This document shows positions 1-64,000 of a stretch of DNA of 64,000 nt, piece by piece. The stretch is taken from the NCBI RefSeq assembly GCF_949152215.1, contig NZ_OX424407.1, positions 1,058,530 to 1,122,529 of the forward strand, given 5' to 3'. How positions within the stretch are numbered: position 1 is the first letter of the stretch; every line of letters begins with the position of its first letter. Position numbers and translations under genes: made by a program. Origin of the DNA: Lancefieldella sp. Marseille-Q7238 (lineage in GTDB: Bacteria > Actinomycetota > Coriobacteriia > Coriobacteriales > Atopobiaceae). The notes beneath the pieces are model-generated. The model was not told where the DNA came from. It saw nothing but the letters and a program-made list of their open reading frames with translations, and did no database searches.

Positions 1-1
1 C

Positions 2-574
2 GAGGGCCTTCGTAACAACAGCGAAGTAAAAGAGGAGACGACTGAATCAGAGGTCGATGTCGCCGACGCAGCAACAGAGCCCACCGAAGAAGAATTGCGT
101 GATGCGATTCTTGCTATGGCTGATGAAAAGCTTGTTTCTCACGACATTTGGTTCGTGGCATTGGGAGCCTCTGACCTTGATCATGCAGGCATGAAGAACT
201 TCCTTTCTAAGCACAGGATGGATATTCGCGGAGCGTTTTTAATCAATCTTGATTGCATCGGCGCCGGTAAACTGAGCATTCTTCAAAATGAAGGCTCGGT
301 AAATACCCGCCGTGCCGATCGACGCATGATTCGCATGATTACAACTGCTGCAAAAGATTTGCATGTAGATATCGAGACAACCGATTACGATTGGGATTCA
401 ACGGACAGTACGCAGGCCATGAGAAACTCCGTTCGTTCGGTTACGCTTATGGGCCTTGGCGACAATAAACTTCCCGCCCTTAGTCGCCTTGCCGAGGATG
501 TGTATGAAAATGTCGATGCTGAGCAGTGTGTCGACACGGCGGCTCTTGTAACAGAGCTTATCCGACGCTCATAA
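2..574 (+). CDS. M28-like peptidase domain protein, 3' end only
   Basis: The reading frame is open from the window edge, so the N-terminus lies outside. The last ~190 residues have an acidic linker, then a segment like the M28 metallopeptidase core: a WFVALGASD strand, AFLINLDCIG, and a C-terminal VYENVDAE region. In typical M28 enzymes the first motif carries Glu-Glu and a later one carries Asp-His. Here these read Ser-Asp and Thr-Asp-Ser, so several metal or catalytic ligands seem absent. It may be a non-catalytic relative, or my alignment may be off. It ends just before a strong bidirectional terminator shared with the convergent adhesin gene. Family call moderate; activity unknown. Confidence 0.55.
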   Translation, partial: EGLRNNSEVKEETTESEVDVADAATEPTEEELRDAILAMADEKLVSHDIWFVALGASDLDHAGMKNFLSKHRMDIRGAFLINLDCIGAGKLSILQNEGSVNTRRADRRMIRMITTAAKDLHVDIETTDYDWDSTDSTQAMRNSVRSVTLMGLGDNKLPALSRLAEDVYENVDAEQCVDTAALVTELIRRS

Positions 575-608
575 GCAAGCGAGAATCTCTATCTACCGAA
601 TGACTGTA

Positions 609-641
609 GAGGCTGTGGCAAGACTGTCTTGCCACAGCCTC
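609..641. terminator. Bidirectional terminator hairpin between convergent genes
   Basis: A perfect 16-bp inverted repeat (609-624 with 626-641) lies between the M28-like gene and the oppositely oriented adhesin gene. It probably ends transcription from both sides. T-richness after it is modest on the plus strand. Confidence 0.75.
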
Positions 642-654
642 CTTGTATAAATAC

Positions 655-2922
655 TTAACGAAGGCGTCTTCCTGAGACAAAAGCGAAGAGAAGAAGTCCT
701 GCCCCCGAAAGAGCAAGCACGGGTATCGTAAAGTTTTCAGTTCCCGTATGAGGAAGCATCTCCTTTTTGCTGGAACTCTTTTGCTTAACGATATGGACGG
801 TCTGAGATTTTGAATGTTTATCGGTGTGAGAGGCAACTTTTGTTCCGTTATGTGCTATTTCATCATGAGCTGTTACAGCATCGGGGAGGTTATCGTTGGA
901 CAGCGTTATGGGCACGTTAACGGTTCCTTCGGCTTTCTCAGGTGTGAAATCAAGGTGCGCGGACGCCACTTTGTTTTCAGGAGAGGGGTCTTGTCCGGCT
1001 GGGTACAAGGTGACGTTGGCTCTGTACCCCTGTCCCGGCGTAAGTCCTTCATATGAGATGTGATCTATAAGCTCAATATCCTTTTCGTCTACAGCCTCAT
1101 GGGAGTTGTCGAGAGTGGCTAGCTCGGTGGCCATGCAGAGTCGCGCGTCAACAAGCACAGGAGCTTCTACAACGACTTGATTTTCGGACACGGAAACAGT
1201 GGGATTCCAGTCGGTGTTGAGAGCAAATCCATCCGGCGCCTTTACCTCTTTAAGCGTATAAGACCCAAAAGGCAGTCCGTCAACCTGAGCGCAACCGGTG
1301 TCGTTGGTGGTGATTGTTGTGACCACAGTGTTTGGCTCAATCCATATCCCTTGATACAAAATGGCGTGATTTGATGAGTTGATAACTTCGATTTCAGCTC
1401 CGGCAAGAGAAGGCGTCTGAGTGACTTCAGGGGCATGCAAATCAGTGTAAAGAGGGTCGTGCGCTTGTTTGGTTATATGAATGCCGCCGAGGTTAACGGT
1501 ATCTTTGAACGTAAGGGAGTCGATATCGGAAGCAATACCGACATCGCTTAGTTTTTTCCACGTTGGAACTGCAGATTCAAGGGAAAGCACGCAGACAGAG
1601 ACGGGGTTGCTTGGAAGCATATAGCCGGAAGGAGCCTTAGTTTCCTGAATGGTATATGTGCCCAGAGGGAGCCAAGATGTGTCGTCACGTGTTGGTAGCT
1701 CGTCTCCACCTACCTTTGACGCTTCAGAAAATTCCGCCACACCCTTTTCGTCAGTTGAAAAAACCCAAGACGCTTGAGGCTGACCTTCTGTTGTCCCTTC
1801 GGTGTTTGCGTAGTATGAAACAGTAAATTCCGCACCTTTAAGTGAGGCGTTTCCCTGGGGGCCGTTTTGTAGCGCTGCGTCTTCTTTCTTGATAGTGAGG
1901 CCATGGCGACCGTACGGAATATCCTCACAGCAGACCTCAGAAACAGCGCCGCTGCTGACAGTAACGGTAGAGACGTTTGGATTCAGTTCATGGCCTGCCG
2001 GAGGAGTAATTTCCTTTATGTAATACGTTCCTTCCGGAAGCTCTACCGCATTGGTTTCTCCGGCGCTGTCGGTTAGTATCTCGCAAACCTTGGCGGAGCA
2101 GTCTTTATCGGAAAAGATTCCATAGACGGCTTTCTCCAATGAATACAGCTCGTTTTCCTGGAAAAGCGTATGAGGCAGAGAAGAGCGCTTCTTGAGTTTC
2201 AGCTGACCCTTGGGAGCATCGGCTTTGGTAGACATAAAGAGAAGGACTTGCCGGCCAGCTGGAGGAACGAGAAGTTTTGCCGATCCCTCTTCCGGACCAC
2301 CTCCGCCGGCATCCGCGTATGCGAGAGCGTCTCGACAGAGTCTTTCTGCGGCCACAGACATTCCCGGTTCAGGGAGAACCGTTGTTATGAGATGAGGATC
2401 TCCGCGCAAGAGACCCCAGATGGCAAATTGAGTTACTTCACGAGCTTGCCAATCAGCAGGAATGCCATATACGGGAGATTCCGACCTATCCCCCCGGGCT
2501 CCGTGATACAAAATGTAGTCAAGTGCTTTCAGTTGATACTCGCTGTATGAGCCGTTATGTAAACCGTCTGCCGTTCTCAGGCCGTGATAGTCTCGTGGAT
2601 TCATTACGGTAAGCGTATCTCCATAGTTCGCTCCTCTTTTGTTGAGTTCGTCCCCACAATATAGAAAGGCTCCATTTGATCCGTTCCACTGAGGAATGCG
2701 AAGGCCATCGGGATAATCTTTGCGTTCAGTAACAGTAATAGTTTCAGGTTCCTCCGCAAGAACCAGACGCGGGGTCCAAAGGAGACAGAGCTGTGATACA
2801 AGCAGGCCTCCTATAAAAAGAGGAAGAATCCACGACAAAAGAATCGCATATCGGCGCTTACCAAGCTCGCATTGCGGCCGCAAGGGCGCTATGAGGAAAG
2901 ATGTGAAAGCATGGATGTTCAT
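655..2922 (-). CDS. LPxTG-anchored thioester-domain adhesin with SpaA-type repeats
   Basis: Predicted sortase-anchored surface adhesin, 755 aa. The start at 2922 is chosen because AAAGGAG lies just upstream and it opens a signal peptide (hydrophobic stretch about residues 26-50); the frame could extend further upstream but has no better site. Residues ~60-230 look like a thioester domain: FLYCGD supplies the Cys (C89) and TQFAIW the Gln (Q165), the pair that forms the internal Cys-Gln thioester in known members. Three SpaA/Cna-B-like modules follow, each with a Lys near the start and an E-containing KEITPPAG, QETKAPSG or KEVKAPDG motif, consistent with isopeptide bonds. Then comes a VaFE-like module, an LPHTG sorting signal, a hydrophobic segment and a basic tail. 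No sortase is in the window. Confidence 0.85.
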   Translation of the reverse strand: MNIHAFTSFLIAPLRPQCELGKRRYAILLSWILPLFIGGLLVSQLCLLWTPRLVLAEEPETITVTERKDYPDGLRIPQWNGSNGAFLYCGDELNKRGANYGDTLTVMNPRDYHGLRTADGLHNGSYSEYQLKALDYILYHGARGDRSESPVYGIPADWQAREVTQFAIWGLLRGDPHLITTVLPEPGMSVAAERLCRDALAYADAGGGGPEEGSAKLLVPPAGRQVLLFMSTKADAPKGQLKLKKRSSLPHTLFQENELYSLEKAVYGIFSDKDCSAKVCEILTDSAGETNAVELPEGTYYIKEITPPAGHELNPNVSTVTVSSGAVSEVCCEDIPYGRHGLTIKKEDAALQNGPQGNASLKGAEFTVSYYANTEGTTEGQPQASWVFSTDEKGVAEFSEASKVGGDELPTRDDTSWLPLGTYTIQETKAPSGYMLPSNPVSVCVLSLESAVPTWKKLSDVGIASDIDSLTFKDTVNLGGIHITKQAHDPLYTDLHAPEVTQTPSLAGAEIEVINSSNHAILYQGIWIEPNTVVTTITTNDTGCAQVDGLPFGSYTLKEVKAPDGFALNTDWNPTVSVSENQVVVEAPVLVDARLCMATELATLDNSHEAVDEKDIELIDHISYEGLTPGQGYRANVTLYPAGQDPSPENKVASAHLDFTPEKAEGTVNVPITLSNDNLPDAVTAHDEIAHNGTKVASHTDKHSKSQTVHIVKQKSSSKKEMLPHTGTENFTIPVLALSGAGLLLFAFVSGRRLR

Positions 2923-3243
2923 AACCAGTCTCCTTTCAATAGGTAGAGCAGATGCTAGTGATGCGATCTGACTGCTCTTTGACGGATATCTGACAGGTAT
3001 CTGACGGTCGAAATAGGAAAATATCGGCAGCCTAAAAGATGCCGAGCACAAAATGCTATCCATGATTTGCATGGGAAATTTTTTGATATGAGGCCTCTTA
3101 TTTGGAAATACGCGCCTCAACGGATTCTTCATATTTGAAAAGAACTGTGAATATAACAGGGATATTTTTCAGCGCGTGTTTCGAGCACATTGCACATATA
3201 AACAGGAGAACGGGAGAATGACTGTGGTAGAATCTCTTTGCAC
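2923..3243. other. Intergenic region between divergent adhesin and tRNA-Gly
   Basis: About 320 bp without a supportable gene. It should hold the adhesin promoter (minus strand) and the tRNA promoter (plus strand); TAGAAT at 3228-3233, ten bases before the tRNA, fits a -10 box, but no good -35 is seen. A short direct repeat, TATCTGACRGG, occurs twice at about 2985-3006. Confidence 0.4.
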
Positions 3244-3318
3244 GCGGGCATCGCCAAGTGGTAAGGCAATGGCTTCCCAAGCCATCATCCGCGGGTTCGA
3301 ATCCCGTTGCCCGCTCCA
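3244..3318 (+). tRNA. tRNA-Gly(CCC)
   Basis: Complete cloverleaf: acceptor GCGGGCA pairs with TGCCCGC, the T arm contains GGTTCGAATCC, and the anticodon loop TTCCCAA gives anticodon CCC. The 3' CCA is encoded. Confidence 0.95.
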
Positions 3319-3370
3319 TAGATATCTGAGGGCCCTTCGGGGCCTTCTTGATGAGAGCGAGAGGGACAGC

Positions 3371-4651
3371 ATGACTCCGATTCCCATGACCGACCAGGAA
3401 GCAAAAATTGCCCTCGATGGACTATCAAAGCAAATCGATTTATATGCGGAATTGCTTGTCAAAAAAGGGTGCGCGCTCAAAGTAGGTCAGCAGCTTGCCG
3501 TGATGGCTCCAATTCAGACAGCAGATTTTGCCAGGCGCGTACAGCGTGCGGCATATGCGGCTGGAGCGAAATTCGTAACGGTTATCTGGACGGACGCGGA
3601 GTCTTCTCGCATTACATTTGACAATGTTAGCGTTGAGGATCTTTCGGTCGTACCGGCGTGGCAAAAGGAGCAGCTTGACGGCTTAGCGAAGGAAGGAGCC
3701 GCTTTTCTGTTCTTAGAGGGACAGGATCCCGAGGTGATGAAGGGGGTTGACCCGCAGAAACCCGCCGCGTCTTCTCGTGCCCGCAATACGCAGTGCAAAG
3801 CGTTCCGGGAAGGCATGGATTTTGGACGCAACGTCTGGTGCATTGCCGGTGTGCCGATACGCCCATGGGCGCATGAGGTATTTCCCAATCTTTCCGAGGC
3901 AGAAGCGCTCTATCGTCTATGGGTCGCTATCCTGGATGTTGCGCGCGCAAGCGGCGAGGATCCGGAAAGCGCCTGGGAGACCCATAACGCTACTTTTGAA
4001 AAGACGAAACGATTCCTCAATTCACACCGCTTTGACGCGCTTCGGTACCAGTCTGAAAACGGCACAAACCTAGTTGTTGGCATGAATAAAGCGCACCTCT
4101 GGGAGGGAGGTGCCGCCAGAACCGTTGATGGCACCGCGTTTTTCCCTAATATCCCCACAGAAGAAGTCTTTACCAGCCCCGATAGACTTCGTGTTGACGG
4201 AGTGGTGTATTCAGCGCTTCCGCTTATACACGCGGGACAGATTGTTAAGAACTTTTGGTTCCGGTTTGAAAAGGGCAAAGTCGTAGAGTATGACGCTGAA
4301 CAAGGAAAAGACGTACTGAAATCCATCGTAGAAACGGACGAGCACGCTTCGTATCTCGGAGAATGTGCACTGATTTCAAAAAACACACCTATCCGTCAGA
4401 GCGGCATTCTCTTTTACGATACGCTGTACGATGAGAACGCTAGCTGCCATTTGGCGCTCGGCACAGGTTTTCCTGAGTGCCTTGAAGGAGGGCTGGAGAT
4501 GGACTCCAAAGCTCTTCTCGCCCACGGCATCAATCAGAGCGCTACACATGTTGATTTCATGATCGGATCTGACGACATGAACATCTGGGGCGTGGATAAA
4601 GATGGAAAAGAAACACCAATCTTTGTAAATGGGCAGTGGGCGTGGGAGTAA
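3371..4651 (+). CDS. M29 family aminopeptidase
   Basis: Predicted cytosolic metallo-aminopeptidase of the AmpS/aminopeptidase T (M29) family, 426 aa, a normal length. Supporting motifs are GTAFFPNIPTEEVFTSPD in the middle, and ALGTGFPE followed by AHGINQSATHVDFMIGSD near the C-terminus, which supply metal-binding Glu, His and Asp residues in this family. The start at 3371 follows GAGAGGGA; ATG 3386 is a possible alternative. The gene lies between tRNA-Gly and tRNA-Lys. Peptide recycling is the likely role; substrate preference cannot be read from the sequence. Confidence 0.88.
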   Translation: MTPIPMTDQEAKIALDGLSKQIDLYAELLVKKGCALKVGQQLAVMAPIQTADFARRVQRAAYAAGAKFVTVIWTDAESSRITFDNVSVEDLSVVPAWQKEQLDGLAKEGAAFLFLEGQDPEVMKGVDPQKPAASSRARNTQCKAFREGMDFGRNVWCIAGVPIRPWAHEVFPNLSEAEALYRLWVAILDVARASGEDPESAWETHNATFEKTKRFLNSHRFDALRYQSENGTNLVVGMNKAHLWEGGAARTVDGTAFFPNIPTEEVFTSPDRLRVDGVVYSALPLIHAGQIVKNFWFRFEKGKVVEYDAEQGKDVLKSIVETDEHASYLGECALISKNTPIRQSGILFYDTLYDENASCHLALGTGFPECLEGGLEMDSKALLAHGINQSATHVDFMIGSDDMNIWGVDKDGKETPIFVNGQWAWE

Positions 4652-4699
4652 ACTGTTAAAATGACGTAGCCGCGTGGTAAAATTGCCACGCCCGAAAAA

Positions 4700-4775
4700 G
4701 GGCCGTTAGCTCAGTTGGTAGAGCAGGGGACTTTTAATCCCAAGGTCTAGGGTTCGATTCCCTAACGGCCCACCA
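4700..4775 (+). tRNA. tRNA-Lys(TTT)
   Basis: Acceptor GGGCCGT pairs with ACGGCCC, the anticodon loop CTTTTAA gives TTT, the T arm is standard and CCA is encoded. One pair at the top of the anticodon stem is G-A by my folding. Confidence 0.95.
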
Positions 4776-4786
4776 GGAAATGCGAG

Positions 4787-4820
4787 GTCGGGCACCGCTT
4801 TGGTGCCCGGCTTTTTCTTT
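4787..4820 (+). terminator. Rho-independent terminator after tRNA-Lys
   Basis: CGGGCACC pairs with GGTGCCCG around a short loop, followed by CTTTTTCTTTT. It separates the tRNA transcript from purB, whose ribosome-binding site begins about 13 bases later. Confidence 0.85.
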
Positions 4821-4846
4821 TCGCAGTGGAGCGGAGGAGATCCAAC

Positions 4847-6193
4847 GTGATTGATCGCTATACCGGCAAAAAAATGGGTCATATTTTTTCGCTTGAAAAT
4901 AAGTATGCCATTTGGCAGGAGATTGAAGTTCTCGCCTGTGAAGCCCAGGCTGAGTTAGGCAACATTGGTATTACACGCGAAGGAGCCGCGTGGATTCGCT
5001 CGCACGCGAACTTCGACCGCGTGGAAGTTGACGAAATCGAAGCGGTCGCCAATCACGATGTCATCGCATTTCTCACCAACATGGGCGCCTACATTGACGC
5101 TGAAGTTCCTGAGGGCAGTCCAAAGCCCAGCCGGTGGGTTCATTACGGCATGACCTCGACCGATCTTGGTGATACGGCTCTTTGTTATCAGCTTACGCAG
5201 GCCTGTGACGTTCTGATTGATCGAGTGCGCCGCTGCGCGGAGATTTGTAAACGTCGCGCCTTTGAGGAGCGAGACACGCTCTGCGTGGGACGTACCCACG
5301 GTATTCATGCGGAGCCTATGACGTTCGGCATGAAATTTGGCAGTTGGGCGTGGGAACTCAAACGAGATCTTGATCGCTTAAAAGACGCACGCAAAAACGT
5401 TGCCTATGGCGCTATTTCCGGAGCGGTCGGCACGTATTCTTCGATTGATCCCTTTGTCGAGGAGTACGTATGCAAGCGGCTTGGACTTGCCCACGATCCG
5501 CTTTCTACGCAGGTCATTTCCCGTGACCATCACGCGTATGTGGCGGGTGTTCTCGCTACGGTTGCCGCAACATGTGAGCGCATCGCAACCGAAATGCGAG
5601 CCTTACAAAAAACGGATACCCTTGAGGCGGAAGAGCCTTTCCGCAAGGGGCAAAAAGGCTCGTCAGCAATGCCGCATAAGCGAAATCCCATTACTGCCGA
5701 GAAAATCTGCGGGTTGTCGCGTGTGGTTAAGGCCAACGCTCAGGTTGCTTTTGATAACGTAGCGCTTTGGCACGAGCGCGACATCTCACACTCGTCAGCT
5801 GAGCGTGTCGCGCAGGCAGACAGCTTCATTGCGCTCGACCATATGCTTTCAAAGCTTGAATGCCTGTTGGACGGCATGGTGCTCTATCCCGAGCAGATGA
5901 AATTCAATCTTAACAAGACGCGCGGCATGCTTTTCTCGTCTAAGGTTCTTCTCGCGCTTGTGAATACCGGCATGAGCCGCGAAGAGGCTTATGCGGTTGT
6001 TCAGTCAAATGCCATGCAGGTGTGGAGTGATATTCAGCAATGCAGAGAAGGAATGACGTTTCGTGAGCGTCTTGAGGCAGACCCAGCGTGTACGCTGAGC
6101 GCCGAAGAGCTTGACCGCATTTTTGATCCCCGCTCGTTTTTGACCCGCTCCGACATTCTCTTTGACCGCCTTGAACAGCTTAACCTTGACTAA
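4847..6193 (+). CDS. purB: Adenylosuccinate lyase
   Basis: Catalyses two fumarate-releasing steps in purine synthesis: SAICAR to AICAR and adenylosuccinate to AMP. The 448-aa protein has the superfamily signature GSSAMPHKRNP, the HYGMTSTDLGDT motif and the GRTHGIHAEP segment with its catalytic His. I place the start at GTG 4847 because GGAGGAGA lies six bases upstream; an in-frame GTG at 4826 has no such site. The next gene begins 12 bases after the stop and is probably cotranscribed. Other purine genes in the window (purC, purH) are separate, so the pathway is dispersed. Confidence 0.95.
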   Translation: MIDRYTGKKMGHIFSLENKYAIWQEIEVLACEAQAELGNIGITREGAAWIRSHANFDRVEVDEIEAVANHDVIAFLTNMGAYIDAEVPEGSPKPSRWVHYGMTSTDLGDTALCYQLTQACDVLIDRVRRCAEICKRRAFEERDTLCVGRTHGIHAEPMTFGMKFGSWAWELKRDLDRLKDARKNVAYGAISGAVGTYSSIDPFVEEYVCKRLGLAHDPLSTQVISRDHHAYVAGVLATVAATCERIATEMRALQKTDTLEAEEPFRKGQKGSSAMPHKRNPITAEKICGLSRVVKANAQVAFDNVALWHERDISHSSAERVAQADSFIALDHMLSKLECLLDGMVLYPEQMKFNLNKTRGMLFSSKVLLALVNTGMSREEAYAVVQSNAMQVWSDIQQCREGMTFRERLEADPACTLSAEELDRIFDPRSFLTRSDILFDRLEQLNLD

Positions 6194-6205
6194 AGGAGAG
6201 ATGTT

Positions 6206-7537
6206 GTGTTGAGTCACAAAAGGGTTGGACACGCCAAAGCTGCTGAAGATACCCAAAGCGCTGTCAAAGACGCTACTAAAAACGCCGCCGCAAACGCTGC
6301 CACAAGTCTCTCCGCAAGTTCGGCAAAGGGTTTTGCGACAGGCGCTATAACGCGTCGCGGTCTTTTCCGAACAACCGCTGCGACAGGCATTGCCGCGGCT
6401 GTTATGGGCATTGCTTCAGGATGCCACCACAGCGCCAACGAAGGCGCTGGTAAAGCGCTTGAAATCAGTGAAGACGCTGCAACTAAAGTACTGGACGCCT
6501 ACGCGTCAAAGGACTATACGTCCGAACCGGCGCAGTCATACACGCTTGCGCTTGGAAGCGTTTTGCGTCCGGCAGAAGGGGATTGGATTCCTCTTACTTC
6601 TGCCGGTACAACAGCGACGCCTATGGTAGTCGCTTCAGCGTTGTCACTTGCTTCGGGGTCAGTTGTTGAGGTTGTTGCACAGACGCAGATGAACGCTACA
6701 ACCGCGGTCATATACGACGTTGGCTGTTCGGATGCGCTGTACGCCTGGGTTGAGTTGGATACGTCTACCCGCGACTGGACGCTGTATGTTTCCGGGTTTT
6801 CAGAGGGAAAACTTACTGACAGCGCGGTGACCCTCTATCAAGGATCTCACGACTACGATCCGGCATCGTTTGTCGTTTCCGGCAAGACAATCGTGTGGAT
6901 TGTTGAGCCGGCTCTCAGTGGCTCGAAAACCGCTGAAAAATCCTATTGTTATGTATGGAGTCTGGGAGACAAAGAAAGCGTCAGTGCGGTAGAGTCAAAT
7001 GGCCGCTTCGCTACAGCTCCTTCTATATCAAACGGCGTCGTGGTACTCACGCCGCGCGTGCAGTCAGGTTCCGCCTTCTTCTACGGAGTTGTCGCGTATC
7101 AGCTAAGCGATAATCTTAAGACAAAGCTTGACCAGATTACGATGCCCCAGTCGGTCAAACCATATTTTGCAACACGGATTGGCGACAAGTTCCTCATATC
7201 TGTTGAGAAGAGTTATGATTCCGGAGGACTCTTAGGAAAGATGGGCACATATATTCTTCCCTCGAGTGGGGAAGGAGTTCTTTGCATTGACAGGGAACCT
7301 CTTGCTGGATTAGCCGGAAAGGAAGGGCTTTATATTGTTAAGATCCGTGCGTCATATGTGTTGGTAGATACAGTTCAACAGGCATGTAGCTGGCTCTATG
7401 CAACAGACAGAAGTTTAGACTACGGTGAGTTCCCGGCTCGTGAGGGAGAATGCTCGTCGTTCGTGACGTTCTCAACAACGAAGAATCCTGATTCCGGATA
7501 TCCCGCGTCTGTTACGGTCCGACATTTTCCGCTGTAG
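6206..7537 (+). CDS. Putative Tat-exported lipoprotein of unknown function
   Basis: Starts at GTG 6206 after AAAGGAGAG. The 443-aa product has an unusually long 48-residue Ala/Lys-rich N-region, then T-R-R-G-L-F at residues 49-54, a hydrophobic stretch and the lipobox-like GIASGC with Cys73. That combination suggests twin-arginine export followed by lipid attachment. The mature part is rich in Ser, Thr and Val, with regularly spaced strand-like segments (for example IVWIVEP, SYCYVW, FLISVEKSY), possibly a beta-propeller, but I recognise no family. It sits between purB and a two-component system, and could supply a surface input to that kinase; this is only inferred from position. Confidence 0.6.
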   Translation: MLSHKRVGHAKAAEDTQSAVKDATKNAAANAATSLSASSAKGFATGAITRRGLFRTTAATGIAAAVMGIASGCHHSANEGAGKALEISEDAATKVLDAYASKDYTSEPAQSYTLALGSVLRPAEGDWIPLTSAGTTATPMVVASALSLASGSVVEVVAQTQMNATTAVIYDVGCSDALYAWVELDTSTRDWTLYVSGFSEGKLTDSAVTLYQGSHDYDPASFVVSGKTIVWIVEPALSGSKTAEKSYCYVWSLGDKESVSAVESNGRFATAPSISNGVVVLTPRVQSGSAFFYGVVAYQLSDNLKTKLDQITMPQSVKPYFATRIGDKFLISVEKSYDSGGLLGKMGTYILPSSGEGVLCIDREPLAGLAGKEGLYIVKIRASYVLVDTVQQACSWLYATDRSLDYGEFPAREGECSSFVTFSTTKNPDSGYPASVTVRHFPL

Positions 7538-7542
7538 AAGAA

Positions 7543-7575
7543 CTAATCAATCTGCGTTAAAATAAGTTAGATTAG
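7543..7575 (+). promoter_or_regulatory. Inverted repeat over a -10-like box upstream of the response regulator
   Basis: CTAATC (7543-7548) and GATTAG (7570-7575) form an inverted repeat enclosing TAAAAT (7558-7563), a plausible -10. The layout suits an operator for autoregulation of the two-component genes; no clear -35 is visible. Confidence 0.3.
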
Positions 7576-7664
7576 GGCGTGTCACCCAGAGAAGAGACGA
7601 AAGCGTTGGTCTGTGCGTAAGGACTACAACGAAATATACCTGTGGAAGAGCACAAGGGGGAACT

Positions 7665-8390
7665 ATGGCGTCAGATAAAAAGAGAATTTTGGTTGTCGAG
7701 GATGAAAAAGTCATTCGTGATGCCGTCTCCGCTTATCTGGAACGTGACAATTATGTTGTTCGCGGTGTCGGCGACGGCCAGAGTGCTGTTGAAGAATTTG
7801 AAAAACATGCATTTGACCTTGTAATACTTGACCTCATGTTGCCCAAACTCTCCGGTGAAAGGGTATGCCGTGCTATCCGGGATGTCTCTAATGTACCGAT
7901 TATTATGCTGACCGCGAAGGGCGAGGTTGAAGACCGCATTATCGGCCTTGAGCTTGGCGCGGATGACTATCTCGTAAAGCCCTTCTCGCCCCGTGAATTG
8001 GTTGCTCGTGTACGCGCACTGTTTCGGCGTGCCCATGCGGAGACAGACCCTCAGACTGAAGTACTCGTGTACGGCGGATTGATTATTGATGTATCGGGCC
8101 ATAAGGTTTTTATCAACGGTGAAGAAGTCGATCTTACCGCCTCTGAGTTTAAGCTGCTGGTGACGCTTGCTCGATATCCCGGACGTGTTTATACGCGCAT
8201 GGAGCTTGTCGAGAGGGTTTTAGGGTATGACTTTGAAGGCTATGAACGCACTATTGATTCTCACATAAAGAATCTTCGTGCTAAGCTTGATGACGATCCG
8301 CGTAACCCCCGGTGGCTGTTTACTGTGCATGGAGTCGGGTATCGCTTTGAGCCTTCGCAAAGCTTCCATGAAGATACGGATGAAAAGTAA
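7665..8390 (+). CDS. OmpR/PhoB-family response regulator
   Basis: DNA-binding response regulator, 241 aa. The receiver domain (about 7-120) has the acidic VVEDE start, phospho-acceptor Asp56 in VILDLMLP, and the conserved Lys in YLVKPF. The C-terminal half (about 135-235) is a winged-helix OmpR domain ending HGVGYRFEP. AGGGGGAAC lies before ATG. The histidine kinase gene follows after six bases, so the two form an operon. The signal and regulon are unknown; the lipoprotein just upstream is a candidate partner or target. Confidence 0.92.
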   Translation: MASDKKRILVVEDEKVIRDAVSAYLERDNYVVRGVGDGQSAVEEFEKHAFDLVILDLMLPKLSGERVCRAIRDVSNVPIIMLTAKGEVEDRIIGLELGADDYLVKPFSPRELVARVRALFRRAHAETDPQTEVLVYGGLIIDVSGHKVFINGEEVDLTASEFKLLVTLARYPGRVYTRMELVERVLGYDFEGYERTIDSHIKNLRAKLDDDPRNPRWLFTVHGVGYRFEPSQSFHEDTDEK

Positions 8391-8396
8391 AACGAT

Positions 8397-9542
8397 ATGA
8401 GAGAGTTTGGTCATCCTCGCTCTGAAGGAACAAGGCAGCCATCAACAAAAAATACCTGGAATACCATTAAGCCGGAGCCCCCAAAGCCTCAAGCCTTCTC
8501 GACGCGCATTACCTTCTTCTTTGCGGTTACGGCAATCATGACAGCGCTTTTGCTCATAACAATTCTTGCCTACAGCTGGAGTGAAGAGCTCTCTGAAGAA
8601 TTTTATCGCATGTTCTTTTTGGCGGCCGGTGCCGCGGTTATAACGGCTTGTGCCATCGGCTATTTGGTTTCCCGCTCTCTTACGAGACCCATTAGAAGAT
8701 TAACCAATACGGCGTTTCAGATCAGAAACGGAGATCTGAAGGCGCGCTCCGGCGTTCGGGGAAATGATGAATTAGGGCGCCTTGGAGAGACCTTTGACGA
8801 TATGGCCACCGCTTTGGAGAAAGACATTAAGTTGGAGCACCGCCTTACCAGCGATGTCGCCCATGAGCTGAGAACGCCTCTGATGGCTATCTTAGCTACG
8901 GTTGAAGCCATGCAAGATGGTGTGCTTCCGGCCGACCAAGAGCGACTTGAAAATGTTGCCTCAGAAGCCAGGCGTCTTTCTCGCCTTGTTGACGCGATGC
9001 TGCATCTGTCACGATTGGAGAATGGGTCGGTTCTGATTCGCCCTGCGAAGACTGACGTAATCGCGATGGTGCAGGGCCTTACCCGCGCGCAGGAGCCGCT
9101 GTTTCGCGAGCAAAACCTTCGGCTGAAGTTTAGCAACAGAACCGCGCGGGAAGAGTGTTTTGCGGAGATTGACGGCGATATGGTGCGAGAAGCCCTCATT
9201 AACCTGCTCAGCAATGCAATCAGATATACCGACACCGGCGGGTTAGTTACCATGGCCGTGAGCGAAGACCGCGAAGATGTGGTGATATCCGTTACCGATA
9301 CGGGAATAGGCATTGCAAAAGAGGATATTCCGCAGACGTTCTCGCGGTTTTGGCGCTCCGACGCCAGCCGGGAGCGCGCGTCGGGTGGTCTTGGCGTAGG
9401 CCTTGCCATTACCAAAGAGATACTTGACCGCCACAACGGCACCATTTCCATCGAATCAGAGCTGGGTGAGGGAACCACCTTCGCCCTGCATTTTCCGCGT
9501 AGGCAGAGCGGACAGGCAAATCCTATTGAAAATATTGCATAA
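8397..9542 (+). CDS. Membrane sensor histidine kinase with HAMP domain
   Basis: Partner of the preceding response regulator, 381 aa. Two closely spaced membrane segments lie at about 32-55 and 76-97, leaving a very short outside loop of ~20 residues, so sensing may be intramembrane or through a partner. A HAMP domain (SRSLTRPIRRL) follows, then the H-box SDVAHELRTP with the phospho-acceptor His, N-box INLLSNAIRYT, and G boxes DTGIGIAKED and GGLGVGLAI. The Shine-Dalgarno sequence is weak, which suggests coupling to the upstream gene. Confidence 0.92.
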   Translation: MREFGHPRSEGTRQPSTKNTWNTIKPEPPKPQAFSTRITFFFAVTAIMTALLLITILAYSWSEELSEEFYRMFFLAAGAAVITACAIGYLVSRSLTRPIRRLTNTAFQIRNGDLKARSGVRGNDELGRLGETFDDMATALEKDIKLEHRLTSDVAHELRTPLMAILATVEAMQDGVLPADQERLENVASEARRLSRLVDAMLHLSRLENGSVLIRPAKTDVIAMVQGLTRAQEPLFREQNLRLKFSNRTAREECFAEIDGDMVREALINLLSNAIRYTDTGGLVTMAVSEDREDVVISVTDTGIGIAKEDIPQTFSRFWRSDASRERASGGLGVGLAITKEILDRHNGTISIESELGEGTTFALHFPRRQSGQANPIENIA

Positions 9543-9627
9543 ACGGGCATATACCGCCTCACCGGATACTTCCGATGGCTTACAATCAAAGTCTACGAAT
9601 GACTGGCAAGCGAAGAAGGAGGCGGGC

Positions 9628-10521
9628 GTGTCAAAAGAGTTACGCCCTGATTCACGCGGAAAAGTTCGCGATATATATGATTGCGGCGATGAGCTTCTGA
9701 TGGTTGCGAGTGACCGCATCAGCGCCTTTGACGTTATTCTTCCGGATGAGATTCCTTATAAGGGAGAGATTCTGACGCGTATCAGCGCCTTTTGGTTCAA
9801 TTGCTTCCGTGATCTCATTCCTAATCACATGATTTCCGTTTTACCGGACAAGACACCTCAGGCGTTTGAGGAGTATCAGGCGTATCTTGCCGGGCGCGCC
9901 ATGTTGGTGAGAAAAGCGAACACCGTTCCTATAGAGTGCATTGTGCGTGGGTACCTTACCGGTTCAGGAAAAAAGACCTATGACCAAGATGGCACCGTAT
10001 GCGGTATCAAACTTCCCGAAGGCCTTACGGAAGCCTCAAAGCTTCCTGAGCCCATCTTTACGCCGTCTACAAAAGCCGAGATAGGCGAACACGACGAGAA
10101 CATTTCGTTTGAGCGCTGTGCGGAGATTGTCGGGCAAGAAGTTGCGGAACAGCTCCGCGAGACATCGCTTGCTCTATATACGGCGGCTGCCGAATACGCG
10201 GCAATCCAGGGAATCATTATTGCGGATACGAAGTTTGAGTTTGGTTTTATCGACGGAGAGTTGACGCTCATTGATGAGTGTCTGACGCCCGATTCAAGTC
10301 GCTTCTGGCCGTCTGAGGGCTATGCGGAGGGGCACATCCAGCCAAGTTATGACAAGCAGTATGTGCGCGACTGGCTGAAAGCGCATTGGGATATGCAAGG
10401 CGAGCCACCGCATCTTCCCGAAGACATTGTGAAAGGAACGTCTGACCGTTATCGGACGGCGTTTCAGATTATTACCGGTATCGCATTTACATCGATGAAG
10501 GAGTCCCATGTCACTGCGTGA
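9628..10521 (+). CDS. purC: Phosphoribosylaminoimidazole-succinocarboxamide synthase
   Basis: ATP-dependent joining of CAIR and aspartate to give SAICAR in purine synthesis. The 297-aa protein has the family motifs RGKVRDIYD, SDRISAFDVILPDEIPYKG, ECIVRGYLTGSG and LIDECLTPDSSRFWP. GTG 9628 is chosen because AAGGAGG lies five bases upstream; the open frame reaches back into the kinase gene but without family similarity. The 3' end overlaps the next gene by 14 bases, indicating translational coupling. PurB, which uses its product, is 3.4 kb upstream, with the lipoprotein and two-component genes between. Confidence 0.95.
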   Translation: MSKELRPDSRGKVRDIYDCGDELLMVASDRISAFDVILPDEIPYKGEILTRISAFWFNCFRDLIPNHMISVLPDKTPQAFEEYQAYLAGRAMLVRKANTVPIECIVRGYLTGSGKKTYDQDGTVCGIKLPEGLTEASKLPEPIFTPSTKAEIGEHDENISFERCAEIVGQEVAEQLRETSLALYTAAAEYAAIQGIIIADTKFEFGFIDGELTLIDECLTPDSSRFWPSEGYAEGHIQPSYDKQYVRDWLKAHWDMQGEPPHLPEDIVKGTSDRYRTAFQIITGIAFTSMKESHVTA

Positions 10522-11170
10522 CACAATCAAAGGTGCAACCGAAGAGGCTCGGGAGACCGTTTCTTCTACCACAGCAAAAAAGTCCTCTGAAAAGGAGAGC
10601 GAGAAGAAAGGCGACCAGCCGGTCAAATATGCTGCCCGTAAGTCTGCAGCTTCAGCACGGCCGGCTCGCGAAGCAGCCGCATCAGTGAGAGTTTCTAACG
10701 CTCGTGACGGCGGTTCTCGCAAGCGTGCGCCCAAGACAAAAGAAGAAAAGCGCGCCGCTCGCAGACAAGAGCGTGAGCGGGAGGACTTCAGAAACCGCGG
10801 CTTTGAGGTGCTGTTGCGAAATGACCCTGAGTATCACAAAGCCGAACGTATCTGGTGGGTTGTCTTAGGTGTTGGATTTATTGCGACTCTTGTGACGCTG
10901 GTACTGACGGCGGTCTTTCCCGAAGCGCGCGACCTGGGTTCTGGCATCGGCCTCGTGTCAGCGATCGCTCTTATCGCCGCATACGTCTTCATCTTCGGTT
11001 CGGTGATTTTCAGTTTCGTAAAGCTCCGTCCTATTCGCAAGCGTGTGGAGCGGCAGGTTGCCGGTATGACCGACAAGAAGCTTCGCGAACAAGTGACAGC
11101 GCAGCAGGCAGCTAAGGAAGCACGTCTGGCTGCGAAGAAAGCTCGCAAGGCACAGAAAAACAGGGCGTAA
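10508..11170 (+). CDS. Conserved-looking membrane protein with charged termini
   Basis: Product of 220 aa of unknown function. Residues 1-100 are very rich in Lys, Arg, Ser and Ala and look disordered. Two hydrophobic segments follow (about 117-138 and 145-170), then a Lys/Ala-rich, probably coiled-coil tail. GAAGGAG precedes the ATG, which lies inside the end of purC. The two-helix fold with basic cytoplasmic ends recalls small actinobacterial DUF-type membrane proteins, but I cannot name the family. Confidence 0.7.
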   Translation: MSLRDTIKGATEEARETVSSTTAKKSSEKESEKKGDQPVKYAARKSAASARPAREAAASVRVSNARDGGSRKRAPKTKEEKRAARRQEREREDFRNRGFEVLLRNDPEYHKAERIWWVVLGVGFIATLVTLVLTAVFPEARDLGSGIGLVSAIALIAAYVFIFGSVIFSFVKLRPIRKRVERQVAGMTDKKLREQVTAQQAAKEARLAAKKARKAQKNRA

Positions 11171-11233
11171 GATTTTTCACATCAAGTGTTTTATTGCATA
11201 GGGCGCTTGAGGTGAGTAAAATTACTCAAGTAA

Positions 11234-11309
11234 GCCTTCGTAGCTCAGGGGATAGAGCACCGCTCTCCTAAAGCGGGTGTCGGCCGTTCGAATCGGCCCG
11301 AGGGCACCA
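11234..11309 (+). tRNA. tRNA-Arg(CCT)
   Basis: Acceptor GCCTTCG pairs with CGAGGGC with one G-T wobble. The anticodon loop CTCCTAA gives CCT. CCA is encoded. Confidence 0.95.
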
Positions 11310-11319
11310 TGAAGGAACC

Positions 11320-11352
11320 GCAGGCCGGAGAAAATTTCTTCGGCCTGCTTTG
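11320..11352 (+). terminator. Terminator after tRNA-Arg
   Basis: A 13-bp stem with one wobble (11320-11332 with 11336-11348), a 3-base loop and a short T run. The region from here to 11548 holds no gene I can support. Confidence 0.75.
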
Positions 11353-11548
11353 TATGATGAGGCACTTGATTTTGCATAGCAGTGCGCATGGTACGTTTAT
11401 ATGCGGGTTCAACGGATGGTTGAGAGGCATACAACGGCTGCTACAGGTGTCTCAACTACAGCGTTCTTGTTTGGAGAGTCTGGTGCGGGCGATAGTTGTT
11501 GTAGCGGTTCTGCAGAATCGGTTCACAACAACACGGTAAGGAGTCGTC

Positions 11549-12175
11549 ATGGCAACATCTCAGGAAACACTTGGCCGTCGTATTGCGCGGCTGCGCCTTG
11601 CAAAAGCCGCAACGCAGGAACGTCTGGCGCGCGAGCTTAAGGTAAGTCCTCAGGCAATCAGCAAATGGGAGAACGATAGTAACTATCCCGATATTGCGTT
11701 GCTTCCGCAGCTGGCTCAGTTTTTGGGTGTTACGGTCGATGAGCTACTGAGCGGAGCAAAGACAGAGGAGCGAGAAGACCCTCAAAACTTCAATCCTCCG
11801 GCAGCGGACAAATCTAGTGAGGCGGAGTTTGAAGAAAAGGAAGAACCCGATAAGCTTCAAGAGACGAGCAGCTCGCATGAAAAGAGTTCAACCGCAGTTC
11901 ACCTGGGCAAGGGTTCAAAAAAGCACGGGTTGCATATCTACGTTGAGTCGGAGGACGGAGACGTTGTAGATATGTGCGTCCCTATGGCGCTAGCGAAGTT
12001 TGCTATGAAGTCGAGTCTTCAGATAGGAGGGGGCTCCATCAATAAAGAGACTCGCGAACAGCTGGAAAATATCGACATCGATGAATTTGTCGCGGCGGCA
12101 AAAGACGGAGAATCCGGGACGCTTATCAATGTCGTGTCGGCTGATGGCGACATTGTCAAAATTTGGTTTGACTGA
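11549..12175 (+). CDS. XRE-family transcriptional regulator
   Basis: Product of 208 aa. Residues 6-62 form a Cro/CI-type helix-turn-helix (RIARLRLAKAATQERLAREL, then VSPQAISKWEND). A charged linker (about 70-125) leads to a small C-terminal domain with two copies of a strand motif, VESEDGDVVDMCVP and VSADGDIVKIWFD, which recalls the C-terminal domain of proteins near LiaX/DUF4097 or DUF2089; that comparison is tentative. AAGGAG precedes the ATG. The gene stands alone, convergent with the division operon and separated from it by a strong terminator. Ligand and targets are unknown. Confidence 0.85.
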   Translation: MATSQETLGRRIARLRLAKAATQERLARELKVSPQAISKWENDSNYPDIALLPQLAQFLGVTVDELLSGAKTEEREDPQNFNPPAADKSSEAEFEEKEEPDKLQETSSSHEKSSTAVHLGKGSKKHGLHIYVESEDGDVVDMCVPMALAKFAMKSSLQIGGGSINKETREQLENIDIDEFVAAAKDGESGTLINVVSADGDIVKIWFD

Positions 12176-12214
12176 TGCCAATCAACACGAGAGGACATCA
12201 AGTACCATACAGAA

Positions 12215-12261
12215 TCAACAAAAGTATCCGCTCTCTTGTCGAGGGCGGATACTTTTGTTGA
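12215..12261. terminator. Bidirectional terminator between XRE gene and PASTA kinase gene
   Basis: A perfect 16-bp inverted repeat (12216-12231 with 12245-12260) whose arms end in runs of A and T, so it can terminate transcription arriving from either side. Confidence 0.85.
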
Positions 12262-12290
12262 GATGAACCTAGGAATTTCGAGAGATGCCT

Positions 12291-14237
12291 TTACGTTCCG
12301 GACGGGGAAGAGGGAGTGCCTGGGTCGCGGCCGGAGGAAACCTTGATGGTAACGGTGCCTCCCTTTTCTACGGACTGCGGCGATTGGCTGACAACCTTGC
12401 CGCTTGCTACGGTATCGTCATACACCCACATGGTGTTTGGCGAGAAGCCCGCGTCCTGAAGAATCTGCTGCGCGTCGTGATATTCTTTCCCGACAACGTT
12501 GGGAACTGCTTCTTTGACGGCGTCTTGCCCAATGACGATGGTGACGGTATCGCCTTTTTGTCCCTCAGTGCCGGCAGGCGGATCCTGCTCCGAGACCTTG
12601 GCGCTTGAATCGCCCTTACTCTTATCCTGGGAACGAACCTTAAAGCCCGCGGCCTCAAGGGTTTTGGTCGCTTGGCTTTCCGTCATGCCGACGACGTTAG
12701 GAACGCTTATGTCTGACGGACCCTTAGAAAGGTGGTAAGTGATGGTATCTCCAGCTTTAGCTTCGGAGTCGGCCGCCTGGTCTTGCTGGGCAATGTAGCC
12801 CACCGGAACCGAATCGTCATTGACGTCGTCGCCCTGTTTGCCTTTGAGACCCACTTGTCCGAGCGCACGCTGTGCCTCGTCAGGAGTCATTTTCTTCAGA
12901 TCCGGCACCTTAACCGTTGCGGCCGGTTTTGCTCCCTTGGAAACGACGATGTCGACCTTAGAACCCTCATTGGCCATCTTATCGGCGTCAGGCGTCTGTT
13001 CGATTACCTGCCCCTCAGGAGCGTCATCATTGAAGTCCTCTTTGACATTGCCGAGCTTGAAGTGGCTGTCCTTATCGGTAAGGGTATTGATGGCTTCGTC
13101 TTTTGTCATTCCTACAAGATTAGGAACGGCGTACTGCTGCGTCTGGTTCGAAAGGGCGGTAGTAATGCCGTAGACAGCGGCGGCAAACACAAGCAGGGCG
13201 ACAATGATGCTCAGAATAGTAGTGCGGCGGCGCTTACGCTTACGCTCGTCCTCTTCCATCTGCGCCTGTTCTGTGGCTTTGACCGGGCGCATACGATCGG
13301 TGCTGCCAGTGCGGCCGGAAACAACGGCGACGGGCATTGACTGCGTTCCGCCAAAACCGCGGCGCTCCATCTTGCTGGTAGGGACGGCTCCCATAAGAGT
13401 TGTGGTGCTCACCCTGCTTCCGCGCCCCATGAGATAGTCACGCAAGGCGCAGTACAGCTCATCAGCGGTTTGGTAGCGATTTGCGGGGTCTTTCTCCATA
13501 CACTTCAAAATAATAGACTCAAGAATAGGATCCATTGAGGGATTCAGGAGCGTAGGCGCTTGAGGCGCTTCGTTGACCTGCTTGAGAGCAACGCTGATGG
13601 CGTCGTCACCTTCAAAGGGAACGCGTCCGGTGGACGCTTCATACATGACAATGCCGAGAGAATAGATATCGGTAGTAGGACCGAGCTCTTTGCCCTGTGT
13701 CTGCTCAGGGGAAACATAATGCGCCGTTCCAAGAACAGAATTGTCGGTGGTCAAGTGGCTGTTCTTGGCGCGCGCAATGCCAAAGTCCATGACCTTGATG
13801 TTACCATCAGGCTGGACCATGATGTTTTGAGGCTTGATGTCGCGGTGAATAATGTCGTGCTTGTGCGCGACAGAAAGCGCTTGCGCGATCTGCGAACCAA
13901 TCTGAGCGACCTTGCGCGAGTCAAGCGCTCCGTGTTTGCGGATGCCGCTCTTAAGGTCAGTGCCGCGCAGGTATTCCATGACGATATAGTAGGAGTCGCC
14001 CTCTTTACCCCAATCATAAACTGAAACGATGTAGGGGCTTGAAAGTGCGGCTGCAGCTTGCGCCTCCTGTTTAAAGCGGGCGGCGAACGAGGGATCATTG
14101 GCGTATTGCGGCAGCATCATTTTAATGGCTACCGTGCGCCCCAGCACCTCATCCTGCCCACGGTATACGGTGGCCATGCCTCCGGTACCGATTTTGTCTT
14201 GCACCTGGTAACGCCCACCGAGCATTCTACCTGGCAT
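12291..14237 (-). CDS. pknB: Serine/threonine kinase with four PASTA domains
   Basis: Membrane Hanks-type kinase expected to sense muropeptides or lipid II and control division and wall synthesis. The 648-aa protein has a kinase domain (about 10-270) with P-loop IGTGGMATVY, Lys39, HRDIKPQN (131-138) and DFG (151-153). One membrane helix lies near 340-365, followed by four extracellular PASTA repeats, each starting with a VPN/VPD-type motif (YAVPNLVG, VKVPDLKK, ISVPNVVG, AVPNVVGK), and a Ser/Pro tail. GGGAGAG precedes the ATG. It is the last gene of the six-gene minus-strand division operon. Confidence 0.95.
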   Translation of the reverse strand: MPGRMLGGRYQVQDKIGTGGMATVYRGQDEVLGRTVAIKMMLPQYANDPSFAARFKQEAQAAAALSSPYIVSVYDWGKEGDSYYIVMEYLRGTDLKSGIRKHGALDSRKVAQIGSQIAQALSVAHKHDIIHRDIKPQNIMVQPDGNIKVMDFGIARAKNSHLTTDNSVLGTAHYVSPEQTQGKELGPTTDIYSLGIVMYEASTGRVPFEGDDAISVALKQVNEAPQAPTLLNPSMDPILESIILKCMEKDPANRYQTADELYCALRDYLMGRGSRVSTTTLMGAVPTSKMERRGFGGTQSMPVAVVSGRTGSTDRMRPVKATEQAQMEEDERKRKRRRTTILSIIVALLVFAAAVYGITTALSNQTQQYAVPNLVGMTKDEAINTLTDKDSHFKLGNVKEDFNDDAPEGQVIEQTPDADKMANEGSKVDIVVSKGAKPAATVKVPDLKKMTPDEAQRALGQVGLKGKQGDDVNDDSVPVGYIAQQDQAADSEAKAGDTITYHLSKGPSDISVPNVVGMTESQATKTLEAAGFKVRSQDKSKGDSSAKVSEQDPPAGTEGQKGDTVTIVIGQDAVKEAVPNVVGKEYHDAQQILQDAGFSPNTMWVYDDTVASGKVVSQSPQSVEKGGTVTIKVSSGRDPGTPSSPSGT

Positions 14238-14337
14238 ATAACTCTCCCATCAATATGCAGACCCTTCTCGCCTGCCGTCCTTTCCATCAACACCGTTTGG
14301 TGTCGAGAAATACGTCCGTTACAACTCCTGAAATCTG

Positions 14338-17199
14338 TTACGAAGCGGCTCCAAGCGATTGAATCTGAAGACATTTTGCAATAACCTGTCCGCCAACCTT
14401 AGCGCCTTCTCCGAGAACATTTTCACCGTTGCCTTCAATAACGACAGAGACAACGAGAGTTGGTTTTTCATACGGGGCAAAGCCGATAAAGAACGAGTTA
14501 AAATTACCATTTTCAACATCGGCCGTGCCAGTCTTTCCGGCTACGCGAGTGCCTTGGACACGGGCGCCCATGCCGGTTCCGTGCTCAACTACGCCAAGCA
14601 TCGCCTCGCGAACCTTCCCAGCGGTTTCGGCGGAAACTACCTGGCCGAGCGTTTGCGGCGAGGTAGTCGAAACCACCGTTCCTTCCGGAGAGAGGATGTG
14701 GTCGACGACGTAGGGATTCATGACGGAGCCACCGTTGGCTATCGCGGAGGCTACTACGGCATTTTGCATGGCAGTTGTTTGCGGACCTGCGGGGCTTGCA
14801 TGCTGGCCTACTGGAAGGCCGCAGGAGGCCCAGCCAAGCTCCCATGCGGTCATTTCTGACGGGTTGGGCATAAGAGACGGCGTGGTGTAGAAATCCTGAC
14901 CCAGCTCTTTGCCGTAGCCGAATCCGTTGGCGTAACTGACAAGATTTTGAGCGCCGAGCTCTGTTCCTACCTGCGCCAGCGCCGTGTTAGAGGAGCGGGC
15001 GAAGGCCTCGCTGAGCGCGATGTTGCCCATGTCCTCATCGGCATAGTTGTGGATGGTGCCACCGCCAAGCTCCATAACGCCAGGAGCGTCGTACTTGGTG
15101 TCCAGGGTGGTGGTGTTGGTATCAAGAGCTGCGGACAGCGTGACCGTCTTAAATGAGGAGCCGGGCGAGTAAAGCGACTGAGTAGCGCGGTCAACCAGCT
15201 CACTCCCGTTGCCGGAGGCTATCGCTTCCGATAGCTCTGACTGCTTGTACGACGGCGAAGATGCCTTCGCGAGAATGGCTCCGGTGGAGGGATCCATAAC
15301 TACGACAGATCCCGTATGTCCTTCGAGAATCTGTTCGACAGCTGCTTGCATCTGCGAGTTAATCGTAAGGACGACCGAGGAACCGGGTGTGGTGATGCCG
15401 GCGGTCGCGTAAAGGGCGCTCTTCCAGTCGGAATGAGAAGAATGACCGGTAAGAGTCTCATTCATCGTCTGTTCAATGCCCGATGTTCCGTACTGCGTGG
15501 AAATGTAGCCGACCGTATGAGACGCCATGCCGTCTTGCGGATATGTACGGACATATGTGCCGTCATCTTGCCGCACGCTTTCGGCAAGGGTAACGCCGTC
15601 AGAGGTGATGATTGATCCGCGCTGAACATGGGCGCTCTTGGCGATGGTGTGATTGTTGGTGGGGAGCGCTTGAATGCGGGGAGCGTCGATAACCATACGA
15701 TAGGTAAGGTTGCCGAGAAGAACCGCGAAGAAGAAGGCAAATGCCGTGATAAGCGATGTCAGGCGTTTGCCAAGCGCGACACGTCCCAAAACGCCGGACT
15801 CTTCCGTCTGAAGATCAAATCCACCGCGGGCGTGCGCTCCATGAAGCACCGAGCTTGCATGGGCGCCGCCGGATGATATGGAAAGATGCTGCTCATTCTC
15901 AGGGCTACTGGACTTGAGTTCGGTCTCATGACCAGTTCCTTCGTCACCAGCTCGAAGCAGGAGCGCGACGATGATAAAGCTGGATAAAAGGGACGAGCCA
16001 CCCTGGCTCATAAAGGGAAGCGTGACACCGGTGAGAGGCAACAGTTTCGTTACGCCGCCGATGATTAGAAACGCCTGAAAAACAATGACGCTTGTAAGGC
16101 CGGCGGCCGCGAAGGCGGAAGCGTCGGATTTTGCGCGCGCTGCGGTCGCAAGGCCACGAATACCCAAGAGGATAAAGAGGATAATGACCGCACTTGCACC
16201 AAAAAGACCCATTTCTTCGCTGATGGCAGAGAAGATGAAGTCGGATTCAACGACCGGAATATAGGTGGGGAGACCTTTACCGATTCCCGTTCCCGAAAGT
16301 CCACCATCTGCAATGGAATAGAGAGACTGAACAATCTGGAACCCATCGCCGGAAGGGTCTTTGAAGGGGTTGAGCCAAATATCAACGCGCTGCTGAACAT
16401 GGCCAAAGAAATGGTAGAGAAGGACTCCTCCAAGCGCCAGCAACAAGAGACTGACGAGTACATAACTGACGCGCCCGGTAGCGACGTAGAGCATAATGAC
16501 GAAAAAGACGAAGAACAAAAGGGCGCTGCCGAGGTCGCGCTCAAAGATGACAACCAAAAGACTCATGCCCCACATGATAAAAAGTGGAAGGAGCATCTTG
16601 AGTCGAGGAAGGTGAAGCGGTCCGATCTTGCGCATGGAGACTGAAAGTGCTTCTCGGTTTATACCGAGGTAAAAGGCAAGGAAGAGAACGAGCGCTATCT
16701 TTGCGATTTCTCCAGGTTGGAATGTAAAGGGGCCAAAAGCAATCCACAATTTAGATCCCCAGCGCTCCTGACCAATGACCATGGGAAGCAGCAGCAAGAT
16801 AACGCCGATAAAGCCAATCGTGTACTTGTAGTGGGCAAGGATATCGAGATCCCGTACGACAATCAGGGTAAGTACCATGGCGGCAACGGAAACAAAGAGC
16901 CAGATAATCTGATTTGGTGCTGACGCGGGAGCCAGACGCGTAACAAAGGTGATGCCGACTCCTGAAAGGGCAAATACGATTGGCAGAATCGCGGGGTCTG
17001 CCGCGGGGGCGAGAAAGCGATTTGCTATATGAGCTATGGTAAACGCCACAAAAAGAGCGATGGGTGTCGCCATTGAGCTGACGCTGAGCTCTGACTTTGA
17101 GGTGACCATATACATCGCGTATAGAAGAAACACCGGCACCGCGGCAAGAGTGAGCAATACTAGCTCGATATTTCGGCGTGAATTAAGCGTTTTTCTCAT
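14338..17199 (-). CDS. FtsW/RodA-type glycosyltransferase fused to a class B penicillin-binding protein
   Basis: One 953-aa polypeptide joins two enzymes that usually come from adjacent genes. Residues ~10-420 are a SEDS protein with about ten membrane helices, including [29 protein letters not shown], and [14 protein letters not shown] linker (420-475) leads to another membrane helix (about 483-500) and a PBP2-like transpeptidase with SxxK (S681-S-F-K684), SxN (S736-S-N738) and KTGTAD near the C-terminus. The fusion fixes polymerase and transpeptidase at 1:1. The start follows AGGAGGTG, and the stop of the phosphatase gene lies two bases upstream. Comparable fusions occur in some Coriobacteriia by my recollection. 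Confidence 0.93.
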
Positions 17200-17201
17200 C
17201 C

Positions 17202-18473
17202 TTATTCACCTCCTGAACTTTGTGAAGAAGAATCGGAAGGAGCGTCTTCGGTCTGACCGGTAGGATTACCTTCGGACTTGGCGTTATTCGCGCGTTCGGC
17301 CGCCTTGCTCTCGGCCTCATCAATCTGCGCCCGGTAGTCCTCGATAGTTTTTATCGCCTCATCCTCGTCTTTGACGCGGATTCCGGCGACAAGTTTGTCC
17401 TGAATGGGCTGTGGAAGGTTTTTAACCTCAATGGAGGTTCTGTTGATGATGTTTGACAGCGGGATGCCCACGATATGTGAGGGAACCCCTTGGTACACCG
17501 CAACGGTTGTGCCATCTATTCCCAGGTAGTATTCGCTTCTGATAAAGAGCGCCCCGATGAGAATCGAAACTGCGAAAAGCGCGGCAAGAGCGATGGACGT
17601 TGCTATGACGCCGCGAGTGAATCGATGGCGACTTTTTTCTGCCAGACCGTCGTCTAAGATATCGACGACAATAACGGTGACATTGTCCGCTCCACCGGCC
17701 GCAAGAGCTGCAGAAACGAGGCGGTCGGCCGCGTTTTGCGGGGTGATACTTGATACGGCGATGGATTCGATTTCGTCGTCAAGGATCATGCTTGAAAGAC
17801 CGTCTGAGCAAAGGACGATACGGTCTCCCCCAGAAATCTCAAGAGTAAAATGATCGGCGTACATCTCGGGGTCCGATCCCAGGCCTCGGGTGACAACGGA
17901 ACGTGAGGGATGATTTCGAGCCTCATCCGCGGTAATCTGACCTGAATCAACGAGCTCCTCGACGTAGCTATGATCGTGGGTAACGCGCACGAGCGTGCCG
18001 TGGTGGAGCAGGTAGATGCGAGAATCTCCCACGTGAGCCACGGCCATCTGATTGCCTTCGATAAAGATAGCGGAGGCGGTGGAGCCCATGCCTGGTTTGC
18101 CGATGCCCTTCTCGGGAGCTTCAATAATGGCCAGGTTAGCCGCTTCAATCGAAGCGCCTAAGAGGGTGTCATCTGCGGTATTAGGAGCCTTTTCGCCGAT
18201 AGTCTGTACGGCGATAGAACTTGCCACTTCGCCGGCGGCGTGTCCGCCCATGCCGTCGCAGACGGCAAACAAGGGCGTGCGCAAAAGGAATGAATCCTCG
18301 TTGTGCTCACGGACTAAGCCAACGTCTGAGCGAACTCCCCATGAGATGAAAGAGTTGGAACCATGTACGGATTCCGCGTCTTTACGGCCTTCAAGAGAGA
18401 GCTCATGTCTGCCAGGAGCGCTTATCGGCTCACTGACGGGCGTTGTGTCGGATATGTTCTCAGGTATTGACAT
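17202..18473 (-). CDS. PP2C-type serine/threonine phosphatase
   Basis: Expected to reverse phosphorylation by the cluster's kinases (PstP/Stp1 type). The 423-aa product has catalytic motifs [43 protein letters not shown] and [13 protein letters not shown], giving all the usual metal-binding Asp residues. A membrane helix lies near 297-320, followed by a small external domain and a Ser/Gln/Gly-rich tail. The N-terminal ~45 residues are an extra low-complexity extension. It is separated from fhaB by eight bases and sits directly before the FtsW-PBP fusion. Confidence 0.93.
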
Positions 18474-18481
18474 CTGGTCTC

Positions 18482-18895
18482 TTAACGACGTCCTACGCGC
18501 ATAATCGCATCGCCGACCTGCACCTCATCGCTTTCGCGAAGGGTGACGGGCTGCTCGATAATGCGACCGTTGACCATGGTTCCGTTGGTGGAGCCAAGAT
18601 CCTCAAGAACAAGCGCCGGACCCTGGAGAGTGAAGCGCGCGTGCGATGCGGAGACATAGGGCTCGTCAACGACGATGTCGGATGAAGGAGAACGGCCGAT
18701 AACAACAGGCCCTAAGATGTCCGCGTGCAGTCCGCGCAGCGAGCGCGTGCCCTTCTCGACATCAACATACCAGATAGCACCATCTTTGCGCTGTCCGCGT
18801 ACCAGACCGATGCCTGTACGCATAACGGCAAAAAGAAAGATGTACAGAAGGACGACGAGCAATACGCGTCCTGCGAATAAGACAAGGTCAATCAT
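18482..18895 (-). CDS. FHA-domain protein with N-terminal membrane helix (FhaB type)
   Basis: A 137-aa protein with a membrane helix at 4-26 and a forkhead-associated domain at about 60-130 (VVIGRSPSSDIVV, YVSASHARF, LEDLGSTNGTMVNG). FHA domains bind phosphothreonine, so it probably docks phosphorylated partners of the kinases at the membrane. The ATG overlaps the fhaA stop by one base (TAATG), so the two are coupled. Confidence 0.9.
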   Translation of the reverse strand: MIDLVLFAGRVLLVVLLYIFLFAVMRTGIGLVRGQRKDGAIWYVDVEKGTRSLRGLHADILGPVVIGRSPSSDIVVDEPYVSASHARFTLQGPALVLEDLGSTNGTMVNGRIIEQPVTLRESDEVQVGDAIMRVGRR

Positions 18896-20025
18896 TAATT
18901 CTCCCGGAATTCGAGGTTCACGAGGCCGACGGTAATCAAGTCGCCGTCATGCAGAATAATCTCGTCAACATCGATATCGTTTACGAGTGTGCCGTTGGTA
19001 GAGCGAAGATCGGCGACGTGCCAGTGACGACCATCATAATGCAGTTCGGCGTGGCGGCGAGAAACATTGGGGTCACGAAGAACCACATCCGCCTGTGAGC
19101 GTTCGCGGCCTATGATAGCCACAGGAGCTTCAACGCGGTACGAACGTCCGCTTTGGCGATCAATCAAAAAGCAAGAAGGAATCTCTTGTTCAGAAGCGGG
19201 CTCAGCTGTGTTGCGGCCGACTGAGCGCCGGGCGTTTGAGGGCGTTTGCCGGCGCTGGGTAGCAGGAACGGGCGAAGCGGTAGGAACGGCAGCGACGGGC
19301 GGGATGTCCTGCTGCGCTCCGGAGGCTGCGGTCACAACGGGCAAAGGGGTCGATTCCGCTGCGGAAACAACGGGAATGGCACCTTCGGCCTCGACAAACT
19401 CGACCGGCATGACCGCAAGGCCCGCGTCGGTGCCGGTAAAGCCCGGCGGTGTTTGATGAAGCTCCTCCGCGTCCCGTACTGGGAGAGGCTCGGGTTCAGG
19501 ATCTGGTGGAGTAGCGACCTGCATTGCCGGGCGGCCCGCCTGTCGAGAAGGACCGTTGACCGTGCGATTTTTATGGGGAAGCACCGCCGCCGCTCCGCCG
19601 ACACTGGAGTTACCTCCAAGAAAGGCGCGCTCTTCATCGCGAAGGTGGTCGAGGGTGACACCGTCAATGTTTTCCGCGAAGATGGCAAACTTTCCCGACT
19701 TCAGCGAAGGATCGACCATGAAGCGCACGAGGGGCGTACCGACAAAGACATACCCTTTGCGCTGCGCTTGAGCCGCTACGAAGGCGGCAATCTCCGCGGT
19801 CAGATCGGCATAGAGTGGCCGCATAAGTGAGTCATCGTTTGGCGAAACCAAAACGGTATAGAGGGCAGGCGCGGTGTCTATGCCGTCGATCACATACGTT
19901 TCATGCTCCATCTCCTTAGCAGCGCGCTTAGCAAGCTTTTTGAAGGAGAAGGGCTCCGCGTACCCTTGAGGTGCAGAACCAAAGACAGAACTGATATGTT
20001 GCTCAAAGTCACTAATAAAGCTCAT
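18895..20025 (-). CDS. FHA-domain protein with N-terminal DUF3662 domain (FhaA type)
   Basis: A 376-aa cytosolic protein. Residues 1-130 match the DUF3662 domain found in actinobacterial FhaA (YVFVGTPLVRFMVDPSLKSGKF). Then comes a long Ala/Pro/Thr-rich linker (about 150-285) and a C-terminal FHA domain (AIIGRERSQADVVLRDPNVSRRHAEL, then LRSTNGTLVNDIDV). In mycobacteria the equivalent binds the phosphorylated MviN pseudokinase domain. Its start lies 14 bases inside the end of the upstream kinase gene. Confidence 0.9.
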   Translation of the reverse strand: MSFISDFEQHISSVFGSAPQGYAEPFSFKKLAKRAAKEMEHETYVIDGIDTAPALYTVLVSPNDDSLMRPLYADLTAEIAAFVAAQAQRKGYVFVGTPLVRFMVDPSLKSGKFAIFAENIDGVTLDHLRDEERAFLGGNSSVGGAAAVLPHKNRTVNGPSRQAGRPAMQVATPPDPEPEPLPVRDAEELHQTPPGFTGTDAGLAVMPVEFVEAEGAIPVVSAAESTPLPVVTAASGAQQDIPPVAAVPTASPVPATQRRQTPSNARRSVGRNTAEPASEQEIPSCFLIDRQSGRSYRVEAPVAIIGRERSQADVVLRDPNVSRRHAELHYDGRHWHVADLRSTNGTLVNDIDVDEIILHDGDLITVGLVNLEFREN

Positions 20026-21823
20026 CTATATCCTCGCCTTCACGGCCGCGGGCATCCGGGCCTGTCAGGACAATTCCTAGGCATACAAGTACACACAAGG
20101 TTACCGCAAAAACAATCGATGCCCAGTCCATAGTGGGCCAAAAACTCTTATTTTTCACGTAAACAGCGAGAATGATACTGCTTATGAGTACTATAAGTCC
20201 CAGGAGTTGACCAAAAAGCATAAGACCCCTGGTTCTTTTTTTGCTGATATAAGAGGCGATAAGCGCCGAGAAAGCGTTTCCCGCGCACAGAATCCAGAAA
20301 GAAGGGAGACTCATGGAGGAGATGAGCTCGTAGGAAAGAGGCGTTGCGGCAAAATGGAGCGACAGGGCTTTTGTGAAGGTGACGCCAAACACAAAGCCGA
20401 AGAGCCCCGTCAGAAAAGCGGGGAGTGGTCGCAGGGCGGCTCCCGCGAGTGCCGGAGTGGCAACGGATGAAAAGAGTGCCGCCGGAAGGAACCCCGCCCC
20501 TGTAGCAAAGCGGTCAGTACGACCAGCGCCTATCCACCATACGATGGAAAAGAGAACCAACAGCGCGGCAAGAGGAAATGAAACGCTTGTAGGGCTGATG
20601 GTCGCAAGGGCATAGACAAAGGTAGAAAGTACGAGAGCTGAACCGAGGGGCGGCCACAGAGCCGCCGCCGCGGCGGAGATAGAAACGGCGACAATTTGGA
20701 ACGGCAGCGAAGAAGGAACAAGGTCTCGAAGTATAAAAAACATAAGTTCAGCGGTGACACACAGCGCGAGTGCGCGTGAACATGCTGGAATGACCTTGGG
20801 ATGTCGTACGAAAAACGGTATATGGGTGTTTTCCCAGCTTTCGTCCTCTTCTTCCTCAGACTGCTCAATGAGATTTTTCAGGCTTTGCTCGCCAGCCTGC
20901 GCGTTGCCTAGCTCAAGCGATAAGCAGTCGGCAAATTCCGAGATGTCCGCAGGGCGATGTGAAGAGTCAGAGGAAAGCGCGCTCTCAAGGTGGTCAATAG
21001 CGGAAAGGGAAAGCGTCTGATCTTCTTTTGCAAGGGAAGCTGACGTTCTTGAGTGAGCGGTTTTGAGAATCTTGTTGAGAGATTCCTTTGCATCTCGTCC
21101 AAAAAAGATGTTATGTCCAGTGAGCGCCTGGCGCATAACGACCGCCAAAGAAAAGACGTCCGCGCGCTCATCGACGAGAAACCCTTCAATTTGTTCGGGT
21201 GGCATGTAGCCAACGGTGCCGCCGCGCGCGTCGCCATATCCGGTGGCTGAAGCGAGCGTCGCCATACCGAAGTCCGCGAGTTTTACCGTGCCTTGGCGGT
21301 CAATCATGATGTTGGTCGGCTTTATGTCTAGGTGCAAAACGCCGTTTTCATGAGCGTATCCAAGCGCCCGGCCCAAAGCGGATACAAGACACGACGCTTC
21401 ATCATGGGTAAGCGCACCGCCTTCTACGCGAGCGAGCAGCTCAGACAGGTTGAGTCCGTCAATAAACTCCATAACCAGATAAGCGTAGGCTCCATCAGTT
21501 TCAAAGTCATGGACAGTAACGATATTGGGATGCGCGAGCAGGCTTGCTGTCCGCGCCTCTGCAAGAGCTTCTTCGGTAGTTGATGTAAGTACGCCCGCGG
21601 AGGCTGTCGCGTCAGTGAGTGGCATCCGTTTGATAGCCACACGGCGCTGAAGCCGAGTATCCCAGCAGGTACAGACGGTACCAAAGCCTCCGGTGCCGCG
21701 TCGTGAGAGGACACGATAACGGTTAAGGAGTATTTCGCTCTGGCCGAAAACGCCGTCAGCGGCTGTTTGGTCGTCAGAGGCGGGGTGTCTTCGTGCGGTA
21801 TGAGCGACTCTCAGATCTTCCAC
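20012..21823 (-). CDS. Serine/threonine kinase with polytopic membrane C-terminus
   Basis: First gene of the division operon, 603 aa. I chose GTG 21823, five bases after AAGGAG; upstream in-frame codons have no such site. The kinase domain (about 35-300) has a slightly altered glycine loop, GTGGFGTV, the presumed Lys65 in VAIKRM, HLDIKPTNIM (164-173) and DFG (184-186). The usual HRD Arg is Leu, so activation may not depend on activation-loop phosphorylation. The C-terminal ~240 residues hold about nine to ten hydrophobic segments, unlike PknA, which usually has one. No PASTA repeats are present. Activity is probable but unproven. Confidence 0.88.
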   Translation of the reverse strand: MEDLRVAHTARRHPASDDQTAADGVFGQSEILLNRYRVLSRRGTGGFGTVCTCWDTRLQRRVAIKRMPLTDATASAGVLTSTTEEALAEARTASLLAHPNIVTVHDFETDGAYAYLVMEFIDGLNLSELLARVEGGALTHDEASCLVSALGRALGYAHENGVLHLDIKPTNIMIDRQGTVKLADFGMATLASATGYGDARGGTVGYMPPEQIEGFLVDERADVFSLAVVMRQALTGHNIFFGRDAKESLNKILKTAHSRTSASLAKEDQTLSLSAIDHLESALSSDSSHRPADISEFADCLSLELGNAQAGEQSLKNLIEQSEEEEDESWENTHIPFFVRHPKVIPACSRALALCVTAELMFFILRDLVPSSLPFQIVAVSISAAAAALWPPLGSALVLSTFVYALATISPTSVSFPLAALLVLFSIVWWIGAGRTDRFATGAGFLPAALFSSVATPALAGAALRPLPAFLTGLFGFVFGVTFTKALSLHFAATPLSYELISSMSLPSFWILCAGNAFSALIASYISKKRTRGLMLFGQLLGLIVLISSIILAVYVKNKSFWPTMDWASIVFAVTLCVLVCLGIVLTGPDARGREGEDIDELY

Positions 21824-21955
21824 GGCGGCTCCTTGTGTGTTTAATGTCCGATTTGGCCGTGACAGCTGTCTTATTTTACCCCGAAACATGCCTTTATGGG
21901 CTTGTATAGGAATCTCGTGCAAGAAATGTGGAAATGTAGTATTATTGCCGAGCAC

Positions 21956-22042
21956 GCGGGCGTGGCGGAATTGGCAGACGCGTATGCTTCAGGTGCATAT
22001 GGGCAACAGCCCGTGGGGGTTCAAGTCCCTTCGCCCGCACCA
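21956..22042 (+). tRNA. tRNA-Leu(CAG)
   Basis: Class II tRNA of 87 bases with a long variable arm (ATGGGCAACAGCCCGT). Acceptor GCGGGCG pairs with CGCCCGC. The anticodon loop TTCAGGT gives CAG. CCA is encoded. Confidence 0.95.
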
Positions 22043-22050
22043 TGTATATG

Positions 22051-22078
22051 AAAACCCCTGCTTATAGGCAGGGGTTTT
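22051..22078. terminator. Bidirectional terminator between tRNA-Leu and small membrane gene
   Basis: AAAACCCCTGC pairs with GCAGGGGTTTT around a six-base loop. The A and T runs on the two sides allow use on both strands. Confidence 0.9.
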
Positions 22079-22113
22079 GTATTTGATACGCTAGTATGTA
22101 CGTTACGAGTAAT

Positions 22114-22332
22114 CTACTTGTTGTCTTCGTCAAAATCCGACCATCCGCTTTCGGCGTCGTCAAACAAGTCCCAATCTCCCTCGCTCTTCTCGTGATTGTA
22201 ATACCGCTTTTTTGTTCTGCGTTCCAGAACGAGAGAGATGAGAAGAAAGAGGAGGATACCACCGCCGACGAGGCATAATACGCCGGTCTGATCAGTAAAG
22301 AGCCATGTGAAAACATCGCCAATCATATTCAT
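22114..22332 (-). CDS. Small single-helix membrane protein with acidic tail
   Basis: A 72-aa product starting at ATG 22332, seven bases after GGAG. One membrane helix (about 17-36) is followed by a basic patch (RRTKKRYY) and a strongly acidic, Trp-containing tail (DWDLFDDAES, DFDEDNK). I do not recognise the family. Such tails can recruit cytosolic partners, but that is speculation here. It is divergent from serS and monocistronic. Confidence 0.6.
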   Translation of the reverse strand: MNMIGDVFTWLFTDQTGVLCLVGGGILLFLLISLVLERRTKKRYYNHEKSEGDWDLFDDAESGWSDFDEDNK

Positions 22333-22376
22333 GAAGTAACTCCAAAACGTGAACAAACACTACCTATCGGGCAGTA

Positions 22377-22390
22377 CAAGTATATACTTG
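22377..22390. promoter_or_regulatory. 14-bp perfect palindrome between divergent genes
   Basis: CAAGTATATACTTG lies between the small membrane gene and serS and could be a repressor site or promoter element. No regulator is assigned. Confidence 0.25.
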
Positions 22391-22474
22391 AAAAATTGCA
22401 ACTGAAATTGTAACTGCGTAAAATCACGGGCGTGCAGGATTAGGACGCGCTCTGGCTATACAAGGAGATACCGA

Positions 22475-23758
22475 ATGCTTGACATCAGGTTTGTTCGTGA
22501 GAATCCCGACGTTGTTGACGCCGCTTGCAAATCCCGTCAAAACGCCCATTGGGATCGCGAGAAATTCTTCAAACTCGACGGGGAGCGACGCGAAGCAATC
22601 GTTGAGGTAGAAGGATTGCAGGCCGAGCGCAATACCGTTTCCAAGCAAATCGGACAGCTTATGCGTGAAGGCAAAGCGCAGGAAGCAGAAGCGGCAAAAA
22701 AGCAGGTTGCGGCCAATAAAGAGCGCATTGCCGAGCTTGACCGCAAGCGGGATACGGTGGAGGAGGAGCTCAAGGCGCTCGTAGCCGCTATCCCCAATAT
22801 TCCCGATGAGTCGGTTCCCTACGGTGCGGACGATTCTGAAAACCCCGAGGTTCGTCGCTGGGGAGTGCCCACCGAGTTTGATTTTGAGCCGAAGGCTCAC
22901 TGGGACCTTGGCGCTGACCTCGGCGTTATTGACTTTGACCGCGGCGTCAAGCTTGCCGGCACACGCTTCTATCTTTTGAGCGGTCTGGGCGCCCGCATGG
23001 AGCGCGCGCTTATCAACTTCATGATTGATTGCCACAATGAGGCGGGGTTCAAAGAGTTTTGGCCGCCGGTCATTACTAATCACGACTCGCTTTTTGGTAC
23101 AGGCCAGCTGCCCAAGTTTGAGGACGACCTCTACCATGTGCAGCCTGACTTGTATCTTATTCCTACGGCGGAAGTGCAGCTGACCAATATTCACCGCGAT
23201 GAAATCCTGGATGGAACCAAGCTGCCCCTTTTCTATACGGCATTTACTCCATGTTTCCGTGAGGAAGCAGGATCGGCGGGCAGAGATACTCGAGGCATCA
23301 TTCGTGTTCACGAGTTTGACAAAGTTGAGATGGTCAAATTCGCCAGGCCTGAGGATTCTATGAATCAGCTTGAGTCCATGGTAGCGGAAGCCGAGAAGAT
23401 CCTTCAGCTGCTGAAGCTCCCGTATCATGTGGTGATATTGTGCACCGGCGACCTTGGATTCTCTGCGGCCAAGTGCTATGACATCGAGGTCTGGCTCCCG
23501 AGCTATAACAACTATAAAGAGATATCTTCCTGCTCCAACTGCAAAGATTTCCAGGCTCGCCGCGCTAACATCCGTTTCAAGGATTCCGCCGGCAAGAGTA
23601 CGCAGTTAGTGCATACGCTCAATGGCTCAGGCCTTGCGGTCGGTCGCACCATGGCTGCGATTCTCGAGAATTATCAGAATGCCGATGGATCTGTGACCAT
23701 TCCTGAAGCTCTCGTTCCTTATATGGGCGGCGTTGAAGCCATCCGCCCTGAAGCCTAG
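22475..23758 (+). CDS. serS: Seryl-tRNA synthetase
   Basis: Charges tRNA-Ser. The 427-aa product has the N-terminal coiled-coil arm (about 25-105), motif 2 [20 protein letters not shown] and motif 3 [24 protein letters not shown] lies eight bases before ATG. A tRNA-Ser gene lies 0.8 kb downstream. I looked for a T-box leader and found no T-box sequence or terminator. Confidence 0.96.
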
Positions 23759-23870
23759 GGTGGAGTTGCGCTGAGAGCAGCAGTTCTTGTGCTATGTGAC
23801 TCGTGTCCAAGACGATTATGTGCGGATACCGTACATCTTTTGGCACTAACCAATTTCTTTTAATTTCTAG

Positions 23871-23899
23871 TAGAACTGATGTTCTAAATATGCTAAAAT
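23871..23899 (+). promoter_or_regulatory. LexA-box-like operator and extended -10 promoter
   Basis: TAGAAC-TGAT-GTTCTA (23871-23886) is a perfect inverted repeat whose core GAAC-N4-GTTC matches the LexA (SOS) box of Gram-positive bacteria. Four bases later comes the extended -10 TGCTAAAAT (23891-23899). The operator covers the -35 position, so a bound repressor would block transcription of the gene at 23933. No lexA gene is in the window. Confidence 0.55.
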
Positions 23900-23932
23900 A
23901 GGATATGAAAAAAGCAGAGGGAGGAGAGCCAA

Positions 23933-24286
23933 ATGAAGTGCATGAACGCAGACAAAGAAGAACTTACCGTTACCGTTTCTGAGGATGGAAGTCTTACGTT
24001 TAGAGAGTATGTATCCGGCAATCCTGCTCAAGTTGGATTTGGAGAAGTTGAACATGCAACGTATCTGCTGCTGGATTCTAAAAATGCGAAGGTATTGCGG
24101 AAGGTCTTGAGTACTGAACGGCCTGAGCAACACGTCATCGATAGGTCGTTTTGGCAGACGTTTATACAAGAAGTCGAGTTTCTTTCAGATATTCTCGATA
24201 TGTGCGATGCGCATAAAATCCGCTATACCTATAAGGCTTTGGGCTCTGAAAGCAGTTATTGTCTCAGAGAGTCTTCTCAAGAGTAG
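23933..24286 (+). CDS. Small protein of unknown function, possibly SOS-controlled
   Basis: A 117-aa acidic protein; ATG follows a strong GGGAGGAGAG. No signal peptide or membrane segment is seen. The N-terminal half reads like strands (EELTVTVSEDGSLTFREYV) and the C-terminal half like helices (SFWQTFIQEVEFLSDILDMCDAHKI). I do not recognise the family. The promoter immediately upstream carries a LexA-like box, so induction by DNA damage is the best available clue. It is a single-gene unit. Confidence 0.65.
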   Translation: MKCMNADKEELTVTVSEDGSLTFREYVSGNPAQVGFGEVEHATYLLLDSKNAKVLRKVLSTERPEQHVIDRSFWQTFIQEVEFLSDILDMCDAHKIRYTYKALGSESSYCLRESSQE

Positions 24287-24360
24287 CGTGTTCGCATAGA
24301 GTACAGACAGCAGGTACAAACGTGGCTTGCAGTGTGTACGTTGGCGTGGTGCTTGAGATA

Positions 24361-24388
24361 AAAGAAAAGGGCTCACGAAGGAGCCCTT
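24361..24388 (-). terminator. Terminator after tRNA-Arg(ACG)
   Basis: Read on the minus strand, AAGGGCTC pairs with GAGCCCTT, followed by TTCTTT. Confidence 0.8.
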
Positions 24389-24397
24389 AAAATTCAA

Positions 24398-24474
24398 TGG
24401 TGCGGCGTATAGGATTCGAACCTATGACGCCCTGATTCGTAGTCAGGTCCTCTATCCAGCTGAGGTAACGCCGC
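24398..24474 (-). tRNA. tRNA-Arg(ACG)
   Basis: On the minus strand, acceptor GCGGCGT pairs with ACGCCGC. The anticodon loop CTACGAA gives ACG (A34 is normally edited to inosine by TadA). The T arm and CCA are present. Confidence 0.95.
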
Positions 24475-24540
24475 GTGCGACAAGTATCATGACAGAATTG
24501 CGCATAAAGTGCAAGAGGTTTGAGGAAAATTTTAAAGAAA

Positions 24541-24568
24541 AACCCTTTGCCCGGGAAAAGACAAAGGG
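24541..24568 (-). terminator. Terminator after tRNA-Ser(GCT)
   Basis: On the minus strand, CCCTTTG pairs with CAAAGGG and is followed by a long T-rich run, so tRNA-Ser is transcribed separately from tRNA-Arg. Confidence 0.75.
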
Positions 24569-24581
24569 AAATAGCAAAAAA

Positions 24582-24672
24582 TGGCGGAGAGCTGGGGATT
24601 CGAACCCCAGATGGGCTTTGGGCCCATACTCGCTTAGCAGGCGAGCACCTTCGGCCTCTCGGTCAGCTCTCC
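24582..24672 (-). tRNA. tRNA-Ser(GCT)
   Basis: Class II tRNA of 91 bases. Acceptor GGAGAGC pairs with GCTCTCC. The anticodon loop CTGCTAA gives GCT. It has a long variable arm and an encoded CCA. Confidence 0.95.
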
Positions 24673-24731
24673 GAAATAGGTGCTTGAGAATGATACCCCG
24701 AACTTGCGAATGTTACAACCGGCAGCACGGA

Positions 24732-25679
24732 TTAAAAGGCAAAAGCGTCGCGTATATTCACGTTTGCGCGGTGCTTTCGAAGCGGCTCCCATGCAAAACG
24801 TTCGGCAACATCATCGGCAAAGAGCCGCTCGCGCGGATTGGCCAGACCTGCTGCCGCGGCAAGCAATCCGATGATCCTCTCAGCAGGTATCCCGCAGGCT
24901 CTCAAAGTGCCGAGGTCAAGGTCTTTATCACGTTTTGAAAGACGTCGTCCATCGGCGCTCACTAGGAGAGGGATATGGGCATATGCCGGTGTAGGATATG
25001 CAAGAAGGCGCTGCAGATAAATCTGGCGCGGAGTTGAAAGAAGCAAATCCGATCCTCGGACTACTTGAGTTACCCCGGTAAGAGCATCGTCAACAACGAC
25101 GGCAAGTTGATAGGCAATGATATGGTCGCTGCGCTGAACCAAAAAATCACCGCAGTCAATGGAGAGGTTTTCTTGTTGAAAACCATACACAAGATCGGTG
25201 AAGCTGATGGTGCTCGACGGATCATGTGCATCGGGAACCTTCAGGCGCATCGCGGGAGCTTTTTCCAGAAGCCTCTGTGCAACTTCATTCTGAGAAAGGT
25301 TTCTGCAGGTGCCTTTATAGACATAAGTTCCGTCGGACGCATGGGGAGCAGTTGCGGCGTGGAGATCTGCTCGCGAACAAAAGCACGGATACAGCAGATC
25401 CTTTGACTGCAGCTGCGCAAGAGCATCAAGGTAGATCTCCTGGCGCTGGCTTTGAAAAATCGGACCCTCGTCCCAATCAAGGCCGAGCCAGTGGAGGTCA
25501 TCCATAAGAAGTGATGCGTTATGGGGGTCTTGCGCGCGCGGGTCAAGATCCTCAATGCGAAGTATGATTTTTCCACCCGCCGACCGTGCGGCTGCCCAGG
25601 CCATAAGGGCGGAAAAAGCGTTGCCAAGGTGCATGCGTCCCGAGGGGCTGGGCGCAAATCTTCCGATTACAGTATCCAT
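24732..25679 (-). CDS. gluQ: Glutamyl-Q tRNA(Asp) synthetase
   Basis: A 315-aa GluRS-like enzyme without the anticodon-binding domain. Members of this family attach glutamate to queuosine at position 34 of tRNA-Asp. It has APSPSGRMHLGNA (HIGH motif region), the zinc site CFCS-x-Y-KGTC typical of GluQRS, and RLSKRDKDLDL (KMSKS equivalent). The start lies four bases after the acetyltransferase stop, so the two are probably cotranscribed. A QueT-type transporter gene at 36.4 kb supports use of queuosine by this organism. Confidence 0.88.
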   Translation of the reverse strand: MDTVIGRFAPSPSGRMHLGNAFSALMAWAAARSAGGKIILRIEDLDPRAQDPHNASLLMDDLHWLGLDWDEGPIFQSQRQEIYLDALAQLQSKDLLYPCFCSRADLHAATAPHASDGTYVYKGTCRNLSQNEVAQRLLEKAPAMRLKVPDAHDPSSTISFTDLVYGFQQENLSIDCGDFLVQRSDHIIAYQLAVVVDDALTGVTQVVRGSDLLLSTPRQIYLQRLLAYPTPAYAHIPLLVSADGRRLSKRDKDLDLGTLRACGIPAERIIGLLAAAAGLANPRERLFADDVAERFAWEPLRKHRANVNIRDAFAF

Positions 25680-25683
25680 GGCG

Positions 25684-26325
25684 TTAGAGATCTAAAGCAT
25701 AGAGATAGGCTGTTTCCGAGTAGTCCTCCGCGGGGAAAACCTCAGCAGACGAGACGCGCTCAAGCCCTTTATAGTCGTAGAAAGAAAAGTCACAGCCATC
25801 GTCAGTTGCAAGAAAAAAGCCCCTGGCGTTTTGAGATATGAAGAAGTTGATAACTTTTGAAAAGAGAAGCCCACCTATGCCGTGCCCCTGCTCTTGGGGA
25901 TCGATGCAAAATAGAGTAATCTCCCAAGCGGCACGCGGGTCATTGGAGCAGCGAAATGCTTTAATGAGCTTTGATTCGGTTTTGATGTATTGATAATTGA
26001 GCTCATAGTATCGGGAGCCCTCGAGGGCTTCTGCAAGATGTTGCGCAGACACTTTAATGAGGCGCCATGGTTTAGTCGTAGGGTTGTTCTCGCCGTTTCC
26101 GGCAAAAATAAGACCGACAATTTTGTGGTTCTTCTCAGCAACGCAGAGGTATTGCGAGACGGAAAGGTAGTAGGAGGCGTCACTTCGTGAGGACAGGAAT
26201 GCCTCTTCAGAGGAGCCTTCTGTATGCCAAACTTTGGCGATGAGGTCGCATACCGCGTCAAAGTCCGATGGTTCAAAAGGACGGCAGATAAGGTCATTTG
26301 TTTTTGGCGCGCGGGTACGCGGCAT
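25684..26325 (-). CDS. GNAT-family N-acetyltransferase
   Basis: A 213-aa protein starting at ATG 26325 after GGAGG. The acetyl-CoA-binding motif reads LFCIDPQEQGHGIGGLLF (Q/R-x-x-G-x-G/A), with a preceding strand AAWEITLF and a C-terminal AETAYLY-like region. The substrate is unknown. It heads a two-gene unit with gluQ, although no functional link is evident. Confidence 0.82.
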   Translation of the reverse strand: MPRTRAPKTNDLICRPFEPSDFDAVCDLIAKVWHTEGSSEEAFLSSRSDASYYLSVSQYLCVAEKNHKIVGLIFAGNGENNPTTKPWRLIKVSAQHLAEALEGSRYYELNYQYIKTESKLIKAFRCSNDPRAAWEITLFCIDPQEQGHGIGGLLFSKVINFFISQNARGFFLATDDGCDFSFYDYKGLERVSSAEVFPAEDYSETAYLYALDL

Positions 26326-26511
26326 GGTATCCTCCGGGCATTGTGGTCTAGGGCGCAAGCGATTTCTCATAAGCAAGCGCTTGTACGTTATGAGGTTGTT
26401 TCAAGATAGCACATGCCTGCTGCATAAAGGTACGCGATGCGCTACGCTTTGTGAGAAGGCGGCTGTGTCCGCCAAATAGAGTGCCGGTAACGCTCATACA
26501 AAGGAGAAGCT

Positions 26512-28110
26512 ATGGCGGATGGCGAGATCAAACGCGCGTTGATTTCGGTTACGGACAAAACGGGAATCGTTGAGTTTGCTCGGGCGTTGGAGTCGGAATT
26601 TGGCGTTGAAGTGATATCGACAGGAGGTACCGCTCGTGCGTTGGAAGAAGCCGGCGTGAAAGTGATACCCATCGAAACATATACGGGCTTTCCCGAGATG
26701 ATGGATGGCCGGATCAAAACACTTCACCCGCGCGTACATGGAGGCTTACTGTGTCGACGTGATAACTACAAGCACAAAGAGGACGCGGCGGCTCATGGCA
26801 TCAACATGATTGATTTGGTCTGCGTGAACCTGTATGAGTTTGAAAAAACAGTGGCAAAACCAGGCGTGACACGCGCTGAGGCTATCGAACACATTGATAT
26901 CGGCGGACCCTCGATGCTTCGTTCGGCCGCTAAAAACAATGATTTTGTGACCGTTGTGAGCGATCCGGCTGATTACGAGGCCATTCTTGCGGAGATGCGC
27001 CAGCATGGCGGAGCGACAACGCTTGAAACTCGTCAATGGCTTGCGCTCAAGGTCTTTGCAACTACTGCATCGTATGACCGCGCAATCGCAGACTATCTAT
27101 CCGGCGTGGTCAGCGAGAAAGATAGCGCGGCCCCTGACTTCCCGGATACGCTTGTGGTGAAAGCGTTTAAGGCGCAAGAGCTTCGGTATGGCGAGAATCC
27201 CCAGCAGGCCGCAGCGTTTTATCGAACGGCAGATGCCCCCAAGCACTCGCTTGCGCGCGCAAGACAGCTGCAGGGAAAACCACTTTCTTACAACAATCTG
27301 CTGGACAGCGATGCCGCGTGGACTGCTGTCAGAGAATTCGAGGAGCCGGCGGTTATTATCCTCAAGCACCAAAATCCCTGCGGTTCCGCAACGGCGGAAA
27401 ACGTTGTTGAAGCGTATGACCGCGCATTTTCCTGCGATCCCGTTTCGGCGTTCGGAGGTATTATCGCCGCCAACCGAGAAGTCCCTCTTGAGCTCGTAGA
27501 GCACATCGCTGACGTGAACAAGCAGTTTGTTGAAGTGCTTATCGCGCCGGGATATACCGCGGACGCGCTTAAGCGGCTTGCGAAGAGAAAAAATTTGCGA
27601 GTATTGGAAACCGGCGGCATCGACCGTAGCTGCGGGCTTGAAATGAGAACCATTGACGGCGGCATGTTGGTGCAAGATCTCGACCATGTGGATGAAAGTG
27701 TCAACTCTTTTACGGTTTCGACAAAGCGGCAGCCGACGCAAGAAGAGATGGACGATTTGATGTTCGCGTGGAAAGTGGGAAAGACCGTCAAATCCAATGC
27801 GATTCTCGTCGCGAAAAACCGGGCGGGACTGGGCATGGGTCCCGGACAGCCCAACCGAGTCGACGCGGCGCTTTTGGCATGCGAGCGAGCCGAGAAAGCA
27901 TGCGAGCGCATGGGAATTCCGGCTGCCGGTCTTGTCGCCGCGTCCGACGCGTTTTTCCCATTCCGCGATACGGTTGATGTTTTAGCCGCTCATGGGGTTT
28001 CGGCTATCATTCAACCGGGAGGTTCAGTCAGGGACGAGGAGTCCATTGAGGCCTGCGATGAGCACGGTATCGCCATGGTATTCACGGGAGTGCGTCACTT
28101 CAGGCATTAG
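26512..28110 (+). CDS. purH: Bifunctional AICAR transformylase / IMP cyclohydrolase
   Basis: Catalyses the last two steps of IMP synthesis. The 532-aa protein has an N-terminal MGS-like cyclohydrolase domain (VISTGGTARALEEAGV, GGLLCRRDN) and a C-terminal transformylase domain with KHQNPCGSA, FGGIIAANREV and SDAFFPFRD. AAAGGAG precedes the ATG. The length is standard. Confidence 0.96.
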   Translation: MADGEIKRALISVTDKTGIVEFARALESEFGVEVISTGGTARALEEAGVKVIPIETYTGFPEMMDGRIKTLHPRVHGGLLCRRDNYKHKEDAAAHGINMIDLVCVNLYEFEKTVAKPGVTRAEAIEHIDIGGPSMLRSAAKNNDFVTVVSDPADYEAILAEMRQHGGATTLETRQWLALKVFATTASYDRAIADYLSGVVSEKDSAAPDFPDTLVVKAFKAQELRYGENPQQAAAFYRTADAPKHSLARARQLQGKPLSYNNLLDSDAAWTAVREFEEPAVIILKHQNPCGSATAENVVEAYDRAFSCDPVSAFGGIIAANREVPLELVEHIADVNKQFVEVLIAPGYTADALKRLAKRKNLRVLETGGIDRSCGLEMRTIDGGMLVQDLDHVDESVNSFTVSTKRQPTQEEMDDLMFAWKVGKTVKSNAILVAKNRAGLGMGPGQPNRVDAALLACERAEKACERMGIPAAGLVAASDAFFPFRDTVDVLAAHGVSAIIQPGGSVRDEESIEACDEHGIAMVFTGVRHFRH

Positions 28111-28164
28111 AGGTATGAGGCGGCGGCCAAGAAGCACAACGAGAAGGTTAGGCGGTAGTACAGC

Positions 28165-28824
28165 ATGGATACAGAGGAAGCACAGGCAGCAGAGAACTAC
28201 AGGCCGGGAACACCGGCGGTGATTTGCCGCTGGCGGCTTGCTGGTAAGACCCTTCCCCTTGAAAATCGTCATTTGCATGCGCTTGGCAAGAGGCGCATTG
28301 ACGGCAAGGCGATCTCTCCGCATCTTATCGCTTGGGCAAAACAGCACATAGAAGGCACTCTTCAAGAAGGCTCGGCTGAAGATCCCGATGGCGTTTTGCT
28401 GCTGGTTATTGATGAACAAGGAAGGGCAGCCATGGCTGTCGGTCCCTATGAACCGCTCGAAGACAGCTCACTTTTGGCTCTTGCTACCCGCGCGTGCGCG
28501 GCTCAGCGAGAAGCAGCAAAGACAGGATGCGCTCCTGAGGTACTCTGGGTCGCAGACAAGGGAATTCTCACCATAGGCAAGGACGTGTCCGCTGCTTCGG
28601 CGGGGGCGCTGTCGCTTGCGTGTGACATCGCGTCAACGCTTGGCTATCGGATGGACTTTCAGGAGAATCTGGCCGCAGAAGTTCTGGCGGGCGCAACGGG
28701 CTTTGATGAAGTTTTTCTCGTCTCTGACGAGCATGGCGTTGTACAGGCTGCTGACGCGAAAGGAAAGATTGGCGCGGAGCTTGCGGCTGATTTGGAAAAA
28801 CTGTATGAAAGCAAGCGGCGCTGA
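28165..28824 (+). CDS. Unknown protein between purH and PFOR gene
   Basis: A 219-aa soluble, Ala- and Glu-rich product starting 54 bases after purH. The upstream in-frame codon is a stop, so ATG 28165 is the earliest ATG; its Shine-Dalgarno sequence is weak. The C-terminal region (TGFDEVFLVSDEHGVVQAADAKGKIG) faintly recalls fold-type IV aminotransferases, with which I see no convincing active-site match. Likely cotranscribed with purH. Function unknown. Confidence 0.6.
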   Translation: MDTEEAQAAENYRPGTPAVICRWRLAGKTLPLENRHLHALGKRRIDGKAISPHLIAWAKQHIEGTLQEGSAEDPDGVLLLVIDEQGRAAMAVGPYEPLEDSSLLALATRACAAQREAAKTGCAPEVLWVADKGILTIGKDVSAASAGALSLACDIASTLGYRMDFQENLAAEVLAGATGFDEVFLVSDEHGVVQAADAKGKIGAELAADLEKLYESKRR

Positions 28825-29141
28825 CATATCAAATCTGTAAAGGATTTTATTGAAGAAGCGCATAGTATCAGGCTAGTGTACTGCGGTCTGGTAGATGTTT
28901 GCTGGTAGTAATTCCTACCAAAAAATAGGGATTACCATCAGCGGAATTTTGATATATTTTGATACTTATTTGAGTAATAATAAGAAGAAGTATGCGACCC
29001 TTATCGGCCATGCCAAACCCACGCTGACGTTTCGTGGAGAAGCGCGACGTTTCGGCTACCCAGGGTCAGTTTGTAGAGGATCGTGTCGCATCGTACGTCG
29101 CCTGCAGCTTAGTACGGCTGCAGATAAGGCAAGGAGAGGAT
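28825..29141 (+). promoter_or_regulatory. Long leader of the PFOR gene with inverted repeats
   Basis: 317 bp with no supportable gene. TGGTAG (28903-28908) pairs with CTACCA (28915-28920), and a related half, TAGGGATTACCA, follows at 28926-28937, so two alternative hairpins or an operator pair are possible. Two TTGATA and one TAATAA elements (28949-28980) mark an A/T-rich promoter-like zone. The remaining ~160 bases would be a long 5' untranslated region. Confidence 0.35.
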
Positions 29142-32100
29142 ATGGCAAGAAAGTTTAAGTCCATGGACGGTAACAACGCAGCGGCTTATGTGTCGTATGC
29201 GTTTACCGAGGTAGCGGGAATCTATCCCATTACCCCGTCCAGCCCGATGGCCGATTATGTCGACCAATGGTCTGCTCAAGGTGTCAAGAACATCTTCGGT
29301 TCTACCGTCAAAGTCGTTGAGATGCAGTCTGAGGCCGGCGCGGCCGGCGCTGTCCACGGTTCTCTTGGAGCGGGCGCCCTCACGACAACATATACGGCCT
29401 CACAGGGCCTGCTGCTTATGCTGCCCAACATGTACAAGATAGCCGGCGAGCAGCTGCCGGGCGTTTTCCACGTTTCGGCGCGTACTGTCGCCACTCACGC
29501 GTTGAACATTTTTGGCGATCACTCGGACGTTATGGCCTGCCGCCAGACCGGCTTCGCTATGCTTGCTGAGGGTAATGTCCAGGAAGTTATGGATCTTGCT
29601 CCCGTTGCTCACCTTGCGGCGATTGAGGGCAAAGTTCCGTTCCTGAACTTCTTTGACGGCTTCCGCACCTCGCATGAGATTCAAAAGGTTGCCGTTTGGG
29701 ACTACGATGACCTTGCAGACATGTGCGATATGGATGCCGTTCAGGCCTTCCGTGACCACTCTCTGAACCCCGAGCATCCGCATGCCCGCGGCTCACATGA
29801 GAACGGTGATATCTTCTTCCAGCACCGTGAGGCGTGCAACGCCGTCTATGATGAGCTTCCGGCAGTCGTTGAGAACTACATGGACAAGATCAACGCTAAG
29901 CTCGGCACCGATTACGGTCTCTTCAACTACTACGGCGCTCCTGACGCAGACCGCGTCGTTATTTGCATGGGCTCTTTCTGCGACACTCTGGAAGAGGTTA
30001 TCGATTACCTCAATGCTCATGGCGAGAAGGTCGGTCTGGTGAAGGTTCGCCTGTACCGTCCGTTCTCGGTAAAACACTTTGTTGACGTTCTCCCCGAGAC
30101 TGTCAAGAAGGTTGCCGTTATGGATCGTACTAAAGAGCCCGGATCTGTCGGCGAGCCTCTGTACGAAGACGTCGTCTCCGCACTGTATGAGGCTGGCAAG
30201 AGCAACCTCACTGTCGTTGGCGGCCGTTACGGTCTTGGCTCCAAGGACACGCCTCCTTCGTCAGCCTTCGCGATTTTTGAGGAGCTCAAGAAGGATCAGC
30301 CTCGCCACGAGTTTACAGTTGGCATTGTGGACGATGTCACCAATCTTTCTCTGCCTGAGGATGCTGACGCTCCTAATACTGCGGCCGAAGGTACCATCGA
30401 ATGCAAGTTCTGGGGTATCGGCGGCGACGGCACCGTTGGTGCCAACAAGAACTCCATCAAGATCATCGGCGATCACACTGATAAGTATGTCCAGGCCTAC
30501 TTCCAGTATGACTCCAAGAAGACCGGCGGGATTACCATCAGCCACCTGCGTTTTGGAGACCACAGAATTCGCTCTCCGTACTACGTTACCAAGGCGGACT
30601 TTGTCGCATGCCATAATCCCGCCTACATCACCAAGGGCCTCAAGATGGTGCGCGATGTCAAGCCGGGTGGAACCTTCCTGGTCAACTGCCAGTGGGACGC
30701 CGAGGAATTCTCGCATCACTTCCCGGCAGAGGCTAAGCGCTATGTTGTCAAGAACAACATCAGCGTGTATCTCATCAACGCCATTGACCTTGCTAAAGAG
30801 ATTGGTATGGGCAAGCGCACCAACACCATTCTTCAGTCCGCTTTCTTCGCGCTTGCAAAGGTGCTCCCCGAGGCCGACGCGCTGCAGTATATGAAAGACG
30901 CTGCGACTCATTCCTATCTGAAGAAGGGCCAGAACATTGTCGATATGAACCACAAGGCTATCGACGCTGGCGCAACTGCATTCAAAAAGATCGAGATTCC
31001 TGCCGATTGGGCAAATGCCGAGGACGCTCCTAACCCCATCTCTCTTGAGGGACGTGCGGCTCTCCTCAAGCAGGTACAGGAGATTATGAATCCTGTGTCT
31101 CGCATGGAAGGCGATTCTCTGCCTGTATCCGTGTTCAAGGAGCATGCGGACGGCCAGTTTGAGCTGGGTGCGGCCGCGTATGAGAAGCGCGGTATCGCCG
31201 TTATGGTGCCTCGTTGGAATGACGCCAAGTGCATTCAGTGCAACCAGTGCGCCTACGTTTGCCCGCACGCGGCTATTCGTCCCTTCGTTCTTACCGATGA
31301 AGAGGTCGCTGCGGCTCCCGCGTCCGCTGTCTTTAAGGACGCCGTTGGGCCCAAGGCCAAGGGTATGAAGTTCGAGATTGCTGTTTCGCAATTTGACTGC
31401 ACCGGCTGCTCCAATTGCGTGTACATTTGCCCGGCTGACGCCCTTACTATGGTTGCCGCTGAAGAAGAGCAGCCTAAGCAGGAGATTTTTGACTACTCCG
31501 TGGCTCATGTTGCCGAGAAGCCCGAGCTGGTTGCAAACAACGTCAAGGGTTCGCAGTTCAAAAAACCGCTCCTTGAGTTCTCCGGCTCCTGCGCAGGTTG
31601 CGCGGAAACCAGCTATGGCCGTCTGGTGACGCAGCTGTTCGGTGACCGCATGTATATCTCCAATGCAACCGGTTGCTCTTCCATTTGGGGTAATCCCGCG
31701 TCCTGCTCGCCCTTTACCACCGATGCGAACGGTCATGGTCCTGCATGGAATAACTCCCTGTTTGAGGACAACGCTGAGCACGGTATGGGTCTTATGCTGG
31801 GTCATCAGGCGGAGCAGAAGCACCTGCTGGATGTTGCCCAGAAGCTTTCCGAGTCTTCCGAGGCAAGTCAGGAGCTCAAGGATGCGGCCAAGGCGTGGAT
31901 CGATTCCGTTTCCGATGCCGCGTTGAGCAAGCAAGCCGCTGAGGCTCTCGTAGCTGAGCTTGGCTCGTCCAACACTCCTGAGGCTGCGGAACTTCTCGCT
32001 AATAAGAGCTATCTCACCAAGAAGTCCTTCTGGATCTTCGGCGGCGATGGCTGGGCGTACGACATCGGCTTTGGTGGCCTTGATCATGTTCTCGCTTCCG

Positions 32101-32702
32101 GCGAAGACATCAATGTGTTCGTTTTTGACACCGAGGTGTACTCCAACACGGGCGGCCAGGCTTCCAAGGCGTCCCGTCTTGGTCAGGTCGCGCAATTTGC
32201 GGCGGCGGGCAAGGATGTCAAGCAGAAGAACCTCGCTGAAATTGCTATGACGTACGGCTACGTTTACGTGGCGCAGGTTTCTATGGGCGCTAACCTTGCT
32301 CAAACCCTGAAGGCAATTGCTGAGGCTGAGGCCTATCCCGGACCTTCGCTCATCATTGGCTACTCGCCGTGTGAGATGCACTCCATCAAGGGCGGCATGG
32401 CTCACGCTCAGGAAGAGATGAAGAAGGCCGTGGAGACGGGGTACTGGAACCTTTACCGCTTCAATCCTTCCGCGCCAGTTGGCAAAAAGTTCACGCTTGA
32501 TTCCAAGGCGCCTGCTGGCGGCTATCAGGAATTCCTTATGAACGAGGCGCGCTATAGCCGTCTGACTCGCGAGTTCCCCGAGAATGCTGACAAGCTGTTC
32601 AAGGAGAACGAGGCCGCGGCAATGGCTCGCTATGATCACCTTGTTCGCCTCAAGGCGCTCTATGCTTCTGAGACTGACAGCGAAGAAGAGAAGAAGAACT
32701 AG
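29142..32702 (+). CDS. Pyruvate:ferredoxin (flavodoxin) oxidoreductase
   Basis: Oxidatively decarboxylates pyruvate to acetyl-CoA, CO2 and reduced ferredoxin; a key anaerobic energy enzyme. The 1186-aa single chain is full length. It has the pyruvate-binding N-terminus (GIYPITPSSPMADYVDQW), two 4Fe-4S motifs (CIQCNQCAYVCPHAAI and CTGCSNCVYICPADAL), a third cluster ligand set beginning CAGCAETSYGRL, and the TPP site GGDGWAYDIGFGG with TEVYSNTGGQ. ATG 29142 follows AAGGAGAGG; the frame extends upstream without a ribosome-binding site. Strong codon bias suggests high expression and explains the long antisense reading frames. A terminator follows. Confidence 0.96.
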   Translation: MARKFKSMDGNNAAAYVSYAFTEVAGIYPITPSSPMADYVDQWSAQGVKNIFGSTVKVVEMQSEAGAAGAVHGSLGAGALTTTYTASQGLLLMLPNMYKIAGEQLPGVFHVSARTVATHALNIFGDHSDVMACRQTGFAMLAEGNVQEVMDLAPVAHLAAIEGKVPFLNFFDGFRTSHEIQKVAVWDYDDLADMCDMDAVQAFRDHSLNPEHPHARGSHENGDIFFQHREACNAVYDELPAVVENYMDKINAKLGTDYGLFNYYGAPDADRVVICMGSFCDTLEEVIDYLNAHGEKVGLVKVRLYRPFSVKHFVDVLPETVKKVAVMDRTKEPGSVGEPLYEDVVSALYEAGKSNLTVVGGRYGLGSKDTPPSSAFAIFEELKKDQPRHEFTVGIVDDVTNLSLPEDADAPNTAAEGTIECKFWGIGGDGTVGANKNSIKIIGDHTDKYVQAYFQYDSKKTGGITISHLRFGDHRIRSPYYVTKADFVACHNPAYITKGLKMVRDVKPGGTFLVNCQWDAEEFSHHFPAEAKRYVVKNNISVYLINAIDLAKEIGMGKRTNTILQSAFFALAKVLPEADALQYMKDAATHSYLKKGQNIVDMNHKAIDAGATAFKKIEIPADWANAEDAPNPISLEGRAALLKQVQEIMNPVSRMEGDSLPVSVFKEHADGQFELGAAAYEKRGIAVMVPRWNDAKCIQCNQCAYVCPHAAIRPFVLTDEEVAAAPASAVFKDAVGPKAKGMKFEIAVSQFDCTGCSNCVYICPADALTMVAAEEEQPKQEIFDYSVAHVAEKPELVANNVKGSQFKKPLLEFSGSCAGCAETSYGRLVTQLFGDRMYISNATGCSSIWGNPASCSPFTTDANGHGPAWNNSLFEDNAEHGMGLMLGHQAEQKHLLDVAQKLSESSEASQELKDAAKAWIDSVSDAALSKQAAEALVAELGSSNTPEAAELLANKSYLTKKSFWIFGGDGWAYDIGFGGLDHVLASGEDINVFVFDTEVYSNTGGQASKASRLGQVAQFAAAGKDVKQKNLAEIAMTYGYVYVAQVSMGANLAQTLKAIAEAEAYPGPSLIIGYSPCEMHSIKGGMAHAQEEMKKAVETGYWNLYRFNPSAPVGKKFTLDSKAPAGGYQEFLMNEARYSRLTREFPENADKLFKENEAAAMARYDHLVRLKALYASETDSEEEKKN

Positions 32703-32763
32703 GCGCACGTTTGGTTCTTCTGCGGCGCTCAACGCTTGATTTGAGGTATGTCGCGCCGCTTGG

Positions 32764-32798
32764 CCGGGTCAGGAAGAGATTTCCTGGCCCGGTGTTTC
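32764..32798 (+). terminator. Terminator after PFOR gene
   Basis: A 12-bp stem with one wobble (32764-32775 with 32781-32792) followed by a T-rich stretch. Confidence 0.8.
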
Positions 32799-32863
32799 TT
32801 ACTTGAAAAGAGGAGCTGTAGCTCATATGAGGTTGCCGTTTCAGGCCTCATCTTCCGGGTTCT

Positions 32864-32901
32864 TCTCGCGTTCCAATAGTGCGGAAAGTCCGCACGCGAG
32901 A
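32864..32901 (+). other. Nested inverted repeats upstream of carbamate kinase
   Basis: Outer arms TCTCGCG and CGCGAGA enclose an inner perfect hairpin, GTGCGGA-AAG-TCCGCAC, leaving a one-sided bulge of eight bases. It lies about 100 bases before arcC and could be a structured leader or a protein site. No function is known. Confidence 0.35.
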
Positions 32902-33004
32902 GGTGTGCGGCGTAAAAAGACCGTTGACCCTGTATGTTCTAGGCAGTTGGAGTGCTCTGAAGTATAGTAGCCACGGAGGTTCATACTAACTAACGGAGGG
33001 TACT

Positions 33005-33970
33005 ATGCAAGATTCGTCTTACAAGACAAGCCGCGTTGTCATTGCTCTTGGTGGAAACGCTTTGGGAGATACTCCCGAGGAGCAGATCAAGCGGGTACGG
33101 GAGGCCGCGCCCACGCTTCTTAAGGTCATCGAACAAGGCAATGAAATCATCATTACCCACGGCAATGGCCCGCAGGTAGGCATGATTCAAAAGGCGTTTG
33201 CCCTCGCGCATGACGAGGACACTTCCATTCCGAAGATTGACCTTCCGGAATGCGGCGCCATGTCCCAGGGCTACATCGGATACCACCTTCAGCAGGCAAT
33301 CGGCGCGTCCATGCATAAGGCCTACAAGAGGTGGCACGTTGCCTCTGTCGTGACGCAGATTGAGGTAGACCCCGAAGATTCCGCCTTTGAGCATCCCTCC
33401 AAGCCTATCGGACAGTTCATGTCTAAAGAGCAGATGGAAGAAGAGAAGAAGCTGCATCCTGAGATGAGCTTTATGGAGGATTCGGGCAGAGGGTATCGTC
33501 GCGTTGTCGCGTCGCCGGAACCGAAGAAGATTGTTGAGTACGAGAGCATTCTGAATCTTTTGGACAACGAGTTCATCGTCATCGCTTGCGGCGGCGGTGG
33601 AATTCCTGTTGTGAGGGATTACACCGACAAGGGAGCGTATAAGGGCATTGCCGCCGTCATCGACAAGGATATGGGCGGCGAGCTGCTGGCGGAAGATTGC
33701 CAGGCCGATACTCTGGTTCTTCTCACTGCTGTCGATCATGTAGCCATCAATTTTGGCAAGCCGGATCAAAAAGACCTTGAGACCCTGACGTGCGAAGATG
33801 CTGAGGCCTATCTTGCCGAGGGTCAGTTTGGCAAGGGTTCCATGGAGCCAAAGATTCGCGCAGCCATCAAGTTTGCGAAGTCCCGTCCGGGCCGCGTATG
33901 CATTATCGGTTCGCTTGAAAAGGCAGCCGAGGCGATGGCGGGCCTTTCAGGTACGCGTATCAGCATGTAA
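33005..33970 (+). CDS. arcC: Carbamate kinase
   Basis: Converts carbamoyl phosphate and ADP to ATP, ammonia and CO2, the energy-yielding last step of the arginine deiminase pathway. The 321-aa product has the amino-acid-kinase motifs VVIALGGNALGD, THGNGPQVGMI, and ACGGGGIPVVRD, and the carbamate-kinase RRVVASPEPKKIVE segment. GGAGG precedes ATG. It is a single gene with its own terminator, 18 kb from arcA and arcB. Confidence 0.95.
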   Translation: MQDSSYKTSRVVIALGGNALGDTPEEQIKRVREAAPTLLKVIEQGNEIIITHGNGPQVGMIQKAFALAHDEDTSIPKIDLPECGAMSQGYIGYHLQQAIGASMHKAYKRWHVASVVTQIEVDPEDSAFEHPSKPIGQFMSKEQMEEEKKLHPEMSFMEDSGRGYRRVVASPEPKKIVEYESILNLLDNEFIVIACGGGGIPVVRDYTDKGAYKGIAAVIDKDMGGELLAEDCQADTLVLLTAVDHVAINFGKPDQKDLETLTCEDAEAYLAEGQFGKGSMEPKIRAAIKFAKSRPGRVCIIGSLEKAAEAMAGLSGTRISM

Positions 33971-34041
33971 ACAGCGGGTACCGGCGTGGCCGATAGTGCT
34001 TCAAGTGCCTCGTGCAATGCCGCAACTCTATTGTGACTCTT

Positions 34042-34075
34042 ACGTCCCTTACGAAACAGGTAAGGGACGTTTTTG
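34042..34075 (+). terminator. Terminator after arcC
   Basis: A perfect 11-bp stem (34042-34052 with 34060-34070) followed by TTTTTG. Confidence 0.92.
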
Positions 34076-34125
34076 TGACAGAGGTGGCGAGAAACCCCAT
34101 GGAGTCCAAAGCTCCGTCCATTACA

Positions 34126-34134
34126 TGCTAAAAT
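34126..34134 (+). promoter_or_regulatory. Extended -10 promoter of murT
   Basis: TGCTAAAAT lies 37 bases before the murT GTG start. No clear -35 is seen, as often with extended -10 promoters. The same nine bases occur before the gene at 23933. Confidence 0.4.
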
Positions 34135-34170
34135 GTGTATTTCTGTGAACAGTATGGAGAGAGAGTAATC

Positions 34171-35586
34171 GTGACCAACATACGAAGTAGATTCTTTCCA
34201 CTTGCCTTCCTTGCAGCGAAAGCGACCATTGGGGCGCTCGATCTTACGGGACATGCGGGAGGAACCTTGCCCGGCGCCATTGCCGAGGCTATCGACCCGG
34301 CATTTTTAGGTGACATCGCGAAGCCGGATCAGATTGTGTTCATCTCGGGCACCAACGGAAAAACCACCACCAACAATCTGCTCAATGACCTGTTGGCTGA
34401 CAACGGCTACCATACGGTGACCAATCGCGTGGGAGGAAACATCTCAAGCGGTTTTGCAAGCTCCTTTGCGCGCAATACCACCTTTGGAGGCAAGGTTAAG
34501 AACAAGCTGGCGGTGATGGAGTTTGATGAGCTCTCCGGTCCTCGCATCTTTCCTTTCTTCCAGCCCGATATTCTCGCGGTTACCAACCTCTTTCGTGATA
34601 CGTTTTCACGCAGCGCCACTCCCGACTTCGTTTTTGACGTGATGAGCAAGGGTATTCCCGCCGATACGCATCTCATTCTCAACGCCGACGATATGATTTC
34701 CTGCCGTCTGGCGCCTCAGTGTGAACACCGTACGTACTTCTCGATTGCGCATCTGGACGAAGACACGCCGGAGCCTATGGGAATCGTCAGCGACTTGACG
34801 GCATGTCCCATCTGCGGCGGAAAGCTGCGGTGGGACTACGCTCACCTTCGCCACCTTGGTAAAGCGACCTGTGAGGAATGCGGTTTTACGAACCCGCATC
34901 CTGATTATGAGGTTGTCTCGGTCAACAAGACCGACCATACCTTTGTCGTGCGCGAGAACAACGCTCCTGGAGCGCCGGCCTATACCTACAGGCTCAACAG
35001 CTACTCCATCGTGAATCTCTACAACATGCTGACCTGCGTCGTGACGGCCCGTGAAATGGGTCTGACGCCCGAGCAGATTGCCCGCTCGCTTGAGAGCGAC
35101 ATCAACATCGCGGAATCACGCTACAACGAGATTGACTACAACGGTCATCGTCTTATCAGCATGGCATCTAAGGGCGAGAATGACACCGCTACTTCGGTTA
35201 CGCTGGATATCCTGCGCCGTCAACCGGGCGACAAAGCTATCGTCATCATGATTGCTGACGCCTATATGGCAAAGGCGAAAGACCAGACGGAATATATCGG
35301 CTGGTATTATCAGACTGACTTTGAGGTGCTCAATGACCCCAGTGTCAAACAGGTAGTTCTGTATGGCGACACCTCCCTTGACCTTTTGGTTCGGCTGCGT
35401 TTTGCGGGCATCGATCCCAAGAAAACCTTTGTGGCGTCTACGCCTGAAGAAACTGCCGATTGTATTGATTTGGCCGCCGTGCAGCATGTGTTTTACGCGC
35501 ATGGGCTCTACAACGGTGGCATTGCTGATGTCAGCCGCCAGCGAATTCTTGAACGCTTAAAGGACATGGAGGCCGCCCATGAGTAA
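34171..35586 (+). CDS. murT: MurT-type Mur ligase (lipid II isoglutaminyl synthase subunit)
   Basis: In known MurT-GatD complexes MurT activates the D-Glu carboxylate of lipid II with ATP and GatD supplies ammonia, giving D-isoglutamine. The 471-aa product starts at GTG 34171 after GGAGAGAGAG. It has a Mur-ligase P-loop (ISGTNGKTTTNNLL), the MurT-specific four-Cys zinc ribbon (CPICGGKLRW to CEECGF) in the middle, and a C-terminal Mur domain with IADAYMAKAKDQT. It overlaps the gatD-like gene by eight bases. The partner appears to lack catalytic residues, so the ammonia source is in question. Confidence 0.93.
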   Translation: MTNIRSRFFPLAFLAAKATIGALDLTGHAGGTLPGAIAEAIDPAFLGDIAKPDQIVFISGTNGKTTTNNLLNDLLADNGYHTVTNRVGGNISSGFASSFARNTTFGGKVKNKLAVMEFDELSGPRIFPFFQPDILAVTNLFRDTFSRSATPDFVFDVMSKGIPADTHLILNADDMISCRLAPQCEHRTYFSIAHLDEDTPEPMGIVSDLTACPICGGKLRWDYAHLRHLGKATCEECGFTNPHPDYEVVSVNKTDHTFVVRENNAPGAPAYTYRLNSYSIVNLYNMLTCVVTAREMGLTPEQIARSLESDINIAESRYNEIDYNGHRLISMASKGENDTATSVTLDILRRQPGDKAIVIMIADAYMAKAKDQTEYIGWYYQTDFEVLNDPSVKQVVLYGDTSLDLLVRLRFAGIDPKKTFVASTPEETADCIDLAAVQHVFYAHGLYNGGIADVSRQRILERLKDMEAAHE

Positions 35587-36325
35587 GCCTGAAACAAAAG
35601 TCGAAATTCTGTACCCGGAGTATGGAAATCAGGGCGGCGACAATGGCAACTACCTCTATGCAGAAGCCTGCCTTCCCAAGGAGAGCATCGTTCACACCAT
35701 GCATGGCGACAAGCCTTACTTTGTTGACCATACTCCTTCCGGTATCTTGTTGGGTGGCATGACCGAGGCTCAGCAGGAATTTGTGCTTGAACGCCTCATG
35801 CCGTACAAAGATCGCCTGGCAGAGCTTGCTGACGCGGGTGTTCCCATGATCTTCTCGGGAAACGTGGCGGATCTTTTAGGGCAAGCCATTATCAATCCGG
35901 ACGGGTCGCGTATCGAAGGCCTGGGTCTTTTCGCGTATACGACCACGCGCTATATGCCGCGCCGTTTTCATGACGTGCAGGTTGGCTCTTTTAGTCCGGG
36001 CAATGGCGAGAAGGACTTTGACGTTGTAGGTTTTAAGATGCAGTTCACGCTTACTGAAGGCGACAACTCCTCCTCGTACTTCATTAAGAATTCAACCGGA
36101 TTTGGTATCAACAAGAAAAGCAAGCTCGAAGGATTTCGCCGGGGCAACTGCATTGCAACGTGGATTATTGGTCCTCTGCTTCCGCTGAATCCCTATCTCA
36201 TGCGATGGTTTCTGGACGCTATGGGGGAGCAGGAAACGCCGCTGGCTTTTGAAGAGGAAGCCGTTGCAGCTTATGAGAAACATCGCCGCGAGATGGTATA
36301 TCCTGGGATGCACCTTCACTACTAA
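35579..36325 (+). CDS. gatD: GatD-like class I amidotransferase subunit with apparently lost active site
   Basis: The 248-aa partner of MurT, by overlap and by similarity along its length (YPEYGNQGGDNGN, SGILLGGM, EGLGLF, and the NSTGFGINKK segment). The glutaminase site appears destroyed. Where GatD proteins normally have a C-G-G-Y-Q nucleophile elbow, this one reads IFSGNVADLLG, with Gly94 at the Cys position. Where they have the catalytic His in a YLHGP motif, it reads ATWIIGPLL, with Ile197. The frame is intact and no frameshift is seen. It may be a structural subunit, or the complex may use free ammonia. This rests on alignment from memory. Confidence 0.85.
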   Translation: MSKPETKVEILYPEYGNQGGDNGNYLYAEACLPKESIVHTMHGDKPYFVDHTPSGILLGGMTEAQQEFVLERLMPYKDRLAELADAGVPMIFSGNVADLLGQAIINPDGSRIEGLGLFAYTTTRYMPRRFHDVQVGSFSPGNGEKDFDVVGFKMQFTLTEGDNSSSYFIKNSTGFGINKKSKLEGFRRGNCIATWIIGPLLPLNPYLMRWFLDAMGEQETPLAFEEEAVAAYEKHRREMVYPGMHLHY

Positions 36326-36349
36326 ACTGTTGATATAAAAGTATTGCGT

Positions 36350-36378
36350 TTGCCGTCGATGCGTTTAGCGGTTACTAT
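36350..36378 (+). promoter_or_regulatory. Candidate promoter of queT
   Basis: TTGCCG (36350-36355) and TACTAT (36373-36378) are separated by 17 bases. I looked for a preQ1 riboswitch between here and the gene and could not establish one. Confidence 0.35.
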
Positions 36379-36431
36379 AGATATTGTTTCAATAAACACC
36401 TGCATGTCAGCATAGGTTAAGGGGCTGCATT

Positions 36432-37043
36432 TTGTCATATAGTGCACGTCAGCCATCGCAAGATGGTATCGAAAGAACACGTCGTATCGCGCGCATTGGT
36501 ATGATTGCCGCCGTATACGCCGCGCTCACGTTAGTTACAATTCTTTTTTTAGGCAGCCTTGCCTGGGGTCCGATTCAGTTCCGCGTTTCCGAGGCGCTCT
36601 GCGTATTGGCGCTCTTTACATCCGAAGCCGTTCCAGGGCTGGTTTTGGGCTGTGTGATTGCCAACCTCGCTAACATGGCGCTTTCGGGTGCCGGAGCGCT
36701 GGGTCTTCTGGATGTTGTTTTCGGTTCTTTGGCAACGGGTGTGGGCGCGTATCTTACCTGGAAATTGAGGAAGACGCCGGCCTTGGCGGTCTTGGGACCG
36801 GTGCTTGCAAACGCGCTTATTGTTCCCGCGTATTTGCCCTTGCTTCTGCAAGGTATGGGCTTTTATACCATTCCCTTTACAGACATCGCCCTCGACGGAT
36901 CATATCCGTATATGTACCTTTTTGGTCTGGTAACAACAGGCCTTGGTGAGGCGGTAGTGCTGTACGTCCTTGGCTTGCCGCTGGCTCAAGCGCTTAAAAA
37001 GACGCCTCTGCCGGCATCTCTTGCAGATTCACAGAGTCTTTGA
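36432..37043 (+). CDS. queT: QueT-family transporter
   Basis: A 203-aa membrane protein of the QueT (DUF988) family, S components of ECF transporters thought to import queuosine precursors. It has about five membrane segments and the family features GPIQFRVSEALCVLALF, GCVIANLANM and LDVVFGSLATG. TTG 36432 is the apparent start, with AAGGGG upstream; the next in-frame Met would cut into the first helix. No ECF module genes are in the window. It is immediately followed by a LytS-type kinase gene, probably in the same transcript. Confidence 0.88.
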   Translation: MSYSARQPSQDGIERTRRIARIGMIAAVYAALTLVTILFLGSLAWGPIQFRVSEALCVLALFTSEAVPGLVLGCVIANLANMALSGAGALGLLDVVFGSLATGVGAYLTWKLRKTPALAVLGPVLANALIVPAYLPLLLQGMGFYTIPFTDIALDGSYPYMYLFGLVTTGLGEAVVLYVLGLPLAQALKKTPLPASLADSQSL

Positions 37044-37051
37044 GCAGCAGT

Positions 37052-38386
37052 ATGAAGACTTTTGCTACCTACAACAAACGTACGAAAAATCTCATCTTCC
37101 TTCTGGTCTGCTTGGCCTTTTTGGTTCTTCTCGCCATAGGGGTTGTATCAAATAACCTAATAGCCGCCATTGCTGCCGGTGGAGGCTTCGCTATGCTTGT
37201 TATTGTGAGCGGCACTATTATGCCGTCACCGGAGGTGAACCGTTCTCAGGCGACTGAGAGAACCCTTGAGGTTGCATCACAGACGCTCAAGAATTTGCGC
37301 GGCGGCCTGACTGCAGAAAGCGCACCGACTATCTGCTCGTTATTGCTTCCCCAAACATCCGCGGCCGCTATCGGCCTTACCGACCGTGAACGGGTGCTCG
37401 GTTTTGAGGGAGACATTCCTACAACGCACCTTCCCGGAGCGAAGGTGGCCGGCCCCACGCTTGAAGTGCTTGAAAGTCGTCGCATGGAAACCTTTGTGTC
37501 GGTCGATAGCCGACAGCAGGTTCTGAAGCGCAAAAGTGCTTCTCGCGGCAGCACGTTTGGCATCATTGTGCCGCTTTTGGTGCAGGATCAGGCTGTGGGC
37601 ACTATCAAGCTTTATTACCGCCGGGGCATTGAGATTGACCGAACCCAGCTTGCCATTGCGGAAGGTCTGGGACAGCTGCTTTCTACGCAACTTTCCTCAT
37701 ACGAGCTTGACCGTCAGGCTGAGCTGACAGCCCGCGCGGAAGTTAAGGCGCTGCAGGCTCAAATCAACCCTCACTTCCTCTTTAATACGCTCAATACCAT
37801 TGCGTCTTTGACGCGAACCGACCCCGATAAAGCTCGCAAGTTGCTCCGCGAATTTTCAGCGCTGTATCGCCGCACTCTGGAGAGCACCGCCGATGCTCTT
37901 ATTTCTCTGTCGCAGGAACTGACGCAGATCCGCAGCTATCTGACGATTGAGAAGGCCCGCTTTGGCGAGGACCGCATTCTTGAAAGCGAGCATGTAGAGG
38001 CCGGATGCGAGGAAATTTTTGTTCCGTCCTTTTTGGTGCAGCCCATTGTTGAGAATGCCGTTCGGCATGCTATGCGCGATGAGGGGCCTCTCCATATTGA
38101 TGTACATGTCGCGCGAGACGGGAATGATATTCTTATAGCCGTAGCCGATGATGGTTTGGGTATGGAAGAAAAGCAAGTTCAAAATCTGCTTGCAGTTGAT
38201 GATGCCGACCATGTTCCGGAAGAATCAAAGGGAACTGGCATCGCGCTCAAAAACGTTTCGGAACGGGTCGAGCGTTTCTACGGCGCGGGATCCGGTGTGG
38301 AAATTCTCTCCAAACCGGGAAAAGGTACCTGCGTGACGCTTAAGCTTGCTGATGCCGCACGGCAGAGCGGGCTGTTTGCACAGTAA
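37052..38386 (+). CDS. LytS-type sensor histidine kinase
   Basis: A 444-aa kinase of the His_kinase/LytS family: two N-terminal membrane helices (about 14-55), a GAF-like domain (about 85-210), then the phospho-acceptor motif AQINPHFLFNTLN and a GHKL ATPase domain (IVENAVRHAM, VADDGLGM, GTGIALKNVSER). I prefer ATG 37052; TTG 37040 overlaps the queT stop and is an alternative. The cognate LytR-type regulator follows. LytST-like pairs respond to membrane potential or extracellular metabolites such as pyruvate; the signal here is unknown. Confidence 0.92.
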   Translation: MKTFATYNKRTKNLIFLLVCLAFLVLLAIGVVSNNLIAAIAAGGGFAMLVIVSGTIMPSPEVNRSQATERTLEVASQTLKNLRGGLTAESAPTICSLLLPQTSAAAIGLTDRERVLGFEGDIPTTHLPGAKVAGPTLEVLESRRMETFVSVDSRQQVLKRKSASRGSTFGIIVPLLVQDQAVGTIKLYYRRGIEIDRTQLAIAEGLGQLLSTQLSSYELDRQAELTARAEVKALQAQINPHFLFNTLNTIASLTRTDPDKARKLLREFSALYRRTLESTADALISLSQELTQIRSYLTIEKARFGEDRILESEHVEAGCEEIFVPSFLVQPIVENAVRHAMRDEGPLHIDVHVARDGNDILIAVADDGLGMEEKQVQNLLAVDDADHVPEESKGTGIALKNVSERVERFYGAGSGVEILSKPGKGTCVTLKLADAARQSGLFAQ

Positions 38387-38388
38387 GA

Positions 38389-38409
38389 CGCCGCGTCTTT
38401 CACGCGGCG
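38389..38409 (+). other. Intercistronic hairpin between kinase and regulator genes
   Basis: A perfect 8-bp stem, CGCCGCGT with ACGCGGCG, and a 5-base loop. No T run follows, and the response-regulator ribosome-binding site starts four bases later, so it may tune translation or mRNA stability rather than terminate. Confidence 0.45.
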
Positions 38410-38422
38410 ATAGGGGGTTTAT

Positions 38423-39136
38423 ATGCGTGCGATGATTGTTGATGACGAAGCTCCGGCCCGGTCAGAGCTTAGGTTTTTACTCGAAGAGTCTGGCTCTATT
38501 GACATGATAGTCGAGGCGACAAGTGCACGGGAGGCTGTCGAGAAGCTCATGGAAACCCGCGTTGATGTCATGTTCCTGGACATCTCTATGCCCAAGACCA
38601 ACGGCATGCAACTTGCCGAAGCTCTTCACAAACTGAAAAATCCTCCGCAGATTGTATTTGTTACGGCGTATAGCGAATACGCCCTAGACGCTTTTGGCGT
38701 CAATGCGGTCGACTATCTTATGAAGCCGGTTGAGACGGATCGGCTGAGTCAGGCGTTGGAAAAGGTTGCTGAACGCCTTAAACCGCAGGTTCCGCCACCA
38801 AGCGTTGAGCGCATTCCCGTCATTAAGAGCGGCAGTAAGGTCCTCGTGCCCATTGACCAGATACGCTTTATTGAGGCAAAGGACGACTACTCCTGCATTT
38901 ATACGGAAAACGACCGGTTCCTTTCGACGATTTCGCTCCAAAAACTGGAGGACAGACTTGCGGCGCACGGATTTTTCCGCATTCATCGTAGTTATATTGT
39001 GAATTTAGAGTATGTTGAAGATGTGGAAGTCATCTCAGCTGGTATTCTTCAGCTCACGATTCAGGGGTTTGAGGACAAACACATTTCGGTTTCGCGCCGT
39101 CGTGTGGTAGCTCTCAAACGTGCGCTTGGCCTTTAA
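38423..39136 (+). CDS. LytTR-type response regulator
   Basis: A 237-aa regulator: receiver domain (1-120) with VDDEAPAR, phospho-acceptor Asp53 in FLDISMP and Lys in YLMKPVE; C-terminal LytTR DNA-binding domain (about 135-235) with IRFIEAKDDYSCIY, HGFFRIHRSYIVNL and VSRRRVVALK. Forms an operon with the LytS-type kinase. LytTR targets often carry TAC-rich direct repeats; I did not find a convincing pair near neighbouring genes. Confidence 0.93.
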   Translation: MRAMIVDDEAPARSELRFLLEESGSIDMIVEATSAREAVEKLMETRVDVMFLDISMPKTNGMQLAEALHKLKNPPQIVFVTAYSEYALDAFGVNAVDYLMKPVETDRLSQALEKVAERLKPQVPPPSVERIPVIKSGSKVLVPIDQIRFIEAKDDYSCIYTENDRFLSTISLQKLEDRLAAHGFFRIHRSYIVNLEYVEDVEVISAGILQLTIQGFEDKHISVSRRRVVALKRALGL

Positions 39137-39207
39137 ACGCGAGGAAAGCTCTTTGCACAATAGGCTGCAACCGCTACACTATGCCAGAACTGGCAGAAAG
39201 AATATAT

Positions 39208-39726
39208 ATGGCGTTCGTACGATATGATGTTATTTCCGATACGCATGGGTATTTATCGCCTGAGCTGCTTGACGAGCTCCAGGGCGCTGATTACATTGTG
39301 CACGCTGGCGACATGACGTCGCTGGAAGATTATAAGAAGCTTCAGGAGATTGCGCCTGTGCGCATGTGCCTGGGCAATAATGATTTCGCCTATGATTATG
39401 GCCCCATGGTGCGCAAGAAGGTGTTTTTCCTCGAGAGCGGCCTCAAATGGGAAATCTGCCACTATCGAGAGCGTCTTGATTTGACCAAGTGTGACATTGC
39501 TGTTTGCGGCCACACGCATCGGCCATTTATCGAGAAGGACGAGTGGACCCATGCGCTTGTCATGAATCCCGGGAGCCCTTCATTTCCGCGTGGCGGAGGC
39601 GGTCCGACGATGGGGCGCGTTATTGTTGACGATACCGCCAAAAAAGTCGTGCAGGCGGAAATCATTCAGCTGAACAATCAATCAGGATTTGGGGAACTTG
39701 CCTCGCGTTTATTTGGCCGTCACTAA
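39208..39726 (+). CDS. YfcE/MJ0936-type metallophosphoesterase
   Basis: A 172-aa calcineurin-like phosphodiesterase. Metal-binding motifs are visible: SDTHG, HAGD, GNND and GHTH, with NPGS near the end. I choose ATG 39208; the upstream ATG 39181 lacks a ribosome-binding site. The end lies ten bases from the convergent PAP2 gene with no terminator between. Confidence 0.88.
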   Translation: MAFVRYDVISDTHGYLSPELLDELQGADYIVHAGDMTSLEDYKKLQEIAPVRMCLGNNDFAYDYGPMVRKKVFFLESGLKWEICHYRERLDLTKCDIAVCGHTHRPFIEKDEWTHALVMNPGSPSFPRGGGGPTMGRVIVDDTAKKVVQAEIIQLNNQSGFGELASRLFGRH

Positions 39727-39735
39727 CGTCGCCTG

Positions 39736-40536
39736 TCACTGAAGTCGTTGAGGCGTGGCGTCTTTGTCGTGCGGTTTTCGTATGAGCGCGGGGACCATGA
39801 GCTTTGTAAAGAGCACCAGCCATACCAGTGCAAGGGAATAGCCGCCGAGGACGTCGGAGGCGTAGTGCACGCCGAGATAGATGCGGCTGATGCCAATCAT
39901 GATAATGATGAAGGCAAAAGAAAGACAGAAGAGCCACCTTTGCAGATTGTCCTTCTCGTAGTGCCATACCAGCCAGATAAGAAAGCCGTAGAACGCCATA
40001 GAAAACATGGAATGGCCCGAAGGAAAGCTATATCCTGTTTCAGCGACCAGGCGAAAGCCGTCCGGGCGCGGGCGCTGCACGATAGCTTTGAATATCAGGT
40101 CTACGGCAAGCGCGCTTACAAGGTTGATACAGGCGAGACGACCAACGTTAGGTCCCGGAGCAAACGCCGCGACGACAATGAGCATAACGACAACGGTCAC
40201 GGGACTTGCAAGGCCCGAAAATCCTTCCATGATGCCCGTGAGCCACGTAGTACGCAGATGGATGACGAAGAGACGGTAGGCAAAACGGTCAAGACCAATA
40301 ACGTCTCCGGCAGTTACATCGATGAGCAGAAAGACAAAGATTGCAGCGGCGGCTACGAGAATACCTACCGAAATGCTTGCCCGGAGTTTGGCCATAACTA
40401 TGCGGCGGCGAACGCCTTTCAGCTGTCCGGTCTTCTCGGCATCTGAAATGACGAGCTCAGAAGTGCTGTCTGGAAGGCTATCGTCTTCAAAAACCTCTGT
40501 TTGTCTGACCGAGCGCTTGTCTTTCATGTCTGCCAC
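39736..40536 (-). CDS. PAP2-family membrane phosphatase
   Basis: A 266-aa protein with an acidic N-terminal tail, about six membrane helices and the three PAP2 motifs: KAIVQRPRP, SFPSGHSM and SRIYLGVHYASDVLGG. Such enzymes dephosphorylate undecaprenyl pyrophosphate or other lipid phosphates on the outer face; a role in recycling the wall carrier is plausible but not shown. GTG 40536 follows GAGGAG; ATG 40527 is an alternative. Confidence 0.88.
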   Translation of the reverse strand: MADMKDKRSVRQTEVFEDDSLPDSTSELVISDAEKTGQLKGVRRRIVMAKLRASISVGILVAAAAIFVFLLIDVTAGDVIGLDRFAYRLFVIHLRTTWLTGIMEGFSGLASPVTVVVMLIVVAAFAPGPNVGRLACINLVSALAVDLIFKAIVQRPRPDGFRLVAETGYSFPSGHSMFSMAFYGFLIWLVWHYEKDNLQRWLFCLSFAFIIIMIGISRIYLGVHYASDVLGGYSLALVWLVLFTKLMVPALIRKPHDKDATPQRLQ

Positions 40537-40663
40537 GGGTACTCCTCGCTAAAAAGTGGCGACACGCCGCAATGACGTGCCGCCGCGGTAACTCCATTTT
40601 ACCAACTGCCGGACGCGGAAGCACACAGGCATCGGGAACCGGCAAAAGGCTTACAGGAATAGC

Positions 40664-40981
40664 TTATAGATTTGCGTTAAGCTCAGAAACCAAGTCGGAT
40701 TTGGGAAGGTTTCCAATCATCGTGTGAATGGGCTCGCCGTTCTTGAACAGGATGAGCGTTGGGATGGAAACGATGCGGAAACGGGTGGCAAGATCCGGCT
40801 CATCGTCAACATTGACCTTATAGACGGAAAGCTTGTCGGACATCTCTTCGCCAACCTGCTCGACGATGGGGCCGAGCGCGCGGCAGGGACCGCACCATGA
40901 TGCCCAAAAATCCACAAGGACAGGCTTGTCGGCGGACGCAAGGACAGAGTCAAACTCTGCGGCGGTGAGTTGCTGTGCCAT
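40664..40981 (-). CDS. trxA: Thioredoxin
   Basis: A 105-aa protein with the active site WCGPC (29-33) and the cis-Pro loop SIPTLILF. TAGGAGG lies before ATG. It is a monocistronic gene between the PAP2 gene and a divergent unknown gene; no thioredoxin reductase is in the window. Confidence 0.95.
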   Translation of the reverse strand: MAQQLTAAEFDSVLASADKPVLVDFWASWCGPCRALGPIVEQVGEEMSDKLSVYKVNVDDEPDLATRFRIVSIPTLILFKNGEPIHTMIGNLPKSDLVSELNANL

Positions 40982-41145
40982 GATATAACCTCCTATTGAG
41001 CGTGGCGTTCAAGCCTCGCATAGTGTCGTTAGTGGCTTTATCCCCAAAATGAGCAGCGTCATACATGGGAGTTGCTCGAAATGCAAAAAGCGTGCATAGT
41101 AGGGAAATCAAAGGGATAGATTTCACGCTCGTAGAAGGAGAGTTC

Positions 41146-41718
41146 GTGCCGACAAAGAGAGCTGCGCGCAAAGAAGTGTATCTGGCTAAGACGACAGCTG
41201 AGCTGTCGGCTCTCTCCGATGCTGGTGTACTGATGGCCGGTAACGCGTTCTCGTCCGTTACGCTCGTCAAAGGCGTATTTGACACGGAAGATGTAGCTGC
41301 CGGCGCTGGCAATATGGCCACCGCCGCTTTTTCATACGAAGACGGGCGTGCACTTCATGCGTCGCTTGAACACCTTGGTTACGCTCCGGAAGATTGGTCG
41401 GCGCTGCTTACGGTTGGTGCGGACGGAACTCCGCTGGCTCCCGCGCTTCTGAGAGAAGCCCTGACCGCGCTTGACCCGGCAACGGTGTTGATTTGCGATA
41501 ATGAGGCCCTTGACGCTATCCGTAACGCCTATGCGCTTGAGCTTTCGAAACAGGCAACGGCGCAAGCCGCCTTTCTAGAAGCAGGCATTGTGGTAGAGGT
41601 TGCCGGCATGAGGTTTTTAAATCTTGACAACTTTGCCGGCGCGCTGGGGGATAGTCATCAAAAGCAGCTTCGCTGGGCTTATCTGAAACAGCTCCCTCCG
41701 CTTGGAGAACCATACTGA
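41146..41718 (+). CDS. Unknown soluble protein
   Basis: A 190-aa product from GTG 41146, five bases after GAAGGAG; an upstream ATG at 41065 has no ribosome-binding site. It contains ALHASLEHLGYAPEDWSALLT, a helical motif that recalls uracil-DNA-glycosylase-like or related Actinobacteria-specific proteins, then LDPATVLICDNEALDAI and LEAGIVVEVAGMRFLNLDNFAGAL. I do not make a functional call. It lies between thioredoxin and pgi. Confidence 0.6.
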   Translation: MPTKRAARKEVYLAKTTAELSALSDAGVLMAGNAFSSVTLVKGVFDTEDVAAGAGNMATAAFSYEDGRALHASLEHLGYAPEDWSALLTVGADGTPLAPALLREALTALDPATVLICDNEALDAIRNAYALELSKQATAQAAFLEAGIVVEVAGMRFLNLDNFAGALGDSHQKQLRWAYLKQLPPLGEPY

Positions 41719-41832
41719 GTTTTGGCATTGCGCACACGGTGCCCCGCGAATTTTATCAATCAAGCTGATTGTGCTAGCTTCAGACGTCCATGCGGTCTAT
41801 CCTTAAACTGTACGCAAATGATAGGAGACCTC

Positions 41833-43539
41833 ATGACTGCACCGACAGCTCCTGCAAACAAACCTGTTGACCCAACTAAGACTGAAGCGTGGGCTGCTCT
41901 CCAGGCACGCTATACCAAGCTCACTGAGGCTGGCATAGATTTGCGCTCATGGTTTGCCCAAGACCCCGATCGCACTTCTCGCCTGACGTTTATGCTGGAT
42001 GAATTTCAGATTGACCTTTCCAAGAACCTTATTGACGAGAAGACCCTTGAGCTCCTGTGTAATCTCGCGCGTGAAGTGAAGCTTGAAGAGCGCCGCGCGG
42101 ATATGTACAGTGGCAGTCATATCAATACAACAGAGGATCGCGCGGTACTGCACACCGCACTGCGTCGGCCGGCTTCCCAGATTGGCACCTTTGTGGTGGA
42201 TGGCCAGGATACGGTTGCTGACGTTCGCAGCACACTCGACAAGATGTACGCTTTCTGCAATCGCGTACGCTCCGGAGCGTGGAAGGGCGTGAGCGGCAAA
42301 GCAATCAAAACTATCGTCAGCATCGGTATCGGTGGCTCTGACCTTGGTCCGGTGATGGTGTATGAGGCGCTTAGGCCATATGCGGACGCCGGTTTGACAG
42401 CGCGCTTTGTATCCAACATTGATCCTTCTGATTTGGCCGAGAAGACGCGTTCTCTTGATCCGGAAACCACGCTCTTTATTGTGGTTTCCAAGACGTTTAC
42501 CACACTTGAAACGCTGACTAACGCTCGCGGCGCGCGTTCCTGGCTTTTGGGCGCTCTGCGCGATGCAGGCGTCATCGATGGCTCAAAACAGCAGGATGCT
42601 GAAGCTATTCGCAAGCATTTTGTGGCCGTCTCAACGGCTTTGGATAAAGTCCAGGATTTTGGAATCGATCCTGAAAATACGTTTGGCTTTTGGAATTGGG
42701 TCGGCGGCCGTTATTCGGTCGATTCCGCGGTCGGATTAACGATTGCTCTGGCGTATGGCCCTGAGCGCTTTGAAGAGTTCCTGGGTGGTTTCCACTTTGT
42801 GGATAACTACTTTAAGAATACACCGCTTGAGCAAAACATTGTGGCGCTGATGGGCCTGCTCAATGTCTGGTATGTCAATTTCTTCGGCGCAGCTTCACAC
42901 GCGGTGCTTCCATACGACCAATATCTGCACCGGTTCCCTGCCTATCTTCAGCAGCTGACAATGGAGTCTAACGGTAAATCTACACGCTGGGATGGCTCGC
43001 CTGTTACAACCAAGACCGGTGAGATTTTCTGGGGCGAGGCGGGCACCAACGGACAGCACGCCTTCTATCAGCTGATTCATCAGGGCACCCGTCTTATCCC
43101 CTGTGATTTCATCGCGTTTGCCAATACGCATAATCCCACGAAAGACGGTGTTCAGGATGTTCACGAGCTTTTCCTCGGCAACTTCCTTGCGCAGACCAAG
43201 GCGCTCGCGTTTGGCAAGACGGCCGATGAAGTCCGCGCGGAAGGCACGCCGGAATGGATGGTTGCGGCGCGCGTGTTTGCGGGCAACCGTCCTACCACGT
43301 CAATCTTTGGCAATCAGCTGACGCCGCGCTCTCTCGGCGAGCTTATCGCCCTCTATGAACACATTACCTTTGTTGAGGGCGTCGTGTGGGGTATCAATTC
43401 CTTTGATCAGTGGGGCGTTGAGCTTGGTAAGCAGTTGGCAAAGCAAATCACCCCGGCATTCTATGATGATGGCGCTCTTGAGGCGCAGGACGCGTCCACC
43501 AAGGCGCTTATCGCATACTACCGGGCGCACCGCCGCTGA
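41833..43539 (+). CDS. pgi: Glucose-6-phosphate isomerase
   Basis: Interconverts glucose 6-phosphate and fructose 6-phosphate. The 568-aa product shows the isomerase motifs [52 protein letters not shown] and the C-terminal [14 protein letters not shown] 41833 is chosen over upstream frame extension because AGGAGA lies just ahead. A hairpin after the stop may be its terminator. A PTS operon follows, consistent with a sugar-catabolism neighbourhood. Confidence 0.96.
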
Positions 43540-43567
43540 TTTGGCTCGAATGATCACATACTTTAAT

Positions 43568-43594
43568 ATGGCCTATACGTTTTGTATGGGCCAT
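43568..43594 (+). terminator. Possible terminator after pgi
   Basis: An 11-bp stem with one wobble (43568-43578 with 43584-43594) and a GTTTT loop. No T run follows, so terminator function is uncertain. The rest of the gap to 43772 is A/T-rich and should hold the PTS promoter. Confidence 0.4.
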
Positions 43595-43772
43595 CCTCAA
43601 TTAAAGCTCTGGCCTATTAAGTGTGTGCAGCACGAGAAATAGAAATTTTCATACTATATGGACGAGCACAATTCTAAGATTTAGCTCTAGACATAAAGGA
43701 AAAGTAGTACAAGAATAGATATGCAAATAAGATAGATTCTGTATTTATTGAAAGAATTTAAGGGGAAGTATA

Positions 43773-44210
43773 ATGAAATATCTCATCCTCGTAAGTCATG
43801 GCACCTTTGCTCCCGGATTGCACAGTGTTCTAAATATGCTGATGGGTCCACGTAATGATGTTTTAAGCTACAGTATGGAGGATGGTACCGGAGCTGACGC
43901 ATTTGTGGATGGTCTCAAGCAGGTTCTTGCTCCTATCACCGCACATGATGAAGTCATACTTCTTGGAGATATTATTGGCGGTTCTCCACTTACCAATACC
44001 TTGAACATCCTTACCGAGAAGGGCGTTCTTTCTAATACAACCGCATTTAGCGGCGCGAATCTCCCCATGGCAATCGCCGCCCTTATGGCAATTGATGATG
44101 GCCTTGAAGGAGACGCTCTTGTGCAAGCCCTTCTTAACGAAGGTAGGGATGGTGTTAACCAGATTCTTCTTAAGCTTGATGAGGAGGAAGAAGAGGAGGA
44201 GGATCTGTAA
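43773..44210 (+). CDS. PTS mannose-family EIIA component
   Basis: A 145-aa cytosolic phosphocarrier. It resembles EIIA-Man: ILVSHGTFAPGL with phospho-acceptor His9, then LGDIIGGSPLTNTL and FSGANLPMAIAAL. Phosphate passes from HPr to this His and on to EIIB. The last residues form a run of seven Glu, DEEEEEEEDL, an unusual acidic tail mirrored in EIIC. AGGGGAAG precedes the ATG. First gene of the PTS operon. Confidence 0.92.
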   Translation: MKYLILVSHGTFAPGLHSVLNMLMGPRNDVLSYSMEDGTGADAFVDGLKQVLAPITAHDEVILLGDIIGGSPLTNTLNILTEKGVLSNTTAFSGANLPMAIAALMAIDDGLEGDALVQALLNEGRDGVNQILLKLDEEEEEEEDL

Positions 44211-44270
44211 GGTATTGGTATTTTTTCGCGCATGCCTATGCTTGTTAGATCTGTTTGAGAGGAGGCAAAC

Positions 44271-44764
44271 ATGATTTCATTTGTTCGTGTAGATGACCGT
44301 ATGATTCATGGTCAAACTGTGACACGGTGGGCGCTAGAATATCCGTGCGACGGCATCATTGCTGTTAATGATGCAGCTGCGACGAATCCTGTTTTAAAGG
44401 CTGCATACAAGTCCGCAGCACCAGATAAGAAAGTATTTGTCTGGACATTTGACCATTTTAAAGAGAATGCTGAGAAGGTGCTTGCGAGTGCTTCTCGTTA
44501 TTTCCTAATTACCAAAAATCCCATTGATATGAAAAAATCCTTGTTAATTATGGCTTCAAGCCAGGTATCGATATAGTTGTCATTGGACCTGGCAACGATC
44601 GTCCAGGAACAATAAAATTAGGCAATAATCAGTCATTTACACAGGAAGAAGGGCAAGCGTTTGAGGACCTTACAAAGGCTGGCTATGTAGTAAGGTTCCA
44701 ACTTCTAAAAGAGAAGCACATTGGTGATTGGCCTAAATTCCGTGACAAGTTTGATGTTAAGTAA
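44271..44764 (+). pseudogene. PTS mannose-family EIIB gene with a -1 type frameshift at an A6 tract
   Basis: The frame from ATG 44271 (after GAGAGGAGG) encodes the EIIB start, including the phospho-site DDRMIHGQTV (His13), but stops at 44576 after 101 residues. The remaining EIIB sequence continues in another frame to a stop at 44762-44764, for example NYGFKPGIDIVVIGPGND and FEDLTKAGYVVRFQLLKEK. The switch falls at six A residues (44532-44537). Restoring one A, or slipping back one base there, gives MKK-ILVNYGF and a protein of about 164 residues, the normal EIIB length. It may be a sequencing error, a null allele, phase variation or programmed slippage. Confidence 0.85.
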
Positions 44765-44787
44765 GCTTTTGGAAGGTGATTTTAATC

Positions 44788-45651
44788 ATGGCAATTAATG
44801 CTTTCCAGGCCGCCCTTCTTGGCTTGTTTGCATGTTTGGCGTCATTGCCGGGCATGGGCGGAACTACGGTCGGCAATTATACACTCGGTCGTCCTCTGGT
44901 GGCTGGTCTTTTTGTCGGCCTTATCCTGGGAGACCTAAAGACCGGTATTATTGTGGGAGCTGCAATTCAAGTTGTTTACATTGCACTCGTAACTCCAGGA
45001 GGAACTGTTTCTGCTGACGTCCGAGCTGTTTCCTATATCGGCATTCCTCTTGCGGTTCTTGCCATTAAAGCGAATGGTCTTGATGCAAACTCTACTGAGG
45101 CTGCTGCTCTGGCCGCCTCTATTGGTGCTGCAGTCGGTACGCTTGGTACGGTTTTATTCTATGGAACTGCAACGATGAATTTGGTATGGCAGGGCATCGG
45201 TTGGCGTGCAATGGAAACCAAAGACTGGTCGCACATTAAGAAAACGATTCCTGCCGTTGATTTCATATTACCTTGGATTTCGCATATCCTCTTTTCCTTC
45301 TTGCCAACATTCATAATTTGCATGCAAGGCGAAAATATGGTTGGTCTTATGAAGGAATATCTGCCTATGAACGGAATTCCAATGATGACCCTCTTTACGG
45401 TTGGTACTCTTCTTCCCACCGTGGGTGTTGCAATCCTTTGCAAGCAGGTGATTACTAAACCCCTTGATTGGTTGACCTTTGTATTTGGTTTTGTTCTTGC
45501 CGGTGCTTTGGGATTGAACCTGATTATTTCTGCAGTTATCGCTTGCTTCTTCGCGGTTATTAATTATCAGCTGCAGCAAGCGAAACATGCTCGTCCTGCT
45601 CTTGCCGGTACGGCATCTGCGAGCACTGATGAAGAAGAGGAGGACATTTAA
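44788..45651 (+). CDS. PTS mannose-family EIIC permease
   Basis: A 287-aa membrane subunit that forms the sugar channel with EIID. It has about seven hydrophobic segments, the N-terminal GRPLVAGLFVGLILGDLKTGIIVGAAIQ motif region and PGGTVSADVRAVSYIGIPLA. I place the start at ATG 44788 after GGAAGG. The C-terminus ends in another acidic run, STDEEEEDI. EIID follows after two bases. Confidence 0.92.
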   Translation: MAINAFQAALLGLFACLASLPGMGGTTVGNYTLGRPLVAGLFVGLILGDLKTGIIVGAAIQVVYIALVTPGGTVSADVRAVSYIGIPLAVLAIKANGLDANSTEAAALAASIGAAVGTLGTVLFYGTATMNLVWQGIGWRAMETKDWSHIKKTIPAVDFILPWISHILFSFLPTFIICMQGENMVGLMKEYLPMNGIPMMTLFTVGTLLPTVGVAILCKQVITKPLDWLTFVFGFVLAGALGLNLIISAVIACFFAVINYQLQQAKHARPALAGTASASTDEEEEDI

Positions 45652-45653
45652 TT

Positions 45654-46469
45654 ATGGCTAAAAAGACTCTTTCTGTTGTGGCGCGTAAGAAGTCGTTCCG
45701 CAATTGGATTTATGGCAATCTTACCTGCTTCTCTCAGGAGCACATGCAGACGTTTGGATATCTTGCATCCATGCTTCCTGTTGTCGAAGATCTTTATGAG
45801 AAAGATGAAGACAAGGTTGAGGCACTCTCTACCTATACTACGTTCTTTAACACGGAGCCACAGATTGGCACCATGGTCGTTGGCCTGACTGCTTCTCTTG
45901 AGGAAGCTCGCGCTAATGGTGAGTCAATTGATGACGAGACAATCAACGGTCTTCGTGCTGGTCTTATGGGTCCTCTGGCCGGTCTTGGCGATTCCATTAT
46001 TGTAGGAACTTTCATTCCTATTCTTTTGGGTATTGCTCTTGGTCTTGCTTCAGGAGGTTCTGTTCTCGGTCCGCTTTTCTACATTGTGGCCTGGAATCTC
46101 ATCATGTACTTTGGCATGAAGTACGCTTATAACCGCGGATATAGCTTGGGCTCTTCAGCTGTCGAAGCTCTTGTGGGATCTGAGTCAGAGTCTCTCCGTA
46201 GCTCTATTGTTATGATTGGTACCATGGTAATTGGCTCTGTTGCAGCTACTTGGATTAATGTAACAACATCGCTGAACATTGCAGGTGTTGATATTCAAGC
46301 TACGCTTGATGGAATCTTCCCGAAGGCTCTGAATCTTCTGTTCGTGTACCTTTGCTGGTGGCTGATGACCAAGAAGAAAATCAATCCTACTCTTGTCATG
46401 CTTATTCTTGTGGTAGTAGCTCTTGTGGGTGTTCTGGTTGGCGTCTTTAATCCGGGGCTGTCCTACTAG
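45654..46469 (+). CDS. PTS mannose-family EIID component
   Basis: A 271-aa membrane subunit with the EIID start (RNWIYGNLTCFSQEHMQTFGYLASMLPV), then TEPQIGTMVVGLTASLEEARANG and GLRAGLMGPLAGLGDSIIVGTFIPI, and several C-terminal helices. It pairs with EIIC. The exact sugar (mannose, glucosamine, fructose or others) cannot be read from sequence. A terminator follows at 46532. Confidence 0.94.
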   Translation: MAKKTLSVVARKKSFRNWIYGNLTCFSQEHMQTFGYLASMLPVVEDLYEKDEDKVEALSTYTTFFNTEPQIGTMVVGLTASLEEARANGESIDDETINGLRAGLMGPLAGLGDSIIVGTFIPILLGIALGLASGGSVLGPLFYIVAWNLIMYFGMKYAYNRGYSLGSSAVEALVGSESESLRSSIVMIGTMVIGSVAATWINVTTSLNIAGVDIQATLDGIFPKALNLLFVYLCWWLMTKKKINPTLVMLILVVVALVGVLVGVFNPGLSY

Positions 46470-46531
46470 TACTAGAGATACGTCACGTTGTTCTTGTAGT
46501 ATGTCTTTTGAGTAGAGACAGTGAGTGTTCT

Positions 46532-46569
46532 AAAACGGTATCGCTGGGGCTTCTCGGCGATGCCGTTTT
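46532..46569 (+). terminator. Terminator of the PTS operon
   Basis: A 13-bp stem with one wobble (46532-46544 with 46557-46569), A-rich 5' arm and TTTT at the 3' end. Confidence 0.85.
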
Positions 46570-46586
46570 GACGTTTGAGAGGGTTT

Positions 46587-46925
46587 ATGGGTAAGTCAAA
46601 AGAAAAACACGTGGGAGCCTTGTCTCACTCTCATGAGGACAACCCTTTAGTGGTTGAAGCGCGGATGCAATCCAAAGCACTTGGGACGCTGGCTGTTTAT
46701 AGAAGGCTTGCCTATTCTGTCGTGGCTATTGGAGCTCTGCTCATCTATTGGAGTGTCTATGCTGACGGAGGTACTGTCCAGCTAGTCGTCGGTATTCTCT
46801 TATTGGTTGTGGCTGTTCCATGTGCAGCTCTTCTGCATATTGGAATTTCACATGGAAAAGCTAACGTGCAGAAAATCATTGACGCTCTCCAGCAGGAAGT
46901 GGATGGGGATAAAAATACTCCCGAG
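46587..46925 (+). CDS. Small two-helix membrane protein
   Basis: A 112-113-aa product starting at ATG 46587 just after GAGAGGG. The N-terminus is hydrophilic and His-rich; two membrane helices lie at about 48-66 and 71-95; the C-terminal helix is charged. The stop lies at 46926-46928. I do not recognise the family. The ribosome-binding site abuts the PTS terminator, so it may be expressed by read-through or from its own promoter. Confidence 0.55.
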
Positions 46926-47040
46926 TAGGATATGTGCTTAAGTTTAGTAAGGCACAGGTAGCATGAAGCCTCTCAAAAGAGGAAACCTTGAATTTGCAGT
47001 TTGCCATGCACAAGCTTGCTGAATAGGGTAGAGTATCTAC

Positions 47041-47147
47041 AGCGCGTTTAGCGGGTACGGGTGACGTAACACCTCGAACCTGGTCAGGGCCGGGAGGCAG
47101 CAGCCATAAGGGGTCCCTTACGGGCATCCGTGCCTGCTAAGCGCGCT
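47041..47147 (+). ncRNA. ffs: Signal recognition particle RNA, small (4.5S) type
   Basis: The conserved SRP domain IV apical part GGTCAGG-CCGG-AGGCAGCAGCC is present at about 47082-47104. The ends 47041-47060 and 47128-47147 pair over about 20 bp with a few wobbles, giving a single long hairpin of 107 bases. A T run follows and serves as terminator. It binds Ffh for co-translational targeting. Confidence 0.93.
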
Positions 47148-47226
47148 TTTTGCATTGAAAGCCTGCGTACGCGGGGCCTTCTCGCTATCCGTAAGGCGTG
47201 CGGTATACCTGCAACGATTGGATGAC

Positions 47227-47883
47227 ATGGGATTTATTGACGCGATTATCTCACTACTTCGGGATCCGCGCTCTGCTATCGCTACGGCTATCGCTGCGGG
47301 ACCTTTTACCGCGTATGGCTTTGTGTTTCTCATCATTTTCATCGAGACAGGCGTGGTATTCTTTCCCTTTTTGCCGGGCGACTCACTACTCTTTGCTTCG
47401 GGGTTCTTTGCGCATAACGGCGGGTTTTCAATCTTTGTTCTGATAGGCATTACCTGGACCGCCGCGATTCTGGGCGATCAGTGCAACTTCATGATCGGTC
47501 ATTTTTTTGGCCGGCGCATTGTGGCATCGGGTCGGGTGAAGGCAATGACTCCTGAGCGCATGGAGAAGAGCGAAGCCTTTTTGGATAAATGGGGACATCT
47601 GGCCATTTTTTTGGGACGTTTCTTTCCGTTTATCCGCACCTTTATCCCGTTTATTGCCGGCATGGGCGGCATGCACTGGCGCAATTTCGTCATCTTCAAT
47701 ATTCTCGGCGGAATTACGTGGTCAACGTTGTTTGTCTTGCTTGGGTACTTTTTTGGTGGCATTCCTGTCGTACAGCAACATTTTGAGCTACTGATTATCG
47801 GGATTGTGCTGGTGTCCGTGATCCCAACAGTTGCGGGACTTATTCGAGGTAACCTCAACAAAAATAATGAGAAACGCCAGTAG
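47227..47883 (+). CDS. DedA-family membrane protein
   Basis: A 218-aa protein of the DedA/SNARE-associated family, several of which are undecaprenyl-phosphate or phospholipid flippases. It has FIETGVVFFPFLPGDSLLFASG, GDQCNFMIGHFFGRRI and FLGRFFPFIRTFIPFIAGMGGM, with the conserved Gly, Arg and Pro residues. ATG 47227 is chosen, although the ribosome-binding site is weak. Confidence 0.9.
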   Translation: MGFIDAIISLLRDPRSAIATAIAAGPFTAYGFVFLIIFIETGVVFFPFLPGDSLLFASGFFAHNGGFSIFVLIGITWTAAILGDQCNFMIGHFFGRRIVASGRVKAMTPERMEKSEAFLDKWGHLAIFLGRFFPFIRTFIPFIAGMGGMHWRNFVIFNILGGITWSTLFVLLGYFFGGIPVVQQHFELLIIGIVLVSVIPTVAGLIRGNLNKNNEKRQ

Positions 47884-47910
47884 AACTGACCTGTATCAAA
47901 AATTCTTTTC

Positions 47911-47939
47911 TTGACGTATGTGCGCGTAACCATCAAAAT
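47911..47939 (+). promoter_or_regulatory. Candidate promoter of the ABC exporter operon
   Basis: TTGACG (47911-47916), 17 bases, then CAAAAT (47934-47939), about 120 bases before the ATPase start. Confidence 0.35.
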
Positions 47940-48060
47940 TTTTATGCAAGCAGATGTTTCTCTTCTGAATGAATGTCATGTTCCTCAGTGGGTTTCGCTG
48001 AGGATGCGCTTTCGGATGACGCATTTCTGCGTGTAATGGAAGACTAACGAGAGGTTAATT

Positions 48061-48999
48061 ATGCCAGGCATTGCTCCGGAAACCGCAGGTGCTGCAGCTC
48101 CTGTTTTGAATGTTCAGCGCTTTACCAAAAAATATGGAAGCAAAGTAGCGGTTGATGATTTGACGCTTGATGTGCTTTCGGGCGATATCTATGGCTTTAT
48201 CGGTCATAACGGTGCGGGCAAAACCACACTTATCAAGTGCATCGTGGGCGCGCAGCCGTTTGAGGGTGGCGCAATTTACGTTGATGGCAAGAGTGTTGTG
48301 AGCGATCCGATTGCAACCAAGAGACTCATCGCGTACGTGCCCGATAATCCTGATATCTATGAGTTTATGTCCGGTATCAAATACCTTAACTACGTCGCTG
48401 ACATCTTTGGCGTTCCCGCGCAGGATCGCGTCGAGCGTATTACGGTGCTCGCTAATCGTCTGGGCATTACCGATTCTCTCGCCAACCCGATTTCAAGTTT
48501 TTCCCACGGTATGAAGCAGAAACTCGTGCTGGTGAGCGCGCTCTTGCATGAGCCTAAGCTGCTTGTTCTGGACGAGCCTTTTGTAGGACTTGACCCCGCC
48601 GCCAGCTTTGAGCTTAAAAAAATCTTGCACGAGCTGGCTGCGCGCGGATCTGCGGTGTTCTTCTCCAGTCATGTTCTTGAAGTCGTTGAGAAGCTCTGCA
48701 ATAAAATCGCCATCATTCGTGAAGGCAAGCTGCTGGCCGCCGGAGAAACCGAGGCTATCCGCGGTAATTCCTCACTTGAGGAAGTTTTCCTTGGCATGGA
48801 AGTCGGCGCGCCTGGCGTGACAGATGAGCTGGCTGCGGATATGGCGGCTGACGAAAAGAATGTCAAGCCAGCGGCGCCTTCCGCATCAGCAACGCCCTCC
48901 GCATCCGTAGCGCCTTCTGCACCTGCAACACCTGTTGCACCTGCGGCGCCGACAACGCCTTCTCCAGAGGCACCTGCCAATCAAGATGGTGATCAGTAA
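48061..48999 (+). CDS. ABC transporter ATP-binding protein
   Basis: A 312-aa ATPase: Walker A GHNGAGKTT, signature FSHGMKQK (variant of LSGGQ), Walker B LLVLDEPFVGLD and the H-loop FFSSHVLE. It resembles ATPases of ABC-2 type exporters. The last ~55 residues are an Ala/Pro/Ser/Thr-rich tail not part of the ATPase fold. Its stop overlaps the permease start by one base (TAATG). Confidence 0.92.
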   Translation: MPGIAPETAGAAAPVLNVQRFTKKYGSKVAVDDLTLDVLSGDIYGFIGHNGAGKTTLIKCIVGAQPFEGGAIYVDGKSVVSDPIATKRLIAYVPDNPDIYEFMSGIKYLNYVADIFGVPAQDRVERITVLANRLGITDSLANPISSFSHGMKQKLVLVSALLHEPKLLVLDEPFVGLDPAASFELKKILHELAARGSAVFFSSHVLEVVEKLCNKIAIIREGKLLAAGETEAIRGNSSLEEVFLGMEVGAPGVTDELAADMAADEKNVKPAAPSASATPSASVAPSAPATPVAPAAPTTPSPEAPANQDGDQ

Positions 49000-50837
49000 T
49001 GGCCGATTCCAGACCTCCCGTACCGGGCGAGGAAGTCGATGAGCTTCCTCAAGACGAATTTATTCCCGCACAGGTAACGGCAGCAGATCTTGCACCTGCG
49101 GATTCCGCCACTTTCAAGCTTCCTTCGGATGTGAAAGTTTTGTGGCTTCTTTTGAAAGTGCAGATGCTCGCAGTGTGGACAAGCCAGAGGCTGGGACGTC
49201 GCCGCAATGGTAAGCGCGGCGCTAACGGGCTTACGGTGACACTCATTATTGCCAGCGGCATCGGTATCCTTGTGCTCGGTGGTTACCTGTATGCCTTTGG
49301 CATGGGTCTTGCCGCGTTTGGCTTTGACAAATTGGTGCCGCTCATCGCCGTGCTTATTGCCTCACTTTCAGGTGTAGTCTTTACGTTTGCGAAGTCAAAT
49401 GGCCTGTTGTTTGGCTACAAAGACTATGACTTCATTATGTCGCTGCCGGTTAAAAAAACTGTAGTTATCGCTTCACGCGTTGGCGCTATGTATTCGATGG
49501 AGATATTCTGGGCACTCATTACTATGTTGCCTCTGTATCTTGGGTATTTCTCGACAGCGGAGATAACACCACTTCGCTTGTTGATGGTGCCGATTTCCAT
49601 TTTGCTCGCGCCTAATTTAGCCACATCAGTGACAATTTTGCTCGCATGGGCGCTTACAGCTCTCGGTGCAAAACTGCATTTCAAAAACTTTAATACTGTT
49701 ATTGGCGGTATTGTCGGCATGGCGATTGCCATGCTCTATATCGTAGGTGTGACATGGTTTTCAGGCACGATGAGCCACGATGGAGAAAGTGTTGAATACC
49801 TTGCTACTCACTACAATGAAATCATCTATGGTATGGCAAACACCGTTGGCACCGTGTATGTGCCTTCGCTGCTGGTAGCTAATGTTTTTGCCCAGGGGAA
49901 TGTGCTGAGTCTCTTCATTTTTATCGTACTTTCTGTGGGATCTCCCGCGCTGATTATCGCGCTTCTCGCTAAATTTAACGATCGCGTCAATGCGTCTGTA
50001 GTGACTCAAACTGCCAACAAAAAATTTGCAACCAGTCAGATTTCAACAAAGAAAAATGGCATATTCCGTGCAATGGTGCTTAAAGAGTTTCGTACGCTCT
50101 TTGGGTATCCGATATACTTTTTCCAGCTGGGCTTCGGTGTAATTATTTGCGTAATTCTTGCCCTTGTAGTGGCGTTTTTCGGGGTCGACGGTTTTATCGC
50201 GTCGGTTGTCGAGGATGATATAAACGCCGCGCGTATGATTAGGCCGGTTGCACATATGATTTTCGGGCTTATGTCTACCTATTTTATATGCATGTTTGTG
50301 GCAGCTAGCTGTTCGTCAGCGGTGGCCTTTTCCGTAGAGGGTCATTCCAATTGGCTGATGGCGACGATGCCGGTGACGGCTCGGCAGGTCTTTGGCTCAA
50401 AAGTTGCGGCAAATATGCTGTATGTACTAGTCGGCTTGCTGCTGACAAATGGCATTTTGCTCATCTCGGGAAACATCGCTCTTGGTACGGCGGCAAGAAA
50501 TTTCATTGTGCCGTTGTGTTTCTGTTTTTTCGCAACAAATCTGGGCATGGCCATTGATGTGCGTCGACCCAATTTTGACTGGACTAACATTACTGAGATA
50601 ACAAAGCGCAGCATAGCAGCTATGGTGTCTTCACTGGTGGGCGTTTTTGGCTCCATGCTTATCCTGGGTGTGAGCTTTGCGCTGTTCGCTCTTCCATCGT
50701 TTGTCAGTATGGTTGACGGGGGACCGATGATGAGCGAAACCCCTCTCAATATCTCCATGATAGGCGTGGCTCTTATCTTCGGTGCCATCGGATATGTTAT
50801 CTTCACAGATACCGTTCGCCGAGGAGTCAAGATTTGA
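48999..50837 (+). CDS. ABC-2-type permease
   Basis: A 612-aa membrane protein with around a dozen hydrophobic segments, cotranslated with the ATPase. A cytosolic N-terminal ~75 residues precede the first helix. YKDYDFIMSLPVKK is typical of this exporter type, in which the segment follows the second helix. Substrate unknown. The last 20 bases of coding sequence before the final codons (50809-50828) recur exactly at 55950, at the start of the second leader copy. Confidence 0.85.
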   Translation: MADSRPPVPGEEVDELPQDEFIPAQVTAADLAPADSATFKLPSDVKVLWLLLKVQMLAVWTSQRLGRRRNGKRGANGLTVTLIIASGIGILVLGGYLYAFGMGLAAFGFDKLVPLIAVLIASLSGVVFTFAKSNGLLFGYKDYDFIMSLPVKKTVVIASRVGAMYSMEIFWALITMLPLYLGYFSTAEITPLRLLMVPISILLAPNLATSVTILLAWALTALGAKLHFKNFNTVIGGIVGMAIAMLYIVGVTWFSGTMSHDGESVEYLATHYNEIIYGMANTVGTVYVPSLLVANVFAQGNVLSLFIFIVLSVGSPALIIALLAKFNDRVNASVVTQTANKKFATSQISTKKNGIFRAMVLKEFRTLFGYPIYFFQLGFGVIICVILALVVAFFGVDGFIASVVEDDINAARMIRPVAHMIFGLMSTYFICMFVAASCSSAVAFSVEGHSNWLMATMPVTARQVFGSKVAANMLYVLVGLLLTNGILLISGNIALGTAARNFIVPLCFCFFATNLGMAIDVRRPNFDWTNITEITKRSIAAMVSSLVGVFGSMLILGVSFALFALPSFVSMVDGGPMMSETPLNISMIGVALIFGAIGYVIFTDTVRRGVKI

Positions 50838-51079
50838 TTTTGTAGCCCCTCGCTTTTCTCGCTTTGTAAACTACATGCTTTACCAGCATTAATGTGGCGA
50901 GAAGTATCACAAGCTTTACATGAGTAAGCACCCGCATCTCTCGTTCGTCGATATGTGGGTGCTTCTTATATAACAATGCTCTACGGTAGGGACGCTAGAT
51001 GTTTTCTTGTTTGGCGTTCCGAAAAACTGCGTACAGACGCGTTCTTTCCGGTTTCGCCGCGATTGAAGGAGGTGCCATG
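50809..51079 (+). repeat. Leader repeat, copy A (upstream side of arc island)
   Basis: This segment starts inside the last codons of the ABC permease gene and runs to an orphan start codon. It aligns along its length, with substitutions and small gaps, to copy B at 55950-56224. It contains TTCTCGC...GCGAGAA and AAGCACCC...GGGTGCTT hairpins and ends with GAAGGAGG (51065-51072) plus ATG at 51077, which opens only a two-codon frame (ATG ACG TAA). In copy B the same site starts the EF-G-like gene, so copy A looks like a duplicated, decapitated leader. Confidence 0.75.
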
Positions 51080-51148
51080 ACGTAATTACCGTGCAGAGCG
51101 CATGGCCTGTCTTGGGGCACAAAAGGCTTTGATAGCGCTTCTTTTTTG

Positions 51149-51154
51149 TATAAA
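51149..51154 (+). promoter_or_regulatory. Possible -10 box of arcA
   Basis: TATAAA lies 35 bases before the arcA start, outside copy A. TTGATA at 51129 is only 14 bases upstream, too close for a standard -35. Confidence 0.3.
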
Positions 51155-51189
51155 GGCGTGCCCATACAACCCTAAAACGGAGGAAAACC

Positions 51190-52416
51190 ATGAAAGGAAT
51201 TAGTGTGCGGAGTGAAGTCGCACCGCTTAAAAAGGTGTTGCTTCACCGCCCTGGTAGGGAACTTCTCAATCTTACCCCGGCGTCAATGGAAAGGCTGCTC
51301 TTTGATGATATTCCGTTCCTGAAGGTTGCACAGGAAGAGCACGATGCATTTGCTCAGCTTCTTCGTGACAACGGCGTTGAGGTCGTCTATCTCGAGGACC
51401 TTATGACGGAAGTCCTTACGCTTCACCCAGAACTGAAGGAACAGTTCTTGATGCAGTGGCTTGAAGAGGGCGGCATCCACACAGAGAAGTGGCAAAAGAA
51501 ACTATTTGAGTATCTGACTGAGAATTTTGAAGGCAAAGAACTTGTCCTTAAGACCATGGAAGGAATCAATCTTAAGGAATGCTACGACGTTGAGCGCAAC
51601 CATTCACTCGTTGACATGGCTTCCTTTGAGCAGAAGCTGATTGTTGACCCGATGCCTAATCTGTACTTTACACGCGATCCGTTCGGCTCTATCGGATCAG
51701 GCATCTCACTGAACAAGATGCGCTTCCCAACCCGTAACCGCGAGACGATTTATGCGGATTACATCTTCAAGTATCACCCTGATTACACAGGCACTCCGCT
51801 TTATACCAAGCGTACTGCGTTCTTTAACATTGAGGGTGGCGACATTCTTAACCTCAATGATAAGGTTTTGGCCGTGGGCGTTTCACAGCGCACGAGCCCC
51901 GAGGCTCTTGAAGCTCTCTCGATTAATCTTTTTGCGGATCCGGATTGCACGATTCGCACAGTTCTTGCATTCGCTATTCCTTCTTCCAGGGCATTTATGC
52001 ACCTGGATACCGTCTTCACGGCAATCGACTATGACAAGTACACGGTTCACCCAGAGATCGTGGGACCGCTGCAGGTCTTCGAGATTACTCCGGGCACCAA
52101 CGGTCATCGTCTGAACGTGCGTGAAGTCGATGCCACTTTGCACGATGTGCTCTGCAAATATACCGAGAAGGACGATGTCGACCTGATTACCTGCGGTGGC
52201 GACGATATGATTGCCGCTCAGCGCGAGCAGTGGAATGACGGCTCCAATACCCTGGCTATTGCTCCTGGTACAGTAGTCGTGTACGAGCGCAACGATGTCA
52301 CCAACCGCATCCTTGAGGAGCATGACGTTCATGTCCTCAGCATTCCGAGCGCCGAGCTGTCCCGCGGCCGTGGCGGCCCTCGCTGCATGTCGATGCCGTT
52401 GATCCGCGCCGAGTAA
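51190..52416 (+). CDS. arcA: Arginine deiminase
   Basis: Hydrolyses arginine to citrulline and ammonia. The 408-aa product has the family motifs NLYFTRDPFGSIGSG, NIEGGDIL, HLDTVFT with the catalytic His, and the C-terminal GGPRCMSMPLIR with the nucleophilic Cys. GGAGG precedes ATG. It is followed by arcB after 35 bases and starts the arginine island. Confidence 0.97.
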   Translation: MKGISVRSEVAPLKKVLLHRPGRELLNLTPASMERLLFDDIPFLKVAQEEHDAFAQLLRDNGVEVVYLEDLMTEVLTLHPELKEQFLMQWLEEGGIHTEKWQKKLFEYLTENFEGKELVLKTMEGINLKECYDVERNHSLVDMASFEQKLIVDPMPNLYFTRDPFGSIGSGISLNKMRFPTRNRETIYADYIFKYHPDYTGTPLYTKRTAFFNIEGGDILNLNDKVLAVGVSQRTSPEALEALSINLFADPDCTIRTVLAFAIPSSRAFMHLDTVFTAIDYDKYTVHPEIVGPLQVFEITPGTNGHRLNVREVDATLHDVLCKYTEKDDVDLITCGGDDMIAAQREQWNDGSNTLAIAPGTVVVYERNDVTNRILEEHDVHVLSIPSAELSRGRGGPRCMSMPLIRAE

Positions 52417-52451
52417 TCTGGCACTGCAGATCACGTTAGAAGGAGAGCACT

Positions 52452-53444
52452 ATGGGAGTTAATGTTCGCGGCAGGAGTTTTTTGACGCTGCTTGACTATA
52501 CGCCGGATGAGATCCGCTACCTTTTGGACCTGTCCGTTGAGTTTAAGAATATGAAACGCAACGGTGTGGATCACAGCTGGCTGAAGGGGCGTCAGGTCGT
52601 CCTGCTGTTCGAGAAAACTTCGACTCGCACGCGCTGCGCTTTTGAGGTAGGCGCCAGGGATTTGGGCATGGGAGTAACCTTCCTTGATTCCGGTTCCTCC
52701 CAGATGGGCAAGAAGGAGTCTTTGGAAGATACGGCAAAGGTACTGGGCCGTATGTTTGACGGTATTGAGTATCGAGGCTTTGACCAGGATGTTGTCCAGG
52801 ATTTGGCAAAGTACTCCGGCGTTCCGGTCTGGAACGGCTTGACCGATGATTTCCACCCGACGCAGATGCTTGCCGATATCATGACAGTTCAGGAAGAGTT
52901 CGGCGATGTTCGCGGTCGCAAGCTGACATTCTTCGGCGACGCCCGCAATAACGTCGCAAACTCGCTCATGGTTGTTTGCGCCAAGCTGGGCATGCACTTC
53001 TGCGCATGCGGACCAAAAGAGCTTATGCCAAAGCAGGAGCTTATCGACAAGTGCGAAGCCATTGCCAAAGAGACTCATGCCGTTCTTGAGTTTACGGACG
53101 ACGTTAAGGTTGGCGCTAAGGATGCTGACGTTCTGTATACGGATATCTGGCTGTCCATGGGAGAGCCGGAAGAGCTTTGGGCTCAGCGCATCGAGCTGCT
53201 TCGTCCCTATCAGGTCAACAAGGACGTTATGGCAGACGCTAAGCCGACGGCCATTTTCCTTCACTGCCTGCCGAGCTTCCATGATCGTCATACAACCATT
53301 GGCGAGAACATCTACCAGAAGTATGGTCTTGAGGCCATGGAAGTTACCGACGATGTGTTCTTGGGTCACCAGGCTCGTGAGTTCGAAGAGGCTGAAAACC
53401 GTATGCACACCATCAAGGCCGTGATGTACGCGACCTTGAAGTAA
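52452..53444 (+). CDS. arcB: Ornithine carbamoyltransferase (catabolic)
   Basis: Phosphorolyses citrulline to ornithine and carbamoyl phosphate. The 330-aa product has the carbamoyl-phosphate site FEKTSTRTRCAFE, the ornithine-site HCLPSFHD and the EGARDLG-type core. AGAAGGAGAG precedes ATG. The arcA neighbour indicates the catabolic direction. Carbamoyl phosphate is presumably used by the arcC product encoded 18 kb away. Confidence 0.96.
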   Translation: MGVNVRGRSFLTLLDYTPDEIRYLLDLSVEFKNMKRNGVDHSWLKGRQVVLLFEKTSTRTRCAFEVGARDLGMGVTFLDSGSSQMGKKESLEDTAKVLGRMFDGIEYRGFDQDVVQDLAKYSGVPVWNGLTDDFHPTQMLADIMTVQEEFGDVRGRKLTFFGDARNNVANSLMVVCAKLGMHFCACGPKELMPKQELIDKCEAIAKETHAVLEFTDDVKVGAKDADVLYTDIWLSMGEPEELWAQRIELLRPYQVNKDVMADAKPTAIFLHCLPSFHDRHTTIGENIYQKYGLEAMEVTDDVFLGHQAREFEEAENRMHTIKAVMYATLK

Positions 53445-53528
53445 CAACAGAACTACTGTAGTCGCGCTTGGGAGAAGAGCCTCCGGCAAATCTCCCGAGC
53501 AGCGGCTTGAGGGAGATATGTGATTCAT

Positions 53529-54980
53529 ATGTCTGTACAACAGAAAACGAGGAAGCGCCTTGGTACCTATGGCATTCTTCTTCTTGTACTGCTCTTTGTC
53601 GCGATTTGCACCTGGCTCACAAATGGTCAGCCGTATATAACGGACGAGGGTGAGCAGGCCGCGGTCATGGGAGCTACATTCCAGCAGATTATCATGGCCC
53701 CCATTGCCGGCTTCCATGACGCGAGCGAAGTTATTGGCTTCGTATTCTGTCTGGGAGGCTTCCTGGCTCTGGTTAACGCGACCGGAGCTCTGGAAACGGG
53801 AATCCATGTCCTTGTCAAGAAGCTCAAGGGCAAGGAAATGATTCTTGTGTGGGTCCTGATGTTCTTGTTCTCGGTAGGCGGTACAACCTACGGCATGGGC
53901 GAAGAGACCGTTGGCTTCTATATTCTGCTTGCGGCTACGATGACGGCTGCCGGCATGGATCCTATTGTTGGCGCAGCTACCGTATTGCTGGGCGCCGGCT
54001 CGGGCGTTCTTGGCTCAACTATTAACCCCTTCGCTACCGGCGCCGCCGTTGACGCGGCGCGTTCGGCGGGTGTCGAAGTTAATATGGGCATCCTCTATCT
54101 GGAAGGCGTCATTCTTTGGCTCGGCACATACCTGATTTCCGCATTTGGAGTTACCAGGTACGCCAAGCACGTCATTGAAACAAAGGGTTCCATTTTGACA
54201 GCCGATCAGCTGGACGTATGCAACAAAGCATATGGCAATATGGAAATCAGCGATGAGGAAAAACTGACTGGCAGACAGAAAGCCTGCATGATAATCTTTG
54301 CGTTGACGTTTGTCGTTATGATTCTCGGATTCATTCCTTGGGGAGATCTGAACGAATCTATTGCAGACGGACTTGCTTGGACGTCAATCATTACCGGCAA
54401 CGCGCTCGGCTCCTGGTGGTTCGATGACGCGGCTACCTGGTTTATGCTTATGGGCATTATCATCGGCGTGATTGGTATGCCCGATCGCTCAAAGATGGCT
54501 ACTACCATCATTTCCGGCATTGGCGATATGATTTCGGTCAATGTAGTTATCGCGCTCGCTCGCGCAACAGCTGTACTGATGGCACAGACCGGACTTGGCA
54601 GCTGGATGGTTCAGGCTTCGGTTACCGCTCTGACGCAGTCCGGCATGCCGGCAGCGCTCTTCGGTTTCCTGGACTATCTGCTTCACATCGGCCTCAGCTT
54701 CCTGGTGCCGTCCTCTTCTGGCCTGGCTGCGCTCTCCGCGCCAATCGTTTCGCCGATTGTTTCCGGCCTCAACTGGTCGGTGGAGACTTCCATCATGTGC
54801 AACGTTGCCGCCAATGGTCTCGTCAACCTGTTTACGCCGACCTGCGGCTTCATTATGGGTGGTCTTGCGCTGGCTCGTATTCCGTATGAGACATGGCTCA
54901 AATGGGCAGCGAAACTGCTCGTTATTATCGCGGTCTTTGTTGCCATCGTACTGACAGTATTCATGCTGGTACTGAGCTAA
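53529..54980 (+). CDS. YfcC/ArcD-type arginine-ornithine antiporter candidate
   Basis: A ~483-aa membrane protein of the YfcC/DcuC-like family with about twelve helices. GGTTYGMGEETVGFY and LGAGSGVLGSTINPFATG are typical motifs, repeated in inverted form near LVPSSSGLAALSAPI. The position after arcA and arcB supports arginine/ornithine exchange. GAGGGAG is close to GTG 53520 and far from ATG 53529, so the start is uncertain by three codons. A hairpin (GGGAGA/TCTCCC) lies between arcB and this gene. Confidence 0.88.
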   Translation: MSVQQKTRKRLGTYGILLLVLLFVAICTWLTNGQPYITDEGEQAAVMGATFQQIIMAPIAGFHDASEVIGFVFCLGGFLALVNATGALETGIHVLVKKLKGKEMILVWVLMFLFSVGGTTYGMGEETVGFYILLAATMTAAGMDPIVGAATVLLGAGSGVLGSTINPFATGAAVDAARSAGVEVNMGILYLEGVILWLGTYLISAFGVTRYAKHVIETKGSILTADQLDVCNKAYGNMEISDEEKLTGRQKACMIIFALTFVVMILGFIPWGDLNESIADGLAWTSIITGNALGSWWFDDAATWFMLMGIIIGVIGMPDRSKMATTIISGIGDMISVNVVIALARATAVLMAQTGLGSWMVQASVTALTQSGMPAALFGFLDYLLHIGLSFLVPSSSGLAALSAPIVSPIVSGLNWSVETSIMCNVAANGLVNLFTPTCGFIMGGLALARIPYETWLKWAAKLLVIIAVFVAIVLTVFMLVLS

Positions 54981-55009
54981 AAGCACGCGTTTACGCTGAC
55001 GCTCTAAAT

Positions 55010-55044
55010 AATGCGGTCGGTCGAACAATTCGGCCGGCCGCATT
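55010..55044 (+). terminator. Terminator hairpin after the antiporter gene
   Basis: A 16-bp stem with two wobbles (55010-55025 with 55029-55044) around a three-base loop; the T run is weak. Confidence 0.7.
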
Positions 55045-55164
55045 GTTGTGCCCGGCCCAGCGTTGCCGTGCCTGGGATGTGCATCACGCTTTGCGATAGG
55101 GAAGAGCTCAGTTTCGGTGATACACTAAACAAACTTTCACGACAGAGCAGGCGAAGGAGACAGG

Positions 55165-55884
55165 ATGCAGAAATTTATATCTGATGAGAGCTTTTGGGAG
55201 CTGTTTCCTGAAGCAGCGATTGCGGTTCTTTCTGTACGCGGCTTGAAAGAAAGCGGTTTGACGGACGTCCAGAAGGACGAAATCAAAGACCTTCTCGCTC
55301 AAGCAAACAGGCAGGCTGCAAAATATGTCCCTTGTGAGCCCATCTCTGCAAATGAAGTGGTACAAGTTTGGCGTGAAGCGTATCGGAAGTTTCCCACCAA
55401 AAAGGGAGCCCGCTGTTCCATTGAGGCGTTGCTGAAGCGCGTGCTGCATGACACGCCGGTAGGCTCGATTGTTCCATCGGTTGACATCACCAACGCCGTT
55501 TCGCTGAAATACGCGTTTCCTATCGGCGTTGAAAATATCGATGCCTTCGCCGGCGACCTGCATCTTGGCGCCATGAAGGGTGATGAAGCCTTCCTTCCCA
55601 TTGGCTCTGACCACGAAGAGCCTCCACTGCCGGGAGAAATTGCCTACTATGACAGCGAAGGCGTTGTGTGTCGGTGCTGGAACTGGCGTGATGGACAGCG
55701 GACGCAGATGCAAGACTATACGCCGAATGCGTTTGTGGCTATGGAGTGTGTAGAGCCTCATCGTCGAGACGATTTGCAAAAGGCGGCGGACGACCTTGCG
55801 GCGCTGCTGACAAAGTATTTGCAGGCTGAAATTGTAACGACCGCGATTGTCACCAAAAAGAATCCGGAAGTCGCTTTACGCTAG
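55165..55884 (+). CDS. B3/B4 tRNA-binding domain protein
   Basis: A 239-aa stand-alone protein like the B3/B4 editing domain of phenylalanyl-tRNA synthetase beta (COG3382). Motif regions are YRKFPTKKGARCSIEALLKRV, VPSVDITNAVSLKYAFPIG and the LPGEIAYYD segment near GVVCRCWNWRDGQRT. GAAGGAGAC precedes ATG. Related proteins may clear mischarged tRNAs or free aminoacyl compounds. It is the last gene of the arc island, with its own terminator, and a link to arginine metabolism is not established. Confidence 0.85.
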   Translation: MQKFISDESFWELFPEAAIAVLSVRGLKESGLTDVQKDEIKDLLAQANRQAAKYVPCEPISANEVVQVWREAYRKFPTKKGARCSIEALLKRVLHDTPVGSIVPSVDITNAVSLKYAFPIGVENIDAFAGDLHLGAMKGDEAFLPIGSDHEEPPLPGEIAYYDSEGVVCRCWNWRDGQRTQMQDYTPNAFVAMECVEPHRRDDLQKAADDLAALLTKYLQAEIVTTAIVTKKNPEVALR

Positions 55885-55908
55885 AACTAAGAACGGTAAA
55901 GACGTTTC

Positions 55909-55943
55909 AAACACGGCATGCGCACAAGCGTGCCGTGTTTTTT
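55909..55943 (+). terminator. Terminator after the B3/B4 gene
   Basis: A 10-bp perfect stem (55909-55918 with 55931-55940) ending in TTTTTT. Leader copy B begins seven bases later. Confidence 0.9.
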
Positions 55944-55949
55944 ATGCGA

Positions 55950-56224
55950 ATACCGTTCGCCGAGGAGTCGTAATTCTCCGTGCAACGACAGGTTCTTCTC
56001 GCCGCATAAAACAGTGCATGTTACCAGCTAAAACATGGCGAGAAGAGTCGACTGACTCAAAAACTTTTGATAAGGAAGCCTGTCACTCATCGATACGTAG
56101 GTGCTTCTTGCTCAGCAATGCTTTACGGTAAGGAGGCTAGAGGTTTTCTTGTTCGGTGGTTTGGCCGGCAGGTTACGCATACGCGCCCTTCTCGGCTGCT
56201 GCCGCAGTTGAAGGAGGCATCATG
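55950..56224 (+). repeat. Leader repeat, copy B (5' leader of the EF-G-like gene)
   Basis: It begins with the 20 bases ataccgttcgccgaggagtc, identical to the 3' part of the ABC permease coding region, although here no permease is encoded. It then aligns with copy A, including CTTCTCGCC...GGCGAGAAG (perfect 9-bp hairpin arms), a second hairpin area ending AGGTGCTTCTT, TTTTCTTGTT, and GAAGGAGG directly before the EF-G-like ATG. Confidence 0.75.
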
Positions 56225-58297
56225 GCCGAAAAGGGTGTTGAGCGCGTTAAGAATGTGGTTTTGGTGGGCCAAGGCGGCGTGGGCAAGACCATGCTTGCGG
56301 AAGCGATGCTGCATCTGACGGGAACGACTACCCGTCTGGGCGGGCACGCAGGCACCAAGCCCACGCTTGATTACGATACCGAAGAATCAGAACGAGGATT
56401 TTCCATTTCCACCACTATTGCGCCTGTGATATGGAACGATACGCGCATCAACGTCTTGGACGCGCCGTGCTATCCGGACTTTATAGGCGACGCCTACGCC
56501 GCTATGAGCGCCGGCGAAACTGCCGTTTTTGTTGTTGACGCTGCAAGCGGTCCCGGTACCATTACTACGCGGCTTTGGTATGCCGCCGAGAACCTGTCTC
56601 TTGCGCGCGCTATTTTTATCAACCGTCTTGACCGCCCGGACGCGGATCACGAGACGGCCATGGGTCTTTTGCGCGAGCGCTTTGGCAACAAGCTTGGATC
56701 CGTAACGATTCCCATGGGTTCCGGCGAGGCGTTCGGAGGCGTTATCGACGTTGTCCATCAAAAAGCCCGTCACCTTGTCGACGGAAAGCCGATGGTGGAG
56801 GACATACCTGAGGAGTATGCTGCCGCGGCAGCTGATGCGCGCGCCGCTCTGACCGAGCTGGTGGTTGAGGCTGACGACGAACTCATGATGCGCTATCTTG
56901 ACGGTGGAGAAATCACTCAGGAAGAGCTTGAGGGGTTGCTCAATAAAGCACTGGTTGACCGTGTGTTTGTACCGGTGTTCGCCGGCTCGTGCGTGCGAGA
57001 AGAAGGTGTCGTTGCCTTCCTAGACGCTGTCGAAGGCTGGTTCCCGCAGATGGCTGATTTCGGGCGTATCCCACTGGTAAACGGCGAGCAGCTTGACATC
57101 TCTCCGGATGACGAGCGTCCGGTTGCCTTTGCCTTCAAGTCGCTGCAGGATCCTCAGAACGGCCGCTTGACCTTCCTTAAGGTACTGGCGGGAACGTTGG
57201 AGCCGGGCGCTGAGCTTACCAATGCGCGTACGCGTAAGACCGAGCGTCTTTCACATCTGTATCGCATGTGTGGCCGTGATACCACCGATGTTGGACGTGC
57301 CGCCGCTGGCGATATCGTGGTAGTCCCTAAACTTGAGGTGCTGACGGGCGACACGCTTTCCGTAACTGGTAAGGTTGAGGCGGCGGCGTTCCGCTTCCCT
57401 AACTCGCTCTATCGTATTGCTATTGAGCCTGATGAGCGCGGGGCGGAAGGAAAACTCTTCTCATTCTTGGAGAAGGCTGCCGCCGCCGACCCCACGCTTC
57501 GCATTGAGCGTGATGAAGATACCGGTCAGACGGTCGTTTCCGCTATCGGAGAGGCGCAGGTTGCCGTGCTGCTTGACCGTCTGGAATCTCGTGCCGGCGT
57601 TGGCGCCCACAAGGTAGCGCTCCGCATTCCGTATCGCGAGACTATTCGCCGCGTGGCAAGCGCGCAGGGACGCCATAAGAAGCAGACCGGCGGCGCGGGT
57701 CAGTATGGCGACTGCTGGCTTCGCGTTGAGCCCAACCCCGACGCGGGCTACGAGTTTGTAGATGAAGTGGTAGGAGGACACATCCCGCGCGGCTTCATTC
57801 CCGCTATCGACAAGGGAGTCCAGGAGATCATGCGCGAAGGCGTGCTGGCGGGGTATCCCATGATTGACATTAAGGTCGCTGTTTACGAGGGCAGCTATCA
57901 TCCTGTTGACTCTAACGAGATGGCGTTTAAGACAGCGGCTCGCATCGGTTTCCAGAAGGCAATCGATCAGGCGGAGCCGGTGCTTCTTGAGCCGATGGCG
58001 CATCTTAAGATCACTGTTCCCGACAGCTACGCTGGCTCTGTGATGGGCGATGTATCCGCGTCTCGCGGCCGCGTTGAAGGCATGAACGCCGGTACGGGCA
58101 CAGCGCTTGGACAGACTACCATTGAAGCGACCGTCCCCTACGCTGAGGTCACCGACTATGCCACGCGCCTGCGTTCTCTCTCGCGTGGCACCGGCGAGTA
58201 TGAGGTAGAGCTCTCGGGATACGAGCAGGTTCCTCATGACATTCAGGCTAAACTTGCAGCCGACTACGCGGAGCGCCGCGCGGCGGGTGAGCGCTAG
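56222..58297 (+). CDS. EF-G-like translational GTPase (EF-G2 type)
   Basis: A 691-aa paralogue of elongation factor G. The GTPase domain has G1 GQGGVGKT, G2-like ERGFSIST, G3 LDAPCYPDF and G4 NRLDR instead of the canonical HIDAGKT, ERGITI, DTPGHVDF and NKMDR. Domains II to V follow, with the domain IV signature (HKKQTGGAGQYGD) and DVSASRGRVEGM. Such divergent EF-Gs are common extra copies in Actinobacteria; the exact role is unclear. ATG 56222 follows GAAGGAGG at the end of leader copy B. A terminator follows. Confidence 0.88.
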   Translation: MAEKGVERVKNVVLVGQGGVGKTMLAEAMLHLTGTTTRLGGHAGTKPTLDYDTEESERGFSISTTIAPVIWNDTRINVLDAPCYPDFIGDAYAAMSAGETAVFVVDAASGPGTITTRLWYAAENLSLARAIFINRLDRPDADHETAMGLLRERFGNKLGSVTIPMGSGEAFGGVIDVVHQKARHLVDGKPMVEDIPEEYAAAAADARAALTELVVEADDELMMRYLDGGEITQEELEGLLNKALVDRVFVPVFAGSCVREEGVVAFLDAVEGWFPQMADFGRIPLVNGEQLDISPDDERPVAFAFKSLQDPQNGRLTFLKVLAGTLEPGAELTNARTRKTERLSHLYRMCGRDTTDVGRAAAGDIVVVPKLEVLTGDTLSVTGKVEAAAFRFPNSLYRIAIEPDERGAEGKLFSFLEKAAAADPTLRIERDEDTGQTVVSAIGEAQVAVLLDRLESRAGVGAHKVALRIPYRETIRRVASAQGRHKKQTGGAGQYGDCWLRVEPNPDAGYEFVDEVVGGHIPRGFIPAIDKGVQEIMREGVLAGYPMIDIKVAVYEGSYHPVDSNEMAFKTAARIGFQKAIDQAEPVLLEPMAHLKITVPDSYAGSVMGDVSASRGRVEGMNAGTGTALGQTTIEATVPYAEVTDYATRLRSLSRGTGEYEVELSGYEQVPHDIQAKLAADYAERRAAGER

Positions 58298-58324
58298 AAT
58301 CTCGCAGATTTGATGGACGACTCG

Positions 58325-58356
58325 ATGGAGCATTCGGCAACGGATGCTCCATTCTT
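58325..58356 (+). terminator. Terminator after the EF-G-like gene
   Basis: A 12-bp stem with one wobble (58325-58336 with 58341-58352), GCAA loop, then TCTT. Confidence 0.75.
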
Positions 58357-58481
58357 ATGAAAACATCACCTTTCCGTAAGCAAGTTCGATGGCACATTCG
58401 CCTGCCGCGCTGCATGATGGTTATGATCGACACGCCAGTCTGGCGAGAAGTTCGTGATGGTAGAGAAAAGAGCGTGATGTC

Positions 58482-59858
58482 ATGAGCCTGCTTTCAAAAA
58501 TCGCGATTGGTAATGTTCGGCGCAATCTGAAGGATTTTGGCGTGTATTTTGCCGCCTTGGCAGCGGGAGCTTGCCTGATATATTCCTATACGGCGTCCGG
58601 AGATTATCTCTTTATGCTGGTTGAGGATGAGTTGGTCCGGAAGATTTTTGTGACGGCAGCGCGCTACATCATGGCCTTTGGTATTTTGCCGTTGTTGGTG
58701 TTTGTAAACGTCGCTTCGTATGCCAATAAGTTTCTGATTCGTCGCCGGCTGCCGGAGTTTGCCCTCTATGAACTTGCGGGACTCGAGAAACGCAATGTCA
58801 ACACGGTACTGCGCCTTGAAACCACGCTTGTCGCGGGCAGTGCCTTGGTGACCGGCCTTATAGCGGGAGTGCTTATCTCGCCTTTCGTTGAGCTTATTGT
58901 CGCTTGGGCATACCGTTTGCCCGCCCGTTTTATCATGGTTTTCTCGCCATTTGGCATAACGCTCACAGCTATCGTGTTCGTGCTGACGATTGTGATACTG
59001 TCTCGCGGAAGCCGCCGCGTTTTGCGCAAATCGACGCTGCTTCGCATGATGGTTGCGAAAAAGGAAAACGACGCGTCAAAACCAATTTTAGGCGGACGAG
59101 CGGTTGTAGAGTTGATTTTTGGCGTAGCTTTGGTCGCTGCGGTATACATAATCTGCTTAAACGCGCCTACTACTTTTCTGGTGTGGATGTTCCCGCTGGG
59201 CGCTTGCGCTATTTTTGGCTCGTTTTTCATATTCCGCTCAACGTTGGCGCTGCTGCCGCGCTTCATCAAGAAAGTTCCCGGCCTGTGGTACCGAGGGCTG
59301 ACGGCGTTTACCGTGCGTCAAACCGAAGGGGTAGCGCGCAACGCTGCAAAAGCGATGACCTGCTCGGCAGCGCTTTCTTCGGTTGGCATGTGCATGTTTG
59401 TATTTGCTGTCGTCTTGCATGACAAAATTGGGGCGCTAGCGCTTGAAAGGGAAACGCAGTTTGAAGAGGCTTCAGGTTTGATTGGCGCGCTTATTTTTAC
59501 CTGCGCGTTTTATGCGGTGGTGCTGCTGGTGTTCGCGTCGGTCATCCTTGCGATACAGCAGCTGTCGCTTGCCTCCGATAATCGCGAGCGTTACCGCAAG
59601 CTTGTTGAACTAGGCGCTTCGAATAGGATGCTCTCAGAGAGCCTGCTTGCAGGTGTGCTGTTTAACTTTGCTCTTCCGGGTATCTTTACCGCTGTTCATG
59701 CCATTTTTGGCTTAAACGTCATTCGTTTCATGAGTATTGGTTTGCTTCAAGCTGATATTGAGCCTGCTATTTGGCCTGTCGCTGCGCTGACGCTTGCCGG
59801 ATTTGTGGTCTACTTTCTTATCACCTATGCGGGAGCCAGAAGGAATGCGCTGGCCTAG
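58482..59858 (+). CDS. FtsX-like (BceB-type) permease, orphan
   Basis: A 458-aa membrane protein with about eight to ten helices. The N-terminus (ALRNV-like IAIGNVRRNLKDFGVYF) and the FALYELAGLEKRNV segment resemble BceB/FtsX permeases of peptide-antibiotic ABC exporters. It is shorter than typical BceB (~650 aa), with the large external domain apparently missing, and no ATPase gene is adjacent. It may be a degenerate or a partner-sharing permease. Confidence 0.75.
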   Translation: MSLLSKIAIGNVRRNLKDFGVYFAALAAGACLIYSYTASGDYLFMLVEDELVRKIFVTAARYIMAFGILPLLVFVNVASYANKFLIRRRLPEFALYELAGLEKRNVNTVLRLETTLVAGSALVTGLIAGVLISPFVELIVAWAYRLPARFIMVFSPFGITLTAIVFVLTIVILSRGSRRVLRKSTLLRMMVAKKENDASKPILGGRAVVELIFGVALVAAVYIICLNAPTTFLVWMFPLGACAIFGSFFIFRSTLALLPRFIKKVPGLWYRGLTAFTVRQTEGVARNAAKAMTCSAALSSVGMCMFVFAVVLHDKIGALALERETQFEEASGLIGALIFTCAFYAVVLLVFASVILAIQQLSLASDNRERYRKLVELGASNRMLSESLLAGVLFNFALPGIFTAVHAIFGLNVIRFMSIGLLQADIEPAIWPVAALTLAGFVVYFLITYAGARRNALA

Positions 59859-60046
59859 AGGTTATTTGGAAACGTGCAGCCCCCTGGAGAGTGAAAACGG
59901 TTTGCCTAAGGGCTGGATGAAAACACCCCCGGGGGACTGGACGGAGGCAACCCAGACGCAGTTTGACTTAAGAGCTCATGCGATTGGTGATATGGTATGC
60001 CTATACGGCACCGCAGCCGAACAGACCACGGAGAACGGATGCGCTC

Positions 60047-60424
60047 ATGTCAGGCATATTGGGCTTTGGACAACGCAAAGACAGAGATAAAGGTCCTCAT
60101 GGCGACGCAGACAAGCAGCTGGGCAACCAGGGGCTCAAACCGGGAACACGCAGGCTCGCGCTGCGCTTTTGCGGAGAAGTCCAGGGCGTCGGTTTTCGCT
60201 GGACGGCGCAGATAGTAGCGGATCGCGTGGGCTGCACCGGTTGGGTGAGAAACGAGTTTGACGGCAGCGTATCTATGGAACTACAAGGGACGGACGAGCA
60301 GATAGGCCTTTGGTTTAAGGGATTTGCGAAAACCTACGCGCACCGTCCGCTTGCATATCGCATTGACGAGAAGCGCGAACTTGCTCCCATAGCTGATGAA
60401 CGCCATTTTGAAGTGCGGTTTTGA
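60047..60424 (+). CDS. acyP: Acylphosphatase
   Basis: A 125-aa protein; residues ~40-125 are an acylphosphatase domain with GEVQGVGFRWTAQ (catalytic Arg) and GWVRNEFDGSV (catalytic Asn). It hydrolyses acyl phosphates such as acetyl or carbamoyl phosphate in known members. A hydrophilic N-terminal extension of about 40 residues is unusual. The start at ATG 60047 has a distant GGAG. The 190 bp upstream hold no other supportable gene. Confidence 0.85.
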   Translation: MSGILGFGQRKDRDKGPHGDADKQLGNQGLKPGTRRLALRFCGEVQGVGFRWTAQIVADRVGCTGWVRNEFDGSVSMELQGTDEQIGLWFKGFAKTYAHRPLAYRIDEKRELAPIADERHFEVRF

Positions 60425-60516
60425 TATTGCTGCAGATACTGCTGAAAGACTTCCGTATAGCGCGTCCATGTGCGGGGTACTAACCTTTAGCATCCCAGCA
60501 TATAGAAAGGTTTCGC

Positions 60517-62277
60517 ATGTATCTCGAGAAGATCGACGGTCCTGAAGATGTTAAAGCACTTGACGCGGCAGGTCGACAAGGCCTTGTCGATGAGATTCGC
60601 TCGGCGCTGTTGACCAGAGCCTCAAAGCATGGTGGTCACTTTGGCCCCAACTTTGGCATGGTGGAAGCTACCGTTGCGCTCCACACCGTATTTGATTCTC
60701 CGCGTGATCACATTGTCTATGACGTTTCTCATCAAACGTATCCGCATAAGATGCTGACCGGGCGCAAGGAAGCCTTTGTCGACCAGGCGCACTACGATGA
60801 CGTGTCTCCCTATACCGATCCTGCGGAAACACCGCACGACCTCTTTAAGATTGGACACACGTCTACATCTATCAGCCTGGCGCTCGGTCTTGCGAAAGCT
60901 CGCGATTTGCGCGGTGGTCACGAAAACATCATCGCTGTAATCGGAGATGGCTCGATGTCTGGCGGAGAAGCGCTTGAAGGTCTGAATGTGGCGGGCGAAC
61001 TTGATTCAAACTTCATAATCGTTTTCAACGACAACCAGCGCTCCATTGCCGAAAATCACGGTGGTATGTACGATCAGTTCAGGGAGCTGCGCGAATCCAA
61101 TGGCGCTGCGCCCAACAACCTCTTCAAGTCTATGGGGCTCGATTACCTCTATGTCAATGAAGGCAACAACACCGAGGCTCTTATCGCCGCATTTAAGCAG
61201 GTCAAAGACAGCAACCACCCGGTAGTGGTGCATATCAACACGCTCAAGGGCAAGGGATATGAGCCTGCGCTCAAAGACGAGGAAGCGTGGCATTGGCATG
61301 GTCCGTTTGATATTGCTACAGGTCAGAGCCTGAGCAGTGGTTCCGCTTCTGAGTCGTATGCCAATCTTGCCGGCGAGTACCTGCTTGAGCGCGCTGAGAC
61401 GGACGAGAACCTTTTGGTTATCGCTTCGGCGGTTCCGGGCGCATTGGGCATGTCGCCTGAACGGCGCAAGCGCCTGGGCCGACACTATCTTGACGTGGGC
61501 ATTGCGGAAGAAACGGCTGTGGCAATCGCTTCGGGAGCCGCTCATGCCGGGGCTCATGCGGTATGGGGTTCCTCAACCACCTTTCAACAGCGCGTATATG
61601 ATCAGCTGAGTCAAGATCTTGCGGTCAACAGCAATCCTGCGGTAATCGTAGGCAATTCCGGCTCGGTGTGGGGCATGAGTGATGTGACGCACGCGTCACT
61701 TTGTACGATTCCGATGATTGCCCATATTCCAAACATTACCTATCTTGCGCCAACAAATGCAGAAGAGTATCTTTCTATGCTTAATTGGGGTCTTAACCAG
61801 GAGAAACGTCCGGTCTTTATCCAGGTTCCGGGAGGCCCTGTCCACCACGCTACAGGTCCCGTTCGTAAGTCTTACGACGACGTGCGCTCTGAGGTAGCGC
61901 GCCGCGGTTCCAAGGTAGCGATTTTCGCCTTGGGCAGTTTCTTTGGCATGGGCGAGAAGGTCGCGGACATGCTCCGCGGGTCTCTCGGCTTTGAAGTAAC
62001 TCTCGTGAATCCTCTTTTTGCATCCGGTCTTGACACAGAACTGCTCGACAACCTGGCCGTCAATCACGACATCTTTGTAACGCTCGAAGACGGTCAGCTG
62101 GAAGGCGGTTGGGGCCAGACTCTTTCCTCCTACTTCGGCGGCTCCGATAAACGCGTGCTTAACTACGGCATCAAGAAGGGTTTCTACGATCGCTTCAAAG
62201 CGGATGAGCTGCTGCGGGAAAATCGCCTTGAGCCGGAGCTTATTGTCGCTGACGTTCGCGCCGCTTTACAGCGCTAG
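60517..62277 (+). CDS. 1-deoxy-D-xylulose-5-phosphate synthase-like enzyme
   Basis: A 586-aa thiamine-diphosphate enzyme of the DXS/transketolase family. DXS features include HGGHFGPNFGMVEATVALH, DVSHQTYPHKMLTGR, the TPP motif GDGSMSGGEALEGLN, the catalytic Glu in DVGIAEETA, and TFQQRVYDQ. It differs from standard DXS: the usual DRAG-VG segment is replaced by GNSGSVWGMSD, removing an Arg that in E. coli contributes to substrate phosphate binding, and the chain is some 30 residues short. It may be a DXS variant or have a different substrate. AAGG precedes ATG. Confidence 0.8.
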   Translation: MYLEKIDGPEDVKALDAAGRQGLVDEIRSALLTRASKHGGHFGPNFGMVEATVALHTVFDSPRDHIVYDVSHQTYPHKMLTGRKEAFVDQAHYDDVSPYTDPAETPHDLFKIGHTSTSISLALGLAKARDLRGGHENIIAVIGDGSMSGGEALEGLNVAGELDSNFIIVFNDNQRSIAENHGGMYDQFRELRESNGAAPNNLFKSMGLDYLYVNEGNNTEALIAAFKQVKDSNHPVVVHINTLKGKGYEPALKDEEAWHWHGPFDIATGQSLSSGSASESYANLAGEYLLERAETDENLLVIASAVPGALGMSPERRKRLGRHYLDVGIAEETAVAIASGAAHAGAHAVWGSSTTFQQRVYDQLSQDLAVNSNPAVIVGNSGSVWGMSDVTHASLCTIPMIAHIPNITYLAPTNAEEYLSMLNWGLNQEKRPVFIQVPGGPVHHATGPVRKSYDDVRSEVARRGSKVAIFALGSFFGMGEKVADMLRGSLGFEVTLVNPLFASGLDTELLDNLAVNHDIFVTLEDGQLEGGWGQTLSSYFGGSDKRVLNYGIKKGFYDRFKADELLRENRLEPELIVADVRAALQR

Positions 62278-62298
62278 TGCGTGAAGCCTTGGAAAGGG

Positions 62299-62356
62299 CG
62301 TGGGTTACTCGAGAAGGATGTTGGCTATGCCGGAAGGACGTGGGTTACTCGAGAAG
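62299..62356 (+). repeat. Short direct repeats, period 40 bp
   Basis: CGTGGGTTACTCGAGAAG occurs at 62299-62316 and 62339-62356, each preceded by a GGAA(A)GG-type run. A third, degenerate unit (GCGGGTCACTC) follows at about 62358-62370. Starts 20 bases after the DXS-like gene. Confidence 0.75.
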
Positions 62357-62381
62357 AGCGCGGGTCACTCCAAAAAAGTGT

Positions 62382-62477
62382 ATGAGTTGTGATGAAGTTA
62401 CTGCACAACTCCTAGAGTTTTTAGGAGTATTTATCACAACTGTCACCCTTATTAGGAGATTTCATATCACAACTCAT
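62382..62477. repeat. Long-range inverted repeat with inner repeated units
   Basis: ATGAGTTGTGAT (62382-62393) and ATCACAACTCAT (62466-62477) are perfect 12-bp arms. Between them CTCCTA and TAGGAG form an inner hairpin, and a unit of about 34 bp (TTAGGAG-ATTT-ATCACAACT) occurs twice. No gene. It could be a structured transcript or an eroded mobile fragment. Confidence 0.6.
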
Positions 62478-62527
62478 GCCCTTTTTTGGAATCGCCTCCA
62501 GATAGTCTCGAAATCGCTCCCTCGTAA

Positions 62528-62556
62528 TTGTCTGTCAAATGCTATGCTCATACTAG
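62528..62556 (+). promoter_or_regulatory. Candidate promoter of the flavodiiron gene
   Basis: TTGTCT (62528-62533), 17 bases, then TACTAG (62551-62556). TGCTATGCT inside the spacer is an alternative extended -10. The tandem repeats that follow would then lie in the 5' leader. Confidence 0.3.
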
Positions 62557-62610
62557 TAAAAGCGCTTTGGTCAGCTTTGCCCAGCTTGGATCAGTCTGGA
62601 TTAGCTTCAA

Positions 62611-62668
62611 CCAGCCCGGCCCAGCCGCAACCAGCTTGACCAGCCCGGCCCAGCCGCAACCAGCTTGA
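62611..62668 (+). repeat. Perfect tandem duplication of a 29-bp unit rich in CCAGC
   Basis: Two identical 29-bp units (62611-62639 and 62640-62668), starting CCAGCCCGGCCCAGCC and ending ACCAGCTTGA. Degenerate CCAGC/CAGCTT units extend upstream to about 62568. It lies directly before the flavodiiron gene, probably in its untranslated leader. Confidence 0.9.
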
Positions 62669-62702
62669 CCAGGACCAATCACCTAAAACCACGGAGGATC
62701 GT

Positions 62703-63893
62703 ATGTTGAGCGCAGTGCAGATAAAACCAGGCGTCTATGCCGTTGGCGCTATTGACTGGAACGCACGAGAGTTCCACGGCTATACCACCGAGCAAGGCAT
62801 CACATATAACGCGTATCTTATCCTAGACGAGAAGATCACGCTCATCGACACTGTCAAGTACACCATGACAGACGAGCTCATGCAGCGCATCCAAAGCATC
62901 ATTGACCCGTCAAAGATTGACGTTGTGGTATGCAACCATATCGAAATGGACCATTCAAGTTCACTGCCGGCCGTTCTTAAAGCCGCGCCGAACGCCGCTG
63001 TCTATGCCTCCGCGCCGCAGGGTGTCAAGGAGCTCAAGGCCTTTTACGGTAAAGATCTTGAGGTCAACGGCGTAAAGACAGGGGATACTCTGAGCATTGG
63101 CAAACGTACCCTCCATTTTGTGCAGACGCCAATGGTGCACTGGCCCGACAACATGGTCACCTATTCCAATGCCGACAAGATTCTTTTCTCAAACGATGCG
63201 TTTGGCCAGCACTTCGCTTCGTCCACACGCTTTGATGACGAGAGCGACTACTGCGAGGTTATGAAGCAGGCGCGCAAATACTACGCCAATATCGTGCTGC
63301 CGTATAGCCGCCAGGCGGACGCTGCGGTGGGTGCGGTAAAGAAGCTGGGGCTGGAAAATATCGACATCATCGCGCCGGCTCATGGCGTTGCCTGGCGCTC
63401 TCATATCAAAGACATCATCGACTGCTATGAGGAGTGGACCTCAGGCAAGCTCAAAGAAAAAGCGCTGGTCGTGTACGACTCTATGTGGGGATCTACCGAT
63501 AAGATGGCGCGTGCTTTGGTAGACGGTTTTCTCGCGCACGGTATTCCTGTACAGCTTTGCGACCTTAAAGAAACGCACATCTCCAACGTCATGTATCACT
63601 TCCTTGACGCCAAGTATGTGTGTGTTGGTTCGCCTACGTTGAACTCCAAGTTTTTGCCTACGGTGAGCGGCTTTTTGACCTACATGACGGGTCTCTCGCC
63701 TCAAAACGACCACCGCGTCGGCTTTGCCTTCGGATCCTACGGCTGGGCTCCCCTTGGCCCTAAGATGGTCGAGGAAGAGCTGGAAAAAGCCGGGTTTATG
63801 ATGCCTCATGGCAAGGCGTATACCATCGGTTGGCTGCCTTCTGAAGAGGATCTTGCGGACGTTCGTGCGCAGGTCGAGAAACTCGTAGACTAG
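62703..63893 (+). CDS. Flavodiiron protein (A-type)
   Basis: A 396-aa cytosolic oxygen and/or nitric oxide reductase. The N-terminal metallo-beta-lactamase-like domain has the diiron ligands HIEMDHSS, PMVHWPDN, SNDAFGQH and PAHGVAW. The C-terminal flavodoxin domain (about 253-396) has YDSMWGSTDKMA for FMN. It lacks a rubredoxin domain. GGAGG precedes ATG. It fits the anaerobic metabolism suggested by PFOR, whose ferredoxin could be an indirect electron source. Confidence 0.94.
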   Translation: MLSAVQIKPGVYAVGAIDWNAREFHGYTTEQGITYNAYLILDEKITLIDTVKYTMTDELMQRIQSIIDPSKIDVVVCNHIEMDHSSSLPAVLKAAPNAAVYASAPQGVKELKAFYGKDLEVNGVKTGDTLSIGKRTLHFVQTPMVHWPDNMVTYSNADKILFSNDAFGQHFASSTRFDDESDYCEVMKQARKYYANIVLPYSRQADAAVGAVKKLGLENIDIIAPAHGVAWRSHIKDIIDCYEEWTSGKLKEKALVVYDSMWGSTDKMARALVDGFLAHGIPVQLCDLKETHISNVMYHFLDAKYVCVGSPTLNSKFLPTVSGFLTYMTGLSPQNDHRVGFAFGSYGWAPLGPKMVEEELEKAGFMMPHGKAYTIGWLPSEEDLADVRAQVEKLVD

Positions 63894-63906
63894 GCATGCG
63901 CTAGCC

Positions 63907-63994
63907 GACTGTGCACTTAGCTACCGTGCGTTTAGCGACCGTGCCTTTAGTTGGTTACGCTTTTATAAAGAATGTGTACGCAGAATGTACACGC
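63907..63994 (+). repeat. Short degenerate tandem repeats after the flavodiiron gene
   Basis: Three 15-bp units related to GACCGTGCGTTTAGC (63907-63921, 63922-63936, 63937-63951), then two 13-bp units, AGAATGTGTACGC and AGAATGTACACGC (63969-63994). No gene is seen to the window end. Confidence 0.65.
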
Positions 63995-64000
63995 AAAAGC

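Follow-up and report, generated by a model that had tools for sequence, protein, structure and literature searches.

A probable core SOS gene of Atopobiaceae and a second Coriobacteriales family encodes a small soluble protein behind a LexA-type operator

Background

The known SOS division inhibitors of Gram-positive bacteria, such as YneA, ChiZ, DivS and SosA, are small membrane proteins under LexA control. DinI, a small SOS protein that modulates RecA, is acidic and has an acidic helix. The gene described here encodes a protein of 117 amino acids and lies in a stretch of 64,000 nucleotides from Lancefieldella sp. Marseille-Q7238, referred to below as the window. Its likeness to the described systems is partial in each case. 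As in the LexA regulon of Gram-positive bacteria, a GAACN4GTTC-type operator lies over the core promoter, although the protein apparently controlled here belongs to no named family. With YneA, ChiZ, DivS and SosA it shares small size and putative LexA control; unlike them, its product is soluble and lacks a membrane span, and a YneA-like LysM gene is present besides. Like DinI, it is small and acidic, has an acidic helix and probably belongs to the SOS response, but it has no sequence match to DinI, and its acidic stripe, as read by eye, is not retained in the second family of bacteria that carries the gene. Finally, an operator of this type also serves rSAM_link_UDG (TIGR03916) with TIGR03915 in the own genome, but these are putative DNA-repair proteins of named families and share no sequence relationship with the 117-aa protein.

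A literature search on LexA in Coriobacteria, Actinobacteria, Collinsella, Atopobium, Eggerthella and Olsenella found no paper dedicated to the regulon. A study that maps gut SOS genes by COG (PMC3998124) contains neither the word Collinsella nor the word Coriobacter in its main text. The SOS response of Coriobacteriales would gain a deduced LexA operator and a probable core gene conserved over two families.

Results

The first-pass annotation of this locus, made from the sequence alone, had described a perfect repeat with TAGAAC and GTTCTA arms about a TGAT spacer, placed just upstream of an extended -10 element. Both features are present. The palindrome, TAGAACTGATGTTCTA, occupies 23871-23886, with the GAACN4GTTC core at 23873-23884, and an extended -10, TGCTAAAAT, can be read by eye on the forward strand at 23891-23899 (TG at 23891-23892, TAAAAT at 23894-23899). 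A 17-base spacing would put the -35 at 23871-23876, that is, within the operator. A generic sigma-70 scan of 23700-24500 reports no promoter because a good -35 hexamer is absent. A ribosome binding site, GGAGGAG, was likewise read by eye at 23920-23926 on the forward strand and is followed by the 117-aa gene, which runs on the same strand from its ATG at 23933 to 24286. The upstream neighbour on this strand is serS (22475-23758), matched to the serS of relatives, and the downstream neighbour is a tRNA-Arg (ACG) on the reverse strand (24398-24474); both positions are conserved. A stem-loop, terminator-like on the reverse strand, lies between the gene and the tRNA at 24367-24388.

A single GAACN4GTTC core is present in the window against 1.14 expected, which is chance level, so that the core by itself is no proof and comparison with relatives must decide; the full TAGAACN4GTTCTA palindrome appeared in none of 100 shuffles. 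The genome as a whole, a single contig of 1.6 Mb, contains 17 perfect cores, 13 of them within open frames of at least 150 codons, and a single genome is therefore insufficient as proof. In the case of recA (L003), the long frame at the box is only an upstream extension of the reading frame beyond its true start, and 111 bases separate the box from the RecA model match. An identical 117-aa protein is found in the record of Atopobium sp. oral taxon 199, also of the Atopobiaceae, and the host bacterium is probably oral.

The genome encodes both LexA (TIGR00498, E-value 1.7e-64) and RecA (PF00154), which allowed the comparison of operators that had been proposed for this site. Its recA operator is TCGAACGCTTGTTCCT, and several near-perfect boxes lie in the intergenic region that separates lexA from a YneA-like gene on the opposite strand. 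Across the genomes compared, a perfect box stands in the recA promoter of all 29, and the lexA promoter carries at least one box with no more than one mismatch, again in 29 of 29; the consensus of these recA and lexA boxes is ACGAACATATGTTCGT. A YneA-like LysM gene is divergent from lexA at 28 of the 29 loci. The YneA-like LysM gene at L029:2873-4171, separated from the divergent lexA by several near-perfect boxes, matches NF010723 with an E-value of 1.5e-13, below the curated cut-off of that model. A putative DNA-repair radical-SAM gene of the own genome (TIGR03916) has the box TAGAACTTATGTTCTA at its promoter, and among nine full-length TIGR03916 genes read, the LexA box is perfect in eight and has one mismatch in the ninth. 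At L265:2535-4833 (G000:C1:482770-485068), the TIGR03916 radical-SAM gene is followed by an overlapping TIGR03915 gene and has its own LexA box. The word TIGR03916 is absent from the literature searched.

Searching with the single 117-aa protein gave matches in 8 of 60 genomes, and a profile built from those eight extended the family to 114 of 140 Atopobiaceae genomes and 25 of 35 genera. Within the order, a 74-member profile matched 175 of 395 genomes, and with a single exception these belong to Atopobiaceae or to a second family (f10); a phylum-wide profile search matched 21 of 396 genomes, 20 of these in the same two families. Loci were read in all but five of the 114 matching Atopobiaceae genomes (G016, G029, G087, G104 and G161), and 19 loci were read out of the 59 matches in the second family, the latter figure being a hand count from the search listing. 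Alignment A2 comprises 74 of 88 non-redundant members; alignment A3 comprises 67 rows picked by hand as full-length. A distant relative from another family of the phylum (G628, locus L263) aligns by profile. It was left out of the family, as the 400 bases that precede the match contain no box with up to one mismatch and as it is rare among its kin, only 2 more of the 81 genomes around it giving a match. A phage or plasmid origin was considered and rejected: a tblastn search of the own protein against 50,697 phage records returned no match, and a plasmid search, with the G628 relative rather than the own protein as query, also returned none.

Identity to the window protein ranges from 14 to 56% in alignment A2. 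Nevertheless, at 110 of 111 Atopobiaceae loci the gene adjoins serS, gluQ or a tRNA-Arg-like sequence, or more than one of these, as it does at 17 of the 19 loci read in the second family. These conserved neighbours argue for orthology despite the low identity. Ratios of dN/dS fall between 0.05 and 0.27 in 11 of 12 pairs (dS is saturated in the twelfth), and the protein is therefore under purifying selection. The fixed place between serS and tRNA-Arg or tRNA-Ser, kept at 110 of 111 Atopobiaceae loci, is the one observation that suggests a LexA-controlled role outside repair and division, such as a translation- or tRNA-related response. Ancestral gene order commonly gives conserved position, however, a LexA operator of its own stands before the gene, and the opposite strand carries the tRNAs of the window; such a role appears improbable.

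Conservation of the operator was assessed in the region from -300 to +30 of the start codon at 110 loci from 109 Atopobiaceae genomes. Start codons, both here and at the further loci below, were set by a simple score, which gave only 83 and 35 amino acids at L121 and L139, where the starts are doubtful. A perfect GAACN4GTTC box is found upstream of the gene at 88 of the 110 loci, and the number rises to 109 when one mismatch is allowed, as compared with one perfect site in 317,458 positions elsewhere in the same loci and a chance expectation of 0.059 boxes with up to one mismatch per searched region. The fragmentary gene of L121 has no box even when one mismatch is allowed. At least one perfect box occurs in 22 of the 24 genera read, the two others being g17 and g31. 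Another 20 loci were read, of which 19 belong to the second family and one to Atopobiaceae; all have a perfect box, whereas their control gave one perfect site in 56,576 positions. Two or more boxes stand within 60 bases of one another at 38 of the 110 loci. The spacing from box to -10 is not uniform across loci, and for this reason no promoter geometry is claimed for the family.

In a second comparison, the training set of the scoring matrix consisted of 117 boxes from recA and lexA and included none from the 117-aa gene. With this matrix, each of the 110 regions upstream of the gene scores beyond the 99th percentile set by 738 control regions. The box of the gene outscores that of recA in 21 of 29 genomes and the best box of lexA in 16 of 28, a comparison from which the own lexA locus is absent; the own operator, at 16.2 bits, is slightly under the own recA box at 16.9. 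Of 14 profile-negative genomes taken, 12 have a full, readable serS. Nine of these 12 have no box with up to one mismatch downstream of serS, G067 and G005 each show a single poor one, and the remaining genome (G020) has a near-box, TAGAACAATTGTACGT, by its tRNA-Arg, with no recognised gene. Absence of the box thus tends to coincide with absence of the gene.

The chance-level frequency of the core in the window is what would be expected of a chance palindrome before a spurious open reading frame. We reject that explanation as having a negligible probability: gene and site are conserved, the frequency of perfect boxes far exceeds that of the controls at both sets of loci, the matrix picks the site throughout, and the dN/dS ratios reflect purifying selection. 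It is also conceivable that the palindrome serves another repressor with a similar half-site, leaving the gene outside the SOS regulon. The TAGAAC arms of the own site are unlike the CGAAC arms of many LexA boxes, and the genome has a second, weaker match to the LexA DNA-binding model. Yet recA boxes of the same genus also have TAGAAC arms (TAGAACGTCTGTTCTT, TAGAACGCTTGTTCCT), most relatives beyond the genus show CGAAC or AGAAC arms at the 117-aa gene too, and the recA/lexA matrix selects the site at all 110 loci, which makes a different repressor very improbable.

The reading of the site as a LexA-type operator, and the suggested membership of the gene in the SOS regulon, are thus supported by conservation in relatives, by the uniform presence of the box at recA and by the matrix test. 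On this comparative evidence, LexA control of the 117-aa gene is very likely, and its SOS assignment is strongly supported in silico. The gene probably forms part of the core SOS response in both the Atopobiaceae and the second Coriobacteriales family.

The protein had been described as small, soluble, acidic and without a recognised family, and this description holds. It has a net charge of -7 and a pI of 4.95, the mean net charge over 107 members of the family being -8. Its maximum 19-residue hydropathy is 0.54, while the family median is 0.97 (n = 107, with 7 of 107 above 1.6) and the YneA-like protein reaches 2.59; judged by hydropathy, the protein is soluble in this species and has no membrane anchor. 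It matches no Pfam family up to an E-value of 10 and none in NCBIfam or PHROGs, and 74 members searched against the family libraries gave only isolated weak matches to unrelated families. The Pfam models for SulA and DinI are thereby included: the own protein matches neither up to an E-value of 10, and the weak matches of the 74 members are to other, unrelated families.

Structure prediction gives a model with pLDDT 88.5 and pTM 0.80 for the own protein, and with pLDDT 97.7 and pTM 0.89 for a central relative (L048). The latter is predicted to contain strands at residues 2-11, 14-22, 28-35, 47-54, 100-105 and 109-113 and helices at 37-43, 56-67, 74-79 and 85-94, that is, one folded domain with the predicted order b-b-b-a-b-a-a-a-b-b. 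Among the 67 chosen members, G36 and D90 are conserved in all, R113 in 65, D93 in 64, D87 in 63, Y99 in 62 and E32 in 60. By-eye reading of the second family indicates that D90 is often retained there and that D87 and D93 are often lost. A profile search of the sequences of solved structures gave best E-values of 0.17 and 0.088, to unrelated proteins, and Foldseek against solved structures found nothing at an E-value of 0.001 or below (best 0.088). Second-look fold comparisons reached best Z scores of 4.9 and 5.8, the match at 5.8 having an rmsd of 2.9 over 73 aligned residues. PUR/PC4-like domains, which bind single-stranded nucleic acid, have a four-stranded sheet and a helix; that of Borrelia Pur-alpha aligns over 62 residues with Z 5.4 and rmsd 2.9, below the level of kinship. 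The XRCC4-type heads of CCDC61 and SAS-6 align over 83-89 residues with Z about 4, and XLF over 79 with Z 4.0. These XRCC4-type heads and Borrelia Pur-alpha are leads only as candidate fold relatives of the predicted domain. The fold searches gave no clear relative at all; SulA and DinI are not among the matches listed, and their absence does not count against a shared fold.

Discussion

The position of the operator, together with known LexA biology, suggests how the gene might be regulated. In the undamaged cell, LexA bound to TAGAACTGATGTTCTA would cover the -35 position and keep the promoter shut. Following DNA damage, activated RecA would promote self-cleavage of LexA, and the 117-aa cytoplasmic protein would be made. 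The protein may then adjust repair or recovery by binding a partner in the damage response, which could be single-stranded nucleic acid, a repair complex or RecA itself. Such binding is our best guess at its job, and a tentative one. The full explanation, that of a core LexA-controlled gene and a repair-adjusting action taken together, we put at roughly 0.6. An operator as strong as that of recA or stronger suggests that the protein is kept tightly off, and a box that outscores that of recA in most genomes is as expected for a tightly held effector. Against this kind of action, no solved structure is a clear match, and the acidity of the family makes plain DNA binding less likely. A further point against it is that the acidic stripe D87/D90/D93, strong in the 67 members, is often broken in the second family, as read by eye.

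The earlier suggestion of a division inhibitor finds no support, given that the product is soluble and acidic and that lexA already has a YneA-like LysM gene beside it at nearly all loci read. In a broader form, the protein might be a soluble checkpoint factor of division or replication, one that would bind FtsZ, or some other protein of either process, and hold up the cell cycle alongside the YneA-like membrane protein. SulA is a precedent for a soluble SOS division inhibitor, and LexA control, an operator that often scores above that of recA and the multiple boxes at 38 of 110 loci would all suit a protein that is kept off. Against this stand the YneA-like LysM gene divergent from lexA and the lack of a sequence match to any Pfam family, and we consider a checkpoint factor unlikely. 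Because the known inhibitors are membrane-bound and a YneA-like gene is already in place by lexA, a role with RecA, repair or nucleic acid is likelier than that of a second division inhibitor.

If the repair-adjusting reading is correct, the family could represent a new class of soluble SOS effector acting on RecA or the repair machinery, with a domain that has no clear relative among solved structures and an operator often stronger than that of recA, working beside a YneA-like inhibitor. This proposal is speculative. As the gene is small, its product soluble and confidently folded by prediction, and its place between serS and the tRNA genes solitary, laboratory follow-up should be straightforward.

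TAGAAC and GTTCTA arms occur at three sites of the own genome, namely the 117-aa gene, the promoter of the TIGR03916 gene and a gap between convergent genes. The last of these, TAGAACTAATGTTCTA at L014:1499-1514 (G000:C1:1049556-1049571), is next to a gene that, from its sequence, we take to be rlmN-like, and has no obvious target gene. Counted over the whole genome (G000), the reversed pattern CAAGNNNNCTTG is present at 95 sites, as compared with 17 for GAACNNNNGTTC.
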